From Microbacterium sp. MYb62 (GTDB lineage Bacteria > Actinomycetota > Actinomycetes > Actinomycetales > Microbacteriaceae): a stretch of DNA of 64,000 nt. The notes under the pieces are model-generated. The model worked only from the letters and a program-made list of their open reading frames with translations, made no database searches and had not been told where the DNA came from. Below are positions 1 through 64,000 of this stretch, piece after piece (within the stretch, counting starts at the first letter, position 1; each line of letters starts with the position of its first letter). A program made the position numbers and the translations under genes. The stretch lies in the NCBI RefSeq assembly GCF_002979475.1, contig NZ_PCOY01000002.1:1-64000 (forward strand), read 5' to 3'.

Positions 1-2
1 CC

Positions 3-39
3 CCCTCCCGAGACGGGCCCTCCCGAGACGGGCCCTCCC
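3..39. repeat. 15 bp tandem repeat, about 2.5 copies
   Basis: The unit CCCTCCCGAGACGGG is repeated exactly twice and then partially, at the very start of the window. It lies about 25 bp from palindromic element copy 1, and short tandem repeats also sit beside other copies of that element. It continues off the window edge, so the real copy number is unknown. No coding function is seen in bases 1-162. Confidence 0.7.
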
Positions 40-63
40 CGTTCGGCACGTCGCCAGACGTCA

Positions 64-122
64 GCCGAAACGCCAGATGTCGGACCCTTCGGTGAGAAGG
101 ATCCGACATCTGGCGTGTCGGC
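64..122. repeat. 59 bp palindromic element, copy 1
   Basis: Two 22 nt arms (64-85 and 101-122) flank a 15 nt loop (86-100). The left arm reads GCCGAAACGCCAGATGTCGG plus AC. It pairs with the right arm except at the A in place of the family C and at the innermost base. The loop contains its own 5 bp hairpin (CCTTC/GAAGG). The element lies 40 bp beyond the stop codon of the betaine-binding protein on the minus strand, so it could act as a terminator, but there is no T tract. See copies at 8553, 27834 and 42475. Confidence 0.85.
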
Positions 123-162
123 CCCCGAGGTGGGTGGGGGTGAAGACGAACTCCGCGTCAGG

Positions 163-1071
163 TCAGCTGGTGACGGTCCAGTCGAACTGGTCGCCGTACT
201 GCTTCAGCCACTCGTCGACGGCATCCGCTTCCTTGCCCTCGCCGTACTCGTTGACCACGAGGTCCTCGAGCGCACCGTACTGCTCGTCATCGAGCTTGAT
301 CTTCTCGATCAGCTCAGCGGCCTCGGGGAACTCCTCGGCGAAGCCCTTGGTGCCCAGGAAGTGCAGGCCCTCGGCCTTGCCCATCGCGCCCTTGGGGTCT
401 TCGAGGTCCTTCACGGGGAAGGCGTCGTTGGCCCAGAACGGACGCCACAGCGTGACGACGATGTCCTCCTGCTTGTCGGTCGCGGTCTTCAGCTCGGTGA
501 GCATGGCCGCGGTCGACGAGGTGACGAGCTCGTACTCGCCGTCGAGTCCGTACTCGGGCATCATCTTCTCGGTCTGGGCGGTGAGGCCTGCACCCGGCTC
601 GATGCCGTAGATCTTGCCGTCGAACTCGGCGCCCTTGCCCACGAGGTCCTCGATCGAAGTGAGCTCGGAGTACTCCGGCACCGCGAGGGTGAGCTTGGCG
701 TTCTCGTAGTACTTGCCCAGGTCCTCGATGTCGTCGCCGTACTTCTCCATGTACTCGGCGTGCGTGAGCTCCGGCCATGCCGACGGGTACATGTCGACAT
801 CGCCCTGCGCGAGCCCGGTGTAGAGAGGACCTGCCTCGGTGAGCGTCTTCATCTCGACCGTGTAGCCGATCTTCTCGAGCTGGTCCTGCAGCAGGTATGC
901 GGTGCTCAGGCCGTCGGTCCACGAGGGCAGGAAGCCCAGGGTGATCGTGCCCTTGTCGTCGGCGTTGCTGTCGCCGCCGCCCGTGCCGCCTGCACCGTCG
1001 CCACTGCATCCCGCGAGGGTGAGCGAGGCGGCGATGCCCACTGCCGTGATTGCCAAGATCTTCTTCTTCAT
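163..1071 (-). CDS. Glycine betaine/proline ABC transporter substrate-binding lipoprotein (ProX/OpuAC type)
   Basis: This is the extracellular receptor of a compatible-solute importer. The 302 aa protein starts with a lysine-rich n-region and a lipobox Leu19-Ala-Gly-Cys22, so the mature protein should be lipid-anchored. The mature part begins after a Gly/Asp-rich linker and has the OpuAC-type opening FLPSWTDGLSTAYLLQDQLE, with tryptophans and tyrosines typical of the aromatic cage that binds quaternary ammonium groups. It is the last gene of a three-gene minus-strand operon after the ATPase and permease. Betaine, proline betaine or carnitine are all possible ligands; sequence alone does not decide. 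The ATG start is supported by the intact signal peptide. Confidence 0.9.
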   Translation of the reverse strand: MKKKILAITAVGIAASLTLAGCSGDGAGGTGGGDSNADDKGTITLGFLPSWTDGLSTAYLLQDQLEKIGYTVEMKTLTEAGPLYTGLAQGDVDMYPSAWPELTHAEYMEKYGDDIEDLGKYYENAKLTLAVPEYSELTSIEDLVGKGAEFDGKIYGIEPGAGLTAQTEKMMPEYGLDGEYELVTSSTAAMLTELKTATDKQEDIVVTLWRPFWANDAFPVKDLEDPKGAMGKAEGLHFLGTKGFAEEFPEAAELIEKIKLDDEQYGALEDLVVNEYGEGKEADAVDEWLKQYGDQFDWTVTS

Positions 1072-1122
1072 GTGATTTCTCTCTCTCGGTTCCGTATGGG
1101 TGTTGTTCCGTAGGGGTGAAAC

Positions 1123-2133
1123 TCAGTGCACTCCGCCGCCGACCGCGTTGCGGCGGGGCGAGGTCCTGGCGCGTTCCGCCGCGTCGGCGGCATCCTGCTG
1201 CTCGATGACCTCGGGAGTGGGGGCGGATGCTGCTCCGCCACCACCGCCGGCACCGCCGTGCGGCTTGCGACGCCGCTCGAGCATGCCGAGCAGCGAGGAG
1301 CGGTTCTCGCCGGGTGCGCCCAGCGCGGCGGTGACGCGGTCCAGGAAGACCGCGATCAGCACGACGCCGAGACCGGCCTCCACGCCCTTGGGGATGTTGA
1401 TCGTCGAGATCGCCTCGACCACCATCTTCCCGAGGCCGTCCGCACCCGCCATGCCGGCGATGACCGCCATCGACAGGGCGAGCATGATGACCTGGTTGAC
1501 GCCGGCCATGATGGTCGGCATCGCGAGCGGGAGCTGGATGCCGCGCAGGATCTGTCCCGGCTTGGCACCGAACGCGTGTCCTGCCTCGACCGTCTCGGAG
1601 TCGACACCGCGGATGCCGAGCTCGGTCAGGCGCACGCCGGGAGGGAGCGCGAAGATCACGGTGGCCACGAGGCCCGGCACCACGCCGATGCCGAAGAACA
1701 CGATCGCCGGGATCAGGTACACGAAGGCCGGCATGGTCTGCATGAAGTCGAGCACGGGCTTGAGCACGGCGCGCACGGTCGAGTTGCGCGCCGACCAGAT
1801 ACCCAGCGGCACGGCGATCAACACCGCGATCACGGCGGCGACGAGCACGAGCGCCAGGGTCTGCATCGCGGGAACCCAGAGGTCCATCCCGACGATCAGT
1901 CCGAACGACACGATGGTGCCGAGCGCGAGCTGCCAGGAGCGCACGACCCAGGCGATGAGCGCGGCGATCACGATGATGACCGCGAAGCTCGGGGCGAGCA
2001 GGATGCTCGTGAGCCCCTCGACGAGGAAGCTCATGACGAACGAGATCACGTCGAGCAGACCGTCGAGGTTGTCCTTGATCCAGTCGACGGCGGATTCGAT
2101 CCAGGTTCCGACGGGGATGCGGAAGCCGTCCAT
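1123..2133 (-). CDS. Glycine betaine ABC transporter permease (ProW/OpuAB type)
   Basis: This is the membrane subunit of the betaine importer, 336 aa. An N-terminal segment and several hydrophobic helices precede the binding-protein-dependent permease domain. The coupling (EAA) loop region reads TVEAGHAFGAKPGQILRGIQ, as in ProW. The C-terminal 60 residues are hydrophilic and rich in Gly, Ala and Arg, an unusual cytoplasmic tail of unknown use. The chosen ATG overlaps the stop codon of the upstream ATPase gene (TGATG), implying translational coupling. A longer in-frame start would run back into the ATPase and adds no family-like sequence. Confidence 0.88.
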   Translation of the reverse strand: MDGFRIPVGTWIESAVDWIKDNLDGLLDVISFVMSFLVEGLTSILLAPSFAVIIVIAALIAWVVRSWQLALGTIVSFGLIVGMDLWVPAMQTLALVLVAAVIAVLIAVPLGIWSARNSTVRAVLKPVLDFMQTMPAFVYLIPAIVFFGIGVVPGLVATVIFALPPGVRLTELGIRGVDSETVEAGHAFGAKPGQILRGIQLPLAMPTIMAGVNQVIMLALSMAVIAGMAGADGLGKMVVEAISTINIPKGVEAGLGVVLIAVFLDRVTAALGAPGENRSSLLGMLERRRKPHGGAGGGGGAASAPTPEVIEQQDAADAAERARTSPRRNAVGGGVH

Positions 2134-3434
2134 CAGCGCACCTCCTCCGTGGTCGGGGCATCGGCCGGGTCGGCGGTCCACCCGTCATCGAGCACCGCGT
2201 CGATCTCGGCCTGCGGCATCGGCATCATCGGCAGCGTGATCTCCTCGGTCGCGCCGGGGCCGGGGCCGAGGGCGGCGAGCAGCGTCACACGCGGGATCAC
2301 ACCGACCAGACGGCCTTCGGCATCCGTCACGGCCAGCGGCACCGGCGACTCGACGGCGGGGACGAACAGGTTCATCAGCACCTCGTCCTCATGCACGCTC
2401 TGCAGCACGGGCTTGATGATCGAGTCGAGGGTGGTCGCGCCGTTGCGCACGAGCTTGACCGCATCGCGGTCGGTCACGACGCCCATGAGCTGCCGGTCAC
2501 GCCCGACGACGTAGGTCGCCGACATGTAGGCGTCCCGCATCTGCCGCAGCGCGGTGCGGGGACCGGCGGTGTGCGGCACGACGGGGCGCGGGCGCTCCAT
2601 GACGTTCGCGGCGGTGAGCACGCGGGCGCGGTCGACGTCCTGCACGAACTGTTCGACGTAGTCGTTGGCCGGATCCATCAGGATGTCCTCCGGCGTGCCG
2701 ATCTGCACGATGCGACCGTCGCGCATCACGGCGATCCGGTCGCCGAGGAACATGGCCTCGTTCAGGTCGTGCGTGATGAACACGATCGTCTTCTGCAGCT
2801 TCTGCTGCAGTTCGAGCAGCTGCTCCTGCATCTCGCGACGGATCAGAGGGTCGAGCGCGCTGAACGCCTCATCCATCAGCAGGATGTCGCTGTCGGCGGC
2901 GAGCGCACGGGCGATGCCGACGCGCTGCTGCATTCCCCCGGAGAGCTCGGAGGGGAGCTTCTCGCCCTGGCCCTCGAGTCCCACCAGGGAGAGGATCTCG
3001 TCGGCCTTGGCCAGGCGCTCGGCCTTGGGCACGCCCTTGAGCTCGAGCGAGTAGGCGACGTTCGCGGCCACCGAGCGGTGCGGCAGCAGGGCGAAGTGCT
3101 GGAAGACCATCGAGATGCGGTCGCGACGGATCTCGCGGAGCTTCGACGACGGGATGCCGGTGATGGGGTCGCCGTTCACCGTGACGGTTCCGTCGGTGAC
3201 GTCGTGCAGCCCGTTGAGCATGCGGATGATGGTGGACTTGCCAGATCCGGACAGGCCCATGATGACGAAGATCTCACCGCGGTTGACGGTGAAGCTGGCG
3301 TCGATGACTGCCGCGGTACCGGCGTCCACGACGGCAGCACGGCTCTCACCGGCTTTCAATCGACGGACGGCGGTGTTCGGATTCTTACCGAAAACCTTGT
3401 ACAGATGGCGCGCTTCGAGAGCGATTTCGGACAC
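2133..3434 (-). CDS. Glycine betaine ABC transporter ATPase with C-terminal CBS pair (ProV/OpuAA type)
   Basis: This 433 aa subunit powers betaine uptake. It has Walker A GLSGSGKST (60-68), the signature LSGGM (164-168) and Walker B ILLMDE (184-189). A tandem CBS module follows at about residues 285-400; in OpuA-type systems CBS domains sense ionic strength or cyclic di-AMP. I chose the GTG at 3434 because GGGGGAAAC lies immediately upstream as a ribosome-binding site and the protein then begins with the family-typical beta strand. The open frame extends 72 codons further upstream but the extra sequence looks non-coding. First gene of the operon. Confidence 0.92.
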   Translation of the reverse strand: MSEIALEARHLYKVFGKNPNTAVRRLKAGESRAAVVDAGTAAVIDASFTVNRGEIFVIMGLSGSGKSTIIRMLNGLHDVTDGTVTVNGDPITGIPSSKLREIRRDRISMVFQHFALLPHRSVAANVAYSLELKGVPKAERLAKADEILSLVGLEGQGEKLPSELSGGMQQRVGIARALAADSDILLMDEAFSALDPLIRREMQEQLLELQQKLQKTIVFITHDLNEAMFLGDRIAVMRDGRIVQIGTPEDILMDPANDYVEQFVQDVDRARVLTAANVMERPRPVVPHTAGPRTALRQMRDAYMSATYVVGRDRQLMGVVTDRDAVKLVRNGATTLDSIIKPVLQSVHEDEVLMNLFVPAVESPVPLAVTDAEGRLVGVIPRVTLLAALGPGPGATEEITLPMMPMPQAEIDAVLDDGWTADPADAPTTEEVR

Positions 3435-3533
3435 GTTTCCCCCGCGGCTCGCCTTCGGGTGGCTGAGCCTGCTTCGGTTACGCCCGGGTGATCCTCTCGA
3501 GGCCGTTCGACATGTCTGCTGTGGCGGCACAGA

Positions 3534-3554
3534 CGGCGGATTTCGGATCCGCCG
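3534..3554. promoter_or_regulatory. 8 bp hairpin in the leader of the betaine importer operon
   Basis: CGGCGGAT pairs perfectly with ATCCGCCG around the loop TTCGG, about 100 nt upstream of the GTG start. It lies inside a long untranslated leader (3435 to about 3649) on the minus strand. No T tract follows, so a simple terminator is unlikely. I could not match the leader to a known riboswitch class. Confidence 0.45.
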
Positions 3555-3655
3555 CGATAGAGCATCGACCGTACGCCCACGCCTCTTCGCAGCACAGCTC
3601 ATCGAAAGAAGGACGTGGTCGCGGACTGGTCTTCGGGCCGTCAGGCCCACGTTCC

Positions 3656-3684
3656 AACGTAACGAAATGGCCGATCAGGGGCAA
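3656..3684 (-). promoter_or_regulatory. Candidate sigma-70 promoter of the betaine importer operon
   Basis: On the minus strand TTGCCC (3684-3679), a 17 bp spacer and TACGTT (3661-3656) form a plausible housekeeping promoter. The predicted start near 3649 gives a leader of about 215 nt before the ATPase start codon. The rest of the 3435-3772 gap holds only the leader hairpin and GC-rich inverted repeats. Confidence 0.35.
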
Positions 3685-3772
3685 ATCCCGGGCGCGCGAC
3701 GGGCGTGGGTTTCGGCGGCTGACCGGGGAATTGCACGGGTATTCAACAATCCCTCCGCGGGCGGTTCGCGGA

Positions 3773-4984
3773 TCAGGAATCGGGCGTTTCCGAGCTCCGG
3801 ATGCTGCGGGTCACGGTGAACTTCGGGGTGCGCTGCAGCTGCGCGGTGGGACCGATCAGACGCGTGAGCTCGGCGCGATATCCGAGCGAGGAGTTGTAGA
3901 CCGTGAAGAGCTCTCCCCCGGGTCGGAGCACGCGCGCCGCAGCCGCGAACAGGCGGGTCGCCGCCCCGGTGTGGATGCTCGCGCCGAGGTGGAACGGCGG
4001 GTTCAGCAGCACCAGGTCGATGCTCGCATCCGGGACCTCGGAGGCGGCGTCGTCCTGCGTGACCGTGACACGGTCGGCGACCCCGTTCGCCGCGGCCGTC
4101 GCGCGTGCGGATGCCACGGCCGCGGCCGAACGATCGGTCGCCGTCACGCGCGCCTCGGGGTGTGCGAGTGCATACGAGACGGCGAGCGCTCCGGTGCCGC
4201 AGCCGAGGTCGAGCACATCGACTGCGGAACTCGTGGGCTGAGCGCCGAGCACCTCCAGCAGTGCCCGCGTGCCGATGTCGAGGCGGGCACCCGCGAAGGC
4301 TCCTCCGTGCGCGACCAGCGTCAACCCGTCGTGCCGCGCGGTCACCGGGAACGGCGGATCCGCGGGGACGGGGAGCGGCTCGGATGCCACGATCAGTCGC
4401 GATTTCCGCTCCGCCCGCTGGGCCTGCACGTGCGCGAAGCTGCGCCCCAGCACCTCGTTCTGGCGGAGAGTCATGTGCTTCACCCGCCCTCCTGCCACGA
4501 GCACCACGTCGGGCGCAGCCCAGCGGGCGATGGCATCCACGATCTCCTCGAGCTCCGCGAGTGACTTCGGCAGCTGCAGCAGCACGAGGCGCGCGCCGGT
4601 GAGCAAGGTCGCGTCGAGCTCGTGCGGGGTGAACAGCGGGCGAAAACCCGGAGCCTCCGGTCCGCCCCCGGCGTGCCGTGCCGCATCATCCTCGTCTCCG
4701 TTTCGGCCGGCTGCGTCCGCGAACCCGAGCTCCTCGGCGTTGCGCTGCAGTGCCCGGCGACCGGTCGCGAGGTCCTGATGCACCCGGATGCCGCGGCGCC
4801 CGGCATCCCCCAGCGCCACGGTGATCGCGCCGTACTCGTCGCCGATCACGACCGTCTCGGAGCCGGGGATGTCGAAGGAGAGCGCCCGCTCGACCAGCAG
4901 CAGGTCGGTCGCGTCATACGCCTGGAGGTTGTCCGCCTCGACGTCGGGCCAGCGACGCAGGCGGCTGTAGGGGAACTCCGGCAC
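3773..4984 (-). CDS. Class I SAM-dependent methyltransferase, RlmG/RsmC-like (23S rRNA guanine-N2 methyltransferase candidate)
   Basis: This 403 aa protein has the two-domain plan of RlmG. A degenerate N-terminal methyltransferase fold is followed by an active C-terminal domain with SAM motif I VLDLGCGTG (257-265) and the guanine-N2 methyltransferase motif NPPF (328-331), followed by His. Such enzymes modify a guanine in 23S or 16S rRNA in the cytoplasm. Family membership is clear; the exact target base is inference. The GTG at 4984 is preferred because upstream in-frame sequence would cross the operator at 5033-5062. The N-domain contains a non-conserved acidic and glycine-rich insertion around residues 100-125. 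Transcribed divergently from the ABC exporter. Confidence 0.8.
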   Translation of the reverse strand: MPEFPYSRLRRWPDVEADNLQAYDATDLLLVERALSFDIPGSETVVIGDEYGAITVALGDAGRRGIRVHQDLATGRRALQRNAEELGFADAAGRNGDEDDAARHAGGGPEAPGFRPLFTPHELDATLLTGARLVLLQLPKSLAELEEIVDAIARWAAPDVVLVAGGRVKHMTLRQNEVLGRSFAHVQAQRAERKSRLIVASEPLPVPADPPFPVTARHDGLTLVAHGGAFAGARLDIGTRALLEVLGAQPTSSAVDVLDLGCGTGALAVSYALAHPEARVTATDRSAAAVASARATAAANGVADRVTVTQDDAASEVPDASIDLVLLNPPFHLGASIHTGAATRLFAAAARVLRPGGELFTVYNSSLGYRAELTRLIGPTAQLQRTPKFTVTRSIRSSETPDS

Positions 4985-5032
4985 CAGCCCACTGTACGCG
5001 GGGTGTCGTAAGGATTTCGCATGGGTTGTTTT

Positions 5033-5068
5033 CGCCCGATTCACAACTTTGTGAATCGGGCGTACGCT
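5033..5068 (+). promoter_or_regulatory. Perfect 14+2+14 bp operator overlapping the ABC exporter promoter
   Basis: CGCCCGATTCACAA (5033-5046) and its exact reverse complement (5049-5062) are separated by CT. The repeat covers a promoter with -35 TTCACA (5040-5045), 17 bp spacer and -10 TACGCT (5063-5068). The predicted start is at about 5075, directly before the ATG at 5076, so the mRNA is probably leaderless. A dimeric TetR-, MarR- or GbsR-type repressor is the expected ligand. The GbsR/MarR-type gene at 7711 is the nearest candidate. Confidence 0.7.
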
Positions 5069-5075
5069 CCCGCGC

Positions 5076-6080
5076 ATGACCACCGTCATCGCCACCCGGA
5101 ACCTCACCAAGCACTACGGCCACGTGCACGCGCTCGACGGCCTCGACCTCCTGGTCGAGCATGGTCAGGTGCACGGTTTCCTCGGCCCGAACGGCGCGGG
5201 AAAGTCGACCACGATCCGCATCCTCCTCGGCCTCGCGCGCCGCACCTCCGGCGAAGCGTCCGTGTTCGACGAAGACCCCTGGAGCCGGGCCGTCGACCTG
5301 CACCGGCGCATCGCGTACGTGCCGGGCGACGTCAGCGTCTGGCCGAACCTCTCGGGGGGTGAGGCCGTCGATCTGCTCGCCCGTCTGCGGGGCGCACAGA
5401 CGAAGGACCCCGCCTATCAGTACGAGAAGAAGCGGCTCATGGAGGCGTTCCAGTTCGACCCGCGCAAGAAGGGCCGCGCCTACTCGAAGGGCAACCGGCA
5501 GAAGGTCGCGCTGATCGCGGCGTTCGCCGTGCCGGCCGACCTCTACATCCTCGACGAACCCACGAGCGGACTCGATCCCCTGATGGCGGTCATCTTCCAG
5601 CGCGAGGTCGCCCGCGCCCATGCGAACGGCGCGACCGTGCTGCTGTCGAGCCACATCATGAGCGAGGTCGAACAGCTGTGCGATCGGGTGTCGATCATCC
5701 GCGCCGGCCGCATCGTCGAGTCCGGCACGCTGACCGAGCTGCGGCACCTCACGCGCAGCGATGTGTCGTTCGCCCCCTCCGGTGCCACCCTCGAACAGGT
5801 CGCCCGCATCCCCGACGTGCACGACCCCGCGCAGCAGGGCGACCGCATCCGCCTCGCCGTCGACAGCGACCGCACAGCCACGGTGCTCCCGGCTCTCGCG
5901 ACGCTCGGCATCAGCGACCTGCGCGTCGCCCCGCCCTCGCTCGAAGAGCTGTTCCTGCGCCACTACGGCGACGATCTCGCGACACTCGAAGCTGCGGAGG
6001 ACGGCGCGACGGATGGCGGGACGGATGACACTGCCCCCGCCACCCGCCGCGAGCGCCGCGCACGCACGGGGCGTGCGTGA
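5076..6080 (+). CDS. ABC exporter ATP-binding protein (polyketide-antibiotic/drug exporter type)
   Basis: This 334 aa ATPase has Walker A GPNGAGKST (37-45), a divergent signature YSKGN (136-140) in place of LSGGQ, and Walker B LYILDEPTSGLD (156-167). The divergent signature and the C-terminal extension of about 100 residues are typical of actinobacterial ABC-2 exporters annotated for antibiotic export. The tail ends in a Thr/Arg-rich stretch. It overlaps the permease gene start. Together with that permease it probably expels a hydrophobic toxic compound; the substrate is unknown. Its promoter is covered by a perfect operator palindrome. Confidence 0.88.
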   Translation: MTTVIATRNLTKHYGHVHALDGLDLLVEHGQVHGFLGPNGAGKSTTIRILLGLARRTSGEASVFDEDPWSRAVDLHRRIAYVPGDVSVWPNLSGGEAVDLLARLRGAQTKDPAYQYEKKRLMEAFQFDPRKKGRAYSKGNRQKVALIAAFAVPADLYILDEPTSGLDPLMAVIFQREVARAHANGATVLLSSHIMSEVEQLCDRVSIIRAGRIVESGTLTELRHLTRSDVSFAPSGATLEQVARIPDVHDPAQQGDRIRLAVDSDRTATVLPALATLGISDLRVAPPSLEELFLRHYGDDLATLEAAEDGATDGGTDDTAPATRRERRARTGRA

Positions 6081-7702
6081 TGTCCACCTTCGGTGTGCTG
6101 CTCCGGCAACGACTACGGCGCGATTGGTTGCAGCTGACGCTGTGGATCGTGGGCACCGCGCTCATGGCGTTCGCGGGATACGCCGGCGTCAGCCAGTCGT
6201 ACTCGACCCTCGCCGACCGGCAGAACATCCTCGCCGCCGCACTGGCGAACCCGGTGATCCTGATGTTCCGCGGCCTGCCGTCGGGCACATCCGAAAGGGC
6301 CTTTCTGGCCTTCGAGGTGCTGCCGTGGTTGGCGCTGCTGGCCGCGCTCATGAGCACCTTCCTCGCAGTGCGGCACACCCGCGGCGATGAGGAGGCGGGG
6401 CGTGCCGAACTCGTCTGGGCGACCCCGGCTGGACGCCGCCTGCCGACCATCGCGACCATCGCGCACGGCATCCTGGCGAACGTGGTGCTGGCCGCGCTCA
6501 CGGCACTGGCACTGGTCGCCACCGGGCTTCCGGCAGCGGGTTCCCTCCTCGCGGGGGCGGCCGCCGCGTCCTGCGGTATCGCGTTCTTCGGCATCGGGCT
6601 GCTCGCCGCGCAGCTGATGCGCACCTCGCGCGGCGCGAACTCCCTGACGATCTGGGTGCTCGTCGCAGCGTTCCTGATCCGCGGCATCGGCAACGCGGCA
6701 GGAACTCCGAGCGACGACCTGACCCGCATGACGAGCGCCTGGCCCGCCTGGCTCTCGCCGTTCGGGTGGGCCGAGCAGACGCGTCCCTACGACACCGATC
6801 TCGCGTGGCCGATGCTGCTCGGCCTGGCCTTCGGCCTCGTGCTCGCCGGGGCATCCGTCGCCTTGCAGTCCGTGCGCGACATCGACGCCGGCTTCGTTGC
6901 GGAGCGCCCTGGACGCGTGTCGGCACGGCCCGCACTCGCCTCGCCGCACGCGCTGGTCTGGCGTCTCACCTCCGGCTCGATCATCGGCTGGGCCGTCGGC
7001 GGCGCGATCACCGGCATCCTCGCCACGACTCTGAGCGGACTGGTCGATCAGATCGCGGGCGAGAACCCGGCGGTCACCGAGATCCTGAAGAAGATCGGAG
7101 GGGCGACCGGCGGACTCGACGAGGTCGTGGTGACGGTGTTCTTCACGCTCCTCGGGATCCTCGCCGCCTGCTGCGCCGTGCAGACCGTCGTGCGCGCACG
7201 ACAGGAAGAGGTCCGCGGCACCGCCGAGGCCGTGCTCGCCACCCCGGTCGGGCGCGTGCGCTGGCTCGCCGACTACGTGATCGTCGGCGTGGTCGGCGTG
7301 GTGATCGTGGTCGCCGCCGCCATGCTCGCCGGGTGGGTCGGCATCTGGTCGAACGGCGGCGACGATTCGCTCTATCGCATCGTCGCGGTGGCAGGACTCG
7401 GGCAGGCGGTCGCGGCCTCGACCTTCGCCGTGCTCACCGCGCTGGTGTTCGTGTTGATCCCCCGTGCGACGACCGCCGTGGCATGGAGCCTCGTGCTGCT
7501 CGCAGCCCTGCTCGGGATGTTCGGTCCGCTGTTCGGACTGCCCGAATGGAGTGCGAATCTCTCACCGTTCGCGGTGACACCCGCGGTCGACGGCAACGGC
7601 ATCGATGTGCGCGGCCTGTGGTGGCTCGTGCTCGCCCTGGCCGCGGCTGGCACCGGAGCCCTGACCCTGATGCGACGCCGCGAGCTCGCCCCCGGAGCCT
7701 AG
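6080..7702 (+). CDS. ABC exporter permease, large polyketide-antibiotic exporter type
   Basis: This is a 540 aa membrane protein with about 12 hydrophobic segments arranged as two similar halves of six, the layout of the actinobacterial family called exporters of polyketide antibiotics. The second half contains the cytoplasmic segment VRARQEEVRGTAEAVLATPV, which mirrors THTRGDEEAGRAELVWATPA in the first half, showing internal duplication. The ATG at 6080 overlaps the ATPase stop (TGATG); an adjacent GTG at 6077 is an alternative. Partner of the ATPase at 5076. The substrate cannot be inferred from sequence. Confidence 0.87.
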   Translation: MSTFGVLLRQRLRRDWLQLTLWIVGTALMAFAGYAGVSQSYSTLADRQNILAAALANPVILMFRGLPSGTSERAFLAFEVLPWLALLAALMSTFLAVRHTRGDEEAGRAELVWATPAGRRLPTIATIAHGILANVVLAALTALALVATGLPAAGSLLAGAAAASCGIAFFGIGLLAAQLMRTSRGANSLTIWVLVAAFLIRGIGNAAGTPSDDLTRMTSAWPAWLSPFGWAEQTRPYDTDLAWPMLLGLAFGLVLAGASVALQSVRDIDAGFVAERPGRVSARPALASPHALVWRLTSGSIIGWAVGGAITGILATTLSGLVDQIAGENPAVTEILKKIGGATGGLDEVVVTVFFTLLGILAACCAVQTVVRARQEEVRGTAEAVLATPVGRVRWLADYVIVGVVGVVIVVAAAMLAGWVGIWSNGGDDSLYRIVAVAGLGQAVAASTFAVLTALVFVLIPRATTAVAWSLVLLAALLGMFGPLFGLPEWSANLSPFAVTPAVDGNGIDVRGLWWLVLALAAAGTGALTLMRRRELAPGA

Positions 7703-7710
7703 GAGGCAGG

Positions 7711-8406
7711 ATGCGCGACGACGGCGACAGGGACGGACCGGACGTGGATGCCGCGAGCACAGGCGACGCCGAACCCGGCGCGGAAGACCCCTCAGCCGGC
7801 GCCGAGACGCCGGGTTCCGCCACGCCCGATGCCGTCGCGCGCGGCGCCAGGACAGCGATCTCATCCGCATCCGCATCCGCATCCGCATCCGCATCCGCAT
7901 CCTCATCCTCATCCTCATCCGCATCCGCATCCGCATCCGAGCAGACCGAGAGCCACCGCGGGATGGAACCCGCCGAACAGGCCGCGGCGATGATGACCGC
8001 TGCCGGGATGCCCCGGATGCCGGCGCGCGTGATGATGGCGCTGGTCGCCGCTCCCGAGGGCGGATACACGGCGGCCCAACTCGGCGAGCGCCTCGGCGTC
8101 TCGGCCGCCGCCGTCTCGGGTGCGGTGCGCTACCTGCAGCAGCTGCACTTCATCCAGCGGCGTTCACGTCCGGGAGATCGGCGCGACCGCTACGAGTTCG
8201 TGCACGACCCGTTCTACAGCTCGATCGTCGGGAACATGCCCGTGTACTCCCGCCTCTCGGAGTACATCGACGACATCGCGTCCGAGCACGACGACGACCA
8301 GGGCGCCCATGATCGCGCGGTCGAGCTCGCCGAGTTCTTCCGCTTCCTGTCGGTCCGGATGCTGCAGGTCGTCGAGGACTGGCGCGCGCGCCGCCGCGAG
8401 ACCTGA
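7711..8406 (+). CDS. GbsR/MarR-family transcriptional regulator with Ser/Ala-repeat N-terminal extension
   Basis: This 231 aa protein has an unusual disordered N-terminus with a Ser-Ala/Ser repeat at residues 51-76, encoded by a 13-unit hexanucleotide array. A winged helix-turn-helix follows at about 100-155 (AAQLGERLGVSAAAVSGAVR), as in GbsR-type MarR proteins. The C-terminal helical region would mediate dimerisation. GGAGG lies just upstream of the ATG. It is the third gene after an exporter ATPase and permease, so the likely role is ligand-responsive repression of that operon through the palindrome at 5033-5062. That target is inference. The true start could be internal, near Met85, if the repeat region is not translated. 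Confidence 0.82.
   Translation: MRDDGDRDGPDVDAASTGDAEPGAEDPSAGAETPGSATPDAVARGARTAISSASASASASASASSSSSSSASASASEQTESHRGMEPAEQAAAMMTAAGMPRMPARVMMALVAAPEGGYTAAQLGERLGVSAAAVSGAVRYLQQLHFIQRRSRPGDRRDRYEFVHDPFYSSIVGNMPVYSRLSEYIDDIASEHDDDQGAHDRAVELAEFFRFLSVRMLQVVEDWRARRRET
7861..7938. repeat. Hexanucleotide array (GCATCC/TCATCC, 13 units) inside a coding region
   Basis: Nine GCATCC and four TCATCC units run without interruption. A period of six keeps the reading frame, so slippage would change only the length of the Ser-rich linker in the regulator. GCATCC is also a very frequent hexamer throughout the window. Confidence 0.95.
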
Positions 8407-8432
8407 CCCCCGGGCCGCTGCCCCTCACACTG

Positions 8433-8541
8433 CCATTCCGGGGGGCCGACACCCCTCCGCCCTCGCGCCGCCACTCCGCGGGCCGACACCCCGCCACCCT
8501 CGCGCCGCCACTCCGCGGGCCGACACCCCGTCCTCGCGCCG
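8433..8541. repeat. Tandem repeat of 34-38 bp half-arm units beside palindromic element 2
   Basis: Three units (8433-8470, 8471-8507, 8508-8541) share the core CCACTCCGCGGGCCGACACC followed by CC and a CTCGCGCCG tail. A fourth, partial unit at 8542 runs straight into element copy 2. Each unit contains GCCGACAC, the outer end of the palindrome arm. Together with the element it fills the gap 8407-8638 between two transport operons; no gene is seen there. Confidence 0.85.
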
Positions 8542-8552
8542 CCGTTCCGGGA

Positions 8553-8611
8553 GCCGACACGCCAGATGACGGACCGTTTTGCTGCATCCGTCCGACATCT
8601 GGCGTGTCGGC
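8553..8611. repeat. 59 bp palindromic element, copy 2
   Basis: The arms 8553-8574 and 8590-8611 pair over 22 bp with one mismatch (GATGAC against GATGTC). The 15 nt loop is 8575-8589. The right flank continues as CCCCGGAGTG, which is the reverse complement of the left flank of copy 4 (CACTCCGGGG), so the full arm is probably about 32 nt. It lies between the GbsR-type gene and the GntR promoter. Confidence 0.88.
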
Positions 8612-8638
8612 CCCCGGAGTGAAGCGTCAGAGACGGGG

Positions 8639-8683
8639 TTGACACCCACCGGGGTTCTATGGTTACTTAGTCGAGTAAGTAAC
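8639..8683 (+). promoter_or_regulatory. Promoter with GntR/YtrA-type operator
   Basis: A perfect -35 TTGACA (8639-8644) precedes the inverted repeat GTTACTTA-GTCGAG-TAAGTAAC (8662-8683), which covers the -10 and start region. This is the expected arrangement for autorepression by the YtrA-type regulator encoded 23 bp downstream. A clear ribosome-binding site GCGGAGGA follows at 8695-8702. Confidence 0.7.
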
Positions 8684-8705
8684 CCACTAACCAAGCGGAG
8701 GACTC

Positions 8706-9095
8706 GTGATCGAAGAAGGCAAGCCGCTCTTCCTCCAGATCGCCGAACAGATCGAGGACTCGATCGTCGACGGCTCACTCGCCGAGGAGTCTCAGGCGCC
8801 TTCCACGAATGAGCTCGCCGCGTTCTATCGGATCAACCCCGCCACAGCAGCGAAGGGAGTCGCCATGCTCACCGACAAGGGAGTGCTCTACAAGCGCCGA
8901 GGCATCGGCATGTTCGTCGCCGACGGCGCCAGGGAAGTGCTCCTCGTCGAGCGCCGTGCCGCGTTCGCCGACCGCTACATCGACCCGCTCCTGACCGAAG
9001 CCCGAACTCTCGGGCTCGGCGCCGAAGACCTCGCAGACCTGCTCCGGCAGCGCTCCGCCCAGACCACCGACGCAGAAGGGAAGACCCCCGCATGA
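8706..9095 (+). CDS. GntR-family transcriptional regulator, YtrA subfamily
   Basis: This 129 aa protein has the N-terminal GntR winged helix (about residues 8-75, with STNELAAFYRINPATAAKGVAML as recognition region) and the short helical C-terminus that defines YtrA proteins, which lack a large ligand domain. Such regulators repress the ABC transporter genes that follow them and respond to cell-envelope antibiotics in characterised cases. The GTG start is fixed by GCGGAGGA upstream. The stop overlaps the ATPase start by 4 bp (ATGA). Likely binds the palindrome at 8662-8683. Confidence 0.92.
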   Translation: MIEEGKPLFLQIAEQIEDSIVDGSLAEESQAPSTNELAAFYRINPATAAKGVAMLTDKGVLYKRRGIGMFVADGAREVLLVERRAAFADRYIDPLLTEARTLGLGAEDLADLLRQRSAQTTDAEGKTPA

Positions 9096-10009
9096 CCGCC
9101 GTCATCGAGGTGCAGAACCTCAGCAAGCGCTACAAGGAGAAGCGAGCGCTCGACAACGTGTCGCTCTCCATCGAAGGAGGCGCGATCTACGGCCTCCTCG
9201 GCCGCAACGGCGCCGGCAAGACGACACTCATGTCGATCCTCACGGCGCAGAACTTCGAGTCCTCCGGCACCGTGAAGGTGTTCGGCGAGCACCCGTACGA
9301 GAATGCGCACGTGCTCAGCCGGATCTGCTTCGTCCGCGAGAGTCAGAAGTACCCGGACGACGCGTACCCCAAGCACGCCTTCAAGGCCGCGAGCCTGTTC
9401 TTCCCGCACTGGGACCAGGCTCTCGCCGACGAGCTCATCGCCGACTTCCAGCTGCCGATGAAGCAGACGATCAAGAAGCTCTCGCGCGGTCAGCTCTCCG
9501 CGGTCGGGGTGATCATCGGACTCGCATCGCGCGCCGAGATCACGTTCTTCGACGAGCCGTATCTCGGCCTCGACGCGGTCGCGAGGCAGATCTTCTACGA
9601 CCGGCTGGTCGAGGACTACGCCGAGCACCCGCGCACGATCATCTTGTCGTCGCACCTGATCGACGAGGTCTCGAACCTCATCGAGAAGGTCATCGTGATC
9701 GACAACGGTCAGATCCTGCTCAACGAAGACACGGATGCGGTCCGCGACCGCGCCGTCACCGTCGTGGGCGATGCCGCCAAGGTCGACGCCTGGGTCGGCA
9801 CCCGCGAGGTGCTGCACCGCGAGGCGCTCGGGCGCGTGGCCTCGGTCACGGTGCTCGGTTCGCTGACCGCTGCCGAGCGCGCAGAGGTCACGGCATCCGG
9901 TCTCGATCTCGCGCCGGTCTCGCTGCAGCAGTTGATCGTGCGACTCACCCAGAAGGCGGAAGCCCAGATCGCCGTGAAAGACGCAACCACGAAAGAGGAG
10001 GTGCGCTGA
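9092..10009 (+). CDS. ABC transporter ATP-binding protein (YtrB-like)
   Basis: This 305 aa ATPase has Walker A GRNGAGKTT (37-45), a variant signature LSRGQ (130-134) and Walker B TFFDEPYLGLD (151-161). The C-terminal portion (about 215-305) is a variable domain typical of ABC-2 exporter ATPases. It is coupled by overlapping codons to the regulator before it and the membrane subunit after it, forming a ytr-like unit. The probable function is export of, or response to, a cell-wall-active compound; the ligand is not predictable. Confidence 0.9.
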   Translation: MTAVIEVQNLSKRYKEKRALDNVSLSIEGGAIYGLLGRNGAGKTTLMSILTAQNFESSGTVKVFGEHPYENAHVLSRICFVRESQKYPDDAYPKHAFKAASLFFPHWDQALADELIADFQLPMKQTIKKLSRGQLSAVGVIIGLASRAEITFFDEPYLGLDAVARQIFYDRLVEDYAEHPRTIILSSHLIDEVSNLIEKVIVIDNGQILLNEDTDAVRDRAVTVVGDAAKVDAWVGTREVLHREALGRVASVTVLGSLTAAERAEVTASGLDLAPVSLQQLIVRLTQKAEAQIAVKDATTKEEVR

Positions 10010-10695
10010 TGGGACGCACACTCAACGTCATCCGCCTGCAGCTCATCAATCGGCAGACCTTCGTCTGGGTGCCGCTGATCATCCTGGGCTCAGCGACCCT
10101 GCTCTCGGTGCTGATCTACGCGATGATCCCGACCGACGGCCCCAAGTACGGCGGAGGCGGACAGGCACCGCTCTGGTACTTCTTCGCCATCGGCATGTCG
10201 GCGATGACGCTCACCTTCCCGTTCTCGCAGGCGATGAGCATCACCCGCCGGGAGTTCTTCCTCGGCACGCTGCTCACCGCGATCATCGGCAGCACGTTCA
10301 TGGGCGTGCTGTTCCTGATCGGCGGCGGCATCGAATTGGCCACGAACGGCTATGGCGTGAACGGCTACGTGTTCTACCTCCCGTGGTTGTGGGAGGCCGG
10401 CCCGCTCGGCGCCTTCGTCGTCTACGTCAGTCTCGCGCTGTTCTTCTTCGTGGTCGGCTTCACCGGCGCCACGATCTACAAGAGCTGGGGACCGACGGTG
10501 CTCACGGTCGTGAGCGTCGCCCTGTCCCTGGTGCTCCTCGGCCTCGCGTTCCTCGCGACGCAGTTCGGACTGTGGGGAAACGTGTGGACGGGAATCATCA
10601 GCCTCGGCGCCCTCGGCCTGGCGCTCTGGGGGCTCCTCATCACAGCGGTGCTCGCAGGCATCTCGTTCCTCGCCTTCCGCAGGGCCATTCCGTAG
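10009..10695 (+). CDS. ABC transporter membrane subunit of the YtrA-controlled system
   Basis: This 228 aa integral membrane protein has six predicted hydrophobic segments (from ILGSATLLSVLIYAMI near residue 25 to LITAVLAGISFLAF near 215). The ATG shares bases with the ATPase stop (TGATG). Its size and six-helix layout fit an ABC-2-type half-permease. It lacks strong family motifs, so the assignment rests mainly on operon position. Confidence 0.82.
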   Translation: MGRTLNVIRLQLINRQTFVWVPLIILGSATLLSVLIYAMIPTDGPKYGGGGQAPLWYFFAIGMSAMTLTFPFSQAMSITRREFFLGTLLTAIIGSTFMGVLFLIGGGIELATNGYGVNGYVFYLPWLWEAGPLGAFVVYVSLALFFFVVGFTGATIYKSWGPTVLTVVSVALSLVLLGLAFLATQFGLWGNVWTGIISLGALGLALWGLLITAVLAGISFLAFRRAIP

Positions 10696-10710
10696 AACGT
10701 GCCTTCTCAC

Positions 10711-10744
10711 CGACGCCGGTCGCTCTCAGGGGCGGCCGGCGTCG
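10711..10744. terminator. GC-rich hairpin after the YtrA-type operon
   Basis: CGACGCCGG (10711-10719) pairs with CCGGCGTCG (10736-10744) around a 16 nt loop, 16 bp after the permease stop codon. There is no T run. Such T-less hairpins are common ends of actinobacterial operons. Confidence 0.5.
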
Positions 10745-10852
10745 TCGCGTGTGCGCGCTACCGGTAGGCCGACGCGGAAGCAACCCGCTCGCCTCACCGC
10801 GCACCGACCGCATACGCTCGCGGAACATCCCGGACCCGAGAGAGAGGATGCC

Positions 10853-11962
10853 GTGACACAGACCCACACGCGACTCCGCGTACGACGAGCAGGCATCGCA
10901 CGCGCACTCCATGACGCCGTCCGCCCTGCGCGCCTCCTGCTCGTCGCCAAGACGACCCTCGCGGTCGGCCTGGCGTGGATGATCGCCCCGCACATGCCGG
11001 GGGTCACCGACGAGTACCCGTACTACGCACCCCTCGGTGCACTGCTGAGCATGTATCCCACCCTGATGGGCTCGGCGAAGTCGAGCCTGCAGACCCTGCT
11101 CGGTCTCGCCACCGGTATCGGGCTCGCCACGATCGTGGTGCTCACGGTGGGACCGACGTGGTGGACCATCCCGCTCGTCGTCGGCGTCGGGGTGCTGGTG
11201 TCCGGCACCGGGTGGTTCGGCGCCGGACGCGAGTACGTCCCGATGGCGGCCCTGTTCGTGCTGATCATCGGCGGACAGAACGCCGACGACTATTCGCTCG
11301 GCTACCTGACCCAGACGGCGGTCGGCGTGATCGTGGGGCTGGTGGTGAACCTCGTGCTCGCGCCCGCGCCGCTCACCGTCGCGGCGGCGGGACGGGTGGC
11401 GGCCTTCCGGGAGCAGCTGGCCGCACACCTGCACGACATCGGGTCGGCGGTCTCGGAATCGTGGCCTCCCGAGCATGAGCAGTGGGCGAACGACGCGGCC
11501 TCTCTCGCCGACACCTCGTCCGAGCTGAGGGCGGCTCTGACGGAGGCGGACGAGAGTCGGCGCGGAAATCCCCGCGCCAAGGGGCATCGCTCCCGGATGC
11601 AGCAGAGCCATGACGAGCTCGCGGCTCTCGATCGCATCGCCCACCTGATCCGCGACATCTCCGACGAGGTCGCCGACACCATCTGGGACCGTCCAGCCGG
11701 CCTGGCACTCGACCCCGCTCTGCCGGAACCCCTGTCCGCGGCCTGTCACGCGGTCGCCGATGTGATCGCGCGGGGAGATGCCTCATCGCCGGAGGACCAT
11801 CGCACACGCGGCGAGGCAGCTCGCGCCATCCGGTTGCTCCTCGAAACCGTCGACGACCGCACCGTCGATGTCCGTCGATCGATGGGCCCCGGGGTGCTCA
11901 CCGCCATGCATCTGCGTCGCATCCTGATCCTGAGCGGCACCCCTTCCTCGACCGAGGAGTAG
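10853..11962 (+). CDS. FUSC/aromatic acid exporter-like membrane protein
   Basis: This 369 aa protein has an N-terminal block of about six membrane helices (residues 30-165, starting LLLVAKTTLAVGLAWMIAPH) and a cytoplasmic helical C-terminal half. That is the layout of FUSC and aromatic-acid-exporter (ArAE, DUF939-like) proteins. These are proposed to export small aromatic or anionic metabolites, but the direct substrate is unknown. The GTG at 10853 is chosen because AGAGAGGA precedes it; a nearby ATG at 10848 runs into a stop at once. Single-gene unit between the ytr-like operon and an ArsR-type regulator. Confidence 0.75.
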   Translation: MTQTHTRLRVRRAGIARALHDAVRPARLLLVAKTTLAVGLAWMIAPHMPGVTDEYPYYAPLGALLSMYPTLMGSAKSSLQTLLGLATGIGLATIVVLTVGPTWWTIPLVVGVGVLVSGTGWFGAGREYVPMAALFVLIIGGQNADDYSLGYLTQTAVGVIVGLVVNLVLAPAPLTVAAAGRVAAFREQLAAHLHDIGSAVSESWPPEHEQWANDAASLADTSSELRAALTEADESRRGNPRAKGHRSRMQQSHDELAALDRIAHLIRDISDEVADTIWDRPAGLALDPALPEPLSAACHAVADVIARGDASSPEDHRTRGEAARAIRLLLETVDDRTVDVRRSMGPGVLTAMHLRRILILSGTPSSTEE

Positions 11963-11984
11963 CCGGGCCGATGCGGTCTCCGCG

Positions 11985-12575
11985 TCAGATGGTGTCGTCG
12001 GCCGCGATGAGGTCCATCTGCCAGTAGCGGCCGTCGGGGTCGGCACTGTCGTGCGCATCGTCGGCGGCGCTCAGGATGTCGTTGATCTTCACCATCACGT
12101 CGTCGAACTCGGCTTCGGTCAGCCGGATCGTGCGCTGGGTGAAGGCGGCGTGCACCTCGGCGGTGCGCCCGGCGACGTACTCCGGCGTCCAGGCGAGCAC
12201 GCGACGGACCAGATCCTGGTGGTCTTCGGCGAGCGCGGCGACCACCGCGACGCCGAGGGCCTCATCGGCGACCGGGCTCTCCGGTCCGCCGACGTTGAGT
12301 GCGCCTTTGTGCCCGGTCCAGACGCGATCGCGCCGGTCGCGGGCCTTGTCGGGCGCCTCCTCGATGAGCCCGGCGTCGGCGAGGGCACGCAGGTGGAAGC
12401 TGGCGCTGTTGGCCGGCACGCCGAGCTCGGCGGCGATGTCGGCGGCGCGAAGGAACTCTCGACGCGAGAACAGGCGGATCATCTGGCGCCGCAGAGGGTG
12501 CGAGTAGGCCTTGAGCATGGCCGAGGTCATCCAGACGGGATCGTCGCCCCTGCTCTTCGCGGTGTCCTCCGTCAT
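11985..12575 (-). CDS. ArsR-type winged-helix transcriptional regulator
   Basis: This 196 aa protein has an HTH domain at about residues 18-90, with LKAYSHPLRRQMIRLF and SASFHLRALADAGLIEE as the typical ArsR/YceH-like scaffold. There is no cysteine pair for metal sensing, so it is not a classical metal sensor. The C-terminal half is a helical extension found in actinobacterial helix-turn-helix regulators beside MFS pumps. It is transcribed divergently from the MFS gene at 12650, with a perfect palindrome between them, which points to local repression of that pump. Confidence 0.85.
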   Translation of the reverse strand: MTEDTAKSRGDDPVWMTSAMLKAYSHPLRRQMIRLFSRREFLRAADIAAELGVPANSASFHLRALADAGLIEEAPDKARDRRDRVWTGHKGALNVGGPESPVADEALGVAVVAALAEDHQDLVRRVLAWTPEYVAGRTAEVHAAFTQRTIRLTEAEFDDVMVKINDILSAADDAHDSADPDGRYWQMDLIAADDTI

Positions 12576-12597
12576 GTGCCGATCCTACCCGCACCCT

Positions 12598-12625
12598 CAA
12601 TTGCGCAATAAGACTTGCGCAATTG
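12598..12625. promoter_or_regulatory. Palindromic operator between ArsR-type gene and MFS gene
   Basis: CAATTGCGCAA (12598-12608) and TTGCGCAATTG (12615-12625) are exact reverse complements with a 6 bp spacer. A third half-site TTGCGC follows at 12629. It occupies the 74 bp divergent intergenic region, as expected for an ArsR-type repressor controlling both directions. Confidence 0.75.
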
Positions 12626-12649
12626 TTCTTGCGCTTTTACTCTCGTCCC

Positions 12650-13933
12650 ATGAGCACGGTCACCGAGCCCCATCGCCTGTGGCGCAACACCCGATACCTC
12701 ACCTGGCTGGTGAGCGATACGAGCAAAGGCCTCGCCGCCTCTCTGTTCGGCTTCGCGATCCCGCTGCTCGCCTTGATCGTGACGAACGACCCCGCCCAGG
12801 CCGGCATCATCGGCGGCGCCGGAATGGTCGCCCGACTCCTGATGACGCTCGCCGGCGGAGTCCTCGCCGATCGGCACCGGCGGATCGCGCTGATGCTCCT
12901 CGGCTCACTCATCGGCATCGTGCTCGCGGGCGGCTTCACGCTTCTCGCTCTCGGCGACGCGATGACGTTCGGGTCGCTGCTGGTGATCGACATCCTGCTC
13001 GCCGCGCGCAGCGGACTCTTCGACGTCGCGGGCGAGAGCGCCATCAAGGAGATCGTGCCCGACGACGCGATGGGCCGAGCGCAGGCGGCGAACCAGGGAC
13101 GGGATGCCGCGCTGCAGCTCGCGGGCGGGCCGCTCGGCGGTCTGCTGCTGGGCGTCGGCGGATGGCTCGTCGGAGTCGCGATGACGCTCTGTCACGCGAT
13201 CGCCGCCCTGACCGCATGGATGCTGGGCCGCCAGGCGCGTCGCGCCGGGGTGGTCGACGTCGGCACTCCCACCACCCCGACGTCGAAGCCGAACGCCTGG
13301 GCGGAGCTGCGCGAAGGGTTCGGCTGGCTGCTCTCCCGCCCCGACCTCGGCGGTGTGCTGCTCATCACGACGGTCATCAACCTCGGCTTCAACGCGACGA
13401 TCACGACCATCATCTACGCCCTCCAACAGGACGGGCACTCCGAGCTGCTGATCGGCACCCTGAGCGCGTCGATCGGGGCCGTGATGCTCGTGGGCGCTGT
13501 GTGCGCACCGCTGCTCGTCCCGCGGATCAGGGCCGGCATCCTCACGATCGCCGGGCTCTCGGTCGTCTCCGTCGGCGCGATCGTGCTCTCGATGGTCACC
13601 GAAACCTGGGCCATCGCCGTGGTGCTCGGCGCCGCGGTCCTGCTGGTGCCCGCGCTCAACGCCGCGATGATGGGCTACTTCATGGTGGCCACCCCGAGCC
13701 ACCTGCTCGGCCGCGCCAACAGTGCCGCCGGGGTGCTCGGCATGGGAGCGATGCCGCTCGCACCGCTCATCGCCGGCTTCGGACTCGCCTGGATCGGGCG
13801 GGAGTGGACCATCCTGATCTGCGCCGCGCTCTGCCTGATCTCCGTCGTCCTCGCCGTGAGCAACCGAGCACTGCGTGCGCTGCCGGTCGAGTCGCGCTGG
13901 GCGGAGCACGCGAAGCAGTACGAGACGGCCTGA
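12650..13933 (+). CDS. MFS transporter (drug-efflux/macrolide-type)
   Basis: This 427 aa protein has 12 predicted membrane helices and the MFS loop 2-3 motif GVLADRHRRIALM (about residues 75-87). The overall layout resembles actinobacterial proton-driven efflux pumps of the DHA3/macrolide group. The ATG at 12650 is preferred over an upstream TTG at 12623, because the latter lies inside the operator palindrome. No clear ribosome-binding site is seen, so initiation may be leaderless. Probably repressed by the divergent ArsR-type protein. Substrate unknown. Confidence 0.85.
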   Translation: MSTVTEPHRLWRNTRYLTWLVSDTSKGLAASLFGFAIPLLALIVTNDPAQAGIIGGAGMVARLLMTLAGGVLADRHRRIALMLLGSLIGIVLAGGFTLLALGDAMTFGSLLVIDILLAARSGLFDVAGESAIKEIVPDDAMGRAQAANQGRDAALQLAGGPLGGLLLGVGGWLVGVAMTLCHAIAALTAWMLGRQARRAGVVDVGTPTTPTSKPNAWAELREGFGWLLSRPDLGGVLLITTVINLGFNATITTIIYALQQDGHSELLIGTLSASIGAVMLVGAVCAPLLVPRIRAGILTIAGLSVVSVGAIVLSMVTETWAIAVVLGAAVLLVPALNAAMMGYFMVATPSHLLGRANSAAGVLGMGAMPLAPLIAGFGLAWIGREWTILICAALCLISVVLAVSNRALRALPVESRWAEHAKQYETA

Positions 13934-13955
13934 CGCCGTTCCGGCGAGCGGTGGG

Positions 13956-14174
13956 TTAGAGCGCGCCGGTCAGCGCAGCGATGCCCGCCAGCAGCGAGAC
14001 CAGGGCGAGCACGAGGGCGATCGCGATGAGCACGACGTGCACCTTGAGGAACGCCGTGGCCTTGCCGTTCGCGTCTCGCGCCCGCGGATCCTTGGCGACA
14101 CGCTTGTAGAACTGCGGCCAGACCAGGGCGTTGAAGGCGGCGTTGAGGAAGAGCACGACAGCGAGGGGGATCAC
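13956..14174 (-). CDS. SCO4848-family small membrane protein
   Basis: This 72 aa protein has two hydrophobic helices (residues 2-22 and 46-70) around a short basic segment FYKRVAKDPRARDANGKATA. This matches the small actinobacterial membrane family typified by SCO4848, whose function is unknown. It is convergent with the MFS gene (22 bp apart) and divergent from the sigma-factor operon. Confidence 0.75.
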   Translation of the reverse strand: MIPLAVVLFLNAAFNALVWPQFYKRVAKDPRARDANGKATAFLKVHVVLIAIALVLALVSLLAGIAALTGAL

Positions 14175-14224
14175 CCCTCAACGCTATCGATCTCCATGGT
14201 GGTCGCCGACCGCGCGCGGCCCGC

Positions 14225-14250
14225 GGAATTCTTGGATGCAGACATGTATC
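14225..14250 (+). promoter_or_regulatory. Possible ECF-type autoregulatory promoter of the sigma/CHAT operon
   Basis: GGAATT (14225-14230) is followed after 15 bp by GTATC (14246-14250), resembling the GGAA..(15-16)..GT pattern used by many ECF sigma factors. It lies 50-70 bp upstream of the sigma gene start. The evidence is only this spacing and the two boxes. Confidence 0.3.
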
Positions 14251-14297
14251 AGAAAGCTCTTGCCGTGCTCCTGGTAGGTGTGATCACAATGGGCTTC

Positions 14298-14924
14298 ATG
14301 ATCGACGGTGCACCCGGCGCCGCTCTCGATCCTGCATCGGACGACGGTCGTGCACGCTGGGAGCGTGCCGCGGACCTGTTCGATGCATGGCGCGAGAGCG
14401 ACAGCCGCGCGATGGACGAGCTCGTACGACTGATGACACCCGTGCTCTGGCATGTCGTGCGCGCCTACGGCCTGGAGCGCACCCTCGCCGAAGACGTCGT
14501 GCAGACCACCTGGCTGCAGCTCGTACGCGGCCATGGCTCGATCAGCGATCCGAAGGCCGTGTCGGCCTGGCTCACGACCACCGCACGCCGGGAGGCCTGG
14601 AAGGTCGCGAAGGCGCACGGAAAGGTCGACACGACCGCTGCCGACGACCTCGACACGCTGCTCCCCGAGCAGGCATCCGCCGAGGAGCACGCGGCTCTCG
14701 GTGAGGAGAACCGTCGCCTCTGGACGGCCGTGCGCCGCCTCAACGAGCGCTGCCAGAAGCTCCTCCGGGTGATCGCCTTCGAAGACCGTCCCGACTATGC
14801 GCGCATCGCCGTCGATCTCGCGATGCCGATCGGGAGCATCGGCCCGACACGGAACCGGTGCCTCGCCAAACTTCGCGCACTCCTGGAAGCGCCACCGACC
14901 GCTACGGCAGGGGGGCCAGCATGA
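14298..14924 (+). CDS. ECF-like RNA polymerase sigma factor
   Basis: This 208 aa protein has sigma region 2 at about residues 38-105 (LAEDVVQTTWLQLVRGHGSI, the core-binding segment) and region 4 at about 141-197 (LWTAVRRLNERCQKLLRVIA, then the HTH). There is no region 3, as in ECF sigma factors. ATG candidates also exist at 14289 and 14244; the longer N-termini are hydrophobic and atypical, so 14298 is preferred, with limited confidence. Its stop overlaps the next gene by 4 bp. It heads an operon with a beta-sandwich protein, a subtilase and a TPR-CHAT protein, suggesting that one of these controls its activity. No zinc-finger anti-sigma factor is encoded nearby. Confidence 0.85.
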   Translation: MIDGAPGAALDPASDDGRARWERAADLFDAWRESDSRAMDELVRLMTPVLWHVVRAYGLERTLAEDVVQTTWLQLVRGHGSISDPKAVSAWLTTTARREAWKVAKAHGKVDTTAADDLDTLLPEQASAEEHAALGEENRRLWTAVRRLNERCQKLLRVIAFEDRPDYARIAVDLAMPIGSIGPTRNRCLAKLRALLEAPPTATAGGPA

Positions 14925-15376
14925 CCGAGCAAGAGGATGCCCAGATGTTCGCCCGGCTCCGCACGCTCTGGAGCGAGGTCGATCCGATGCCCGCCGGGCT
15001 GATCGATCGGATGGTCGCTGCGGTCGCCGCTGACGGCCTGAACCGCGAATACGCGCTGCTCACCCTGGTCGAAGGTCAGCTCGGTGCGGTGCGGGGTGAG
15101 GCGGATGCCCTCACCCTGCAGTTCAGCGACGGCTCCACCAGCATCCTGCTGCACGTGACGAGCACGGCTTCCGGCCGCCGTCGCGTCGACGGCTGGGTCG
15201 ACACCGCTGCCGCCGAGATCGTCCTGACGCAGGGCGAGAAGACCAGGTCGACCTCGCCGGAGGCGACCGGACGCTTCGTGTTCGACGAGGTACCGCCCGG
15301 TCTCACACGCGTGCGCCTGACGACCGTGATCGGGGACGAGACGCGCACGCTCTCGACCCCGCAGTTCGAGCTGTGA
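14921..15376 (+). CDS. Small cytoplasmic protein with carboxypeptidase-regulatory-like beta-sandwich; possible sigma partner
   Basis: This 151 aa protein has an N-terminal acidic helical segment of about 55 residues (FARLRTLWSEVDPMPAGLID) and a C-terminal beta-rich domain (about 60-151). The latter ends in FDEVPPGLTRVRL, the hallmark of carboxypeptidase-regulatory-like/prealbumin-type folds. It has no signal peptide, membrane segment or cysteine. The ATG overlaps the sigma-factor stop (ATGA), so the two proteins are likely made in fixed ratio. That position is usual for an anti-sigma factor. A role as anti-sigma factor or as protease substrate is inference; I do not recognise the family by name. 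Confidence 0.7.
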   Translation: MTEQEDAQMFARLRTLWSEVDPMPAGLIDRMVAAVAADGLNREYALLTLVEGQLGAVRGEADALTLQFSDGSTSILLHVTSTASGRRRVDGWVDTAAAEIVLTQGEKTRSTSPEATGRFVFDEVPPGLTRVRLTTVIGDETRTLSTPQFEL

Positions 15377-15433
15377 CAGCGGGCGCCGCCCGTCGATGAG
15401 GACGCGGGGCGACCCGCACGGAGAGGATGACGC

Positions 15434-17002
15434 ATGGATCAGCCCAAGGGATGGACCTGGCAGGACCGCGCGGAGGGATCGATCCGCCGAGGAACGGCGC
15501 TCGATCCGAGCACGGAGCCCGTGGACGGCATCCGCGCGTTTCCCACGGCGTATCTGCCGGAGCGGCTGCTGATCACGCGAGCACTCGGCGACGAGGAGGC
15601 CTACGACCGCGAGGTGCGGACGCTCCGCGATGCGGCCGACACCTTCGGCTGGCAGCTCGAGGTCGAGGACGACACCCGCGCCGCGGCCGACGGCGAGCTG
15701 GTCCCGGGAGTTCCGGGATTCCTGCGAGCTCGGCTGCGGACTCCCGACGAACCGGTCCGAGGGGAATCGCCGGTCGCACCGGATGCCTGGCGGGTGCTCC
15801 AGCGGGCACGGCGCATGTCGCGCTCGACCATGCCGCGGACGAGCCTCGACCACGTGCTGTCGATCGATCCGGTCGGGCTCAACCCGTTCAGCCACACGAA
15901 CCCGTTCAGTCACACGAACCCGTTCAGCCACACCAACCCGGTGAGCGGCGAGCGGGGCGGCAGCGGCAGCGAGGACTACCTCGCGCCCGGGCGCGGGGCC
16001 CGGCAGCCCGTGGCCTGGCTCGGACCCGCACCGTCGCGAGGCCCGGCACCACGTCGAGGCCGACGTCCGGTCATCGCCGTGCTCGACACCGGATGCGGCG
16101 AGCACCCGTGGCTGCCGGCAGACATCGTGACACGACAGGTCTCCCTCGACGGCGTGCCGGTCGGACTGGTCGATGATGCCGATCCCGAGCGCTTCCCCGA
16201 CCTGTACGGCCCCCTCGACGGCGGGATCGACTCCGTCGCCGGTCACGGGACGTTCATCGCCGGGATCGTCCGCCAATCGGCTCCGGACGCAGACATCCTC
16301 TCGATCCGAATGGCAGGCGGGCTCGGGGTGGTCGACGAGAGCACGTTCCTGACGACGCTCGCGCAGGTGGTCGAACTGCTCCGACGTCATCGCGAAGACC
16401 CGAAGACCGGACATCCGATCGACGTGTTGAACCTCTCGCTCGGCTACTACCACGAGACCCCGCAAGACGGCCTCTTCAGCGCCACGCTGAATCAGCTCCT
16501 CACGAAGGCACGCGACCTCGGCTGTGTCGTCGTGTGCTCCGCGGGAAACGACACGATCGATCGCCCCGCGTTCCCCGCTTCGCTCTGGGACTGGCCGGGG
16601 GCGGACAACGGCATACCGCACGACGACCATGCCCCTCTCGTGTCAGTGGGGGCGCTCAATCCGTCGGCTCGATCCGTCGCACTGTTCTCGAACGTCGGGC
16701 CGTGGGTGCGCGCCTACGCACCGGGCGCCGCCATCGTCAGCACCACTCCGGCCTTTGTCGGGGGCGATCAGGCGACGACGCGAGCCGACTTCGAGAACCT
16801 CCGCCGAGAAACACTGGATCCCGACGACTACCGTGGCGGATTCTCCGTGTGGAGCGGAACCTCGTTCGCGGCACCATACGTCGCCGGCCGGATTGCGGCA
16901 GAGCTCGGCAGCGTCCCGCGCCAAGGAGTCAGCCCCAGCGTCGCGGCCGCCGCCGTCGCTGCCGTGCTGAAGACGCTCCCTGCGCCGAGAGACGACGACT
17001 GA
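15434..17002 (+). CDS. S8-family serine peptidase (cytoplasmic subtilase) with NPFSHT repeat linker
   Basis: This 522 aa protein has the complete subtilisin triad: Asp218 in VIAVLDTG, His271 in GHGTFIAG, Ser477 in GTSFAAP, with oxyanion Asn372 in CSAGND. There is no signal peptide or membrane anchor, so it should act inside the cell. An N-terminal region of about 145 residues precedes the protease. They are joined by three exact NPFSHT hexapeptides (150-167) plus a fourth NP. The linker could be a self-cleavage or partner recognition site. It is the third gene of the sigma/CHAT operon, 57 bp after the beta-sandwich gene. The ATG is supported by GGAGAGGATG just upstream. Confidence 0.88.
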   Translation: MDQPKGWTWQDRAEGSIRRGTALDPSTEPVDGIRAFPTAYLPERLLITRALGDEEAYDREVRTLRDAADTFGWQLEVEDDTRAAADGELVPGVPGFLRARLRTPDEPVRGESPVAPDAWRVLQRARRMSRSTMPRTSLDHVLSIDPVGLNPFSHTNPFSHTNPFSHTNPVSGERGGSGSEDYLAPGRGARQPVAWLGPAPSRGPAPRRGRRPVIAVLDTGCGEHPWLPADIVTRQVSLDGVPVGLVDDADPERFPDLYGPLDGGIDSVAGHGTFIAGIVRQSAPDADILSIRMAGGLGVVDESTFLTTLAQVVELLRRHREDPKTGHPIDVLNLSLGYYHETPQDGLFSATLNQLLTKARDLGCVVVCSAGNDTIDRPAFPASLWDWPGADNGIPHDDHAPLVSVGALNPSARSVALFSNVGPWVRAYAPGAAIVSTTPAFVGGDQATTRADFENLRRETLDPDDYRGGFSVWSGTSFAAPYVAGRIAAELGSVPRQGVSPSVAAAAVAAVLKTLPAPRDDD

Positions 17003-17058
17003 CCGACGCTCGCGTCTGAGAGCTTTCGCCGACACAGCGGACAGGGCATCCTGGGGGG

Positions 17059-19506
17059 ATGACCCTGTCCGCTGGCGACCTCCACAGGCGTGGGATCGAG
17101 GCGGCGAACTCTCGCCGATTCACCCAGGCGCGACGTGCCCTGGCGTCCGCATCATCCCGCACAGACGATCCCGACCTGAAAGCGCGGATCGAAGGGACCA
17201 TGGCCTACGTCCTCGATCAGACCGGCCAGCATGCCGCGGCGGAGGCGGCAACGCGCGCCCTGCTCGATCGCGAAGGTCTGAGTGCGACCACGATCGCGTT
17301 GTTGAGCGGGCAGCTCGGAGTCCTGCTCATGCATGCAGGGCAACTCGACGACGCGGACCGGCTGCTCAGCCGGGCGATCAGCACCCTGCCGACGAAGACC
17401 ATCGAGCTCGCCAACCTGCTCATGAGCCGATCGATGGTGTTGATGCAGCAGCATGAGCTGGGCAGGTGCGTGGACGACCTGAACACCGCGATCACCGTGT
17501 TCGAGGATCACGACGCCGTCGAATCACTCGCCCGAGCCCGCCACAATCTCGGCTACGCGGCGTTGCTCGGCGGAGACCTCGTCGCAGCTCTCCGCCTCAT
17601 GAGCGCGTCACGCCCCGTCTTCGCCGAGACGAGCGAACTGGCGACTGCCGTGAGCGATCTGGATCGTGCCGAGGTACTGCGTGACGCTGGACTGACGACA
17701 GAGGCCGAGGGACTGCTCAGTCAGGTCGCCGTCCGATTCGGTGCGCAGCGCATGCGCCAGGCCCGCGGCGAAGCCGAGTATCACCTCGCACGATCACTGC
17801 TGCGGCACGACCCCGCCGCGGCCGAGCGTGTCGCTGCCGCAACCGTTCGACGCTTCGCTGCGTTGCAGAGCGAAGGGTGGGCGGCCCGCGCGGTGTCGGT
17901 GCATCTGGAGGCTCGGACCCGCGCCAGACCGGACTCGCCGCCCACCGCAACGGAATTCGCTGAAGCCCGTGCCGCGCTGTCACGCCACGGATTCCGCACG
18001 GAAGCAACCGCTCTGCACCTGGTGGCGACACTCGCGGGGCACGAGCGGATGCCACGGATCGCCGCGTCGTCACCGACGCCTTTGCGCCTTCGAGCGCAGG
18101 AGGTGCGTGCGGTGCGTGCGACGCAGCGCGGCCACAGCGCCGAAGCGATGCGTGCGGCGGCGACCGGCCTCGCGTTGCTCCACGGATGGCAACAGTCGTT
18201 CGGTGCGCTCGATCTCCAGGCGTCGTTCGCCATGCACGGGAACGACCTGATCTTGGCCGGACTGACGGCGGCGGCACGCACGAAGACCCCGGCCACGCTT
18301 TTCGAATGGTCCGAGCGGGCACGGCACCTGAGCCAGCAGACGGTTCCGGTGCGACCGCCTCGCGATCCCGAGCTCGCCGACGATCTGGCCGAGTTGCGAA
18401 TGCTGCGCGCCGATCTGGCGGGGTCTGATTGGACGGCCGATGAACGGGTCAGCGCACTGCGCGACCGGGTACGCGACCGTCAGTGGTCGGCGACCGGTAC
18501 CGGCCGATCTCGCGAACGCGTGGGACTCGATGAGGCGGCGGCGGCGCTGGATGACGGCACTGCGATGCTGTCGTACGTCTACACGGGCGCGGAGCTTCTG
18601 TGCGTGGCCACGACCGCCGATGACGCCCGCGTCGTCGCCTTGCCGTGGTCTCGTATCCGCACGGCCCTCGACGGTCTCCGGGCCGACCTCGACGTCGCTG
18701 CCGCCATGACCGCCGGCCCCCTGGCACACGTGGTCGCACGAGGGCTCGACGACCGGCTTCGTGCTCTCGACGGCGACCTGATCCGTCCGGTGCTGGCCGC
18801 GATCCCCTCGATGGAGCGGTTCGTGATCACGTTGCCCGGCGTGCTCGCCGGTATCCCGTGGGCGATGCTGCCCGGCCTGTCAGGCACCCCATTCACCCTG
18901 GCGACCTCGATGTCCCGCTGGGCGGATACTGCCCGCCGCCCGATGACCAGCGAGCCGAAAGTCGGCTTCGCCACCGGACCGCGTGTACCCAGGGCAAGCG
19001 ACGAAGTGCAGCGTGGAGCGGCTTCCTGGCGCACGTCGGACCCAGGCCCGACCCCGTCGATCCTCGAAGGGGCAGATGCGACGGTCGCCGCAGTCACCGA
19101 GCTCGCCGCGGCCACCGATGTGCTGCACATCGCCGCGCACGGCAGGCACGCGGTGGACAACCCGCTGTTCTCCGGATTCGAGCTCGCCGACGGCATCCTC
19201 TTCGGCTACGACGTCGACCTGATCCCGCGCGTGCCGGCGACCGTGATCCTCTCTGCCTGCGAGCTCGGGCGATCTTCGGTGCGCTGGGGCGAGGAGGCGT
19301 TGGGGATGACGCGGGTGTGGTTGCACGCCGGCGCGGACTGCGTGATCGCGGCCCCTGTCGCCGTCCCCGACGAGGTGGCCGGCGAGCTGTTGAGCGCCGT
19401 GCACACCGGCTTGTCCGAGGGGGCCGCTCCGGCTGTCGCGCTCGCGAAGGCTGCCGTCGACACCGGCTTGAGCGCGCCGTTCCAATGTCACGGCGACGGG
19501 TTCTGA
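17059..19506 (+). CDS. TPR-CHAT protein (caspase-like protease)
   Basis: This 815 aa protein has TPR-like helical hairpins over about residues 5-420. The C-terminal CHAT domain (about 490-815) carries the caspase-type dyad His694 in LHIAAHGRH and Cys734 in LSACELGRS. CHAT proteases cleave specific partner proteins when their TPR region is engaged; characterised examples include Csx29 in type III-E CRISPR systems and CHAT proteases that activate bacterial gasdermins. Here the neighbours are a sigma factor, a small protein and a subtilase, so one of these is a likely substrate (inference). No gasdermin-like or CRISPR gene is adjacent. Start ATG after GGGGGG; no signal peptide. Confidence 0.88.
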   Translation: MTLSAGDLHRRGIEAANSRRFTQARRALASASSRTDDPDLKARIEGTMAYVLDQTGQHAAAEAATRALLDREGLSATTIALLSGQLGVLLMHAGQLDDADRLLSRAISTLPTKTIELANLLMSRSMVLMQQHELGRCVDDLNTAITVFEDHDAVESLARARHNLGYAALLGGDLVAALRLMSASRPVFAETSELATAVSDLDRAEVLRDAGLTTEAEGLLSQVAVRFGAQRMRQARGEAEYHLARSLLRHDPAAAERVAAATVRRFAALQSEGWAARAVSVHLEARTRARPDSPPTATEFAEARAALSRHGFRTEATALHLVATLAGHERMPRIAASSPTPLRLRAQEVRAVRATQRGHSAEAMRAAATGLALLHGWQQSFGALDLQASFAMHGNDLILAGLTAAARTKTPATLFEWSERARHLSQQTVPVRPPRDPELADDLAELRMLRADLAGSDWTADERVSALRDRVRDRQWSATGTGRSRERVGLDEAAAALDDGTAMLSYVYTGAELLCVATTADDARVVALPWSRIRTALDGLRADLDVAAAMTAGPLAHVVARGLDDRLRALDGDLIRPVLAAIPSMERFVITLPGVLAGIPWAMLPGLSGTPFTLATSMSRWADTARRPMTSEPKVGFATGPRVPRASDEVQRGAASWRTSDPGPTPSILEGADATVAAVTELAAATDVLHIAAHGRHAVDNPLFSGFELADGILFGYDVDLIPRVPATVILSACELGRSSVRWGEEALGMTRVWLHAGADCVIAAPVAVPDEVAGELLSAVHTGLSEGAAPAVALAKAAVDTGLSAPFQCHGDGF

Positions 19507-19672
19507 ACTTTTTCTCCATTCGGTGTATCAGAACGGAGGCTGCACGCTCCTGTTCTTCGGAAGGTGCCATGCGAAGGGCCTCGAAGGGAGAGGCGCGAGG
19601 GAGGCGCAGTCGGATCTGGGGATATCGCGCGCGCTGGGGAGCGTGAGCACGACACGGACACCATCTGCTCGG

Positions 19673-19704
19673 GAGTGTCGCGGCGGTACGCCGCCGCGAC
19701 ACTC
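19673..19704. terminator. 14 bp perfect hairpin, probable bidirectional terminator
   Basis: GAGTGTCGCGGCGG pairs perfectly with CCGCCGCGACACTC around TACG. It sits between the convergent CHAT gene and DeoR gene. No T tract is present on either side. The rest of the 19507-19770 gap shows no gene. Confidence 0.7.
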
Positions 19705-19770
19705 TCAGAGGGCCTCGACGATCTGGGGACGTCGGGGCCCTTGGTGTGTCGCGTCTTTCCGCTGCTGCCC

Positions 19771-20547
19771 TCAGGCGACGAGCACCGCGTAGCCGGCGGC
19801 ACGGAGGCCAGCGACCACCTCGGCATCGGCTCCGGTATCCGTGATCACGGTGGGGAAGAGCTCTACGCCGCCGACGGTCGAGAACGCCTCGATGCCGAGC
19901 TTGCTGCCGTCGGTCACCACGACCGCGCGACGGGCGCGTTCGGCCATCATCCGGTTCACGGCGGCCTCGCGTTCGTCCTGTGTGGTGGCACCGGCAGCGG
20001 CATCCATCCCGTTCACGCCGATGAAGGCGATGTCGAGCCGCACCCCGCGCAGCAGTTGCTCCACGAACGGACCGACCAGTTCGTAGCTGCGCGAGTGGAT
20101 GACGCCGCCGGTGACGACGACCTTGATGTCGGGCCGCGTGGCGAGCTGGGCGGCGATGTTCACGGCGTTGGTGACGACGGTGATGCCGCCGTTCCCCGCA
20201 AGGTCGTCGCGGGCGGCGAGGGCGGCGGCGATAGCGGTCGTGGTGGTTCCGCCCGAGAGCCCGACCACCATGCCGGGCGCGACGAGGCCGGCGGCGGTCT
20301 GCGCGATGCTGGCCTTCTCGTGCGTGCGCAGGTGGCTCTTGTAGCGGATGGGCAGCTCGTAGGCGACGCTCTGCGCCACAGCGCCGCCGTGCGTGCGGGT
20401 GAGGAGGCGCTGCTCGGCGAGGGTGTCGAGGTCGCGTCGAGTGGTGGCGGACGAGGCGCCGAACTGCTCGACCAGCTCCTCGACCGTGACCTCGCCTTTC
20501 GCGGCCAGGAGGTCGAGGATCGCATTCAGCCGGGCAGCGCGCTTCAT
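19771..20547 (-). CDS. DeoR/GlpR-family transcriptional regulator of sugar metabolism
   Basis: This 258 aa protein has an N-terminal DeoR helix-turn-helix (about 5-60, with VEELVEQFGASSATTRRDLD as the HTH) and a DeoRC sensor domain (about 75-235). Motifs include GLSGGTTTTAIA and TNAVNIAAQLA, which form the sugar-phosphate pocket related to ribose-5-phosphate isomerase. It is the last gene of a minus-strand sugar operon and overlaps the aldolase gene start by one base. It probably senses a tagatose or fructose phosphate and controls this cluster, analogous to AgaR. Confidence 0.9.
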   Translation of the reverse strand: MKRAARLNAILDLLAAKGEVTVEELVEQFGASSATTRRDLDTLAEQRLLTRTHGGAVAQSVAYELPIRYKSHLRTHEKASIAQTAAGLVAPGMVVGLSGGTTTTAIAAALAARDDLAGNGGITVVTNAVNIAAQLATRPDIKVVVTGGVIHSRSYELVGPFVEQLLRGVRLDIAFIGVNGMDAAAGATTQDEREAAVNRMMAERARRAVVVTDGSKLGIEAFSTVGGVELFPTVITDTGADAEVVAGLRAAGYAVLVA

Positions 20548-21401
20548 CAGGACACCGGTTCCGCGGGCTGCAGCGCGAACAGTCGGAGCATGCGCGCGGC
20601 CTCGTCGGCGAGAGCATCGCGGGCGGGGGCGAGGTACTTGCGTGAGTCGACCAGACGCTCGTCCGCGTCGAGCTTCTCGCGCACCGCGCGGGTGAAGTAT
20701 CCGTTCAGGTGCGTGGAGACGTTGATCTTCGTCATCCCCGCGCGCACGGCGTCGGCGATCACGGAATCCGCGACGCCGGAGGATCCGTGGAGCACCAGCG
20801 GCACGGGCAGGGCCGCGTGCAGTCGGGCGATCAGGTCGAGATCGAGCGACGCCGTGCGGTCGGTCATCGCGTGCGAGGAGCCTACGGCGACCGCGAGGGC
20901 GTCCACGCCTGTGGCCGCCACGAACGCACGCGCCTCGTCGGGGTCGGTGCGCACACCCGGGGCGTGCGCACCGTCCTTGCCGCCCACCTCTCCGAGCTCA
21001 CCTTCGACGTAGACGCCGGCTGCGTGCGCGCGGGCGGCGACCGCTGCCGTGAGCGCCACGTTTTCGTCGTAGGGCAGCGCACCGCCGTCGAACATGACCG
21101 ACCCGAAGCCCAGCGCGATGGCCTCGTCGACGAGCTCGGGGCGCTCGGCGTGATCGAGGTGCACCGCCACGGGCGTCTGCGCACGCCGCGCCACCGCGAG
21201 CGTGGCCACCGCGATCGGCTCGAGCCCGCCGTGGTAGTCGGCGCAGTTCTGCGAGATCTGCAGGATGACCGGCAGCTGCGCGAGCGCCGCCGCACGCACC
21301 AGCCCCTCGGCGGTCTCGAGGTGGATCACGTTGAAAGCGCCGATGCCGGTACCGGCGGCGGAGGCCGCGGAGACGAGGTCGCGAGCGGAGACGAGGGTCA
21401 C
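20547..21401 (-). CDS. Class II ketose-bisphosphate aldolase (tagatose-1,6-bisphosphate aldolase, GatY/KbaY-like)
   Basis: This 284 aa enzyme cleaves a ketose-1,6-bisphosphate into dihydroxyacetone phosphate and glyceraldehyde-3-phosphate. It has the zinc/catalytic motif HLDH (81-84), further metal-site histidines in VGSSHAM and VLHGSSG, and the NVSTHLN phosphate-binding strand near residue 230. The length and motif spacing fit GatY/KbaY/FbaA. Placement with a LacC-like kinase and an AgaS-like isomerase favours tagatose bisphosphate over fructose bisphosphate as substrate. It overlaps the upstream kinase gene by 4 bp. Confidence 0.85.
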   Translation of the reverse strand: MTLVSARDLVSAASAAGTGIGAFNVIHLETAEGLVRAAALAQLPVILQISQNCADYHGGLEPIAVATLAVARRAQTPVAVHLDHAERPELVDEAIALGFGSVMFDGGALPYDENVALTAAVAARAHAAGVYVEGELGEVGGKDGAHAPGVRTDPDEARAFVAATGVDALAVAVGSSHAMTDRTASLDLDLIARLHAALPVPLVLHGSSGVADSVIADAVRAGMTKINVSTHLNGYFTRAVREKLDADERLVDSRKYLAPARDALADEAARMLRLFALQPAEPVS

Positions 21402-22342
21402 GAAGGGTCCTTCCGGAACGATTCAGGGTCGGGATGCGAGACGCGGAGCTGCTGGTCGAGCTCGGTCCACCGGGGAGAGATGTCGCCGGCGAGCGGAGTG
21501 AGCACGGCGGCGGCAGACCAGGCCGTGGCCCGGCGGAGGATCTGTTCGGGGTCGCGCACGCCGTCGGCGTACAGCACGGCGCAGGCGGCGACACCCGCAT
21601 CCCCCGCACCGGTGGGATTGCCGGCGAGGGGTTCGTCGAGCCGCGCGTGCACGAGGTCGGATGCCGTGACGGCGAGCATGCCCTCGGCGCCGAGCGAGAG
21701 CAGCACGAGCTCGGTGCCGCGGGCGATCAGCGATCTGGCGCCTTCGACCGGGTCGACGATGCCCGTGGCTTCGACGAGCTCGGCCGCATTGGGCTTCAGC
21801 ACGGCAGCCCCGGCATCCGCCGCCCGCAGCAGCGCAGGTCCCGAGGTGTCGACGATGACCGGCACTCCGGCGTCCTTGCCGACCGCGATCAACATGGTGA
21901 TCAGCGAATCGGGGGCACCGGGCGGCACGCTGCCGGAGACGACCAGCACGTCCGCGCTCGGCAGCCGCTCGACGACCTCGGCGAGCAGCGCGGCCCACTC
22001 GGTGTCGGTCGGGTTCACTCCCCGCTCGTTGATGATCGTGGTGTCACCGAGCGTCTCGTCGACCACGGCGATGCTGCGACGGGTCTCCGCGGCGACCGGC
22101 ACCAGGGCGTGCGGCACCCCGCTGGCCCGGAGTTCAGCTGCGAACTCCTCGCCGACCCGACCGCCCGTGGTGCTGACGGCGAGCACGCCCACACCCTCGG
22201 CATGCGCCACGCGCGCGACGTTGAGCCCCTTGCCGCCGGCACGCGCCGCCCCGGCATCCGCTCGGTGCGTTCCGCCCTCGATGAGCCGGTCGACGTGCCA
22301 GGTGAGGTCGAGGGCCGGGTTGGGGGTGACGGTGAGGATCAC
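21398..22342 (-). CDS. PfkB-family hexose-phosphate kinase (tagatose-6-phosphate kinase/1-phosphofructokinase-like)
   Basis: This 314 aa kinase opens with VILTVTPNPALDLTW, the standard LacC/FruK N-terminus. It carries the sugar-binding motif GGKGLNVARVA and the catalytic anion-hole motif NPTGAGDAG near residue 250. It should phosphorylate tagatose-6-phosphate or fructose-1-phosphate at the cost of ATP. The GTG start overlaps the ROK kinase stop by GTGA; longer in-frame extensions would lie inside that gene in the wrong frame. The neighbouring aldolase and isomerase suggest the tagatose-6-phosphate route. Confidence 0.85.
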   Translation of the reverse strand: MILTVTPNPALDLTWHVDRLIEGGTHRADAGAARAGGKGLNVARVAHAEGVGVLAVSTTGGRVGEEFAAELRASGVPHALVPVAAETRRSIAVVDETLGDTTIINERGVNPTDTEWAALLAEVVERLPSADVLVVSGSVPPGAPDSLITMLIAVGKDAGVPVIVDTSGPALLRAADAGAAVLKPNAAELVEATGIVDPVEGARSLIARGTELVLLSLGAEGMLAVTASDLVHARLDEPLAGNPTGAGDAGVAACAVLYADGVRDPEQILRRATAWSAAAVLTPLAGDISPRWTELDQQLRVSHPDPESFRKDPS

Positions 22343-23331
22343 GTGACCTCCCGTGCGCGCAGTGCCGCCCCGAGCAGCCCCGCGTTGCCGGAGAGCTCGG
22401 CGGGCACGAGGGCGGGGATGCGGTGGAAGCTGAGCCTCGCGGCCAGGCGCGTGCGGAGCTCGTCGAACAGCGCTCCGCCGGCACGGGAGAGTCCTCCGCC
22501 GATGATCACGGCCTCTGGCGCCACGACGGCGGTGAGCTGCGCGAGGGACATCGTGAGGGCGTCGAGCGCCGAGTTCCAGATCTCTGCGGCGATCTCGTCG
22601 CCGGCAGCCGCGCGAGCGATCACGTCCTTCGCGCCGTCGGGGTCGATGCCGGTCGCCTCGCGGTAGCGCCGCGCGATCGCCCCCGCGGAGGCGACCGCCT
22701 CGAGGCAGCCGCGGGCGCCGCATGCGCAGATCGGTCCGTCCGCGATCGGGGAGTGCCCGATCTCGCCTGCGTACCCCCCGGCGGTGTACGGGATGCCGCC
22801 GACGAGCAGAGCACCCGCGACTCCCGTGCCGATGACCAGCACGACCGCGTCGGCATACGCACGGGCGGCGCCGAGGCGGCGCTCGGCCCAGCTCGCGGCG
22901 CGGACGTCGTGGTCGAAGGCCACGGGCAGTCCGAGGCGCTCGGCGGCGAGGTCGCGCAGCGGGGAGTCGTGCCACCCGAGGTTGCTGGCGAAGATCCCGA
23001 GGCCGGCATCCGCGTCGACGATTCCGGGCACGACGAGCCCCACGGCCTGCGGCACCACATCCGGGTGCGCGGCGCGCAGCTCGGCGGCCAGGACCTCGAG
23101 GCGGTCGAGGAGCACCTGCGTCCGGTCGCCGTCGGCGATCGGCGTGGGCGTGCGGCGCAGCCCGAGAGCGGTGCCGTCGGCATCGAACAGGGCCGACTTG
23201 ATGTCGGTGCCGCCGACGTCGAACGCCAGCACGGGCGCACCGACGCCGAGCGTGCGCACGGCGGCGAGCTTCTCACCGCTGGCATCGCGCTCGACGTCGG
23301 GAACGGTGTCCGCCCGGTCAGCTCGGGTCAT
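22339..23331 (-). CDS. ROK-family sugar kinase (amino-sugar kinase candidate)
   Basis: This 330 aa protein has the ATP phosphate motif DVGGTDIKS near residue 40, the ROK motif GEIGHSPI, and the zinc signature CACGARGCLE. No HTH precedes it, so it is an enzyme rather than a repressor. In this cluster it would phosphorylate an imported hexosamine such as galactosamine or N-acetylgalactosamine. An ABC importer, not a phosphotransferase system, serves the pathway, so a cytoplasmic kinase is needed. The ATG at 23331 is preferred over an in-frame TTG two codons earlier. Confidence 0.83.
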   Translation of the reverse strand: MTRADRADTVPDVERDASGEKLAAVRTLGVGAPVLAFDVGGTDIKSALFDADGTALGLRRTPTPIADGDRTQVLLDRLEVLAAELRAAHPDVVPQAVGLVVPGIVDADAGLGIFASNLGWHDSPLRDLAAERLGLPVAFDHDVRAASWAERRLGAARAYADAVVLVIGTGVAGALLVGGIPYTAGGYAGEIGHSPIADGPICACGARGCLEAVASAGAIARRYREATGIDPDGAKDVIARAAAGDEIAAEIWNSALDALTMSLAQLTAVVAPEAVIIGGGLSRAGGALFDELRTRLAARLSFHRIPALVPAELSGNAGLLGAALRAREVT

Positions 23332-23355
23332 GGTCAACTCCGGAGGCGCGTTGCG

Positions 23356-24252
23356 TCATGCATCCAGGATGACGGATCGCGTGAGGTTGCGGGGCTGATC
23401 GGGGTCGAGGCCGCGGGAGACCGCACGGTCGAGCGCGGTGCGGTGCAGACGCACGAGGTCGGCGAGCGGGTCGATCGCGCGCTGCTCGAAGCGGGCGCCG
23501 GCGGCTTCGACCTGCCCCGAGAGCCCCTCCGGAGCCTCACCGAACTGCCAGGTCACACGCCCGGGAGCGGCGATCGCGATCGGACCGTGGCGGTAGTCCA
23601 TCGACGGGTAGGCCTCGGTCCACGACTGCGAGGACTCGCGCAGCTTCAGTGCGGCCTCGTGAGCGAGACCGATCGTCCAACCGCGACCCAGGAACGTGTA
23701 CTGGTCCGCGTCGCGCAGCTCGTCGTCGCCGGCCTCGGCGAGCACGGCCTCGGCATCGGCGATCGCGCCGTCGAGGTTCTCGCCCAGCGAGGCACGGAAG
23801 AGCGCGAGAGCGGTGGTCGCGAACCGCGTCTGCACGACCGACTTCTCGTCGGCGAACGGCAGCAGCACGGCCTCATCCACGAGCGACACGAGCGGCGACT
23901 CCGGATCGCCGATCACGCCGATGGTCGGGATGCGGCCCTTGATGCGGTCGACGAGTTCGAGCACCTCGGTGGTGGTGCCGGAACGGGTGAGGGCGACGAC
24001 AGCGTCATACCCGCGGTCGATGAAGGCCTCGGATGCCGCGTACGCATCCGTCTCGCCCTGGCCCGACGATTCGCGGAGCGCGGCGTACGACTGCGCCATG
24101 AACCAGGACGTGCCGCAGCCGACCACCGCGATGCGCGCACCGGAAGCCGGGAGCAGCCCCTGCTCGGCCTTCAGGTCTGCGGCCGTGGCCCACATCCGGG
24201 GCTGGGAGTTGAGCTCTTCGCGCATGTGTGCGCCGGGCAGCGAATCCGTCAT
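23356..24252 (-). CDS. SIS-domain sugar isomerase/deaminase (AgaS-like)
   Basis: This 298 aa protein has two SIS domains. The first carries VVGCGTSWFMAQSYAAL and the second TFLGRGWTIGLAHEAALKLRE, both typical of the GlmS isomerase/AgaS group. It would convert an amino-sugar-6-phosphate to a ketose-6-phosphate, releasing ammonia. A catalytic-type segment LKLRESSQSWTEAYPSMDYRH-like (residues about 200-220) includes the conserved Glu and His. First gene of the minus-strand catabolic operon; AGAAAGG precedes the ATG. Deglycase (FrlB-like) activity is an alternative. Confidence 0.82.
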   Translation of the reverse strand: MTDSLPGAHMREELNSQPRMWATAADLKAEQGLLPASGARIAVVGCGTSWFMAQSYAALRESSGQGETDAYAASEAFIDRGYDAVVALTRSGTTTEVLELVDRIKGRIPTIGVIGDPESPLVSLVDEAVLLPFADEKSVVQTRFATTALALFRASLGENLDGAIADAEAVLAEAGDDELRDADQYTFLGRGWTIGLAHEAALKLRESSQSWTEAYPSMDYRHGPIAIAAPGRVTWQFGEAPEGLSGQVEAAGARFEQRAIDPLADLVRLHRTALDRAVSRGLDPDQPRNLTRSVILDA

Positions 24253-24349
24253 CGAGGTGCCTTTCTGGCGAGAAGTTGCATACTTGTGATTATTTACAGC
24301 CTAATTCGATCATAGTATGGCGTCGAATCAAAGCGCAGACAGCTTTACC

Positions 24350-24379
24350 TTGATTTGTTTGTTCTCCTGACAAATAATC
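24350..24379 (+). promoter_or_regulatory. Promoter and imperfect operator of the sugar ABC importer
   Basis: TTGATT (24350-24355), 17 bp and AATAAT (24373-24378) form a good housekeeping promoter. An imperfect palindrome, GATTTGTTTGTT/TGACAAATAATC, spans the same bases and could bind the ROK or DeoR regulator. The predicted leader to the ATG at 24580 is about 195 nt. The whole 24253-24579 gap is a divergent control region, notably AT-rich near 24280-24380, with no gene in it. Confidence 0.5.
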
Positions 24380-24579
24380 AGACGAGTTCCACCCTCCTCG
24401 ACTCCGACCTCGGCCGCCGTCGAGAACCCCGAGCCCCGGCTTGAACGATCGCGGCTGCCATCCGGCGAAGCGATCACCACGCACCGTCGCGTGATGTGCT
24501 TGCGACTGTGCACCACACACCCTCCCGAATCGGCCCCGCCGATGAGGGATCGGACATCACAGTGAGGAATGCAATACAC

Positions 24580-25821
24580 ATGAAGAAGTCACTGCGGTTC
24601 GGCGCCGCCGCCATTGCGGCCGTCGCCACGCTCTCGCTCGCTTCGTGCGGGTTCGGCGGCTCGTCCGGCGACGGCGACGCCGAGGGATCGACCACGCTCG
24701 ATCTCCTCGTCCCCAGCTACTCCGACGGCACCAAGGCCAACTGGGAGACGGTGATCGACGGGTTCGAGAAGGCCAACCCCGACATCAAGGTCAAGCTCGA
24801 GGTGCAGTCCTGGGACAACCTCGAGAAGGTCGTGTCCACCAAGATCCAGGCCGGCGAGGCCCCGGACATCTACAACGGCGGCCCCTTCGCGGGCTTCGTC
24901 AGCGACGAGCTCCTGTACCCGACGAAGGACGTGGTCTCGGATGACACGTACTCCGACTTCCAGGAGTCGTTCCTGAAGAACGCCGAGGTCGACGGCACCG
25001 CCTACGCGCTGCCGCTCATCGCATCGGCTCGTGCCCTGTTCGTCAACAACGCCCTGCTCGACCAGGCCGGCGTCGAGGCTCCGACCGACTGGGATTCGCT
25101 GCTGGATGCCGCGACCAAGGTGTCGGCGCTCGGCGGCGGAGTCGCCGGCTACGGCATGCCCCTCGGGTCTGAAGAGGCGCAGGCCGAGGCGGCCGTCTGG
25201 CTGTGGGGCGGCGGCGGATCGTTCGGCGACGCATCCGAGATCACGATCGACACCCCGGAGAACCTCGCCGGTGCCGAGCAGATCAAGAAGATGATCGACG
25301 CCGGCGCGACGCAGGCCGACCCCGGTTCGACGCAGCGCTCGCCCCTCATGGACATCTTCATCCAGGGCAAGATCGGCATGCAGGTCGGCCTCCCGCCGAC
25401 GGTCGGTCAGATCGCCGAGGGCAACCCCGACCTGGACTACTCGATCGTCCCGATCCCGACCAAGGACGGCTCGCCGTTCACGCTCGGTGTCATGGACCAG
25501 CTGATGGCGTTCGAGAACGACGGCGACAAGCAGGACGCGATCACGAAGTTCTTCGACTACTACTACTCGGCCGACGTGTACGTGCCGTGGGTGCAGGCCG
25601 AGGGGTTCCTTCCCGTCACCAAGTCCGGTGCCGAGCAGCTCTCCGGCGAGGAGGCTCTCAAGCCGTTCCTCGACGTGCTGCCCGACGCCCAGTTCTACCC
25701 GTCGACGAACCCGAAGTGGTCCGCCGCCGACGGTGCATTCAAGTCGCTGTTCGGTCAGATCCAGTCGAAGCCGGCTCAGGACGTGCTGACCGAGATCCAG
25801 GCGCAGGTCGACGCGGGCTGA
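24580..25821 (+). CDS. Sugar ABC transporter substrate-binding lipoprotein (CUT1 family)
   Basis: This 413 aa extracellular receptor has a signal peptide with lipobox Leu20-Ala-Ser-Cys23, then a family 1 solute-binding fold. Typical features are FEKANPDIKVKLEVQSWDNL and IQAGEAPDIYNGG in the N-lobe and Trp-rich segments around 175. The ATG at 24580 is chosen over an upstream frame extension because it gives a proper signal peptide and GAGGAA lies 10 bp upstream. With the two permeases it forms a CUT1 importer that lacks its own ATPase; such systems commonly borrow a shared MsmK/MalK-type ATPase. The ligand is presumably the amino sugar degraded by the divergent operon. Confidence 0.9.
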   Translation: MKKSLRFGAAAIAAVATLSLASCGFGGSSGDGDAEGSTTLDLLVPSYSDGTKANWETVIDGFEKANPDIKVKLEVQSWDNLEKVVSTKIQAGEAPDIYNGGPFAGFVSDELLYPTKDVVSDDTYSDFQESFLKNAEVDGTAYALPLIASARALFVNNALLDQAGVEAPTDWDSLLDAATKVSALGGGVAGYGMPLGSEEAQAEAAVWLWGGGGSFGDASEITIDTPENLAGAEQIKKMIDAGATQADPGSTQRSPLMDIFIQGKIGMQVGLPPTVGQIAEGNPDLDYSIVPIPTKDGSPFTLGVMDQLMAFENDGDKQDAITKFFDYYYSADVYVPWVQAEGFLPVTKSGAEQLSGEEALKPFLDVLPDAQFYPSTNPKWSAADGAFKSLFGQIQSKPAQDVLTEIQAQVDAG

Positions 25822-25852
25822 GCCCGCTGATCGGAGAGGTTCGGGTACCCGA

Positions 25853-26824
25853 ATGAGCCAGAAGACAGAGTCCTCGAACCTCGCGGGGGCGGCCACCGGC
25901 CGCCCCCGCACCCGGAAGACCCCGGATGCCCTTCGCGGCAGGCCGGGCGGAAAGGATCTCCTCCAGGCGCTGCCCTGGATCGCCCCCGCTCTGCTCCTCA
26001 TCATCGGCGTGGTGTTCTTCCCCGCCGGGGTGATGTTCTTCAACTCGACGCGCGACATCTCCCTGTCGGGCCTCGACAAGGGATCGGTCGGCTTCGACAA
26101 CTTCGTCACGGTCTTCACGTTCACCGAGTTCTGGCCGATCTTCTTCCGCACGATCCTGTGGGTCGTGTCGGTCGTGGTCTTCACGGTCGTCATCTCGCTC
26201 GGCCTCGCGCAGATCCTGAACAAGGCGTTCCCCGGACGTCAGCTCGTGCGCATGGCCGTCATCGTGCCGTGGGCGGCATCCGTCGTCATGACCACGATGG
26301 TGTTCTACTACAGCCTCGAGCCGTACTTCGGCATCTTCAACAAGTTCCTCTACGACATCGGGCTCTCCGACGATGCGGTCGGGTACGGATGGACGAAGAA
26401 CCCCGCGACAGCTTTCACCTGGTCGATCGTGATCGCGATCTTCGTCTCGCTCCCCTTCACGACCTACACGATCCTCGCCGGGCTCCAGTCGGTCCCGGCC
26501 GATGCGATCGAGGCGGCGAAGATGGACGGCGCGAGCCCGGCCCGCACCTACTGGTCGATCGTCCTGCCGCAGCTGCGTAGCGCCCTGGCCGTCGCGGTCC
26601 TGATCAACATCATCAACGTGTTCAACTCGCTGCCGATCCTGAAGGTGATGACCGGATCGATCCCCGGCTACGACGCCGACACGATCATGACGCTCATCTT
26701 CAAGTACATCGAGCTGCAGAAGAAGGTCGATGTCGCGAGCGCCCTCTCGGTCGTCGCGTTCCTCATCGTCATCGTGATCGTCGCGGCCTACGTGAAGATC
26801 GTCAAGCCCATGAAGGAGGTCTGA
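25853..26824 (+). CDS. Sugar ABC transporter permease (MalF/UgpA-like)
   Basis: This 323 aa membrane protein has six predicted helices after a hydrophilic, basic N-terminus of about 40 residues. The coupling motif EAAKMDGASPARTYWSIVLPQ (residues about 220-240) contacts the ATPase. It shows typical MalF-type features such as PWAASVVMTTMVF. It lies 31 bp after the binding-protein gene and just before the second permease. Confidence 0.92.
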   Translation: MSQKTESSNLAGAATGRPRTRKTPDALRGRPGGKDLLQALPWIAPALLLIIGVVFFPAGVMFFNSTRDISLSGLDKGSVGFDNFVTVFTFTEFWPIFFRTILWVVSVVVFTVVISLGLAQILNKAFPGRQLVRMAVIVPWAASVVMTTMVFYYSLEPYFGIFNKFLYDIGLSDDAVGYGWTKNPATAFTWSIVIAIFVSLPFTTYTILAGLQSVPADAIEAAKMDGASPARTYWSIVLPQLRSALAVAVLINIINVFNSLPILKVMTGSIPGYDADTIMTLIFKYIELQKKVDVASALSVVAFLIVIVIVAAYVKIVKPMKEV

Positions 26825-26826
26825 TC

Positions 26827-27753
26827 ATGACCGTGACCGAGACCGCCCTCGTGACCACCGCCGGCCGCGGTGGTCGCCGCACCCCGCCCTTTCCGGGCCG
26901 CAAGCGCCGCTACACCGAAGACCAGGTGACCCTGCCGCGCGTGATCCTGCGCACCGTCGCCGGGTTCCTGGTGCTCGCGATCTTCGTGCTGCCGTACCTG
27001 ATCATGTTCTTCGGCTCCGTGAAGACGAAGCCGCAGATCCGCTCCGTCGACCCGACGTACCTGCCCACGGAGTGGCACTGGGAGAACTACATCACGATGT
27101 GGTCCACCCCCGAGACGCCGCTGCCGTACAACCTGATCTCGACGATCGTCATCGCCGTGTTCGCGACGCTGCTCGTGCTGCTGGTGTCGCTGCCGGCGGC
27201 ATACTACACGGCCCGGTTCAAGTTCCCCGGCCGCATGGTGTTCCTCTTCCTCGTGATCATCACGCAGATGCTGCAGCCGGCCGTGCTGACCTCGGGCCTG
27301 TTCCGTCAGTTCACCGTGCTCGGACTCGGCGACACCTGGACCGCGATGATCTTCATCAACGCCGCGTTCAACCTGTCGTTCGCAGTGTGGATCATGCACT
27401 CCTTCTTCGCCGGCATCCCCAAGGAGGTCGACGAGGCCGCGCAGATCGACGGTGCAGGACGCTTCACCGTGCTGTTCAAGATCAACCTGCCGCTCGTGTG
27501 GCCGGGCATCGTCACCGCGATCGTGTTCACGTTCGTGGCCTGCTGGAACGAGTTCGCGGCGTCGCTCGTGATCCTGTCCACCGACAAGAACCAGCCGCTG
27601 TCGGTCGCGCTGACCAAGTTCGTGGGTCAGTACGAGACCAGCTGGCAGTACGTGTTCGGCGTCTCGATCGTCGCGATCCTGCCGGTGGTCATCCTGTTCA
27701 TGCTCATCGAGAAGCGTCTCGTCGGCGGCCTGACCGCGGGCAGCGTCAAGTAG
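26827..27753 (+). CDS. Sugar ABC transporter permease (MalG/UgpE-like)
   Basis: This 308 aa membrane protein has six predicted helices and the MalG-type coupling motif EVDEAAQIDGAGRFTVLFKI near residue 205. It carries an Arg/Lys-rich cytoplasmic N-terminus of about 35 residues. It starts 2 bp after the first permease stop, so the three genes form one transcript. No ATPase gene follows; element copy 3 lies 80 bp downstream and may mark the transcript end. Confidence 0.92.
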   Translation: MTVTETALVTTAGRGGRRTPPFPGRKRRYTEDQVTLPRVILRTVAGFLVLAIFVLPYLIMFFGSVKTKPQIRSVDPTYLPTEWHWENYITMWSTPETPLPYNLISTIVIAVFATLLVLLVSLPAAYYTARFKFPGRMVFLFLVIITQMLQPAVLTSGLFRQFTVLGLGDTWTAMIFINAAFNLSFAVWIMHSFFAGIPKEVDEAAQIDGAGRFTVLFKINLPLVWPGIVTAIVFTFVACWNEFAASLVILSTDKNQPLSVALTKFVGQYETSWQYVFGVSIVAILPVVILFMLIEKRLVGGLTAGSVK

Positions 27754-27829
27754 GTCGCGCCACCGGCGACGCGCCGCCCCTCGGGCGCCGAACGCCTGCG
27801 CCCCCTTCCCCCCTTCACCGGGCCCACCT

Positions 27830-27896
27830 GCACGCCGACACGCCAGATGTCGGACGCTTCTTCGAGGAGAGTCCGACATCTGGCGTGTCGGCGTGC
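27830..27896. repeat. 59 bp palindromic element, copy 3 (extended, perfect arms)
   Basis: This is the best copy. 26 nt arms (27830-27855 and 27871-27896) are perfect reverse complements, starting GCACGCCGACACGCCAGATG. The 15 nt loop is GCTTCTTCGAGGAGA. The 59 bp core is 27834-27892. It sits between the convergent permease and ROK repressor genes and could terminate both transcripts. Confidence 0.95.
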
Positions 27897-27958
27897 GGGG
27901 CGACGCGACCGGGAGGCTTCGCCGCACGACATGCGCTCCGACGCAACAGGAGGGGTCG

Positions 27959-28020
27959 GACGCAGCGGGGGCACTCTGACGCAGCGGGGCACTCCGACGC
28001 AGCGGGGCACTCCGACGCGG
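27959..28020. repeat. 18 bp tandem repeat, about 3.5 copies
   Basis: GACGCAGCGGGGCACTCC is repeated twice exactly (27978-27995, 27996-28013). It is preceded by a 19 bp variant (27959-27977) and followed by a partial unit. It lies just downstream of the ROK repressor stop codon and 60 bp from palindromic element 3. The remainder of 27754-28029 contains no gene. Confidence 0.85.
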
Positions 28021-28029
28021 GAGGGCGCG

Positions 28030-29196
28030 TCAGGGGCGGGACGTGGATGCTGCGCGCAGCTGCTCCGGATTCCACCGCACGCCGAGCGCCGAGGTGAGCG
28101 CGGCCTGCGCGGCGCCGGCCGCGAGCGAGACCCGAGGATCGGCGTAGCGGACCGGGACCTGCGCCGTGCCGCGGGCCGGGTACTCGGTCTCGCGGCGCAC
28201 CCGTTCGAGGAAATGCGGCCCGAGTTCTGTCGCGGGCCCGCCGATGACCACCTCGATCGGGTCGAGCAGCGCACTGATGAGCTTGACGGCCCGGGCCAGC
28301 GCGCGGGCGCCCTCGTCGAGATGCTCTTCGTCGGCCTGGGCTGCGAGTTCACGGATCTCAGGGGCATCCATCGCGTCGGAGAACTCGTCGCCGAGCATCG
28401 CCCCCAGAGCCGCAGCCGACTCCAGGCATCCGCGCTGCCCGCACCGGCAGACGCGCGCGGCCTCTCCGAACACGACCTGCACATGCCCGATCTCACCGGC
28501 ACGGTCACGCGGGCCCGGTGCCAGCTCGCCGTCGAGCGTGACGGCCGCACCGACACCGCCGCCGAGGTGGATGAAGAGCCGATACCCGGACGGGGATTGC
28601 TCCATACCGGCTTCGGCGATGGCCTCCGCGTCGACGTCGTTGATCAGCATCACGGGCGCATCGAGCATCCGCTCGAACCGCTCGGCGAGAGGCACGTTCT
28701 GCCACTTGAGCTGCACGCTCTCCAGCACCGCCCGTCCGTCGGTGGTGCCGGGCAGCTGGACGCCCGCGGCGAGGAGCCGTCCGCCGAACTCGGCGGCCAC
28801 CGCGGACACGGCCTCGTCGAGAGCGCGGTCGCGGTTGTCGGCCGAGTAGTTGACCCGTCGCACGTCGACCTCGGTGCCGTCGAGCGCGACGAGGGCGATG
28901 TCCGCGTGGAGAGGCTGCACCACCAGCACCAGGATCAGGTGGTGGCTCGCATCGACGCTGAGGGTGGTCGCCCGCTTGCCGCCGGTGCTCGCGGCCTGCT
29001 CTCCCTCGACGATCAGTCGGCTCTCGATGAGCTCGGCGACCAAGGACGACGCGGTGGCCGCGGTCAGTCCCGTCGCTCGTGCGATCCCGGCTCGCGTCTG
29101 CGTGCCCGGGTTGCGGAAGACCAGCTGCAGCGCCCGACGCAGGTTCGCACGCCGAACCGACGCCTGGGTGTCGAGGCCGTCATCCGTGCTCAGCAT
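28030..29196 (-). CDS. ROK-family transcriptional repressor (NagC/XylR type)
   Basis: This 388 aa protein has an N-terminal winged HTH (about 15-75, with TRAGIARATGLTAATASSLV as the HTH) joined to a ROK sensor domain. The ROK part has the zinc signature CRCGQRGCLES and the GEIGH motif. It should bind a sugar or sugar phosphate and release its operator. It lies convergent to the sugar importer and probably controls that cluster and itself. The ATG at 29196 is preferred over a GTG at 29211 because GGGAAC sits at proper spacing before it. Confidence 0.88.
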   Translation of the reverse strand: MLSTDDGLDTQASVRRANLRRALQLVFRNPGTQTRAGIARATGLTAATASSLVAELIESRLIVEGEQAASTGGKRATTLSVDASHHLILVLVVQPLHADIALVALDGTEVDVRRVNYSADNRDRALDEAVSAVAAEFGGRLLAAGVQLPGTTDGRAVLESVQLKWQNVPLAERFERMLDAPVMLINDVDAEAIAEAGMEQSPSGYRLFIHLGGGVGAAVTLDGELAPGPRDRAGEIGHVQVVFGEAARVCRCGQRGCLESAAALGAMLGDEFSDAMDAPEIRELAAQADEEHLDEGARALARAVKLISALLDPIEVVIGGPATELGPHFLERVRRETEYPARGTAQVPVRYADPRVSLAAGAAQAALTSALGVRWNPEQLRAASTSRP

Positions 29197-29264
29197 GTGT
29201 TCCCGTTCCACCGCTCGTCGCGTGCGAACTGTTGACAGATCGTGGCGCGATCCGTAGTCTCTCC

Positions 29265-29295
29265 CTAAGTTTATTCATTGAACTTAGTTGGTCAA
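29265..29295 (-). promoter_or_regulatory. Promoter and palindromic operator of the ROK repressor gene
   Basis: On the minus strand TTGACC (29295-29290), 16 bp and TAAACT (29273-29268) form a promoter. The inverted repeat CTAAGTT-N9-AACTTAG (29265-29287) overlaps the -10 and spacer, suggesting autorepression. The resulting leader is about 65 nt. Confidence 0.6.
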
Positions 29296-29311
29296 TCGAC
29301 CTCATGAAACT

Positions 29312-29350
29312 CCGGACGGGCGAGTGCTGCACACACCGTCGCCCGTCCGG
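29312..29350 (-). terminator. 12 bp hairpin terminator after chorismate mutase
   Basis: CCGGACGGGCGA (29312-29323) pairs perfectly with TCGCCCGTCCGG (29339-29350) around 15 nt. On the minus strand it begins 8 bp after the chorismate mutase stop. A weak TTT follows the stem. Confidence 0.7.
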
Positions 29351-29357
29351 CTCCTCT

Positions 29358-29657
29358 TCACCGGCCTTCGGCCGCTTCGGTGTGGTGGCGGATGACCTCC
29401 GCCACCACGAAGTTGAACCACTTCTCCGCGAACTCCGGGTCGAGATGCGCCTCCTCGGCGAGAGCGCGCAGCCGTGCGACCTGCTGCTCCTCCCGATTCG
29501 GGTCGGATGCCGGCATCTCGTGCTCCGCTTTCAGATGCCCGACCTGCTGGGTGGCGCGGAAGCGCTCGGCCAGCATGAAGATCAGTGCGGCGTCGATGTT
29601 GTCGATGGTGGCGCGAAGCCGGAGCAGTTCGGCCTTCGGGTCCTCGGCGGCGGTCAT
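29358..29657 (-). CDS. Chorismate mutase, AroQ type
   Basis: This 99 aa all-helical protein matches the AroQ fold. It has LRATIDNIDAALIFMLAERFRATQQVGHLK in the first helix, whose Arg and Lys residues line the active site, and a C-terminal helix with FNFVVAEVIRHH. It converts chorismate to prephenate for phenylalanine and tyrosine synthesis. It is a stand-alone domain without a fused dehydratase. Divergent from the AI-2E-family gene. Confidence 0.88.
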   Translation of the reverse strand: MTAAEDPKAELLRLRATIDNIDAALIFMLAERFRATQQVGHLKAEHEMPASDPNREEQQVARLRALAEEAHLDPEFAEKWFNFVVAEVIRHHTEAAEGR

Positions 29658-29719
29658 GCCCCTACTCTAGAGCCGCGGCACACCCCGGTTTCGACTCGGG
29701 GCACCGCTATCGTGAGCAC

Positions 29720-30943
29720 ATGAGCAACGAAGAGCCGCCGGCATCCGCGCCCCTCGACGACGCCACGTCGGACACCGCGCCCGCAGCACCGGCGACGACC
29801 CGGCGCGGGTCCACTCCCGCGCCCGCGGTCGCGGCCACCGCGGACGCCGCCCCTCGCCCCGTCGTGATCGAGCCGATGACGCCGAGCCGCTCGTTCTGGA
29901 CCCGCATCGACCGGCCGTTCGTGTTCGGCTTCCTGGTGACGCTGGGCGGACTGGGCGCGATCGTGATCGGCCTCGCCCTGTCGAACCTGTCGACCGTGCT
30001 CATCTACATCGCCCTCGCCCTGTTCGGTGCGCTCGGCCTCGACCCCGCCGTGCGATTCCTGGAACGCCGCGGTCTCTCCCGAGTGGTGTCCGTCGTCATC
30101 ACGATCCTCGCGCTCATCGTGGTGTTCGCCCTCGTGCTGTGGATGATCATCCCGGTCGTGATCGATCAGATCGTGAGCTTCGTGGAATCCGTGCCCGGCA
30201 TGATCAAGGACTTCACCAACAGCGACATCTATGCCACGCTCGATGCCCAGTTCGGCGATCAGTTCCAGGATCTCGTCGCCGAGGTGCAGGCGTTCCTGAC
30301 CGACTTCGGCAACCTGGCGACGATCGGCGGCGGCGCCCTCGCCGTCGGCGCCTCGATCGCCACCGGCATCTCCGGTGCGATCATCGTGCTCGTGCTGACG
30401 CTGTACTTCCTCGCGTCGCTGCCCGCCATGAAGCAGGGGCTGCTGCGTCTCGCCCCGGCCCGCGACCGCGCCCGCGCCGGAGACATCACTGATCAGATCA
30501 CCGACTCGGTCGGCGGCTACGTGATGGGGATGGTGGTCCTCGCCTTCTGCAACGCGACGCTCGCCCTGCTGCTCTACCTGTTCCTCGGCCTGCCGTTCCC
30601 GCCGCTGATGGCAGCCATCGCGTTCTGCGTCACGCTGATCCCGCTGGTCGGCTCGGTGCTGTTCTGGATCCTCGGCACCTGCCTGGCGCTGTTCACCAAC
30701 CCGATCGCCGCCCTGATCTTCGCGGCCATCTATCTCGTCTACATGCAGATCGAGGCGTATGTGATCACCCCGCGCGTGATGAACCGCGCCGTGTCGGTTC
30801 CGGGCTCGCTCGTCGTGATCGGCGCCCTCGCCGGCGGCACGCTGCTCGGCCTGCTCGGGGCGCTCGTGGCCGTGCCGGTCACGGCATCCATCCTCATCAT
30901 CATCAAACAGGTCCTGGTCCCGAAACAGGACGCCAGGATCTGA
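29720..30943 (+). CDS. AI-2E family (PerM/UPF0118) transporter
   Basis: This 407 aa membrane protein has about eight predicted helices. The long soluble segment between the third and fourth helices (about residues 155-200) and the C-terminal block with PPLMAAIAFCVTLIPLVGSVLFW are the family signatures. Members export autoinducer-2 or exchange ions; the substrate here is unknown. The first 55 residues are a Pro/Ala/Thr-rich hydrophilic extension. The ATG at 29720 follows a weak upstream site. A strong hairpin lies just after the stop. Confidence 0.85.
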   Translation: MSNEEPPASAPLDDATSDTAPAAPATTRRGSTPAPAVAATADAAPRPVVIEPMTPSRSFWTRIDRPFVFGFLVTLGGLGAIVIGLALSNLSTVLIYIALALFGALGLDPAVRFLERRGLSRVVSVVITILALIVVFALVLWMIIPVVIDQIVSFVESVPGMIKDFTNSDIYATLDAQFGDQFQDLVAEVQAFLTDFGNLATIGGGALAVGASIATGISGAIIVLVLTLYFLASLPAMKQGLLRLAPARDRARAGDITDQITDSVGGYVMGMVVLAFCNATLALLLYLFLGLPFPPLMAAIAFCVTLIPLVGSVLFWILGTCLALFTNPIAALIFAAIYLVYMQIEAYVITPRVMNRAVSVPGSLVVIGALAGGTLLGLLGALVAVPVTASILIIIKQVLVPKQDARI

Positions 30944-30958
30944 CGCCTCCGCGACGAC

Positions 30959-30992
30959 GAAGCGCCCGGACCCTCACGGGTCCGGGCGCTTC
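30959..30992. terminator. 15 bp perfect hairpin, bidirectional terminator
   Basis: GAAGCGCCCGGACCC pairs perfectly with GGGTCCGGGCGCTTC around TCAC. It lies between convergent genes ending at 30943 and 31005. TGTCATT follows on the plus strand and TCG on the minus strand, so it is T-poor but very stable. Confidence 0.88.
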
Positions 30993-31004
30993 TGTCATTC
31001 CGAC

Positions 31005-31919
31005 TCAGATGAGGTCGTTGTCGGTCAGCCACTTCTTGGCGATGTCGCTCGCCGACTTCTCGTCGACCGTGCTCTGCACGTTCAGACCGACGAGCTCCTC
31101 AGCGGTGAGCTTGGCGCTGATCGCGTTGATCACGTCGGCGATCTCGTCGGCGACGTCGTCCGAGACGATCGGCACGACGTTGGAGGCCAGGATGATGTTC
31201 TCCGGGTCTTCGAGCGCGACGATGTCTTCGGTCTGGAAGGCGGGGTCGGCCGAGTAGATGTCGGCGACCTGGATCTCGCCGGCGAGCAGAGACTCGAGGG
31301 TGGTCGGGCCGGTCGCCGAGAAGCCGAGGTCGACGCCGTAGACCTCCTTCGCTGCTGCCGGACCGTAGGGACGCTGCTCGAACTCCGGCGCGGCGCCGAT
31401 CGTCACCGGCGTCGTCACCTTCGAGAGGTCGGCGATCGAGGTGAGACCGTTCGCGTCGGCGAAGCTCTTCAGCACCGTGTAGGTGTCCTGATCAGAAGCC
31501 TCGGCGTAGTCGAGAGCGGTCAGGCCGTCGGGCAGCGCCTCCTTCAGGGCCGCGTAGACGTCGTCGGGGCTGGTCGCGGTCGCGTCCTTGTCGAGGTATT
31601 CGAGCAGGTTGCCCGTGTACTCGGGGAACAGGTCGATCGCGCCGGACTCGACGTCGGGCATGTAGGCATCGCGCTGTCCGATGCTGAACTGCTCGTCGAC
31701 CGTGAAGCCGGCAGCTTCCAGAGCCTGCGAGTAGATCTCGGCGATGATCTCGTTCGAGTAGTAGGCCTGCGAGCCGATGACGATGGTGTCGTCTCCGGAG
31801 CCCGCGTCGTCGGTCGGGGCATCGAGCGGGTTGCTGTTGGCGCAGCCGGCGAGGACGAGCGCCGCGACGAGCGCGGTGCCACCGGCGAGGGCGAGTCGTG
31901 ACTTGCGTGCTGTGAACAT
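31005..31919 (-). CDS. Osmoprotectant ABC transporter substrate-binding lipoprotein (OpuCC/OsmF type)
   Basis: This 304 aa receptor has a signal peptide with lipobox Leu23-Ala-Gly-Cys26, followed by the OpuAC/QAT fold: IVIGSQAYYSNEIIAEIYSQ, then DAYMPDVESGAIDLFPEYTG, which closely matches choline/betaine-binding proteins such as OpuBC/OpuCC. The ATG at 31919 gives a correct signal peptide; an earlier in-frame start adds eight non-typical residues. Last gene of a four-gene minus-strand operon. A broad quaternary ammonium specificity is likely. Confidence 0.9.
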   Translation of the reverse strand: MFTARKSRLALAGGTALVAALVLAGCANSNPLDAPTDDAGSGDDTIVIGSQAYYSNEIIAEIYSQALEAAGFTVDEQFSIGQRDAYMPDVESGAIDLFPEYTGNLLEYLDKDATATSPDDVYAALKEALPDGLTALDYAEASDQDTYTVLKSFADANGLTSIADLSKVTTPVTIGAAPEFEQRPYGPAAAKEVYGVDLGFSATGPTTLESLLAGEIQVADIYSADPAFQTEDIVALEDPENIILASNVVPIVSDDVADEIADVINAISAKLTAEELVGLNVQSTVDEKSASDIAKKWLTDNDLI

Positions 31920-31967
31920 GGGACTTCCTCTTCTCTGGAACAACGGGGGTGAAGCTGTGGGACGGTG

Positions 31968-32693
31968 TCAGGCTGTGGCGGGCGACGGCGCCGAGGCTGC
32001 GGCGCGCGACCGACGCGTCGTGGTCGGCGCACGCACACCTGCCGGGACGGCGGCGCGCTGGAGGAGGGCGAAGATCAGATCGACGATCAGGGCGAGCACG
32101 GCGACGAGGATCGCGCCGCCGAGCACCTGATCGAACTTGCGCAGCGGGATGCCCTGGATGATCGGCCAACCGAGGCCGCCGAGGTTGACGTACGCGGCGA
32201 TCGTGACCGTCGCGATCACCTGGAGGAGTGCCGCGCGGATGCCGCCGACGAGGAGAGGCAACCCCAGGGGAACCTCGACCTTCCAGAACACCTGCCATTC
32301 GGTCATCCCCATCGAGCGCGCCGAATCGAGCACCCGTCGGTCGATGGCCTCGAGACCCGTGTAGGCGCCGGCGAGCAGCGAGGGGATCGCGAGGAGCACG
32401 AACGTGATGATCGCCGCCTCGGGCACGCGGAGCACACCCAGGAGCAGCACCAGCAGCACCATGAGTCCGAACGACGGGATCGCACGTGCGGCTCCGGAGA
32501 CCGCGACCGCGATCTCCCTGCCCTTGCCCGTGTGGCCGATGAGCCATCCCAGCGGCACCGCGATGACGGCGGCGATCAGCACCGAGATCAGCGTGTAGTA
32601 CATGTGCTGGCCGAACAGGATCGGCAGCGCATACGGCCCCTCCCACCGGTCGGGGGAGAAGAGCCAGGCGAAGGCGTCGGCGAACACGTTCAT
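31968..32693 (-). CDS. Osmoprotectant ABC transporter permease (OpuCD/OpuBD type)
   Basis: This 241 aa membrane protein has about five to six helices and the OpuC-type coupling region LDSARSMGMTEWQVFWKVEV. The C-terminus is Arg/Ala-rich. The ATG at 32693 overlaps the stop of the preceding permease gene by 4 bp. A start further upstream would lie within that gene. One of two permeases forming the membrane heterodimer. Confidence 0.9.
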   Translation of the reverse strand: MNVFADAFAWLFSPDRWEGPYALPILFGQHMYYTLISVLIAAVIAVPLGWLIGHTGKGREIAVAVSGAARAIPSFGLMVLLVLLLGVLRVPEAAIITFVLLAIPSLLAGAYTGLEAIDRRVLDSARSMGMTEWQVFWKVEVPLGLPLLVGGIRAALLQVIATVTIAAYVNLGGLGWPIIQGIPLRKFDQVLGGAILVAVLALIVDLIFALLQRAAVPAGVRAPTTTRRSRAAASAPSPATA

Positions 32694-33373
32694 GCGGCGG
32701 CCCCCAGGGTGGCGGTCCTGCGCGCGGCGGAAGGCGTCTTCGCCGCGCGCGTCCACGGCATGAGCGCACGGCCGAGCAGCAGGAGCAGCAGGTCGATCAC
32801 GAGCGCGATCACGACGACGGCGATGACACCGGCGAACACCTCCGCCAGGATGCGTCGCTGCAGACCGTTCGTGAACAAGTAGCCGAGGTTGTTCACCCCG
32901 ACCAGGATGCCGACGGTGGCGAGGGAGATGGTGCTGACGGCGGCAACACGGAGTCCGGCGAGCACGACGGGTCCGGCGAGAGGGAAATCGACGGTCCAGA
33001 ACCGACGGAACCCGCCGTAGCCCATCGCGGTGGCCGACTGCCGGATCGCGGGATCGACCGAGTCGAGGCCGTCCGAGACGGCACGCACCAGGATCGCGAC
33101 CGCGTAGATGGTGAGGCCGATGATGAGGTTCACCGGGCTGCGCGCCGGATACCCGGCCACGGACGGGAGGAGGATCAGCAGGGCGAGCGAGGGGATCGTG
33201 TACAGCAGCCCGGTCAGAACGATGACCGGACCCTTCACCAGCTGGTACCGCCAGGCGACCCAGCCCAGCGGCAGCGACAGCACGAAGCCGAGCACGATCG
33301 CGATCGCACTCTGCTGCAGGTGGATCGCGGTCAGCTCGAGGATGAGGCCGAGATTGTCGACGATCCAGTTCAC
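32690..33373 (-). CDS. Osmoprotectant ABC transporter permease (OpuCB/OpuBB type)
   Basis: This 227 aa membrane protein has about five to six helices. The coupling region reads IRQSATAMGYGGFRRFWTVD and the conserved YTIPSLALLILL segment lies near residue 60. It overlaps the ATPase gene by 4 bp and the next permease by 4 bp, so the operon is translationally coupled throughout. Confidence 0.9.
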   Translation of the reverse strand: MNWIVDNLGLILELTAIHLQQSAIAIVLGFVLSLPLGWVAWRYQLVKGPVIVLTGLLYTIPSLALLILLPSVAGYPARSPVNLIIGLTIYAVAILVRAVSDGLDSVDPAIRQSATAMGYGGFRRFWTVDFPLAGPVVLAGLRVAAVSTISLATVGILVGVNNLGYLFTNGLQRRILAEVFAGVIAVVVIALVIDLLLLLLGRALMPWTRAAKTPSAARRTATLGAAA

Positions 33374-34242
33374 GGAGCGCCCTTCGTCGCGCTCTCCTCG
33401 CTCAGGAGCGCATCGGTGACGGCATCCGGCACGTCGATGATCGACCCCTGCGTGCGGCCCTCGCCATCGACCACCACGGTGCCGTGCGGCGTCTGCTTGA
33501 GGTGCAGAGCACGGCGTCCGCGTTCGGCGCCGATGAACGCCGAGACGAAGTCATCCGCGGGGTTCTCGATGATCTCGCTCGGGCTGCCCACCTGCACGAT
33601 GCGCGCGCCCTTGTCGAGGATGACGACCTGGTCGCCGAGCAGGAACGCCTCGTCGATGTCGTGCGTGACGAAGACGACCGTCTTGTCGAGCTCACGCTGC
33701 AGTCGCAGGGTCTCCTGCTGCAGGTCGGCCCGCACGATGGGGTCGACCGCGCCGAAAGGCTCGTCCATGAGCAGGATGTTCGGGTCGGCGGCGAGTCCGC
33801 GGGCCACACCGACACGCTGCTGCTGGCCGCCGGACAGCTGGCTCGGGTAGCGCTCGGCGAGCGCCTGGTCGAGGCCGACCGTGTCGAGCAGTTCGCGCGC
33901 CCGCTGGTGAGCCGGTCCCTTCTTCACCCCGGTGAGCCGCAGGACCGTGGCCACGTTGTCGATCACCGTGAAGTGCGGCATGAGCCCGGAGTTCTGCATG
34001 ACGTAGCCGATGCGTCGGCGCAGAGCCACCGGGTCGCCCTGGAGTACGCTCTCGCCATCGATCTCGACCTCACCCGAAGTGGGCTCGACCATGCGGTTGA
34101 TCATGCGCAGCAGGGTGGTCTTGCCGCAGCCGGACGACCCGACGAACACGGTCGTCTTGCGCGAGGGCAGCACGAGGCTGAAGTCGTCGACGGCGAGGGC
34201 GCCGCCGGGGAACCGCTTGGTGACGTTACGGAACTCGATCAT
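33370..34242 (-). CDS. Osmoprotectant ABC transporter ATPase (OpuCA type, without CBS pair)
   Basis: This 290 aa ATPase has Walker A GSSGCGKTT (36-44), signature LSGGQ (about 136) and Walker B ILLMDEPFGAVD (about 155-166). The C-terminal domain is only about 50 residues and too short for a full CBS pair, unlike the importer at 163-3434. This suggests the two osmoprotectant systems are regulated differently. It is the first gene of the four-gene operon; five 20 bp repeats lie 47 bp upstream of its ATG. Confidence 0.9.
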   Translation of the reverse strand: MIEFRNVTKRFPGGALAVDDFSLVLPSRKTTVFVGSSGCGKTTLLRMINRMVEPTSGEVEIDGESVLQGDPVALRRRIGYVMQNSGLMPHFTVIDNVATVLRLTGVKKGPAHQRARELLDTVGLDQALAERYPSQLSGGQQQRVGVARGLAADPNILLMDEPFGAVDPIVRADLQQETLRLQRELDKTVVFVTHDIDEAFLLGDQVVILDKGARIVQVGSPSEIIENPADDFVSAFIGAERGRRALHLKQTPHGTVVVDGEGRTQGSIIDVPDAVTDALLSEESATKGAP

Positions 34243-34288
34243 GGCTGGTCTCCAGTCGGTCGATCGATGTGCGAGCGGACGAGTCTTT

Positions 34289-34388
34289 GCTCTTCTGATG
34301 GCTACGGGGCTCTTCTGATGGCTACGGGGCTCTTCAGATGGCTACGGGGCTCTTCAGATGGCTACGGGGCTCTTCAGATGGCTACGGG
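34289..34388. repeat. Five tandem 20 bp repeats upstream of the osmoprotectant importer operon
   Basis: The unit GCTCTTCTGATGGCTACGGG is present five times without spacers; the last three units carry CAGATG instead of CTGATG. The array fills most of the 34243-34381 gap and its last bases include the stop codon of the DUF427 gene. A 20 bp period is close to two helical turns, so all copies face the same side of the DNA, as expected for cooperative protein binding. An unstable satellite is the alternative. Confidence 0.95.
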
Positions 34389-34684
34389 CCGACCTCGACG
34401 CGGGGATCGAACGCCACGAATCCGGAGAAGTCCTTGCCGACGCGGTCGAACGCCGAGGGATAGGGATTCGGATACGACCAGGCGTAGTCGGTGTGGAGCT
34501 CACCATCGGTCTGCACCGAGAAGTACTGAGCGGCACCCTTCCACGGACAGGTGTACGGGGTGGGGCTCTCGACGAGCACTCCGGGCGTGATGGATGCGGG
34601 TGGGAAGTACCAGTTCCCCTCGATGCGGGCGAGATCGCTCTCGTCGGCTTCGGCGATGACGGTTCCTGCGAGTACAGCCTTCAT
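34382..34684 (-). CDS. DUF427 domain protein
   Basis: This 100 aa protein consists of one DUF427 domain: MKAVLAGTVIAEADESDLAR, EGNWYFPP and CPWKGAAQYFSV are its conserved blocks, followed by a DYAWSYPNPYP segment. The family is a small beta-rich fold of unknown biochemical role, common in actinobacteria. AGGCAGG precedes the ATG at 34684. Its stop codon overlaps the end of the 20 bp repeat array. Confidence 0.85.
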   Translation of the reverse strand: MKAVLAGTVIAEADESDLARIEGNWYFPPASITPGVLVESPTPYTCPWKGAAQYFSVQTDGELHTDYAWSYPNPYPSAFDRVGKDFSGFVAFDPRVEVGP

Positions 34685-34847
34685 GGTCCTGCCTCCTCGG
34701 ATGTGGGTTCGAGCGTATAAGACGGTGCAGACATCAGGGGCGAGGGTTGCGCCACCGCCGTCAATGTGAGAAACAATCCGGATCCTGTTCGGCACCGTCG
34801 TGCGAATGGATTGCCCCCGATGTCTGGATCAGTTGTCCGTGCCGGGG

Positions 34848-36284
34848 TCAGGCGGAATCGCGGCCGTAGCCCTCGAGCAGTCGCAGCCAGATCTCGCTGA
34901 TCGTCGGGTATGACGGCACCGCGTGCCAGAGGCGGGCGATCGGCACCTCTCCGACGATCGCGACGGTGGCCGCGTGCACCAGCTCCGCCACCTCGGGGCC
35001 GACGAACGTCGCACCGACCACGACGTCGCGGTCGGTGTCGATCACGAGTCGCGCCTGTCCTTCGAAGCCGTCTTCGTAGAGGCTCGCCCCGGCGACCCAG
35101 CCCAGGTCGTAGTCGACGGCCTTCGCCGCGATACCGGCCTTGACCGCCTGGGCCTCGGTGAGCCCGACGGAGCCGACCTCGGGAATCGAGAACGTGACCT
35201 GCGGCACGGCGGCCTGGTCGGCGGTCGCGACGTGACGACCCCACGGGGCATCGTCGACGTCTTCGCCCTTGGCGCGCGCGACGATCACATCGCCGGCGGC
35301 GCGCGCCTGGTACTTGCCCTGGTGGGTGAGGAGCACGCGGCCGTTGACGTCGCCGACCGCATAGAGCCAGTCGTTGCCCGGGACGCGGAGCGTGTCATCC
35401 GTCTCGATCCAGCGGCCGGGCTCCAGCCCCACGACGTCGAGGCCGATGTCACCGCTGCGCGGGGAGCGGCCGGTCGCGGCGAGCACCTCCGTCGCGGTGA
35501 TCTCCTCGCCGCCGTCGAGGGTGATGGTCACGCCGTTCGCGCCGCGGTGCACAGATTCGGTGCCGGTTCCGGTGCGCACGTCGACCCCGAGTTCCTTGAG
35601 ACCAGCGGCGACGCGCTCGCCCGCGAAGGACTCCATTCCACCGAGCAGTCCGCTGCGGGCGATCACGGTGACCTTCGAGCCGAGCGCGGCGTAGGCGGTG
35701 GCCATCTCGACGGCCACGACCCCTCCGCCGATGACGGTCAGGCTGTCGGGCAGCTCTTCGGCGCTGGTCGCCTCGCGGCTGGTCCACGGGGTGGCCTCGC
35801 GGAGACCGTCGATGGGCGGGATGACGGCATCCGATCCGGTGCTGATGGCGACAGCGTGCCGGGCCGTGAGCACGCGCTCTGTGCCGTCGGCATCCGTCAC
35901 GGTCACTTCACGTTCGCCGCTGATACGGCCGTGGCCGCGGGCCAGGTCGATGCCGGCCGAGTCGAGCCACTTCACCTGGCCGTCATCCGACCAATTGCTG
36001 GTGAACGAGTCTCGACGGTCGAACACCGCGCGCACGTCGAGCTTTCCCGTCACCGCCTGCGAAGACCCGCCCACGTGCTGAGCAGCCCGGAGCGCCTGCG
36101 CCGAGCGCAGCAGCGCCTTCGACGGCATGCACGCCCAGTAGGAGCATTCGCCCCCGACGAGCTCGCTCTCCACGATGATCGCGGTGAGCCCGCCCTGCAC
36201 GGCTCGGTCGGCGACGTTCTCGCCCACCGGACCACCGCCCAACACGATCAGGTCGTACTCGTCGGTCTTCTCCGCAGCGTTCAT
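34848..36284 (-). CDS. Pyridine nucleotide-disulfide oxidoreductase (dihydrolipoamide dehydrogenase/mercuric reductase family)
   Basis: This 478 aa flavoprotein has the FAD motif GGGPVG (16-21), the redox-active cysteine pair Cys47/Cys52 in GGECSYWACMPSKALLRS, a central NAD(P)H motif GGGVVAVEMA, and the C-terminal catalytic His in WHAVPSYPTISE. It therefore keeps all residues of an active disulfide reductase. The substrate is not clear: a lone gene away from 2-oxoacid dehydrogenase genes suggests another thiol, disulfide or quinone. The ATG at 36284 is preferred over a GTG three codons earlier because AGAGG is better spaced for it. Confidence 0.85.
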   Translation of the reverse strand: MNAAEKTDEYDLIVLGGGPVGENVADRAVQGGLTAIIVESELVGGECSYWACMPSKALLRSAQALRAAQHVGGSSQAVTGKLDVRAVFDRRDSFTSNWSDDGQVKWLDSAGIDLARGHGRISGEREVTVTDADGTERVLTARHAVAISTGSDAVIPPIDGLREATPWTSREATSAEELPDSLTVIGGGVVAVEMATAYAALGSKVTVIARSGLLGGMESFAGERVAAGLKELGVDVRTGTGTESVHRGANGVTITLDGGEEITATEVLAATGRSPRSGDIGLDVVGLEPGRWIETDDTLRVPGNDWLYAVGDVNGRVLLTHQGKYQARAAGDVIVARAKGEDVDDAPWGRHVATADQAAVPQVTFSIPEVGSVGLTEAQAVKAGIAAKAVDYDLGWVAGASLYEDGFEGQARLVIDTDRDVVVGATFVGPEVAELVHAATVAIVGEVPIARLWHAVPSYPTISEIWLRLLEGYGRDSA

Positions 36285-36468
36285 GCGTCGCACCTCTCCG
36301 TGAGCCGGTTACGTGGCCCAGTCTCGCTCAAGAGCAACGTCGAGTCACGGGTGAGTTGTTCCCTGCGGCGTGGCGTGGGGGCGGGAACTCGGATGTGGGA
36401 AGTGAACGACGTCGCTCGCCGCCGGCCATCAGCATGAGGAGTCCGAGGGGCACAGCCCTGAGCACGAC

Positions 36469-36852
36469 CTACCAGAACTGTCCGAGGGCGGTGCGGTAGT
36501 GAACGTTCTCTCTGAGGTCCGGGAACTCGCCTTCAATGCGTGTTCGAACGCGGCTCAAGAACTCCACGGTCGCACGAGAGAATTCGGACAACTCCACGAC
36601 TCCCTGCCCGATCGCGTAGTTCGTTCGAACAACCACCCGCTCGTCTTGCACGTTGAACTCGATCACGTGATCTGAATCTGTGAACTCGAAGACGGCGGAG
36701 CCCTCTCGGACGAGCGCCTCCCCGATCAGTCGAAATGAGAGCGCGAAATCGAAGATCGGGATCCAACCCCAATCTGTGCTGAAATTGACACCGCCCAACA
36801 CGAATCGGACATCGCCCAAGAAGCAGTCGTATCGGAGCTGAACATCGCTCAA
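36469..36852 (-). CDS. Hypothetical protein (possible immunity-like, low-GC island)
   Basis: This 127 aa soluble protein is not recognised. It begins MSDVQLRYDCFLGDVRFVLG and is rich in Phe, Val and acidic residues, with no signal peptide, membrane helix or cysteine motif. Its DNA is clearly lower in GC than the flanking genes. It lies 110 bp beyond the PH-like membrane protein that follows the orphan RHS tip. Polymorphic toxin tips are often followed by several immunity genes, so an immunity role is possible, but this is only context. Confidence 0.6.
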   Translation of the reverse strand: MSDVQLRYDCFLGDVRFVLGGVNFSTDWGWIPIFDFALSFRLIGEALVREGSAVFEFTDSDHVIEFNVQDERVVVRTNYAIGQGVVELSEFSRATVEFLSRVRTRIEGEFPDLRENVHYRTALGQFW

Positions 36853-36961
36853 TTCTCGCCATGACGAGATCGAGCATTCGGAGGCATGATGAATCGTAAA
36901 GTCGAGCTCAAATACCAGCCTCTTATGGCGTCAGGTTCGGAGCGCCCAGCACAGCTGCCAT

Positions 36962-37474
36962 CTATTTTCTGTTCCGCGGACGCGGCGGCGCGCGCAGATC
37001 CGAGCCGACCCCAAGCCAATTGTTGAGAGATCGAGCAATGTCATTCGCAGTACGGCGGCCGCAAACCGTACCTCTCAGGGAGACTAACGTGCCGTCCTTC
37101 AGTTCGGCTTCAAGTTCTCCACTCTCAAATGGTCCTGCATCAATTGCCCACGCAAGAAAGTAGAAAGGCCCTTCGTAGGCCTGAACCCGAAATCGTGCCA
37201 ATTTACCTCGAGAGATCCTCTTTCGCGACCACCATGTGTTTACGACCACAGTATCGTCCACCGTCTCGATACCCGTGAAGGGAAGCCGCAACCAAAGCCA
37301 CGCTGTTAGCAGCAATAAAGGGGCCGCGATGAGCCGCAGCACGCCAGGAAACTCGACCTGCATCGGGTTGATCAGAAGCAGCGCGGGAGCAAATCCGGTG
37401 TAGACAGAAGAAACTGCCAGGCGTCCAGCGCGCCCACGCCTCCCCGTAGGGGTATCGAAGCTAGGCTGAGACAT
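36962..37474 (-). CDS. Small membrane protein with PH-like domain; candidate RHS-tip immunity protein
   Basis: This 170 aa protein has two hydrophobic segments (about 25-40 and 47-62) followed by a beta-rich region with [25 protein letters not shown], similar to bacterial PH-like domains of membrane proteins. Its start codon overlaps the 3' end of the RHS fragment by 14 bp in another frame, the spacing usual for a toxin and its immunity gene. The GC content is low, around 50 %. The immunity assignment is inference; it may simply be an unrelated hitch-hiking gene. Confidence 0.65.
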
Positions 37475-38531
37475 AGAACCTACCGATTTTGAATGCCTTG
37501 CTTGGGGCCATTGGCTGCGTCGTCCGGAGAGGCCTTAGTATACTCTGAAGGCTATTAGACGCAACCACTTCCGCGCCGGCCCTCGACGCCCGAACTCTCT
37601 GGCTTATCGGTCGAATAGTGCTTCGCGTTACCGCACCAACCGGATTTCGAACAACTTTTTGCGTCACAACCAATAGGCCAATTGCAGTGACGGCCTTTCG
37701 CGCTATGCCACCAGTCACTGCAGATGCCGCCTCGATTGCGACGTTGCCCCAATCTCCTTGCATGGCATATGCAGCGCCCTTAATGACGGAACACGCTGTT
37801 CCCAGTATGCCAAAGGCAAACGTGCAACCAATCTGAACTACAGAGTTCTCCGTGATGGCTTTTCCGATGTCCGACCACCACTCCTTACCGCTGAGGTCGT
37901 GTCCGTTGATGGGGTCGGTGGGCCACGAGTAGTCGTTCGCCCCACCACCTTCGATCGGGTCGACCTGCAGGAACCGCCCGAGGGCGGGGACATACAACCG
38001 CACCCCCATCTCCACCACCAGCGCTGACCCCGCCGACTCCGCGGGCTTCAACGCACCCTGATGCCACAGCGTGTTCCCCGCCACCTGCCCGGTATTATCC
38101 GACGCAGTCGTCCCGATCGCGAACGTCACCGGATCCACCGGCTGACCGAATGGATCCCACAACAACAACCCGCCCGTCGTCGTCCCGGCGCGGGTCACCA
38201 AGCCGTGTCCCCCCAAACCGGGGAACGACCACGTCACCTCCCCGGCCTGGTTCGTCCACGACACCCCACCCGGCAACCCGACACTCCGGGTCAGCTCCGC
38301 ACCGGACTTCTGACCCCACGCCGCATCACCACCCGCCGCATACAGGTAGTTCGTCGTCGCCGCCGGGCCCGCACCCGTCGGATCTATCGTCCGCGTGGCG
38401 ATACGTCCGGTCGCGTCGCGCACGATCCGCACCGTCGTCCCATCGTCGTACGTCGTCCCGATATGCCTGTTCGCCGCGTCATACGACAACTGCATATCAC
38501 CCAAGCGAACCGTGTTTCCCCGCACGTCGTA
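37461..38531 (-). pseudogene. Orphan C-terminal fragment of an RHS/YD-repeat protein with tip domain
   Basis: About 355 codons remain of a normally 1500-2500 residue RHS protein. Recognisable parts are the YD repeats ([30 protein letters not shown]) and the RHS core end [15 protein letters not shown] with [14 protein letters not shown] tip of about 140 residues follows, containing a hydrophobic stretch [21 protein letters not shown]. Homology stops abruptly near 38531, where the upstream DNA becomes unrelated high-GC sequence before bioY. The first ATG inside is at 38495. It is thus a truncated or displaced tip cassette. GC falls from about 68 % in the RHS core to about 50 % in the tip, typical of exchanged toxin tips. 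Confidence 0.82.
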
Positions 38532-38638
38532 CACGATAACGAATTTGTAACTTCGCTTGAAGAACGCTCGGCCCGCGGGAGGTTGATGGGTGGCCACGCC
38601 CGGCGGTAAACGGCGGCCCAGGCGATGGCCCCGAGACG

Positions 38639-39223
38639 CTAGGCGACGATCGCGGGCTCGGCGACGGACCGCCGGTCGGCGAAGGCCCGCGGGTAGGCAC
38701 GCCGGAGCGCGACGACGACCAACGTGGCCACGGTCACCTTGATCAGGTCGCCGGGGAGGAACGCCAGGCTCGACAGGGCGGTGAGGTCGAGGGGGATTCC
38801 GGTCACGAGCGCCTGCACGGGGATGCCGAACGCGTAGACGACGAGCACCCCGCCGACCAGGGCGGCGACGGCGGCGCGCCACCACGTGAAGCGCCCGGCG
38901 CGCATGATGAGGCCGATCACGACGACACCGGCGATCCACCCGATCATGTAGCCGACGGTGGGTCCGACGAAGACTCCCAGGCCCCCGCGTCCTCCCGCCA
39001 ACACGGGCAGTCCGACCGCGGCGAGCGCGAACACGAGGGCGATCGACCAGGGGGCGATGCGCGGGCCGAGTACGAGGCCGGCCAGCATGACGCCGAGCGT
39101 CTGCCCCGTGATGGGCACTCCGCCGGGGAGCGGGACGACGACGGTGCCGAGCACGATGATGAGAGCGGCGAACACGGCCACCCGGCCGAGAGTCGCGCTG
39201 GTGTCGCGGGGGGAATCGGTCAT
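38639..39223 (-). CDS. bioY: Biotin ECF transporter S component BioY
   Basis: This 194 aa membrane protein has about six helices and the BioY signatures [19 protein letters not shown] and [12 protein letters not shown]. It binds biotin and works alone or with the EcfT/EcfA module, which is not encoded nearby. The ATG at 39223 lies directly after two BioQ-type operator boxes and AAGGA. No biotin synthesis gene is in the window, consistent with dependence on uptake. Confidence 0.92.
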
Positions 39224-39236
39224 GGCGCGTCCTTCC

Positions 39237-39264
39237 TGAACGGTGTTCACCTGAACACCGTTCA
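39237..39264 (-). promoter_or_regulatory. Two adjacent BioQ-type operator boxes upstream of bioY
   Basis: TGAACGGTGTTCA (39237-39249) and TGAACACCGTTCA (39252-39264) are each TGAAC-N3-GTTCA palindromes and are also exact reverse complements of each other, separated by CC. TGAAC-N3-GTTCA-like sites are known targets of the TetR-type biotin regulator BioQ in actinobacteria. They lie immediately downstream of the -10 and cover the predicted transcription start, so binding would block transcription. The regulator gene is outside the window. Confidence 0.8.
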
Positions 39265-39266
39265 CC

Positions 39267-39295
39267 AGAGTATGGGCGGCCTCTGATCAGCGCAA
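39267..39295 (-). promoter_or_regulatory. bioY promoter
   Basis: TTGCGC (39295-39290), 17 bp spacer and TACTCT (39272-39267) on the minus strand. The predicted start near 39260 falls inside the first BioQ-type box. Confidence 0.6.
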
Positions 39296-39297
39296 CT

Positions 39298-40299
39298 TCA
39301 GCGAGGCTGCGGCACCAGCACGATCTTTCCCCGCTGGCGGCGCTGGGCGATGGCGTCGTGCGCGGCCGCCGCATCCTCGAGACCGTATTCATCGACGGGA
39401 GGAGAGGTTCGCCCGTCTGCGAGCGCGGCGAGAGCTCGCGCCTCGAGCGCGCGCAGATCGGCGACAGCACGCCCGAGAGGCACGGTGACGGAGAGAGAAC
39501 CTTGCACGATGTCGTCCGTATCGAGGCGGAGGATCTCTCCGCTCGACCAGCCGATGATCACGACGCGTCCACCCCGACCGAGACTCTCCAGGGCCGCTCG
39601 CGCAGTCCCGCCGCCGACACCGTCGAGGAGCACGGACGGCTGCTTCCCGTCGAGCAGCTCGCCCATCCGATCGGGCCACGACTCATCGTTCGCATCGAGC
39701 GGCACGAGCCTGCCTCGGGCGTGCTTCTCACCGAGGTCGAGATGCTCGACCACGGCGCGCTTCGCCGGGCCTCCGTGGAGCGCGACGACCGTCGCCCCTT
39801 CCGACAACGCAAGTTGGACCATCTGGCTGCCGAGACCTCCCGATGCTCCGGGGACCACCACGACGTCGGTCGGCCGGATCTGCGCGGCGTCCCAGACCAG
39901 CTGGGCCGTCCGGCCCGTGCCGATGGTCGCTACCGCCTGCGAGAACGCCACACCGTCGTCGATGACGTGCAGTGCCGACGCCGCCGACAGCGCGAACTCG
40001 GCGTATCCGCCGCTGCGGAAACCGACGTGGGCGACCACTCGCGCGCCGATGAGGTCCGCATCGACCCCCGGCCCCACGGCGTCGACGACACCGGCGATCT
40101 CGCGGCCCGGCGTCATGGGCAGCGTCGGCCGCGGCATCGACGGCAGTGCGGCATCCCTCCGGATGTCGAGGTCGACGGCGTGCACCCCCGCGGCGGCGAC
40201 GCGCACGCGCACCTCTCCCTCCGCGGGGATCGGCAGCGTCGCCTCCTCGATCCTGAGCACCTCGGATTCTCCGAACTCGCGCTGCACGATTGCTCGCAT
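39298..40299 (-). CDS. Zinc-independent quinone oxidoreductase/alcohol dehydrogenase (MDR family)
   Basis: This 333 aa protein has the medium-chain dehydrogenase layout: a GroES-like N-domain ([35 protein letters not shown]) and a Rossmann domain with [18 protein letters not shown]. The catalytic-zinc cysteine is absent, which points to the NADPH:quinone oxidoreductase branch. The ATG at 40299 is chosen because the very strong GGAGAGGGAGA precedes it; a longer ATG at 40344 is possible. It is 41 bp downstream of the MFS pump controlled by a SoxR-type box, so it probably handles redox-active quinone-like compounds. Confidence 0.85.
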
Positions 40300-40340
40300 G
40301 GTCTCCCTCTCCTTCTCGTCGGTGATCGCCGCGTCGCCGC

Positions 40341-41741
40341 TCATACGACCCCCTCGGTCTGCGTTTCGGTCGTGACGGCATCGACACGGATCCTCGGCGC
40401 GAGGATCGCCGCCGCGAAGGCGACCACCGCCGCCAGCACGAACACCCCGAGGAACGGATCGGCAGCCGCGAGCGCGGCGAACAGCGTGCCGGTCACGGCG
40501 AGCGCCATCGCGCTGCCGAAGGAGTCCGCGACCGTCATCGCGCCGCTGTTGAACCCCTGGTTCTCCGGCGTCGACATCGCGAGCGTCAGCGCACTGGTGC
40601 GCGGGCTCATGAGCCCCATCCCCATTCCGGCGACGACCCAGGCGACCGCGACCATCAGGGCGTCCCAGCGGAAGCCCGCGGTCGCCACGGTGAGCAGGAT
40701 GCCGACCAGCACCAGGATCGTGCCGACCCGCACCGCCGTCACGCTCGAGAGCCGGGCACCCATCCGCCCCTGGACCGTCGCGGCGACGGACCAGGCGAGA
40801 GCGCCGCCGGTGAGCGAGAGCCCGGCGAGCGTCGGCGAGAGCTCGTAGCGATCGGTCAGCAGATAGGGCAGGTATACCTGCGCCCCGAAGAACGCCGCCG
40901 CGGCCACACCGCGCACGAGGATGACCGAGGGCAGCCCGCGGCGCGCCCGAAGCGTGCCGCGCGGGACCAGAGGCCGCACGGCGACGAGGGCGATCACCAC
41001 GGCGACGAGGGACAGCACGGGGCCGATCGCGGGGATGCCGCCGACCAGGTTCAGCGCGAGCACGGCGGCGGCGGCGAGGACCGACCACCCGAGTCGGCCG
41101 AATGCCCAGGGGGTCGTCGCATCCCCGTCGTTCGCGAGCCCGCGAAGCGCGGGGATCACCATCAGCAGCGCCACGAGCACGAGGATGACCACGCCGAGGA
41201 AGACCCAGTGCCAGCTCCAGAGCTCGGTCACGGCTCCCGCGACCGTCGGGCCGATCAGCGACGGGACGACCCAGGCGGCCGCGAAGCCGGCGAAGATCGC
41301 CGGATGGAGCGCCTGCGGGTAGACGCGCGCGACCACGACGTACAACGCCACCATCAGGCCGCCGCTGCCGAGACCCTGCGCGAACCGCCCCGCGACCAGG
41401 ATCTCCATGCTCGGCGCGAGACCCGCGATGAGCAGCCCGACGATGAACATCGCGACCGCCGTGTACAGCGGGGCGACCGGTCCGCGACGGTCGGCCCAGT
41501 TCCCCGCGATCACCATGCCGATGACCCCGGTGGCCAGGGGACCGGCGAAGGCGAGCGCATACAGGCGCTCGCCACCGAGGTCGGCGCTGACGGTCGGCAT
41601 CACGGTGGTCACGGCCAGGGACTCGAACGCCCCGAGGAACACGAGCGCGCACGCGCCGATGGTGATCCAGAGGTATTCGCTGCTCATGATGCGCGGTGCG
41701 GCCGTGCCCGGCGTCGACACCTGCTCGGTCTGCGTGGTCAT
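40341..41741 (-). CDS. MFS efflux transporter (DHA2-type)
   Basis: This 466 aa membrane protein has 12-14 predicted helices and the DHA-type motifs FLGAFESLAVTTVMPTVSADLG in helix 1 and GNWADRRGPVAPLY in loop 2-3. It is likely a proton-coupled exporter. Its promoter contains a SoxR-type box with 19 bp spacing, and the downstream gene is a quinone oxidoreductase; export of redox-cycling compounds is the simplest reading. The ATG at 41741 lies only a few bases after the predicted transcription start, so translation may be leaderless. Confidence 0.87.
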   Translation of the reverse strand: MTTQTEQVSTPGTAAPRIMSSEYLWITIGACALVFLGAFESLAVTTVMPTVSADLGGERLYALAFAGPLATGVIGMVIAGNWADRRGPVAPLYTAVAMFIVGLLIAGLAPSMEILVAGRFAQGLGSGGLMVALYVVVARVYPQALHPAIFAGFAAAWVVPSLIGPTVAGAVTELWSWHWVFLGVVILVLVALLMVIPALRGLANDGDATTPWAFGRLGWSVLAAAAVLALNLVGGIPAIGPVLSLVAVVIALVAVRPLVPRGTLRARRGLPSVILVRGVAAAAFFGAQVYLPYLLTDRYELSPTLAGLSLTGGALAWSVAATVQGRMGARLSSVTAVRVGTILVLVGILLTVATAGFRWDALMVAVAWVVAGMGMGLMSPRTSALTLAMSTPENQGFNSGAMTVADSFGSAMALAVTGTLFAALAAADPFLGVFVLAAVVAFAAAILAPRIRVDAVTTETQTEGVV

Positions 41742-41748
41742 GGAGACG

Positions 41749-41779
41749 ACGCTAGAACCTCAAGTGAGGTTGAGGTCAA
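41749..41779 (-). promoter_or_regulatory. SoxR-type box in a 19 bp spacer promoter
   Basis: CCTCAA-N6-TTGAGG (41758-41775) is the core SoxR recognition pattern. It lies between -35 TTGACC (41779-41774) and -10 TAGCGT (41754-41749), separated by 19 bp. The over-long spacer is the hallmark of MerR/SoxR-activated promoters. It should drive the MFS pump and the quinone oxidoreductase. Confidence 0.78.
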
Positions 41780-41801
41780 GCGCGAAGTTCTCCGGGGAGC
41801 C

Positions 41802-42980
41802 TCAGCGCACCGGCAGGAAATGCGTCGGCGTCGGAACCTGGGCCTCGTGACGGATGCCGAGGGGCGCGCCCGTGCGCTCATCGAGGTCGAGCAACGCGAT
41901 GGTGTCGGAGCGCTGACCGGCGACGAGCATCTTGCCCTCGTGGACGAGATGATGCCGCGGCCAGTCGACACCCGAGTCGGCGAGAGCCACGGATTCCAGA
42001 GCCTCGCCCCCACCACGCACCCGTAACGCCGCGATCGTGTTGCTTCCGCGAAGTGCTGTGTAGAGGAAGTGTCCGTCGCGCGAACGGGCGAGCTCGGCGG
42101 GGAAGTCCCTGCCCACTTCGGCGATCGGACTCGTCAGCGTCACCGACACGACGCTCCAGGTGCCGTCCGCCGCGCGCGCGAGCGTGAACACCTCGCAGGA
42201 GTACTCGGTGACCACGTGCAGGTGTCCGCTGGGGTGCAGGACCATGTGCCGCGGGCCGGTGCCGAGCGGGAGCACGACCTCGTGGTCGAGCACGAGTCCG
42301 CTGCCACTCTGCCGCCAGAAGCGCACGAGGTCGAAGCCGAGGTCGGTCGTCGCGACCCGGCCGTCGGGAAGGAAGACCGCTGCGTGCGCGTGCGAGACGC
42401 GGTCACCGCCGACCCCGTACGGGTCGATGGCCGCGATGCCGTCTCCGGGAGGGGTCACTCCCGTCACTCCGGGGGCCGACACGCCAGATGTCGGACGCGA
42501 CTGGCCGAAACGTCCGCCATCTGGCGTGTCGGCGGGCATTTCGGGGTCGGGTTCACCGAACAGGGCCGCGCGGAGCGCCGCCGCGGCATCCGGTTTCGCG
42601 GGCACGATGCGCCCCTCCGCATCGAGGTCGAACCGCACCACGCGGCCGTCCCCGTAGCAGCTGGCGATCAGGGCCGAACCGTTCGGGGCGACCGCGACGT
42701 GGCAGACGTACTGACCGACCGCGGCGGGCGGGCCCAGAGGCGTGAGAGCCGATTCGCCCGAACGAGAGAAGGCCTGCACAGCAGAGTCGCCCTCGAGTGC
42801 CGCATAGACGACATCGAGGGACGGATGCTGCGCGAGCCACGACGGCGACGGCGTCTCGACCACAGCGCCGCGGTAGGCGAGGGTCGACGCCTCGCGGCCC
42901 TCATCCCCCGCGAGCAGGCCGATGCCGTCGGCGGAGCCGTCCATCGCGGCGCCGTAGCCGCCGAGCCAGAAGCGCGTCAC
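41802..42980 (-). CDS. Lactonase-family beta-propeller protein carrying an in-frame palindromic element
   Basis: This 392 aa protein resembles the 7-bladed propeller of 6-phosphogluconolactonase-like (lactonase family) proteins. Supporting motifs are HVAVAPNGSALIASCYGDG, VSHAHAAVFLPDGRVATTDLG and GPRHMVLHPSGHLHVVTEYS. Residues about 148-169 (PADTPDGGRFGQSRPTSGVSA) are the translation of palindromic element copy 4, inserted between two blades without breaking the frame. The enzymatic function is uncertain: the family includes lactonases and non-enzymatic proteins. It starts 10 bp after purA and is probably co-transcribed with it. Confidence 0.8.
   Translation of the reverse strand: MTRFWLGGYGAAMDGSADGIGLLAGDEGREASTLAYRGAVVETPSPSWLAQHPSLDVVYAALEGDSAVQAFSRSGESALTPLGPPAAVGQYVCHVAVAPNGSALIASCYGDGRVVRFDLDAEGRIVPAKPDAAAALRAALFGEPDPEMPADTPDGGRFGQSRPTSGVSAPGVTGVTPPGDGIAAIDPYGVGGDRVSHAHAAVFLPDGRVATTDLGFDLVRFWRQSGSGLVLDHEVVLPLGTGPRHMVLHPSGHLHVVTEYSCEVFTLARAADGTWSVVSVTLTSPIAEVGRDFPAELARSRDGHFLYTALRGSNTIAALRVRGGGEALESVALADSGVDWPRHHLVHEGKMLVAGQRSDTIALLDLDERTGAPLGIRHEAQVPTPTHFLPVR
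42475..42533. repeat. 59 bp palindromic element, copy 4, inside a coding region
   Basis: The arms 42475-42496 and 42512-42533 pair with one mismatch (CCAT against ACAT). The loop 42497-42511 is GCGACTGGCCGAAAC. The left flank CACTCCGGGG matches the extended arm seen beside copy 2. The element adds about 20 residues to the propeller protein and leaves the frame open on the coding strand. Confidence 0.9.
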
Positions 42981-42990
42981 GATGCGCGGA

Positions 42991-44277
42991 TCAGTCGAGC
43001 AGATCGTGGCGGACGATGACCTGGTCGCGCTCCGGGCCGACGCCGATCACCGAGATGCGCGTGTTGCTCATCTTCTCGAGCGCCAGCACGTAGTCCTGCG
43101 CGTTCTGCGGCAGGTCCTCGAAGGTGCGCGCAACCGAGATGTCTTCGTTCCAGCCCGGGAAGTACTCCAGGATCGGCTTCGCGTGGTGGAAGTCGGTCTG
43201 GTTGACCGGCACCTCGTCGAAACGCTCGCCGTCGACGTCGTAGGCGACGCACACCGGGATCTGCTCGAGACCGGTGAGGATGTCGAGCTTGGTGAGCACG
43301 AGGTCGGTGATGCCGTTGATGCGCGTGGCGTAGCGCGTGATGGGCGCGTCGTACCAGCCGACTCGGCGCGGACGGCCGGTGGTGGTGCCGAACTCGAAGC
43401 CCTGCTTGCGCAGCCACTCGCCCTGCTCGTCGAAGAGCTCGGTCGGGAACGGGCCCGAGCCGACGCGGGTCGTGTACGCCTTGACGATGCCGACGATGCG
43501 GTCGAGCGCACCGGGTCCCACTCCCGCACCCGTCGCCGCGCCTCCGGCCGTGGCCGACGACGAGGTCACGAACGGGTAGGTGCCGTGGTCGATGTCGAGC
43601 ATCGTCGCCTGTCCACCCTCGAACACGACGACCTCGCCGCGGTCCAGGGCCTGTGCGATCAGGTAGCCGGTGTCGGCGACCATCGGCCGCAGCCGCTCGG
43701 CGTACGACAGCAGGTCTTCGACGACCTCGTCGGCGGTGATCGCGCGGCGGTTGAAGATCTTCACCAGCAGGTGGTTCTTCTGGTCGAGGGCGCCCTCGAC
43801 CTTCTGGCGCAGGATGTTCTCGTCGAACAGGTCCTGCACGCGGATGCCCACGCGGTTGATCTTGTCGGCGTATGCCGGACCGATGCCGCGACCGGTCGTG
43901 CCGATCATGCGCTTGCCGAGGAAGCGTTCGGTGACCTTGTCGAGCGTGCGGTGGTACTGCGTGATGATGTGCGCGTTGGCGCTGACCTTGAGACGTGAGA
44001 CGTCGATGCCACGAGCGGCGAGCGCTTCGAGCTCGAAGAACAGCACCTCGAGGTCGACCACGACGCCGTTGCCGATCACGGGTGTCACACCGGGAGACAG
44101 GATGCCTGAGGGCAGCAGGTGCAGCGCGTACTTCTCGTCACCCACGACGACGGTGTGTCCGGCGTTGTTGCCGCCGTTGAACTTCACCACCCAGTCGGTG
44201 CGCTCACCGAGAAGATCGGTGGCCTTGCCCTTTCCTTCGTCGCCCCACTGCACGCCGACGATAACGATTCCTGGCAT
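42991..44277 (-). CDS. purA: Adenylosuccinate synthetase
   Basis: This 428 aa enzyme joins IMP and aspartate, using GTP, in the first committed step of AMP synthesis. It has the GTP-binding loop [12 protein letters not shown] (7-18) with catalytic Asp13, the NNAGHT motif, [14 protein letters not shown], and the C-terminal aspartate-binding region with [11 protein letters not shown]. Length and motifs are full-sized for bacterial PurA. The ATG at 44277 places Asp13 at the family position. Confidence 0.97.
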
Positions 44278-44520
44278 GGGTAACCCCCTGGCTTTCGCCG
44301 GGTTTGCACCGGCCGATGAGCTGGCCCTCTTCGGGCGGTCCCATCCTATCGAAGGGTTCCGGTGCGCCCTTTTCGGGTGTCACCGAGAGCCCGGCGAAGT
44401 CGAAGGTGACCATCAGGTCGACGGGCCACTCCGGGTTCGGCGAGCCCCGACCATCGGTGTATCCCCCAGCGAGGGCGCCGTGCCGACGAGATACGCGCCG
44501 TCGGGCACGGCGATCAGCGA
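44278..44520. other. Intergenic leader of purA
   Basis: This 243 bp stretch holds no convincing gene. On the minus strand TAGGAT (44348-44343) is a fair -10 for purA, giving a leader of about 60 nt with the hairpin-forming sequence CCGGTGCAAACCCGG before the start. No known riboswitch was recognised. The remainder up to 44520 shows no clear signal. Confidence 0.45.
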
Positions 44521-45321
44521 CTAGTTGTGTAGGGCGATGATGGCCTCAGCGACGGGGGCATGCCGGCGTCGCTGATCTTCGCTCCAATAGCCGAGTAGGT
44601 GCAGCGTCGCGGTCCGGAATAGCAACGCTCGTAGCAGCAGCTGGCGCCAGTGCTCGATCCCGAAGTCGTGGCTCAAATCCTGCACGGGATACCCATGCCA
44701 ACAGGCGGCGTCGACCACTGCAATAGCAGCGCCAAGACCGGGAGGACGCCAATACGGGGCCCAGTCGATGACAAAGGGAGGATGTCCCTCGGCGAACATC
44801 ACATTGCCTAACAGGTCTCCGTGGATCACCTGTTCGGATGCTGCGATCGACCAGCACTCGCTCTCGAGGCGCTCGAGGAAGCTATCGGTCGGTGGTGCCG
44901 CCTCACCCCAGGCGATCCGGTCAGCTCGACTCCACGGGTCCGACGATGCCTCGATGAACGACGGACGAGGCTCCGAGGCAATGGCTGCCTGAAACGCCAG
45001 ACCCGCCTGCACTATGTCATCGACACGAGTTTCATCTGGCGCGCCGGGCACCCACTCCATCGCATGCCACCCGTCTCGAACCCAGTTGCCCTCATGGTCC
45101 ACGAGAGGTCGAGGGACACTGAACTCGCTCGACTTCTGCAATCTAGACAAGACCCCCGATTTCCAGGCCGTCTCAACGACGTCCCCCGTCGGTCTGAGAA
45201 CAACGTCACCAAACCGCCACGTCAGACCCCGCCCGCCGGGCAGCAACTCCGGGGCTCCTACGCCACCGAATGCTCCGGCTGTCTGTGAGGACGGCGGCAC
45301 CGATCGAATCGTCTCCACCAT
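44521..45321 (-). CDS. Aminoglycoside phosphotransferase-like kinase (TIGR02569-type)
   Basis: This 266 aa protein has a kinase-like fold with the catalytic segment VIHGDLLGNV (Asp as base) and the metal-binding VIDWAPYWRPPG. The N-lobe is short. Blocks such as LPGGRGLTWRFGDVVLRP fit the actinobacterial group annotated TIGR02569, whose substrate is unknown. GATGAGGGC precedes the ATG. GC is somewhat lower than in neighbours (near 60 %), as also in the phosphatase upstream, so the pair may have been acquired together. Confidence 0.75.
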   Translation of the reverse strand: MVETIRSVPPSSQTAGAFGGVGAPELLPGGRGLTWRFGDVVLRPTGDVVETAWKSGVLSRLQKSSEFSVPRPLVDHEGNWVRDGWHAMEWVPGAPDETRVDDIVQAGLAFQAAIASEPRPSFIEASSDPWSRADRIAWGEAAPPTDSFLERLESECWSIAASEQVIHGDLLGNVMFAEGHPPFVIDWAPYWRPPGLGAAIAVVDAACWHGYPVQDLSHDFGIEHWRQLLLRALLFRTATLHLLGYWSEDQRRRHAPVAEAIIALHN

Positions 45322-45358
45322 GCCCTCATCTAACCGTGCTCTGCCGGACCCACGTGAC

Positions 45359-45982
45359 TCAGGAGCTGAGGTGGACGGTGTCGTTGAGGCGAGCGACCGT
45401 ACGGTTGTGGAAGTAGTCGTCTTCAACCAGTCGGGTGATGCTGCCGGAGTCCACGGTGAAGCTCGCGTGGGTGAGAGCATCGAGCGGCATGCCGATCCAG
45501 TGAGCGATGACGAGGGTCGCGGTTCCTCCGTGGGTGACGATGATCTTCTGTCGAGGGGAGTCAGACAGGATCATCTCCATGCCTGCGTAAACACGACGCG
45601 CCCATTGAAGTTTCGTTTCGGCACCTTCGAGTCCTTCGTCATGGTCCATTCGTTCGCCGTCCAGCGGTGGCGGCACGAATCTCTCACGGAACCAGGCATC
45701 GGGCTTGCCCTCGCCGGCGCCGTAAGACTTCTCGCGCAGCTCGGCCAGCCATATCGGCTGAAGATCTAGGCGCTCCCCGATAGCAGCCGCGGTTTGGGCG
45801 GTCCGGCGAAGGTCGGAGCTATAGAGCGCTGCGTCCGACTGCACGCTCGTTGCTAGGGCCGATGCAATTCGTTGAGCCTGTTCGACTCCGCGCTCCGTCA
45901 GTTCCGAGTCGAACCATCCTCCGACGCGGTGTTCCACGTGATGGGTTGCTTCGGGATGAGTCACGACGAAGAGTTCTTTCAC
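45359..45982 (-). CDS. Histidine phosphatase-family protein with atypical active-site start
   Basis: This 207 aa protein has the phosphoglycerate-mutase-like fold. Motifs are FVVTHPEATHHVE at the N-terminus, SSDLRRTAQTA, an acidic ERMDHDEGLEGAE loop and IIVTHGGTATLVI with the second catalytic His. The usual RHG motif reads THP: His9 (the phospho-acceptor) is kept but the preceding Arg, which normally binds phosphate, is Thr. This variant occurs in some family members; activity is uncertain. It is a likely small-molecule phosphatase. It precedes the phosphotransferase-like gene by 37 bp on the same strand. Confidence 0.8.
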   Translation of the reverse strand: MKELFVVTHPEATHHVEHRVGGWFDSELTERGVEQAQRIASALATSVQSDAALYSSDLRRTAQTAAAIGERLDLQPIWLAELREKSYGAGEGKPDAWFRERFVPPPLDGERMDHDEGLEGAETKLQWARRVYAGMEMILSDSPRQKIIVTHGGTATLVIAHWIGMPLDALTHASFTVDSGSITRLVEDDYFHNRTVARLNDTVHLSS

Positions 45983-46118
45983 ATCCGCGATCTAAGCACG
46001 CCATTGCGCATCGGTTTGCGCCCCCTCGGTGTCCCCATGGCCTGCCGAAAACGATCGCTTGGGGTGGATCGATGATCTCGATCCACCCCAACTGACGACT
46101 TTCGTGAGATCGGACAGT

Positions 46119-46137
46119 CGGCTCGCCCGATGTCGGA
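46119..46137. repeat. Solo half-arm repeat, copy A
   Basis: The 19 bp sequence CGGCTCGCCCGATGTCGGA recurs exactly at 49424-49442. It differs at few positions from one arm of the 59 bp palindrome (GCCCGATGTCGGA against GCCAGATGTCGGA). The two copies are direct repeats that flank the membrane-protein gene and the two tandem paralogues. Confidence 0.65.
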
Positions 46138-46158
46138 TTCAGGGACGCTCGGCGCCGG

Positions 46159-46536
46159 TCAGAACACGTACAGCTGGCCGAGGATCAGGATGACGATGAA
46201 GAAGGCGACGGCGATCCCCCCGATGATCGTGAGGGTCCGTGCCGAGAGCTTCGCGACACCCCACCCCACGAGGAAGGGGAGCGCGAGGAGCATGATCGCG
46301 ACGATCCACCAGAACGCCGTGTAACCGCCTACGGTGGCCTCCGACAGCCGACCGCCGAACAGCTGCTGGGACATCGGATGGGTCGCGAAGCGCACTGCCG
46401 CGCTGATCGGAACGCCGACGAAGACGAAGACGATGAGCCCGATCAGCGCGCCCCACAGGGTCGGGCTGCCACCGCCGCTCAGCACCCCTCCGTGGAGTTC
46501 GGGCTGCTGCTGCCGTTGGTTCTTGCGCTCCGTCAT
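46159..46536 (-). CDS. Hypothetical membrane protein, three helices
   Basis: This 125 aa protein has a Gln-rich polar N-terminus (ERKNQRQQQPELHGG) and three hydrophobic segments (about 27-50, 70-90, 97-122). The family was not recognised. The ATG at 46536 is preferred because the upstream in-frame sequence is not protein-like. It stands alone on the minus strand, and the 46537-46824 gap beyond it holds no visible gene. Confidence 0.65.
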   Translation of the reverse strand: MTERKNQRQQQPELHGGVLSGGGSPTLWGALIGLIVFVFVGVPISAAVRFATHPMSQQLFGGRLSEATVGGYTAFWWIVAIMLLALPFLVGWGVAKLSARTLTIIGGIAVAFFIVILILGQLYVF

Positions 46537-46824
46537 GGCACAGGAGCCTATCCCCCGGGTGGGCGCGGGGTGGTCGATCGCACACTCTTCGCCGGTGCGG
46601 GGACGGAAGTCACCAGGGTGACCTGTAGCAACGACCCACTCCACACGAGCGCGCGCTCAGCTCAGCGCCCGGCGGGCGTTCCACCCGCTGTTGACGCTGG
46701 GTCGCTATGTTTGTGGCGGCTCGTGTGTGCGCAACACGTGAACCAGAGCCTGCCGCATCTGATCAGCCTCCCCAGAGGAAGCCTCTCGCCGTCGACGTCG
46801 GGCCGACCTCTCCCCCTTCGAGCG

Positions 46825-48084
46825 TCATCGACGCCCCTCGGCGGCTCGGTTCCGTGCGTTGGCCTCGATCTCTCGCACCCGCGCGTAGTGCGCCTCGATG
46901 CGCAGGGCTTGCGCTGATTCGGGGGCGGGATACCTCAGAGACGCCGGCATGACCGCGGCCGCCTGGGCGCACCGCCCGTCGCCCGCGGGATCGAGCACCC
47001 CTCGGAAGCCGGCGGGGATCCACGGATCGCCGCTCAGCCGAAGGAGCTCATCCGCCTCGGCCGGGTGCTCCGTCCAGCGGTGCAGAGTCCCCTGGCCGTT
47101 GGCCTTCGTGCGGGTGGGGTCGAGATGCGGAGCGACCATCTCGGCGTACTCCGGCTCGAACCAGGTCATCCATTGCGGCGCAGTCGGCAATCCGCTCCAC
47201 GGGTCTTTGAGCTTGACGTCCATGAGCGGATGAGCCGTTCCGTACCGACTCGTATTGACCTCGGCGAACGCGAAGAAGGAGCCGGTCCGTTCGGCGAGCG
47301 CGACGAAGAACGGCTCGATGGCATCCAGGGCTTCGAGCTTCTCGAGCCGATCGAGCTCGAACTTCAGTCGGATCGATTGGGTTCGGCGCTCCAGGTCGTT
47401 CGTCCACCCGTCGATGGTCCCGTGCTCGATCGGCTTGCCCGCGAGAATGAGATCACTGATGTAGCAGTCCTCGCGGTACCTGGCGTCGAACTGCGCGTCG
47501 TCGTCGCGGGGGAACCGTCCCTGGAAGGGTTCGTGGGTGCCGAATCGCGGAGGCACGCCGGGCTTGAAGAACTCGCGGGCGGTACGGAGGTAGATCTCGG
47601 CGAGATCCTTGTCGTTGGCGTCGTCGAGCAGTCGGTACCAGCGCAGGTGCAGAAAGCGCGGTTGCGGGGGTTCCGGCTCTGGCTCCGGCTCGGGCTCCGG
47701 CGGCTCGTAAGTCTGTGGGTCGATCACCGTGCCGTCGACACGCTCCGCCAACCGTGCGGCGAACGCCGTCGCCACAGCCAGCTTCGTCTCGTCTACGCTG
47801 AACGAGAATCCTGCGCCCGTCTGCACGTCGTACGACACGTGGATGCTGTACAGCACCGTCGCATCCGCGACCTCGGGCCACCCCTCCGGGATGCGCTCCG
47901 GCTCCAGCAGATCGGGACCATCCAGCTCGAACGCCATCGCGCCGCCGCGCTTGTGCACGATCGACGAGATCGTCTGCGACCTCCGATCAACCTTGGCCTT
48001 GAGCCCGCGCACCGACGAGACCACCTTCGCCAGCTCCCTCGCCGTCAGTGAGACCTTTCCATACACCTCGAGGTCATATGACAT
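46825..48084 (-). CDS. Uncharacterised protein, paralogue A of a tandem pair
   Basis: This 419 aa soluble protein begins MSYDLEVYGKVSLTARELAK. An N-terminal beta/alpha domain (about 1-135) ends in an acidic Pro-Glu repeat linker (EPEPEPEPEP). A second domain (about 145-400) contains Trp- and Arg-rich blocks such as LHLRWYRLLDD, FFVALAERTGSFFAFAEVNTSRY and WMTWFEPEYA. It has no signal peptide or membrane helix. The next gene encodes a clear paralogue with the same two domains. I do not recognise the family; the MSYDL opening and paired arrangement recall immunity-protein clusters, but no toxin gene is adjacent. Confidence 0.75.
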   Translation of the reverse strand: MSYDLEVYGKVSLTARELAKVVSSVRGLKAKVDRRSQTISSIVHKRGGAMAFELDGPDLLEPERIPEGWPEVADATVLYSIHVSYDVQTGAGFSFSVDETKLAVATAFAARLAERVDGTVIDPQTYEPPEPEPEPEPEPPQPRFLHLRWYRLLDDANDKDLAEIYLRTAREFFKPGVPPRFGTHEPFQGRFPRDDDAQFDARYREDCYISDLILAGKPIEHGTIDGWTNDLERRTQSIRLKFELDRLEKLEALDAIEPFFVALAERTGSFFAFAEVNTSRYGTAHPLMDVKLKDPWSGLPTAPQWMTWFEPEYAEMVAPHLDPTRTKANGQGTLHRWTEHPAEADELLRLSGDPWIPAGFRGVLDPAGDGRCAQAAAVMPASLRYPAPESAQALRIEAHYARVREIEANARNRAAEGRR

Positions 48085-48183
48085 CGACCACTCCCCTCCG
48101 AATCGTCTGCCCCCATCCTGTCGGATGAGACGGACACCAGAAGGACACGATTACATCGGGCGCAGCACCGGGGGATGCGGCCG

Positions 48184-49317
48184 TCAGCGACTGCGCGTCA
48201 GACCTCTCGTCGACCGGAGGCGCTCAGGCATGATCCTCGCGGTGGCCGTCGCCACTCGGCGATCATCGGCGTCACCCTGAAGGGGAAGGAAGTCCTCGGG
48301 GATCCACGGTTCCCGCTCGGTGGTTGCTGAGGCGGGAATCGCGGGCGAAGGGCGGCTGACGTGGAGAAGCCCCCGGTCGGACTCCCGAAGCTCCCCCGTC
48401 GTCAAGTGCGACTGCACGAGGGCGGCGTAGTCGGGGGCGAGCCAGCTCAACCACGGCGCCTGCCGGGGCAGGCCCGCCCATTCTCCCCATCGCGCCATTG
48501 CGACGGGAGGGTTGTACCTCGATCGCCGGACGTCCGCGCAGGCGAAGAAGCTGTCCGTGCGCCGAGCAAGGTCGACGAAGAAGGCCTCGACCGCACCGGC
48601 GAGACGGGGCTTGAGCAAAGTGGAGGCGTCGAACACGAGACCCAGGCGTTGACGCTCGCCGATCTGATCTCGAGACCACTCATCGAGGAATCCGTAGAGC
48701 AGCGGCTTGCGTCCGCTGATCTGCATCCGCTGGGAGGCGCATTCCTCTCGATACAACCTGTCGACTCCCGCTGCGCCTTCCTTCGCGAACTTCGCGAAGG
48801 GGGACCAGCACCCGAAGGTCCTCGGCAGAGCACGGGGGAAGAACTCCTCCGCCGATGCGACGTAGTGCGCAGCGAAGGCGTCGCCGTCGTCGTCCAGGCT
48901 CCGGAACCATTCCAGATGCAGGAAGTACTCGGGTTCCGGCGGGAGTGCAGGCGCAGCCGGTTCCGGTTCGGTCTGCCAGTCGACCACCGTCCCCTTGACC
49001 CGCTGGGCGAGCCGATCGGCGAAGGCGAGCGCGAGCGCCGTATTGGTCTCCCCCTGCCCGTCGTAGGTCACGGAGATGCTGTACTGCACTCGCAGCCGGG
49101 TGAGATCCGGTCTCCCCTCGGGAAGATCCTCACGCTCCAGCCGAGTCGGACCGTCGAGGATGAAGCAGTGCTCTCCCGAGTCCGCCCGCACGACGGCCGA
49201 GATCCCTCCGGATCCCGGGTCGACCTGCGCATGCAGAGCCCGATCCTCCACGAGTACGTCGACCAGCTGACGCGCACTGAGCGACAGTGTGCCGAAGACA
49301 TCGAGGTCGTACGACAC
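48184..49317 (-). CDS. Uncharacterised protein, paralogue B of a tandem pair
   Basis: This 377 aa protein is collinear with paralogue A: MSYDLDVFGTLSLSARQLVD, a Pro/Ala-rich linker (EPEPAAPALPPEPE), LHLEWFRSLDD, FFVDLARRTDSFFACADVRRSRY and WLSWLAPDYA. The two differ enough to suggest an old duplication with specialisation. The conserved FFxxLAxRTxSFFAxA core is probably the functional heart of the second domain. It is on the minus strand, 99 bp from paralogue A, and divergent from the EamA transporter. Confidence 0.75.
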   Translation of the reverse strand: MSYDLDVFGTLSLSARQLVDVLVEDRALHAQVDPGSGGISAVVRADSGEHCFILDGPTRLEREDLPEGRPDLTRLRVQYSISVTYDGQGETNTALALAFADRLAQRVKGTVVDWQTEPEPAAPALPPEPEYFLHLEWFRSLDDDGDAFAAHYVASAEEFFPRALPRTFGCWSPFAKFAKEGAAGVDRLYREECASQRMQISGRKPLLYGFLDEWSRDQIGERQRLGLVFDASTLLKPRLAGAVEAFFVDLARRTDSFFACADVRRSRYNPPVAMARWGEWAGLPRQAPWLSWLAPDYAALVQSHLTTGELRESDRGLLHVSRPSPAIPASATTEREPWIPEDFLPLQGDADDRRVATATARIMPERLRSTRGLTRSR

Positions 49318-49423
49318 CGGACATCACCTCTCCTTCAGGCAGAGCTTGCTCGTCCAACCGTAGAGCCCAAGCGGCCACCGACCGGCACGGTGGCCGAAAA
49401 ACGTGCGGACCATGTCGCTTCCC

Positions 49424-49442
49424 CGGCTCGCCCGATGTCGGA
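49424..49442. repeat. Solo half-arm repeat, copy B
   Basis: Exact direct copy of the 19 bp sequence at 46119-46137. It lies in the divergent region between paralogue B and the EamA gene, just before the EamA ribosome-binding site. Confidence 0.65.
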
Positions 49443-49463
49443 AGCCCCTGCCAGGATCGAAGG

Positions 49464-50414
49464 ATGGCAGAAGCCGCATCCGGCGATCCCGAGATCCGCA
49501 CGAGCACCCGCGCAACCAACAGCACCGATGCACCGAAGAAGCAGGGCGCGCTCGTACTCATCGCCGCCCTGGTGACGGTGGTGCTCTGGGCGTCCGCCTT
49601 CATCGGCATCCGCGGCGCAGGCCCGCACTACGACCCGGGTGCACTGGCACTGCTGCGGATGGCCGTCGGCACCGTCGTGCTGACGATCATCGCCGTGCGC
49701 CACGGCATCCGCATCCCGGAACGCCGCCACTGGCTGCTGATCGCGGTGTGGGGCGTCGGCTGGTTCTGCGTCTACAACCTCGCCCTCAACAGTGCAGAGC
49801 TCACGCTCGACGCCGGAACCGCCGCGATGGTCGTGAACCTCGCGCCCCTCATGGTCGTCGTCTTCAGCGGACTGTTCCTTCGCGAGGGGTTCCCCAAGCC
49901 GCTCGTCATCGGGGCGCCCATCGCGTTCCTCGGCGTCGTCCTGATCGGCATGAACTCGTCCACCAGCGCAGGCCCCGACATCACGGGTCTGCTCCTCGCC
50001 CTCCTCGCCGCGGTCATGTACGCCGGGTGCACGCTCGTGCAGAAGCGGCTGCTCACCTCGGGCGTCGACCCGACCACCCTGACCTGGCTCGGAGCGGGCG
50101 TCGGCACCATCGCGCTCCTCCCCTGGATCGGCACCCTCATCGGCTCACTCCAGACGGCCCCGCTGGATGCGACGCTCTGGATCGTCTACCTCGGCATCTT
50201 CCCCACCGCGATCGCCTTCACGACCTGGGCCTACGTGCTGCAGCGCAGCACCGCGGGACAGACGTCGGCCACGACCTACGTCGTGCCGGCGATCGCGATC
50301 CTGATGTCGTGGGCGATCCTCGGCGAGGTGCCGACGCCACTGATGTTCCTCGGCGGGGCGCTGTGCCTGCTCGGCGTGCTCATCACGCGTCTGCGGTGGC
50401 GTCGACGCGCCTGA
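49464..50414 (+). CDS. EamA/DMT-family transporter
   Basis: This 316 aa membrane protein has ten predicted helices in two five-helix EamA repeats (start ALVTVVLWASAFIGIRGAGP; second repeat from LLLALLAAVMYAGCTLVQKRL). Members move metabolites such as amino acids, nucleosides or drugs; the specificity is unknown. GAAGG precedes the ATG at 49464. The polar N-terminus of about 27 residues is Thr/Ser-rich. Convergent with the MscS-type gene (18 bp apart). Confidence 0.88.
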   Translation: MAEAASGDPEIRTSTRATNSTDAPKKQGALVLIAALVTVVLWASAFIGIRGAGPHYDPGALALLRMAVGTVVLTIIAVRHGIRIPERRHWLLIAVWGVGWFCVYNLALNSAELTLDAGTAAMVVNLAPLMVVVFSGLFLREGFPKPLVIGAPIAFLGVVLIGMNSSTSAGPDITGLLLALLAAVMYAGCTLVQKRLLTSGVDPTTLTWLGAGVGTIALLPWIGTLIGSLQTAPLDATLWIVYLGIFPTAIAFTTWAYVLQRSTAGQTSATTYVVPAIAILMSWAILGEVPTPLMFLGGALCLLGVLITRLRWRRRA

Positions 50415-50432
50415 CGCCAATTGTGACGCCCG

Positions 50433-51857
50433 TCAGCGCCCGGTGATCACCCCGCGCGCGATCCCCAGCTCCGCGAGCCGAGATGCGGCGAGCGTGCGCT
50501 TGAGTTCGAGCGACTCCCCGATCTCCGCGGCCAGGCGGGGTCGTGTGCGGATCAGGGCGTCGATCGTGTCGAGCGGCAGCACCACGACGGTCAGGATCTC
50601 GCCCGCGACCGTCACGGCCTGCGTGCGCTCGCGGGTGAGCGCAGTCTGCCCGATGAGGTCGCCCTTCTCGGCGGCGGCGAACTCGACGCGTCCGCCTTCC
50701 ACCTCGAGGGCGAGCGCCGCCCGGCCCGACAGCACCACGCGCACCTCGTCGGGCACGACACCGCTGGGCAGCACGATCTCGCCGACGCCGTAACGCTCCA
50801 GCCGGGCCTGGGTGAGCACGCCCTCGATGTCGTCGTCGCGCAGATGCAGAGTCGGTGCGATCTGGTGCATCGCCTCGACCAGGCGCTGCGGCTCGGCGAG
50901 CGGGTCGGTGGAGTCTCCGTCGAGGGCGAACCCCCGACGCCGGGCCGCATACCAGAGCCAGGAGAGGTACATCGAGAGGGCCCGGGATGCATCGGCAGGA
51001 CCCGCCACCGGGATCGACACCGAGTACGCACCCGCACCCGAGTAGTCGACGGTCGCGCGCTCGCGCTGCAGCCGCATCGGGAGCGAGTCGGCCACTTCGA
51101 CGAGGAGGGCGATCACCTCGTGCGGAGGATCGTCTGTCGAGAACTTCACGGCCGTCTCGGAGTAGTACGGCCCCTCGGGCTCGCTCATGTTGGTGAACGA
51201 GGCCCCGGAGAGCGATGAGTTCGGCACGATCTGGATGCCCGAGCCCGTGTCGATGTGCACCGCGCGCCAGTTCACCTCGACGACCCGGCCCTTCACACCC
51301 GCGGCATCGAGCCAATCGCCGATCTTGAACGGCTGCTCGAACAGCAGCAGCAGACCCGAGATCACCCCTCCCACCGCGTTCTGCAGCGCGAGGCCGATCA
51401 CGATCGATCCGACACCGAGCGCCGTGAAGAGTCCGCCGACGTCGGCATCCCACACCCACGAGAACAGCAGCGCGAGCCCGACGCCCACCAGCACCAGCCG
51501 ACCGATCTCGACGAAGATCGACGGGATGCGCTCGCGCCACGACCCCGGCTTCGCGTTGGCGAACAGCGCGACGTTGAAAGCCGACAGCACGAGCAGGATG
51601 ATGAGGAACCCGAACACGGTCGCCACGACGCGGGTCCACACCTGATCGGCGGGCGACTGGATCGCGAACACGAGCAGCGCGAACAGTGCCCCGACCGGGA
51701 TGACCCAGTTGCGCAGCATCCGCAGCGGCTTCGCCACGGGATTGCCGCGTCGGGTGAGCGTGCCGATGAGTTCTGTGAGCACGACCAGCAGCACGGGCAC
51801 ACCGACCGCGAGGCCGATGATCCACCAGCCCCAACCGCCCGTGAACACGTCGCCCAT
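50433..51857 (-). CDS. MscS-type channel with C-terminal cyclic-nucleotide-binding-like domain
   Basis: This 474 aa protein has four predicted membrane helices. The pore helix and MscS beta domain follow (LGVGSIVIGLALQNAVGGVISGLLLLFEQPFKIGD, residues about 150-185), then a cytoplasmic vestibule region and a cNMP-binding fold at about 340-470. In the latter the phosphate-binding cassette reads KGDLIGQTALTRERTQAVTV. The usual Glu of GE and the Arg that grips the cyclic phosphate appear to be Gln in both places, so ligand binding may be lost or altered. The ATG at 51857 overlaps nothing and lies 2 bp after the receptor cyclase stop. Probable osmotic release valve gated by the partner's signal. 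Confidence 0.85.
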   Translation of the reverse strand: MGDVFTGGWGWWIIGLAVGVPVLLVVLTELIGTLTRRGNPVAKPLRMLRNWVIPVGALFALLVFAIQSPADQVWTRVVATVFGFLIILLVLSAFNVALFANAKPGSWRERIPSIFVEIGRLVLVGVGLALLFSWVWDADVGGLFTALGVGSIVIGLALQNAVGGVISGLLLLFEQPFKIGDWLDAAGVKGRVVEVNWRAVHIDTGSGIQIVPNSSLSGASFTNMSEPEGPYYSETAVKFSTDDPPHEVIALLVEVADSLPMRLQRERATVDYSGAGAYSVSIPVAGPADASRALSMYLSWLWYAARRRGFALDGDSTDPLAEPQRLVEAMHQIAPTLHLRDDDIEGVLTQARLERYGVGEIVLPSGVVPDEVRVVLSGRAALALEVEGGRVEFAAAEKGDLIGQTALTRERTQAVTVAGEILTVVVLPLDTIDALIRTRPRLAAEIGESLELKRTLAASRLAELGIARGVITGR

Positions 51858-51859
51858 GA

Positions 51860-54019
51860 TCAGACCACCTTCCACACGGTCTCGGTCCGGCCCTGGGTCT
51901 CCACCGTCCCCGCCTCGACGTAGGTGACGATCTCCTGCGTGCGGTCGCGCACGGTCTGGCTCACGTAGATGCCCGGCTCACCCGTGACCGAGCGCACCCG
52001 GTAGGCGAGACTCACCGCGTCACCCCACAGGTCGTAGGCCAGGCTCGTCCGCGCCACCAGACCGCTCGTGACCGTGCCGGTGTCGACACCGGCGCGCAGC
52101 GAGATCTGGGTGCCGTTCTGCGCGTTGAAGCGCTCCAGCACGCCGAGCAGACTCCGCGCGAACTCCACCGTGCGCCGGATGTTGTCGACCCGCGGCACGA
52201 TCAGGCCCGACGACGCCAGGTAGCCGCCGCGCAGTGTGCGCACCTTCTCGACGCCCGCCTTCTCGGCCGCCTCATCGAAGCCGCGCATCAGCGTGTTCAG
52301 GAGTCCGATCTCCTCCTCCGCGCTCAGCCCACGCGCGAGGTCGTCGAATCCGACCAGCTCGGCGAACACGACCGACACGTTCTCGTGCGCCTCGGTGATC
52401 GCCTCGTCGCCCTGCTTGTACTTCGTCGCGACGCTCTCGGGCATGAGGGTGTGCAGCAGCTTCTCGTTCTCCTTCTGCTGCTCCTCGATGAGGTCCTGCT
52501 TGATCCGCAGACTCGACGCCATGTCATTGAAGGCGCTGCCCAGGTCGCCGAACTCGTCGCGCGACCCCTGCGGCACCTGCACATCGAGATCTCCTTCGGC
52601 CACCCGATGCACGGCGCCGACGAGACGGTGGATCGGACGCGTGAACACCTGCGCGAGCAACAGCGACAACAACGAGACTCCGAGCAGGATGCCGAGCAGC
52701 GAGAGCAGCACGTTGCGGGTGAAGACGTTCACGGGCTCGAATGCCTCGGCCGTGTCGATGCGCGCGATCACGACCCAGTCGAGGCCCTCGATCTCCAGGG
52801 GTGAATACGCGGTGACACTCTCGCCGCCGATGAAATCGCGTCCGACGACCGTGCCGCTCCGACCCGCCTGCGCCTCCTGCACGGCCTGGGTGTCGACCGG
52901 CTGGAGCAACACGGTGCCCTTGATCGCGGCGATGCGGTCGACGATGGTCGGGGCCATGCCTCCGCTGATGAGGCGCTGCACGTAGTCGTCCGGATCTTCC
53001 ACGAGCCGGCGTGCGGTGCTGCGCATGAGGTCGTCGCGGCCGACCAGGTAGACCTCGCCGGTGTCACCGAGCCCCTGGGCCTTCCAGTCCTCGTTGCCCG
53101 TCATGACGTCGTTGATCGTGTCGATGGAGATCTGGAACGCCATCGCTCCGGTGATGCCGCTGTCGTTCCCGACCGGTGAGACGACCCACATCGCGGGCAC
53201 GTTGAGGGAGGGGATCCAGCGATCGAAGTCGGTCAGCACGACCGTGTTGACCGAGTTCGTCGCCATCGCCTCGGCGTAGGCTTCCGCCAGTGCGGAGTCG
53301 CGGTAGGGCCCGGTGAGGAGGTTCGTGCCGAGCTCGACCCCTTTGTACGCCGAGAAGGTGACGTCGCCGTCTGTGTTGAGGAGCAGCGCGTCCTCGTACG
53401 CCGCCTCCTGCACGAGCCTGGTGAAGTAGTCGCCGTAGCGCTCGGTCGCCGCAGAGTAGGTGGTGCCGTCCCCGCTGTCGTTGAGAGCGAGCTGCGCGTC
53501 GTAGTCGGTGTCGAAGTCCTGGTTCCCGAGGACGTACTGCCGTTGCACATACTGCCCGGCCGCCGACTCGGGGATGAACGCCGTGTCGCCGTACTCCTCG
53601 CCCGAGCGACCCTCGAGCTCGGGGATGAACACATCCTTGTAGTAGGCCTCAACCTCGGCGCGCTGGCTCTCGTCGAGCTCGATGCCCGCAAGGTCGGCGA
53701 AGCCCGCGTTCACGGCCGCCGACATGCTCTGGGCGCTGAGGTTGCGGCTGTTGAGCGAAGCGTCGCGCCGCACGCTCTCGATCGCCGTCGTGATCTCCGC
53801 CGCCCGCATCGACCGGATGGTGATCAGCTGGTCGACGGCCGAGTCGTGCAGCGACTGCCGTCCGTTCACGAACCCGATCGCTCCGACGATCACCGAGGAG
53901 ACAAGGCTCACCCCGAGCAGCATGATGAGGAGCTTGGACTGGATGCTGAGTCCGGCGCGTCGGAACCGCCCCTTCTTCGCTCCGCTCGCGTCGACCGTGC
54001 CATGTCCGCTGTCGCTCAT
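51860..54019 (-). CDS. Membrane receptor with Cache sensor, HAMP and degenerate class III adenylate/guanylate cyclase domain
   Basis: This 719 aa protein has a membrane helix at about 25-50, an extracellular dCache-like sensor (about 50-430), a second helix (about 435-460), HAMP and coiled coil (about 460-540) and a cyclase domain (547-719). The first metal Asp is Glu554 (FAELVGF, normally FADIVGF), the second is Gly598 (LRGGYLA, normally IGDAYLA), and the catalytic Asn is Ser670, while Arg674 remains. The domain is therefore probably inactive as a cyclase. It lies 2 bp before a MscS channel with a cNMP-like domain. GGAGGGG precedes the ATG at 54019, which is preferred over an ATG five codons upstream. 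Confidence 0.87.
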   Translation of the reverse strand: MSDSGHGTVDASGAKKGRFRRAGLSIQSKLLIMLLGVSLVSSVIVGAIGFVNGRQSLHDSAVDQLITIRSMRAAEITTAIESVRRDASLNSRNLSAQSMSAAVNAGFADLAGIELDESQRAEVEAYYKDVFIPELEGRSGEEYGDTAFIPESAAGQYVQRQYVLGNQDFDTDYDAQLALNDSGDGTTYSAATERYGDYFTRLVQEAAYEDALLLNTDGDVTFSAYKGVELGTNLLTGPYRDSALAEAYAEAMATNSVNTVVLTDFDRWIPSLNVPAMWVVSPVGNDSGITGAMAFQISIDTINDVMTGNEDWKAQGLGDTGEVYLVGRDDLMRSTARRLVEDPDDYVQRLISGGMAPTIVDRIAAIKGTVLLQPVDTQAVQEAQAGRSGTVVGRDFIGGESVTAYSPLEIEGLDWVVIARIDTAEAFEPVNVFTRNVLLSLLGILLGVSLLSLLLAQVFTRPIHRLVGAVHRVAEGDLDVQVPQGSRDEFGDLGSAFNDMASSLRIKQDLIEEQQKENEKLLHTLMPESVATKYKQGDEAITEAHENVSVVFAELVGFDDLARGLSAEEEIGLLNTLMRGFDEAAEKAGVEKVRTLRGGYLASSGLIVPRVDNIRRTVEFARSLLGVLERFNAQNGTQISLRAGVDTGTVTSGLVARTSLAYDLWGDAVSLAYRVRSVTGEPGIYVSQTVRDRTQEIVTYVEAGTVETQGRTETVWKVV

Positions 54020-54123
54020 CTGCCCCTCCGCCATGCGCGTGCTGCGTGAACGGTCCGACGATATCGATATATCGGTCCCGCGGTCTATGGAAACCTGCCA
54101 CTACAGTGGCGACCGGAGGCGAA

Positions 54124-54828
54124 ATGACGACCTGGTGGCCCTATCTGCGCATCGCCGCAGCCGTACTCGCGCTCGCGGCCGTCGTCGCGCAGCTGATCCG
54201 CTCAGTGCAGAACGCCCTCGATGCGACGACCGAGTGGGGCGGCCATCTGCCGACGGTGGCGGCGAACTTCCTCAGCTTCTTCACGATCGAGTCGAACATC
54301 CTCGCCGCGATCGTCCTGCTCATCGCCGCGATCTGGGCCCTCCGCAACCGCGCGACGCCCGATGCCGAACCCCGCTGGCTCGCGGTGCTCCTGGTGTGCG
54401 TCAGCACGTACATGATCGTCACGGGCATCGTCTACAACACGCTGCTGCGGAACGTCGAACTCCCCCAGGGGGTGACCGTGCCCTGGTCGAACGAGGTGCT
54501 GCATGTCGTCATCCCGCTGTTCCTGCTGGCCGATGTGCTGTTCGCGCCGCGCCGACGGGCGCTGGGCTGGAGCACGATCGCCGTCACGGCGATCTTCCCG
54601 CTGGCGTGGGCCGTCTACACGCTGATCCGTGCGAACTTCATCGTCGCTCCGGCGACCGGTCAGCCCTACTGGTACCCGTATCCGTTCCTGAATCCGCACA
54701 CCGTGCCCGGCGGCTACCTCGGTGTCTCCGGATACATCGTCGGCATCGCGATCGCGATCATCGCCGTGGCTGCCGGCGTCGTCTGGGTCGGCAGGCGCCG
54801 CGGCACCACGCCCCCGGTCGTCGCCTGA
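54124..54828 (+). CDS. Pr6Pr-family membrane protein
   Basis: This 234 aa protein has six predicted helices and family blocks FLSFFTIESNILAAIVLLIAA and VYTLIRANFI with YPYPFLNP near residue 190. These match the Pr6Pr/FAR-17a-like membrane family of actinobacteria; the function is unknown. GGAGGCGAA precedes the ATG. It is divergent from the receptor cyclase; ATATCGATAT (54061-54070) sits in the shared promoter region. Confidence 0.82.
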   Translation: MTTWWPYLRIAAAVLALAAVVAQLIRSVQNALDATTEWGGHLPTVAANFLSFFTIESNILAAIVLLIAAIWALRNRATPDAEPRWLAVLLVCVSTYMIVTGIVYNTLLRNVELPQGVTVPWSNEVLHVVIPLFLLADVLFAPRRRALGWSTIAVTAIFPLAWAVYTLIRANFIVAPATGQPYWYPYPFLNPHTVPGGYLGVSGYIVGIAIAIIAVAAGVVWVGRRRGTTPPVVA

Positions 54829-54843
54829 CCCGTCTCGAACGAC

Positions 54844-54880
54844 GACGCCCCTCGCACCCGGGAACGGGTGGAGGGGCGTC
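54844..54880. terminator. Bidirectional hairpin between convergent genes
   Basis: GACGCCCCTC(G)CACCC pairs with GGGTGGAGGGGCGTC around GGGAAC, a 15 bp stem with a single bulged G. It lies between genes ending at 54828 and 54898. Confidence 0.85.
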
Positions 54881-54897
54881 ATCGAACCGGGCGATGG

Positions 54898-56322
54898 TCA
54901 GGCGGTGGCGAGTGCCTCGCGGTCATCGTCATGCGGCTGGCCCGCGATGATCCGCGCCGCCTCGGTGGCATCCGGATCCACGTCGAGGTACCGCTCGAGG
55001 GAGTCGTCGAGCTCCTCGAGCCACGGCGTGTGGTGCACGACCGCGATGGTGCCGGTCATGACCGACTCGTAGATGCGGTCGCGGTAGCCCATGATGTCTT
55101 CCTTCTTGTCGTGCTTCCACGCGAGGAAGATCTCGACGACCCGGTCGATGTCGAACTCCGGGTAGTCGGTGAGCTGCAGCAGGTCGCGGATGTAGTCGGC
55201 CTGGAAGCGGATCTCCGCCGCGGCCGAATCGATCTGCGCGAAGCGCGCGCGCCACTCGGCGATGGATGCGGTGCGCTCCTGCTCGTCGGGCAGCGCGAGG
55301 CGGCCGAGGATCAGGTCGCGCACATACCAGGCCTGCACATCGAACATGTTGAACGTGAACCACTGGTCCTGCGCGCCGAGATACGTCAGACGCGGGTTGC
55401 CCTGCCACACCACGCCCCGGTACAGGCCGTCGGGGTAGACGTTGTTCGGCGAGGAGAGTGCGAGGTCGTCGGGCAGGAACGGGTACTTGTGCAGATATCC
55501 GGTGCACAGGATCACGGCATCGACGTGCTTCGAGGTGCCGTCGGCGAAGAACGCGGTGCTGCCCTCGAAACGCTCGACCATCGGGCGCTCCTCGATGCCC
55601 TCGGGCCAGTCGTAGCCCATGGGCGCCGACCGGAAGCTCGCCGTGACCGAACGGGCACCCATCTTGAACGCCTGGCTCCCGATGTCCTCCGCGGAGTAGC
55701 TCGCACCGATCACGAGCACGTCCTTGTCCTCGAACGCCTCCGCGCCCCGGAAGTCGTGGGCGTGGCTGATGTAGCCGGGGAAGGTCTCGATGCCGGGGAA
55801 GTCGGGCACGTTCGGGAAGGAGAAGTGACCGCTGGCGATGATGACCCGATCGAACTCCTCGGTGGTCGACTCGCCGGTGGGCAGATCCTCACTGGTGAGC
55901 GTGAAGACCTCGCGCTCACCGTCGAACTCGATCCAGCGCACCACGGTCTGGAAGCGGATCAGATCGCGCACGTCGCTCTTCTCCAGGCGACCCGCGATGT
56001 AGTCCCACAGCACCGGACGCGGCGGGTAGGAGGAGATGGGGCGGCCGAAGTGCTCGTCGAAGCTGTAGTCCGCGAACTCCAGCGCCTCCTTCGGGCCGTT
56101 CGACCACAGGTTGCGGTACATGCTGGAGTGCACCGGTTCGCCGAACTCATCCAATCCGGTGCGCCAGGTGAAGTTCCACTGTCCACCCCAGTCAGCCTGC
56201 TTCTCGAAGCAGACCAGGTCGGGGATCTCCGCCCCCGCACGGGCGGCGGACTCGAAGGCCCGCAGCTGCGCCATCCCCGAGGGGCCGGCGCCGATGATCG
56301 CTACTCGTTCTCTACTCGTCAC
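54898..56322 (-). CDS. Flavin-containing monooxygenase, trimethylamine monooxygenase-like
   Basis: This 474 aa enzyme has the FAD motif GAGPSG (11-16), the FMO fingerprint FPGYISHAHDF (181-191), the NADPH motif IGASYSAED (205-213), and the bacterial Tmm-type segments WGGQWN and MYRNLWSNGPKEALEFADY. It would oxidise a tertiary amine such as trimethylamine to its N-oxide with NADPH and oxygen. TMAO is an osmolyte and betaine-type importers lie elsewhere in the window. Start is GTG at 56322 with AGGA upstream. Other nucleophilic amines or sulfur compounds are possible substrates. Confidence 0.85.
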   Translation of the reverse strand: MTSRERVAIIGAGPSGMAQLRAFESAARAGAEIPDLVCFEKQADWGGQWNFTWRTGLDEFGEPVHSSMYRNLWSNGPKEALEFADYSFDEHFGRPISSYPPRPVLWDYIAGRLEKSDVRDLIRFQTVVRWIEFDGEREVFTLTSEDLPTGESTTEEFDRVIIASGHFSFPNVPDFPGIETFPGYISHAHDFRGAEAFEDKDVLVIGASYSAEDIGSQAFKMGARSVTASFRSAPMGYDWPEGIEERPMVERFEGSTAFFADGTSKHVDAVILCTGYLHKYPFLPDDLALSSPNNVYPDGLYRGVVWQGNPRLTYLGAQDQWFTFNMFDVQAWYVRDLILGRLALPDEQERTASIAEWRARFAQIDSAAAEIRFQADYIRDLLQLTDYPEFDIDRVVEIFLAWKHDKKEDIMGYRDRIYESVMTGTIAVVHHTPWLEELDDSLERYLDVDPDATEAARIIAGQPHDDDREALATA

Positions 56323-56548
56323 GTATCGTCCTCATACTCTTCAGTCATGTATCGGGCGCGGCCGCATCCGAGCGAGGAACAGTTCTGTCCCGGTGGGAGC
56401 GGAAATGCTCGACCTGCCCGGAAAGCGGCTGCTCTTCGACGTTAGCAGGGTCGGTCCGTGGGCGATGGCGACGATCATCCGCTGGATGTACGACGTGGGT
56501 ACTCCAGTCCGATGCCCGCCGACAGACCCCCGTCGTAGCGTGGATGTC

Positions 56549-56851
56549 ATGTCAACCACTGCCTCTGCCCCCGTCACTGCCACGCCGTCCGCCCCCGCAT
56601 CGTCCACCGCGAAGGGCACAGCCAGCCTCGTTCTGGGGATCTGCTCCCTGTTCGCCGGCTGGACCTTCTTCGCGCCCGCCGTCGGACTCATCCTCGGGAT
56701 CGTGTCACTGCGAGGAGAACCACGTGCACGAACTCAGGCGACATGGGGGGTCGCCCTCAACGCGATCGCCATGAGCATCTGGGTCATCCTGACGATCCTC
56801 GCCCTCACGTTCGGATGGATCGCGGCCACATCGACGGTGTTCGGCCAGTAA
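56549..56851 (+). CDS. DUF4190-type small membrane protein
   Basis: This 100 aa protein has a Ser/Thr/Ala/Pro-rich tail of about 20 residues followed by two membrane segments (GTASLVLGICSLFAGWTFFA and MSIWVILTILALTFGW). The loop between them, LILGIVSLRGEPRAR, is the usual DUF4190 turn. Function unknown. It may end at the 8 bp hairpin CCGCACCG/CGGTGCGG (56857-56892). Confidence 0.75.
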   Translation: MSTTASAPVTATPSAPASSTAKGTASLVLGICSLFAGWTFFAPAVGLILGIVSLRGEPRARTQATWGVALNAIAMSIWVILTILALTFGWIAATSTVFGQ

Positions 56852-56951
56852 CGACACCGCACCGCCGCAGAACGCGGCATCCGCCGGTGCGGGCTACCAG
56901 CCGCCGCCTTCAGGCGTGAAGGTCGCGAGCACAGGTTCACTCATATAGTGA

Positions 56952-57059
56952 GGGGTCGTCGCCCTGGCCTCGCGCGAGACAGGCTGGAACGAGGTCACCG
57001 ACACCGCGGGCGCGATCGGTGAAGGGATCGGAGACACGTGGAACGCGATCTTCGGATGA
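56952..57059 (+). pseudogene. Remnant of a coding sequence (35 codons) upstream of a membrane-protein gene
   Basis: The frame reads GVVALASRETGWNEVTDTAG and continues to TWNAIFG and a TGA at 57057. It is protein-like, resembling the helical Gly/Trp-rich ends of secreted WXG/LXG-type or RHS-associated proteins, but has no start codon; stop codons at 56946 and 56949 precede it. It ends 5 bp before the next gene, as if it were the last piece of a deleted operon partner. Confidence 0.4.
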
Positions 57060-57063
57060 CGCG

Positions 57064-57939
57064 ATGAGGGCTCCGCGCCCGATGCCGACCACGCGCCTGG
57101 AGGCGCTCCTCGGTAGGCGAGGCGCCGCCGTGGCCCTGTGGCTGAGTGCGGCTCTCACTGTGGCGGTCTCCGCGTTGCTGTGGGGCGCTGTTCTCGAACG
57201 TCCCCTCGCATCCAGCCTGGCGTCGATGGTGCCGATCCTCGTCTCGATCCCGATCGTGTGCTGGGCGTTTGTCGTGTTCCAGTTCGTGACGACGAGAGCG
57301 CGGCGCACAGGACCGGCCCAGATCAGCGCCGCGCGAGACACTCTCCCGCACGGCATCCTCATCCCCGGTCGCCGAGGCCACACCCTTGCGCTGCTCGCTG
57401 CCGTGGGCACCGCTGCGGCGTTCTGTGTGATCGCCGCGGTGACGACGAGCGGCGGATGGTCGATCACCTGGGGCACGGCCGCCGCTCTTTGCGTTATCGC
57501 GACGGTGAGTACGGGGATCGCTGCAGCGCACCCTCGCAGACTCATCCTGCATCCGAACGGTCTCGGCTCTGCCTCGTTCCTCTCCGACGCCGCGGTGCAG
57601 TGGCACGACATCGAGGCGATCGAGTTCACCGAGGGTGCTGCGGGGATGATGGTGCTTCGCGTGCACGCCGCGCCGACCGCGACGTCATTCGAGTCGGTCT
57701 GGCGACACCCCTTCTTCCGACGTAAGAAGTCCTTCGACGTCGAGCCGTTGTCGCTCGGGATCGACGGAACTCTGATCTGGCTGGCCCTGCGACTGTACGC
57801 CACAGACCCCGCCGCCCGGCAAGAGCTCGCCTCCGGTCGCGCGCCCGCGCGTCTCTTCGATCCCGTGACAGCCACGGCCGTGCCGTTCGCCGTCGCACAC
57901 CCCGTGATCGACGTGTTTCGACCCGCCCCTCGGCGCTGA
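57064..57939 (+). CDS. Hypothetical membrane protein with PH-like C-terminal domain
   Basis: This 291 aa protein has four hydrophobic segments (about 20-35, 45-75, 105-125, 130-155) followed by a soluble beta-rich part, RLILHPNGLGSASFLSDAAVQWHDIEAIEFTEG. That layout is typical of actinobacterial membrane proteins with a PH-like domain. No named family is recognised. ATG candidates are at 57064 and 57082. The preceding 35-codon remnant may be a lost partner gene. A short hydrophilic C-terminus ends in FRPAPRR. Confidence 0.68.
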   Translation: MRAPRPMPTTRLEALLGRRGAAVALWLSAALTVAVSALLWGAVLERPLASSLASMVPILVSIPIVCWAFVVFQFVTTRARRTGPAQISAARDTLPHGILIPGRRGHTLALLAAVGTAAAFCVIAAVTTSGGWSITWGTAAALCVIATVSTGIAAAHPRRLILHPNGLGSASFLSDAAVQWHDIEAIEFTEGAAGMMVLRVHAAPTATSFESVWRHPFFRRKKSFDVEPLSLGIDGTLIWLALRLYATDPAARQELASGRAPARLFDPVTATAVPFAVAHPVIDVFRPAPRR

Positions 57940-58286
57940 TCGTTGCTCGTAGACGACGCGCTTCAGACCAGCCGCAGCCAGTGGTTGCCGCGTCCCGGCT
58001 GTCCCCGCGGGCAAGCCGGCGTATCCGTCGAGGGATACGCGTCGTTCGCCGATGTACTGCCCCGTTTCGGGGTGGATGATGAACGGAGGTCGCATGACGG
58101 CTGTAGAGCGACTCGAACACCGCCGGTTCGCGGATCGAGCGTTCACTCACCTCGTTGTCGGGGCTCACATCCGTATTGCTCGATTCCTTCGATCAGGTTC
58201 ACGGCAATTCTGGCGGAGCGTCCTCCCCGATACGACGACTACCCTGGCTGGGGGGAGAAGCGCCGTGCTCCTCAGGAGGAGAGAGC
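57940..58286. other. Intergenic region before the MoxR operon
   Basis: A minus-strand frame over 57955-58095 (MRPPFIIHPETGQYIGERRV onward) looks somewhat protein-like but runs into the neighbouring gene and lacks a family match, so it is not called. The plus-strand part 58170-58286 should carry the MoxR operon promoter; TACCCT near 58242 is a possible -10, and GGAGGA lies before the MoxR start. Nothing else is evident. Confidence 0.4.
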
Positions 58287-59372
58287 ATGCACGATCTGAA
58301 CGCCGCATCCCCGCAGCCGGTGGCGCCACCGCCTCCGCCCGCTCCCGCGCAGGCCCCTGCACCGGCAGCCGCCGCTCCCGCGAACACCGCGCCGACCGCT
58401 GCCGAGATGGCCAGGGCCACAGAGGTGCTGCGGATCATCTCCGCCTCGTACTCGGCGAAGATGGTCGGCCAGGACCGGCTGCGCACGAGTCTGCTCGTCT
58501 CGCTCATCGCCGGCGGCCACATTCTGCTCGAGAGCGTCCCTGGCCTGGCGAAGACCACCGCGGCCAGCACCCTCGCCGACACCGTGAAGGCGCAGTTCAA
58601 GCGCATCCAGTGCACGCCCGACCTGCTGCCGAGCGACATCACGGGCAACCAGATCTACGACGCCGCGACGGGCTCGTTCCGCACGGTGCTGGGCCCTGTG
58701 CACGCGAACTTCGTGCTGCTCGACGAGATCAACCGCTCCAGCGCGAAGACCCAGAGCGCCATGCTCGAGGCGATGCAGGAGCACCAGACGACCATCGGCG
58801 GAGAGATCCATCACCTGCCGAAGCCGTTCCTCGTGATCGCGACGCAGAACCCCATCGAGCAGGAGGGCACGTACGAACTGCCCGAGGCGCAGATGGATCG
58901 CTTCCTGCTCAAGGAGATCGTCGAGTACCCGAGCCCCGCCGAGGAGCTCGAGGTGCTCAGCCGCATCGATTCCGGCGTGCTCGACCCCGATCGGCATGTG
59001 GCGAGCGCCGTCAGCCTCGACGACGTGCACCTGCTGCAGGATGTCGCGAGCCGCATCTACGTCGACCCCGCGATCCGCAACTACATCGTCTCGATCGCCT
59101 ACGTCACCAGGAACCCGGCGCCGTACATCGGCGAGGAGCGCGCGCGCTTCATCAAGTACGGCGCGAGCCCTCGTGCGAGCATCGCCTTCCTGCAGGCATC
59201 GCGGGCGCTGGCCCTTCTCAAGGGTCGCTCGCACGTGCTGCCGGAAGACATCCGCGAGCTGCGGCACCTCGTGCTGCGCCACCGCGTGCTCCTCACCTTC
59301 GAAGCCGACGCCGAGGGCGTGCGCAGCGAGGAGATCATCGACCAGATCTTCGCGTCGGTCCCGACGCCCTGA
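58287..59372 (+). CDS. MoxR-family AAA+ ATPase
   Basis: This 361 aa protein has a Pro/Ala-rich disordered N-terminus (about 8-36) and a MoxR AAA+ core. Walker A is ESVPGLAKTT (82-91), Walker B is FVLLDEINRSSAKTQSAMLE, and sensor 1 is FLVIATQNPIEQEGTYELPEAQ. MoxR proteins act as chaperones that insert cofactors or assemble partners together with VWA-domain proteins, which follow in this operon. GGAGGA precedes the ATG. First gene of a seven-gene run with overlapping codons. Confidence 0.93.
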   Translation: MHDLNAASPQPVAPPPPPAPAQAPAPAAAAPANTAPTAAEMARATEVLRIISASYSAKMVGQDRLRTSLLVSLIAGGHILLESVPGLAKTTAASTLADTVKAQFKRIQCTPDLLPSDITGNQIYDAATGSFRTVLGPVHANFVLLDEINRSSAKTQSAMLEAMQEHQTTIGGEIHHLPKPFLVIATQNPIEQEGTYELPEAQMDRFLLKEIVEYPSPAEELEVLSRIDSGVLDPDRHVASAVSLDDVHLLQDVASRIYVDPAIRNYIVSIAYVTRNPAPYIGEERARFIKYGASPRASIAFLQASRALALLKGRSHVLPEDIRELRHLVLRHRVLLTFEADAEGVRSEEIIDQIFASVPTP

Positions 59373-59379
59373 CCTTTCG

Positions 59380-60267
59380 ATGGCCAGCCTGATCACGCAG
59401 GTGAAGAGCAAGCTCTTCATCCACTCGACGCGCAAGTCGCTGCACGCGCTCGACGGCGCCTACGCGTCGCTGCTGCACGGGCGGAGCCTCGACTTCGAAG
59501 ACCTGCGCAAGTACGAATACGGCGATCAGGTGCGCGACATCGACTGGCGGGCGACCGCACGCCTGGGCACGCCGCTCGTCAAACGGCATCGTGCGACGCG
59601 GATGCACACCGTGCTGTTCGTGGTCGACACCGGCCGTTCGATGTCGGCACTCGCAGAGGACGAGCGGGCCAAGAAGGACCTGGCGATCCTCGCCACCGGG
59701 GTGCTCGGCGTGCTGGCCCTGCGACACGGCGACGACTTCACCACGGTCTACGGCGACGCGTCGAAGGTGCGGCGCCTGGCGCCCGGCCGCAGCGAAGGTG
59801 CGCTGGAGCACGCGCTGCGCACGATCGACCGGGCCATCGACGAGAGCACCGCACCGAGCGACCGCGACGCGCTCCTGTCGTTCGTCACACGCACGATCGC
59901 CCGCCGCATGATCGTGGTGGTGATCACCGACGAGGCCCCCGTCACGGACGAGACCGAGCGGATGCTGCGCCGTCTGCGCGTGCAGCACGATGTGCTGTGG
60001 CTCACCCTGCGAGACGCGGAACCCGTGCTGGATCACGCGACCGGACGCATCCGCAGCGACGTGGACAGCCGCTGGCAGGTGCCGGCCTTCGTGCAGGGCG
60101 ACCGCAGCATCGTGCAGGAGCTGACCGCTCAGCGCGAAGCCGACGCCGCCCGCCTCGCCGAGATGCTCACCCGCATGGAGATCAGTCACTCCGCATTGAG
60201 CGGGCAGGACGACGCCGTCGCGCAGCTGCTGCAGCTGCTGAACCGGAGGTCGAATGCCCGGCTCTGA
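59380..60267 (+). CDS. DUF58 protein
   Basis: This 295 aa soluble protein has the DUF58 signature YGDQVRDIDWRATARLGTPLVK (about residues 47-68) and a following VWA-like fold opening FVVDTGRSMSA. It is the usual partner of MoxR and presumably binds it. It begins 7 bp after the MoxR stop and overlaps the next gene by 14 bp. Confidence 0.9.
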   Translation: MASLITQVKSKLFIHSTRKSLHALDGAYASLLHGRSLDFEDLRKYEYGDQVRDIDWRATARLGTPLVKRHRATRMHTVLFVVDTGRSMSALAEDERAKKDLAILATGVLGVLALRHGDDFTTVYGDASKVRRLAPGRSEGALEHALRTIDRAIDESTAPSDRDALLSFVTRTIARRMIVVVITDEAPVTDETERMLRRLRVQHDVLWLTLRDAEPVLDHATGRIRSDVDSRWQVPAFVQGDRSIVQELTAQREADAARLAEMLTRMEISHSALSGQDDAVAQLLQLLNRRSNARL

Positions 60268-60742
60268 CGAGCTCTACCCGCCGGCCCAGTACGGCTGGGG
60301 CTGGATGCTGCTCGCGATCGGCATCCTGGCCCTGCTGGTCGTGGGCGCCTGGCTGCTGATCGTGCTCACCCGTCCGCGACGCACGATATCGGTCGCCGAG
60401 ACCGGCGGGTATCCCCCGCTGATCGTCGATGTCCTGTCGCAGCTGCGCACGGAATACATGGCGCGCATCCAGCAGATCGAGACCGACTACCGTGAGCGGC
60501 GACTCTCCGCGCGGCAGGCCAATCTCGAGCTGAGCCGCGTCGTCCGCACCTTCGTGAACGAGTACAGCGGCCTGGAGGCCCCGGTGCTCGCACTCGACGA
60601 CCTCGTCGCCCGGGGCGTCCACCCCGCCCTGATCGACGCGATGGGCAGGCACTACTACCCGAGCATCTTCCGGCAGGGACCCCCGATCGACCCCGTCGCC
60701 GGCGCCGAGGCCGCCAGGGCGGTGGTGCGCTCATGGCACTAG
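60254..60742 (+). CDS. Small single-pass membrane protein of the MoxR operon
   Basis: This 162 aa protein has one hydrophobic helix (about 12-36, MLLAIGILALLVVGAWLLIVL) and a cytoplasmic helical domain with MARIQQIETDYRERRLSARQ and LSRVVRTFVNEYSG. This gene occupies the slot between DUF58 and the first VWA gene in many actinobacterial MoxR operons. Its function is unknown; it may anchor the complex. It ends by overlapping the VWA start by 10 bp. Confidence 0.8.
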   Translation: MPGSDELYPPAQYGWGWMLLAIGILALLVVGAWLLIVLTRPRRTISVAETGGYPPLIVDVLSQLRTEYMARIQQIETDYRERRLSARQANLELSRVVRTFVNEYSGLEAPVLALDDLVARGVHPALIDAMGRHYYPSIFRQGPPIDPVAGAEAARAVVRSWH

Positions 60743-61719
60743 CGAACGTCTGGATGCTGGGCGTCGCCGGCGCCGTCGTGCTGGCCGCCCTCACGATCGG
60801 GCTCGTCGTCGGACTCCGGCGACGTGGCCGCTCCCGCGGTGGCGAGACGGCGCGCATCGCCCGCGCCGAACGTCTGCGCACGCTCCCGACCTTCCGGCGT
60901 GCCCTGGCACGGCGCGCGGTCGCCCTCTCCGGCATCCTCGCCCTGGGGGCGCTCACCGCCCTCGTCGCCGGTGTCGTGGCGGCGCGCCCGATGTCGGTGC
61001 AGACCATCCAGCCCGTGAACACCAGTCGCGACATCATGCTGTGCCTCGACGTCTCCGGGTCGATGACCGAGGTCGACGTCGAGGTGCTGACCGTCTTCGA
61101 CGAACTGCTCGAGAGCTTCGAGGGCGAGCGGATCGGTCTGACGATCTTCAACAGCTCCCCGGTGCAGATCTTCCCCCTGACCGACGACTACGACTTCGTC
61201 GAGAAGCACCTGCAGAGCATGATCGAGAGCTTCGACTACGGCGCTGCGGTCCCGGAGCACTGGCTCGGCACGCTCAACGGAGACGGCGCCTCTCTGATCG
61301 GCGACGGCTTGGCAGCCTGCACGATGGGCTTCGACAACCCGGACGACGAGCGCTCGCGATCGGTGATCTTCGCCACCGACAACGAGATCAACGGCGCCTC
61401 GATCGTGACCCTCGACGAGGCCGCCGCCTACGCCGCCTCGAAGGGGGTGCGCGTGTTCGCGTTGAACCCGGTGCAGGGGAAGGACACCGACGTCAGCGCG
61501 GAGCTGTCCGACGCCGCCGAGGCCACGGGCGGCGCCGCGTACGGTCTGCGTGACACGACCACGGTGTCGGACATCGTCACCCAGGTGCAGGAGCAGGAGG
61601 CGTCCGAGCTGCGAGCCGAGGCGCAGGTGCTCTGGACGGACAGTCCGAACCTGTGGATCGCGCTGCTCTCGATCGGCCTCCTCTGCTTCGTCGTGGTGCT
61701 GTGGAGGGTGCGGCTGTGA
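60733..61719 (+). CDS. VWA-domain membrane protein (BatA-like)
   Basis: This 328 aa protein has membrane segments near the N-terminus (8-28 and 66-84) and at the C-terminus (305-325), enclosing a VWA domain with an intact MIDAS motif DVSGS (106-110). The C-terminal segment is WIALLSIGLLCFVVVLW. It is the typical BatA-like metal-dependent adhesion partner of MoxR. Starts within the preceding gene and is coupled to the next (GTGA). Confidence 0.9.
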   Translation: MALANVWMLGVAGAVVLAALTIGLVVGLRRRGRSRGGETARIARAERLRTLPTFRRALARRAVALSGILALGALTALVAGVVAARPMSVQTIQPVNTSRDIMLCLDVSGSMTEVDVEVLTVFDELLESFEGERIGLTIFNSSPVQIFPLTDDYDFVEKHLQSMIESFDYGAAVPEHWLGTLNGDGASLIGDGLAACTMGFDNPDDERSRSVIFATDNEINGASIVTLDEAAAYAASKGVRVFALNPVQGKDTDVSAELSDAAEATGGAAYGLRDTTTVSDIVTQVQEQEASELRAEAQVLWTDSPNLWIALLSIGLLCFVVVLWRVRL

Positions 61720-62774
61720 TCTTCCAACCCGTCCTCAACCCGCTGCTGATCGCGCTGCTGTGCGCGCCCGTCGCCGCCCTCGCCGTCTGGGTGCTGGTGC
61801 GACCGCCCCAGACGGCCGGATCCTCGCCCTCCACCCCCCGCGCGCTCGCCGGGCACCGCGCGCTGTGGGCGATGCGTCTGGTGCTGGTGCTCGCCTGCTT
61901 CGCGATGCTGCTGCGCCCCGGCATCCCGGGCGGCGCGACGCAGACCCTCGCCACCGACACCGACATCGTGCTGGTCGTCGACACCACCGCGAGCATCGTG
62001 GCCGAGGACTGGGGTGACGGCGAGCCGCGTCTCGACGGCATCCGCGAGGATGTGCAGGCGCTCGTCGAGGAGTATCCGGGAGCGCGCTTCGCCCTCATCA
62101 CCGCGGATGCGGCGGCCCAGCTGCGGATGCCGCTGACCACCGACACCACGGCGCTGCAGGGGTCGCTCGAAGTGCTGCGACCGGAGGTCACCAACCAGTC
62201 GCGCGGAAGCTCGATCGGCATCGCGGCGCCGCTGCTCTCGGAGACCCTCGCCTCGGCGGCCGCGTCGTCTCCCGACCGTGCGCGGATGGTGTTCTACTTC
62301 GGCGACGGCGAGCAGACGGTCGACTCCGCGCCGGAGTCGTTCAGCTCCAGCGCGGGGTACACCGACTCGGGAGCGGTGTTCGGCTACGGCACCGCCGAGG
62401 GCGGGCCGATGCGCATCACCACCGGCGGGCTCGGAGACGACCGCGGCGACTACATCCAGTACGAGGGCGCCGACGCGCTGTCGGTGATCGACGAGACGAA
62501 CCTCGAGACGATCGCGGGGCAACTCGGTGTCGCGTACGAGCATCGGACGGCGGACACCGCTCCCGCCCTCCCGAAGGCTCCGTCGACCACCTCCAGCTAC
62601 GCCGATTCGGGGGCGGTCGGCAACGTCACGGAGCTGTGCTGGATCGCCGCGCTGATCATCCTCGCCATCCTCGGCGTGGAGCTCACCCGCGCCACGATCC
62701 TGATCGCGCAGCTGCGGCGACTGCGGGTCCCGCGGCAACGCCGCAGGGGCCGCCCCGAGAGAGGTGCCTCGTGA
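61716..62774 (+). CDS. VWA-domain membrane protein (BatB-like) with variant MIDAS
   Basis: This 352 aa protein has an N-terminal helix pair (5-30 and 50-68) and a C-terminal helix (about 310-330), enclosing a VWA domain. Its MIDAS reads DTTAS (89-93): the middle Ser of DxSxS is Thr, so metal binding may be weaker. It starts at GTG 61716, overlapping the first VWA gene stop. Tandem VWA genes are usual in MoxR operons. Confidence 0.88.
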   Translation: MIFQPVLNPLLIALLCAPVAALAVWVLVRPPQTAGSSPSTPRALAGHRALWAMRLVLVLACFAMLLRPGIPGGATQTLATDTDIVLVVDTTASIVAEDWGDGEPRLDGIREDVQALVEEYPGARFALITADAAAQLRMPLTTDTTALQGSLEVLRPEVTNQSRGSSIGIAAPLLSETLASAAASSPDRARMVFYFGDGEQTVDSAPESFSSSAGYTDSGAVFGYGTAEGGPMRITTGGLGDDRGDYIQYEGADALSVIDETNLETIAGQLGVAYEHRTADTAPALPKAPSTTSSYADSGAVGNVTELCWIAALIILAILGVELTRATILIAQLRRLRVPRQRRRGRPERGAS

Positions 62775-63511
62775 CCGCGTCGAACGATGCCGCCGCTGCG
62801 CTGCTGCGCTCCAACCGCCGTCGCCGCCGCATCCGGCGATGGGTCGCGATCGGCACCCTTCCGCTCACGCTCGCCGCACTGTTCTTCGTGGGCAAGCTGC
62901 TGAGCATGTACGCCTTCGCGCATCAGGCGATCACCGCGTACGTGGTCGACGACTTCGCGGGGTCGGAGGCCTCGGCACGCGGGCAGGAGTTCCTGAACTG
63001 GTTCGAGCCGTACAAGGCGCCGTTCAACGTCGGCACGGCGCTCGGCGCGGCGGAGCAGCTGCCCGCAGCCAGGGGCGAGCTCGAGGAGGCGCTCGACCTC
63101 GCGACGGGGTTGGAGGTGTGCGGTGTGCGGATCAACCTCGCCCTGGTCGTCGAGCGGATGGGCGATGCTTCGCGCGCCGACGGTGATGGTGCGACCGCGG
63201 CGCAGCTCTACGGAGAGGCGCTGACCATCACGGTCGAGACACCCCAGGAATGCCACAGCGAAGAAGCAGAACAGCAGTCGTCCGATCCTCAGCGCGACAT
63301 GTCGGATTCGCTCGAGAACACCGAGGACCGGCTGAAGAAGAAGCAGCAGGAGGAGCAGCAACAGCAGCCCCAGCCGCAGCCCGGTGAGGACGAGCAGCCC
63401 TCCGACGACGACCTGCAGGGTCTCCAGGACAAGCTCCAGCAGGGCACGGAGGAACGCGATCAGCAGCAGGGTGACGACCCCGGCGGTTCGGGAACGGAGA
63501 AGCCCTGGTGA
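62771..63511 (+). CDS. Membrane protein with charged, Gln/Glu-rich tail (MoxR operon, BatC-like position)
   Basis: This 246 aa protein has an Arg-rich N-terminus (NRRRRRIRR), one membrane helix (about 25-45), a periplasmic helical region (about 50-160) that resembles a TPR-like pair, and a disordered tail from about 165 rich in Gln, Glu and Pro. GTG 62771 overlaps the VWA stop. In other bacteria the equivalent slot holds the TPR protein BatC. Function unknown; a scaffold is plausible. Confidence 0.78.
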   Translation: MTASNDAAAALLRSNRRRRRIRRWVAIGTLPLTLAALFFVGKLLSMYAFAHQAITAYVVDDFAGSEASARGQEFLNWFEPYKAPFNVGTALGAAEQLPAARGELEEALDLATGLEVCGVRINLALVVERMGDASRADGDGATAAQLYGEALTITVETPQECHSEEAEQQSSDPQRDMSDSLENTEDRLKKKQQEEQQQQPQPQPGEDEQPSDDDLQGLQDKLQQGTEERDQQQGDDPGGSGTEKPW

Positions 63512-64000
63512 CGGATCACGAGAAGCAGCGGGCGCGCTACCTCGCGGGCACCGAGGGCGCACCCCCCGTCCCTCCGCCCGGCGGCTATCGCGGCGCACAG
63601 CGCCATGCGGCCGCGCCGGCGGCAGCGCCGGCCGTCACGACAGTCGTTCCGGGAGGCGAGCCGAAGAAGCCGGCGAACGTGCTCGGCTGGGTCGCTCTCA
63701 CCACGGCGATCCTGTTCGCCCTGACCCTGCTGGGCACCCTGGTCGCCGGCGGTACCGACATCGTCTACGGCGTCACGATGCTCACGGTGCAGCTCGTCGT
63801 GGTCGCGACGGTGGTCGCCGCGCTGTTCTCGGAGCGAGGACGCACACTGGGGGCTATCGCGCTGATCGTGACGATCCTCTTCAACGTCGCCACCGTCGGG
63901 GGCATGAGCGCCCTGCAGACCTCGGCCTCCGGCAACTACGAGGGCACGAAGACGGCCGCGCAGAAGCATGCGGAGGCCTACCCGGGGATCAAGGGCACGG
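63508..64000 (+). CDS. Membrane protein of the MoxR operon, cut by the window end
   Basis: At least 164 codons are present. A Pro/Ala-rich cytoplasmic N-terminus of about 60 residues is followed by three hydrophobic segments (about 65-85, 92-112, 116-140), ending in ASGNYEGTKTAAQKHAEAYP. GTG 63508 overlaps the previous stop. The C-terminus lies outside the window, so the full domain content is unknown. Confidence 0.75.
   Translation, partial: MTDHEKQRARYLAGTEGAPPVPPPGGYRGAQRHAAAPAAAPAVTTVVPGGEPKKPANVLGWVALTTAILFALTLLGTLVAGGTDIVYGVTMLTVQLVVVATVVAALFSERGRTLGAIALIVTILFNVATVGGMSALQTSASGNYEGTKTAAQKHAEAYPGIKGT

Follow-up and report, generated by a model that had tools for sequence, protein, structure and literature searches.

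A four-gene locus with two proteases

The window analysed here is a stretch of 64,000 nt from contig NZ_PCOY01000002.1 of Microbacterium sp. MYb62 (GCF_002979475.1), and all coordinates are positions in this window. The locus at 14298..19506 contains four real and intact open reading frames on the forward strand, encoding an ECF sigma factor, a 151 aa partner protein, an S8 subtilase and a TPR-CHAT protease. Their positions match those reported by a first-pass annotation made from the sequence. The sigma gene (14298..14924) starts at 14298 or at an in-frame ATG at 14289 and its stop codon ends at 14924; it was assigned by its reading frame and by family matches to Sigma70_r2 (36.7 bits, cut-off 24) and sigma70-ECF (64.2, cut-off 42.9). 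The gene of the 151 aa protein (14921..15376) overlaps the sigma stop codon as ATGA. Its product gave a single sub-threshold match (CarboxypepD_reg, 18.7 with a cut-off of 32.3), and a match of this type appeared at E 0.01 in 12 of 49 relatives.

The subtilase gene (15434..17002) was identified by a Peptidase_S8 match of 84.7 bits (cut-off 21.8), and no signal peptide was visible in its product. The last gene (17059..19506) encodes the TPR-CHAT protease (CHAT, 85.0 bits with a cut-off of 24), in which CHAT and TPR were the only Pfam families at E 1. None of the 114 aligned systems departs from the subtilase residues D218, H271, N372 and S477 or from the CHAT residues H694 and C734, which confirms that the locus combines two proteases of unrelated classes with intact catalytic residues. 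The genome of this strain holds one match for the subtilase and one for the CHAT domain.

Gene order is conserved without a consistent defence neighbourhood

The genes stand in the order sigma-small-subtilase-CHAT in 115 of 147 loci. The first-pass annotation had proposed conservation of this linkage as a check, and the gene set is thus more than a chance assembly. The other loci had a different order, duplications or only part of the set; in four of them this may merely reflect how far the open frames extend. Of 143 sigma genes, 140 had the small gene directly 3' of them. The subtilase was present in 203 of 366 Microbacterium genomes and, with a Nocardioides relative as query, in 24 of 394 genomes of the class; the small protein was found in 20 of 396 genomes of the phylum. 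Named loci came from Nocardioides, Cellulomonas, Aeromicrobium, Miniimonas and Geodermatophilaceae, among others. In seven distant genomes the sigma-small pair or the small gene stood apart from the subtilase. Three of them had a subtilase match less than 3 kb from a CHAT domain elsewhere in the genome, and in the other four no subtilase beside CHAT was found with that query.

Several loci depart from the simple arrangement. L095 and L096 each carry one sigma gene along with a second subtilase-CHAT pair and two or three small genes in all, which makes them a natural test of pairing specificity. An extra small gene lies 3' of CHAT in L128 and L153. About 4 kb separates subtilase and CHAT in L113 (L113:9300-13300), where the reading frames have no Pfam family.

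The neighbourhood was searched with PADLOC at 1e-10, using 97 flanking proteins (of 128 listed) from 24 loci, with up to three ORFs per side. The families matched were C3a212 (3 members), mad3 (2), mad8 (1) and mad2 (1). The C3a212 matches are probably explained by three SNase proteins; among the mad3 and mad8 matches is a UvrA-like ABC protein of L083, and the second mad3 match (L091:12992-14257) adjoins a PadR gene. The window subtilase itself gave weak S8-type matches to IetS and subtilase defence models. No defence neighbourhood with consistent neighbours was found among these 97 flanking proteins, so the suspected enrichment near defence genes was not supported. CHAT gave one partial match (32%) each in 72,556 plasmid and 50,697 phage records.

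The subtilase linker carries a tandem peptide array

The subtilase model matched solved pro-subtilisins over residues 42-520. Residues 39-143 (15548..15862, forward strand) are predicted to form an I9-like prodomain with a beta-alpha-beta-beta-alpha-beta fold, and the predicted structure fits an S8 zymogen whose I9-type prodomain is docked on the protease. Between this prodomain and the catalytic domain lies a 48-residue linker that is predicted to be disordered (residues 147-194, pLDDT <50). Repeat finding identified a tandem array in it, NPFSHT x3 plus NP (15881..15940, forward strand), which is the sole occurrence of NPFxHT in this genome. The first-pass annotation did not mention this repeat, which provides the strongest evidence of the present analysis.

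Across systems the arrays comprise 2 to 9 full copies of units of 5-8 residues, and the unit letters differ between species. In 115 distinct arrays, 1.8% of codons differed non-synonymously between adjacent copies, and synonymous differences had reached 91% of saturation. Judged by these codon differences, the copies are held alike by selection. The automatic finder reported no array in 14 of 144 subtilase frames, although L072, L095, L097 and L099, which it missed, do carry arrays. The copies are few and spaced apart in L191, L114 and L093, the reading frame of the L147 subtilase is broken, and inspection of the L102 and L108 subtilases revealed no array. Arrays were also looked for in the subtilases adjoining CHAT in three distant genomes, and none was found.

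Array residue 3 covaries with residue 199 of CHAT

Covariation between the proteins was analysed in the 114 of 147 loci with a single copy of all four genes, a single array and a CHAT score >600, and removal of near-identical systems left 99. In a first Mantel-type scan, residue 199 of the CHAT protein, a TPR residue (Ser in the window; 17653..17655, forward strand), scored 0.434, which was inside its own null; the next column scored 0.264, and this gap led to a separate test. Gly199 was found in 23 of the 24 systems with Tyr at unit position 3, versus 2 of the 67 with Phe. The partners of Phe were Ser (31), Cys (26), Ala (6), Gly (2), Thr (1) and Asn (1). Three systems broke the rule, namely L172 (Tyr with Ser) and L055 and L174 (Phe with Gly).

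Shared descent hardly explains this association. On a tree built without CHAT and the array, both traits changed 16 times, and independent pairs agreed in direction 11 times, were opposed 0 times and showed no difference twice (sign test, p 0.001). Trees from other parts gave 6:0, 7:0 and 9:0. Among the 4,971 column-residue traits that the four proteins yielded, residue 199 ranked first (phi 0.919, next 0.567), and none of 400 simulated traits reached this value (largest 0.642). The pair was also the strongest among 2,111 often-changing traits, where the next pair scored 0.78 between proteins and 0.81 within a protein.

A later-fetched set of 24 loci, 16 of them with array and residue 199 readable, provided further units; five of these 16 (L214, L218, L220, L221 and L222) were already in the set. 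The previously unseen units NPYHSG and HPYDSS occurred with Gly199, NPFHAS and APFTRG (three loci) with Cys199, and PFGSGV with Val199. NPLTRG was paired with Val199, and NPHGRT again with Asn199. The comparison rests on these new units rather than on the number of loci, L216, L219 and L223 being perhaps not independent. L075 and L161 have two tandem subtilases whose Phe units differ (PFTRTN and PFGKTN), alongside a single CHAT protein with Cys at 199.

Since unit residue 3 and residue 199 covary and the new units obey the rule, the TPR of CHAT most likely reads the subtilase linker. We put the probability that it recognises the array at about 0.85, on the strength of these sequence patterns. 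The first-pass annotation had proposed to model CHAT together with the linker of the subtilase, and the covariation supports a connection of the two.

Residue 199 lies three positions before D202, one of five CHAT residues (Q85, R124, N163, D202 and E240) that are spaced by 38-39 and nearly invariant (112-114 of 114). Such conservation is as expected for groove residues of a TPR that hold a peptide backbone, by likeness to RapF in the available part of PMC3601957. A sub-threshold Pfam match places residue 199 at TPR position 6, so its groove-facing orientation rests on a weak register. A pocket that is small where the unit has Tyr and filled where it has Phe fits the expectation for residues in direct contact.

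The contact evidence concerns a single unit position, because the other positions were not coupled beyond chance. Pairing of Arg/Lys at the penultimate position with CHAT119 and subtilase 184 did not exceed simulated traits (34/200 reached the top value), nor did that of Thr at the last position with CHAT16/13 (53/200). Gly at the fourth position with subtilase 310 was at the edge of the null (2/200). A mapped path of the peptide along CHAT was dropped, as the pairings of the penultimate and last positions, orderly as they looked, fell within the simulated null. An acidic residue stood at subtilase position 184 (window 15983-15985) in 57 of the 71 systems with a penultimate Arg/Lys and in 0 of 28 others, a pattern likewise within the simulated null.

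The small protein has an invariant arginine in a predicted hinge

The AlphaFold2 model of the 151 aa protein (pLDDT 89) consists of two N-terminal helices, a poorly ordered hinge (residues 54-59, pLDDT <50) and an Ig-like sandwich. The alignment of small proteins retained the 145 of 148 matches that were longer than 90 residues. Arg58 (15092..15094, forward strand) was present in 145 of 145, and the next residue was always G, S, A, T or N. This invariant residue in an otherwise unordered hinge suggests a candidate protease site, as far as conservation and the predicted model go. Relatives of CHAT such as separase and metacaspases commonly have Arg as their P1 residue, and CHAT may cut the small protein at Arg58. 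The role of Arg58 could alternatively be binding rather than cleavage.

Searches by Pfam, PDB sequence and fold found no anti-sigma match for the small protein, its two N-terminal helices being the only resemblance. We consider it a candidate anti-sigma protein that would restrain the sigma factor.

Promoter-like sites flank the operon

A promoter-like site, TGTATCA-N15-GCTC, precedes the sigma gene (14245..14270, forward strand), and GTATCA was conserved in 88 of 98 regions 5' of sigma. The full pattern, which turns up by chance elsewhere too, occurs at two sites in the window versus 0.05 expected from shuffles. The second site (19524..19549, forward strand) begins 18 bp past the CHAT stop codon, and a promoter-like site 3' of CHAT was found in 70 of 131 loci. 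It is followed by a G-rich, apparently non-coding stretch whose position is kept in many Microbacterium loci. Its CTGGGG motifs (106 versus 16 in shuffles, 72 sequences) and closing hairpin mark a candidate structured RNA (19550..19715, forward strand), for which no Rfam family reached the gathering score in 8 loci. In the Nocardioides locus L091 (L091:11938-12357), the site after CHAT is followed by a reading frame without Pfam family in place of the G-rich stretch. From these sites, it is likely that the sigma factor autoregulates the operon, with the candidate RNA as a further output.

A possible protease relay and its alternatives

We propose that the caspase-like CHAT protease uses its TPR superhelix to dock on the linker repeats of the subtilase, which may shelter or present the array. 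Engagement of the array would switch CHAT on, either allosterically, in the manner of TPR-peptide regulators, or because it gathers CHAT molecules together. Docking would make the two proteases one relay, in which CHAT cuts the small partner at Arg58 and the freed sigma factor transcribes its own operon and the RNA 3' of CHAT. The complete chain, from docking through CHAT and cleavage at Arg58 to sigma release, is tentative, with odds somewhat short of even. The cascade of sigma release suggested in the first-pass annotation remains plausible.

The order of the proteases may also be reversed, so that CHAT docks on the array, cleaves the linker and frees the subtilase from its prodomain, and the subtilase, as effector, then removes the small protein or other proteins. 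The array does lie between prodomain and protease, and 71 of 99 systems have Arg or Lys as the penultimate residue of the unit. Arg and Lys are common P1 residues of CHAT relatives. However, 28 of 99 systems, the window's included, have neither residue at this position, and no CHAT-domain column was coupled to it beyond the null. We regard this order as unlikely.

The subtilase might instead excise its own linker units, yielding free peptides of 5-8 residues as ligands of the CHAT TPR, by analogy with Phr peptides and Rap proteins. Identical copies of this length with species-specific letters would suit such messengers, and the binding of Phr pentapeptides on the concave TPR face of Rap proteins is a precedent in the available text of PMC3601957. 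Against this, a cleavage site is not evident in the array, and in L191, L114 and L093 the copies are few and lie apart. The chance that this is the main route appears small. An equally small chance is given to degradation of the sigma factor itself, with the small protein as an adaptor or substrate handler and no anti-sigma involved. This was stated for ECF54 from gene context in the sections available of PMC8999054, and it agrees with the missing anti-sigma match; the location of Arg58 in a predicted unstructured hinge and the sigma-small adjacency fit a partner that is cut. That the array is a neutral spacer and its covariation an accident of descent is hardly credible, as only the variable copy number speaks for it and the rarity of non-synonymous differences, the 16 parallel changes, the simulated traits and the conforming new units all speak against it.

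On a wider reading, the subtilase linker would be an intracellular peptide code, in which identical, species-specific units are locked to a matching TPR pocket and, as tethered or excised ligand, activate CHAT, and thereby sigma; ligand and receptor would be encoded in one operon and couple two unrelated protease clans to transcription. We hold this wider reading to be possible, a little less probable than its opposite. The repeat code suggests a testable physical contact with natural swaps at one residue on each side (Phe-Ser/Cys, Tyr-Gly and His-Asn). It points to a way of addressing a TPR-CHAT protease with a peptide rather than an RNA, and provides a peptide and receptor whose specificity can change; in the sigma partner, Arg58 stands out as one candidate cleavage site.

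Comparison with known systems

The subtilase model shares its prodomain and catalytic fold with the pro-subtilisins 3whi and 3afg, and differs from them by the 48-residue predicted-disordered linker with a homogenised repeat in between. As in RapF-PhrF of the RNPP family, a TPR superhelix would read a short peptide, and conserved polar residues lie on helix A (PMC3601957, available part). In contrast to that family, the output here is a CHAT protease and the peptide is an array within a cytoplasmic protease; no RNPP-type HTH or response-regulator-binding domain was found in the TPR-CHAT protein by Pfam at E 1.

The type III-E CASP/Craspase system likewise has an ECF sigma factor, a partner protein and a TPR-CHAT protease. 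The protease of that system cleaves the sigma inhibitor in a flexible loop (PMC10028731); the counterpart here is a predicted hinge. The type III-E parallel drawn in the first-pass annotation thus holds as a likeness in components; it does not extend to the neighbourhood, as neither Cas7-11 nor another Cas protein was matched among the 97 flanking proteins of 24 loci (PADLOC, 1e-10). A subtilase with a repeat array stands here in place of the RNA-guided subunit of that system.

The nearest described relative is ECF54. Its context in the available sections of the review PMC8999054, which draws on Casas-Pastor 2021 and Huang 2015 and has a Geodermatophilus model member, comprises carboxypeptidase, subtilase and CHAT proteins, and control by proteolysis without an anti-sigma factor was proposed there. 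The same neighbour set was found here: an ECF sigma gene lies beside a subtilase, CHAT and a carboxypeptidase-like protein (sub-threshold in the window), and the Geodermatophilaceae locus L088 has all four genes. Gene linkage is therefore not a discovery of this work, since that review already names it. The available sections name no repeat code, CHAT-subtilase contact or Arg58 hinge, and in the open-licence literature we found no paper on the repeat array or such a contact. New here are the linker repeat array of the subtilase and its coupling to CHAT.
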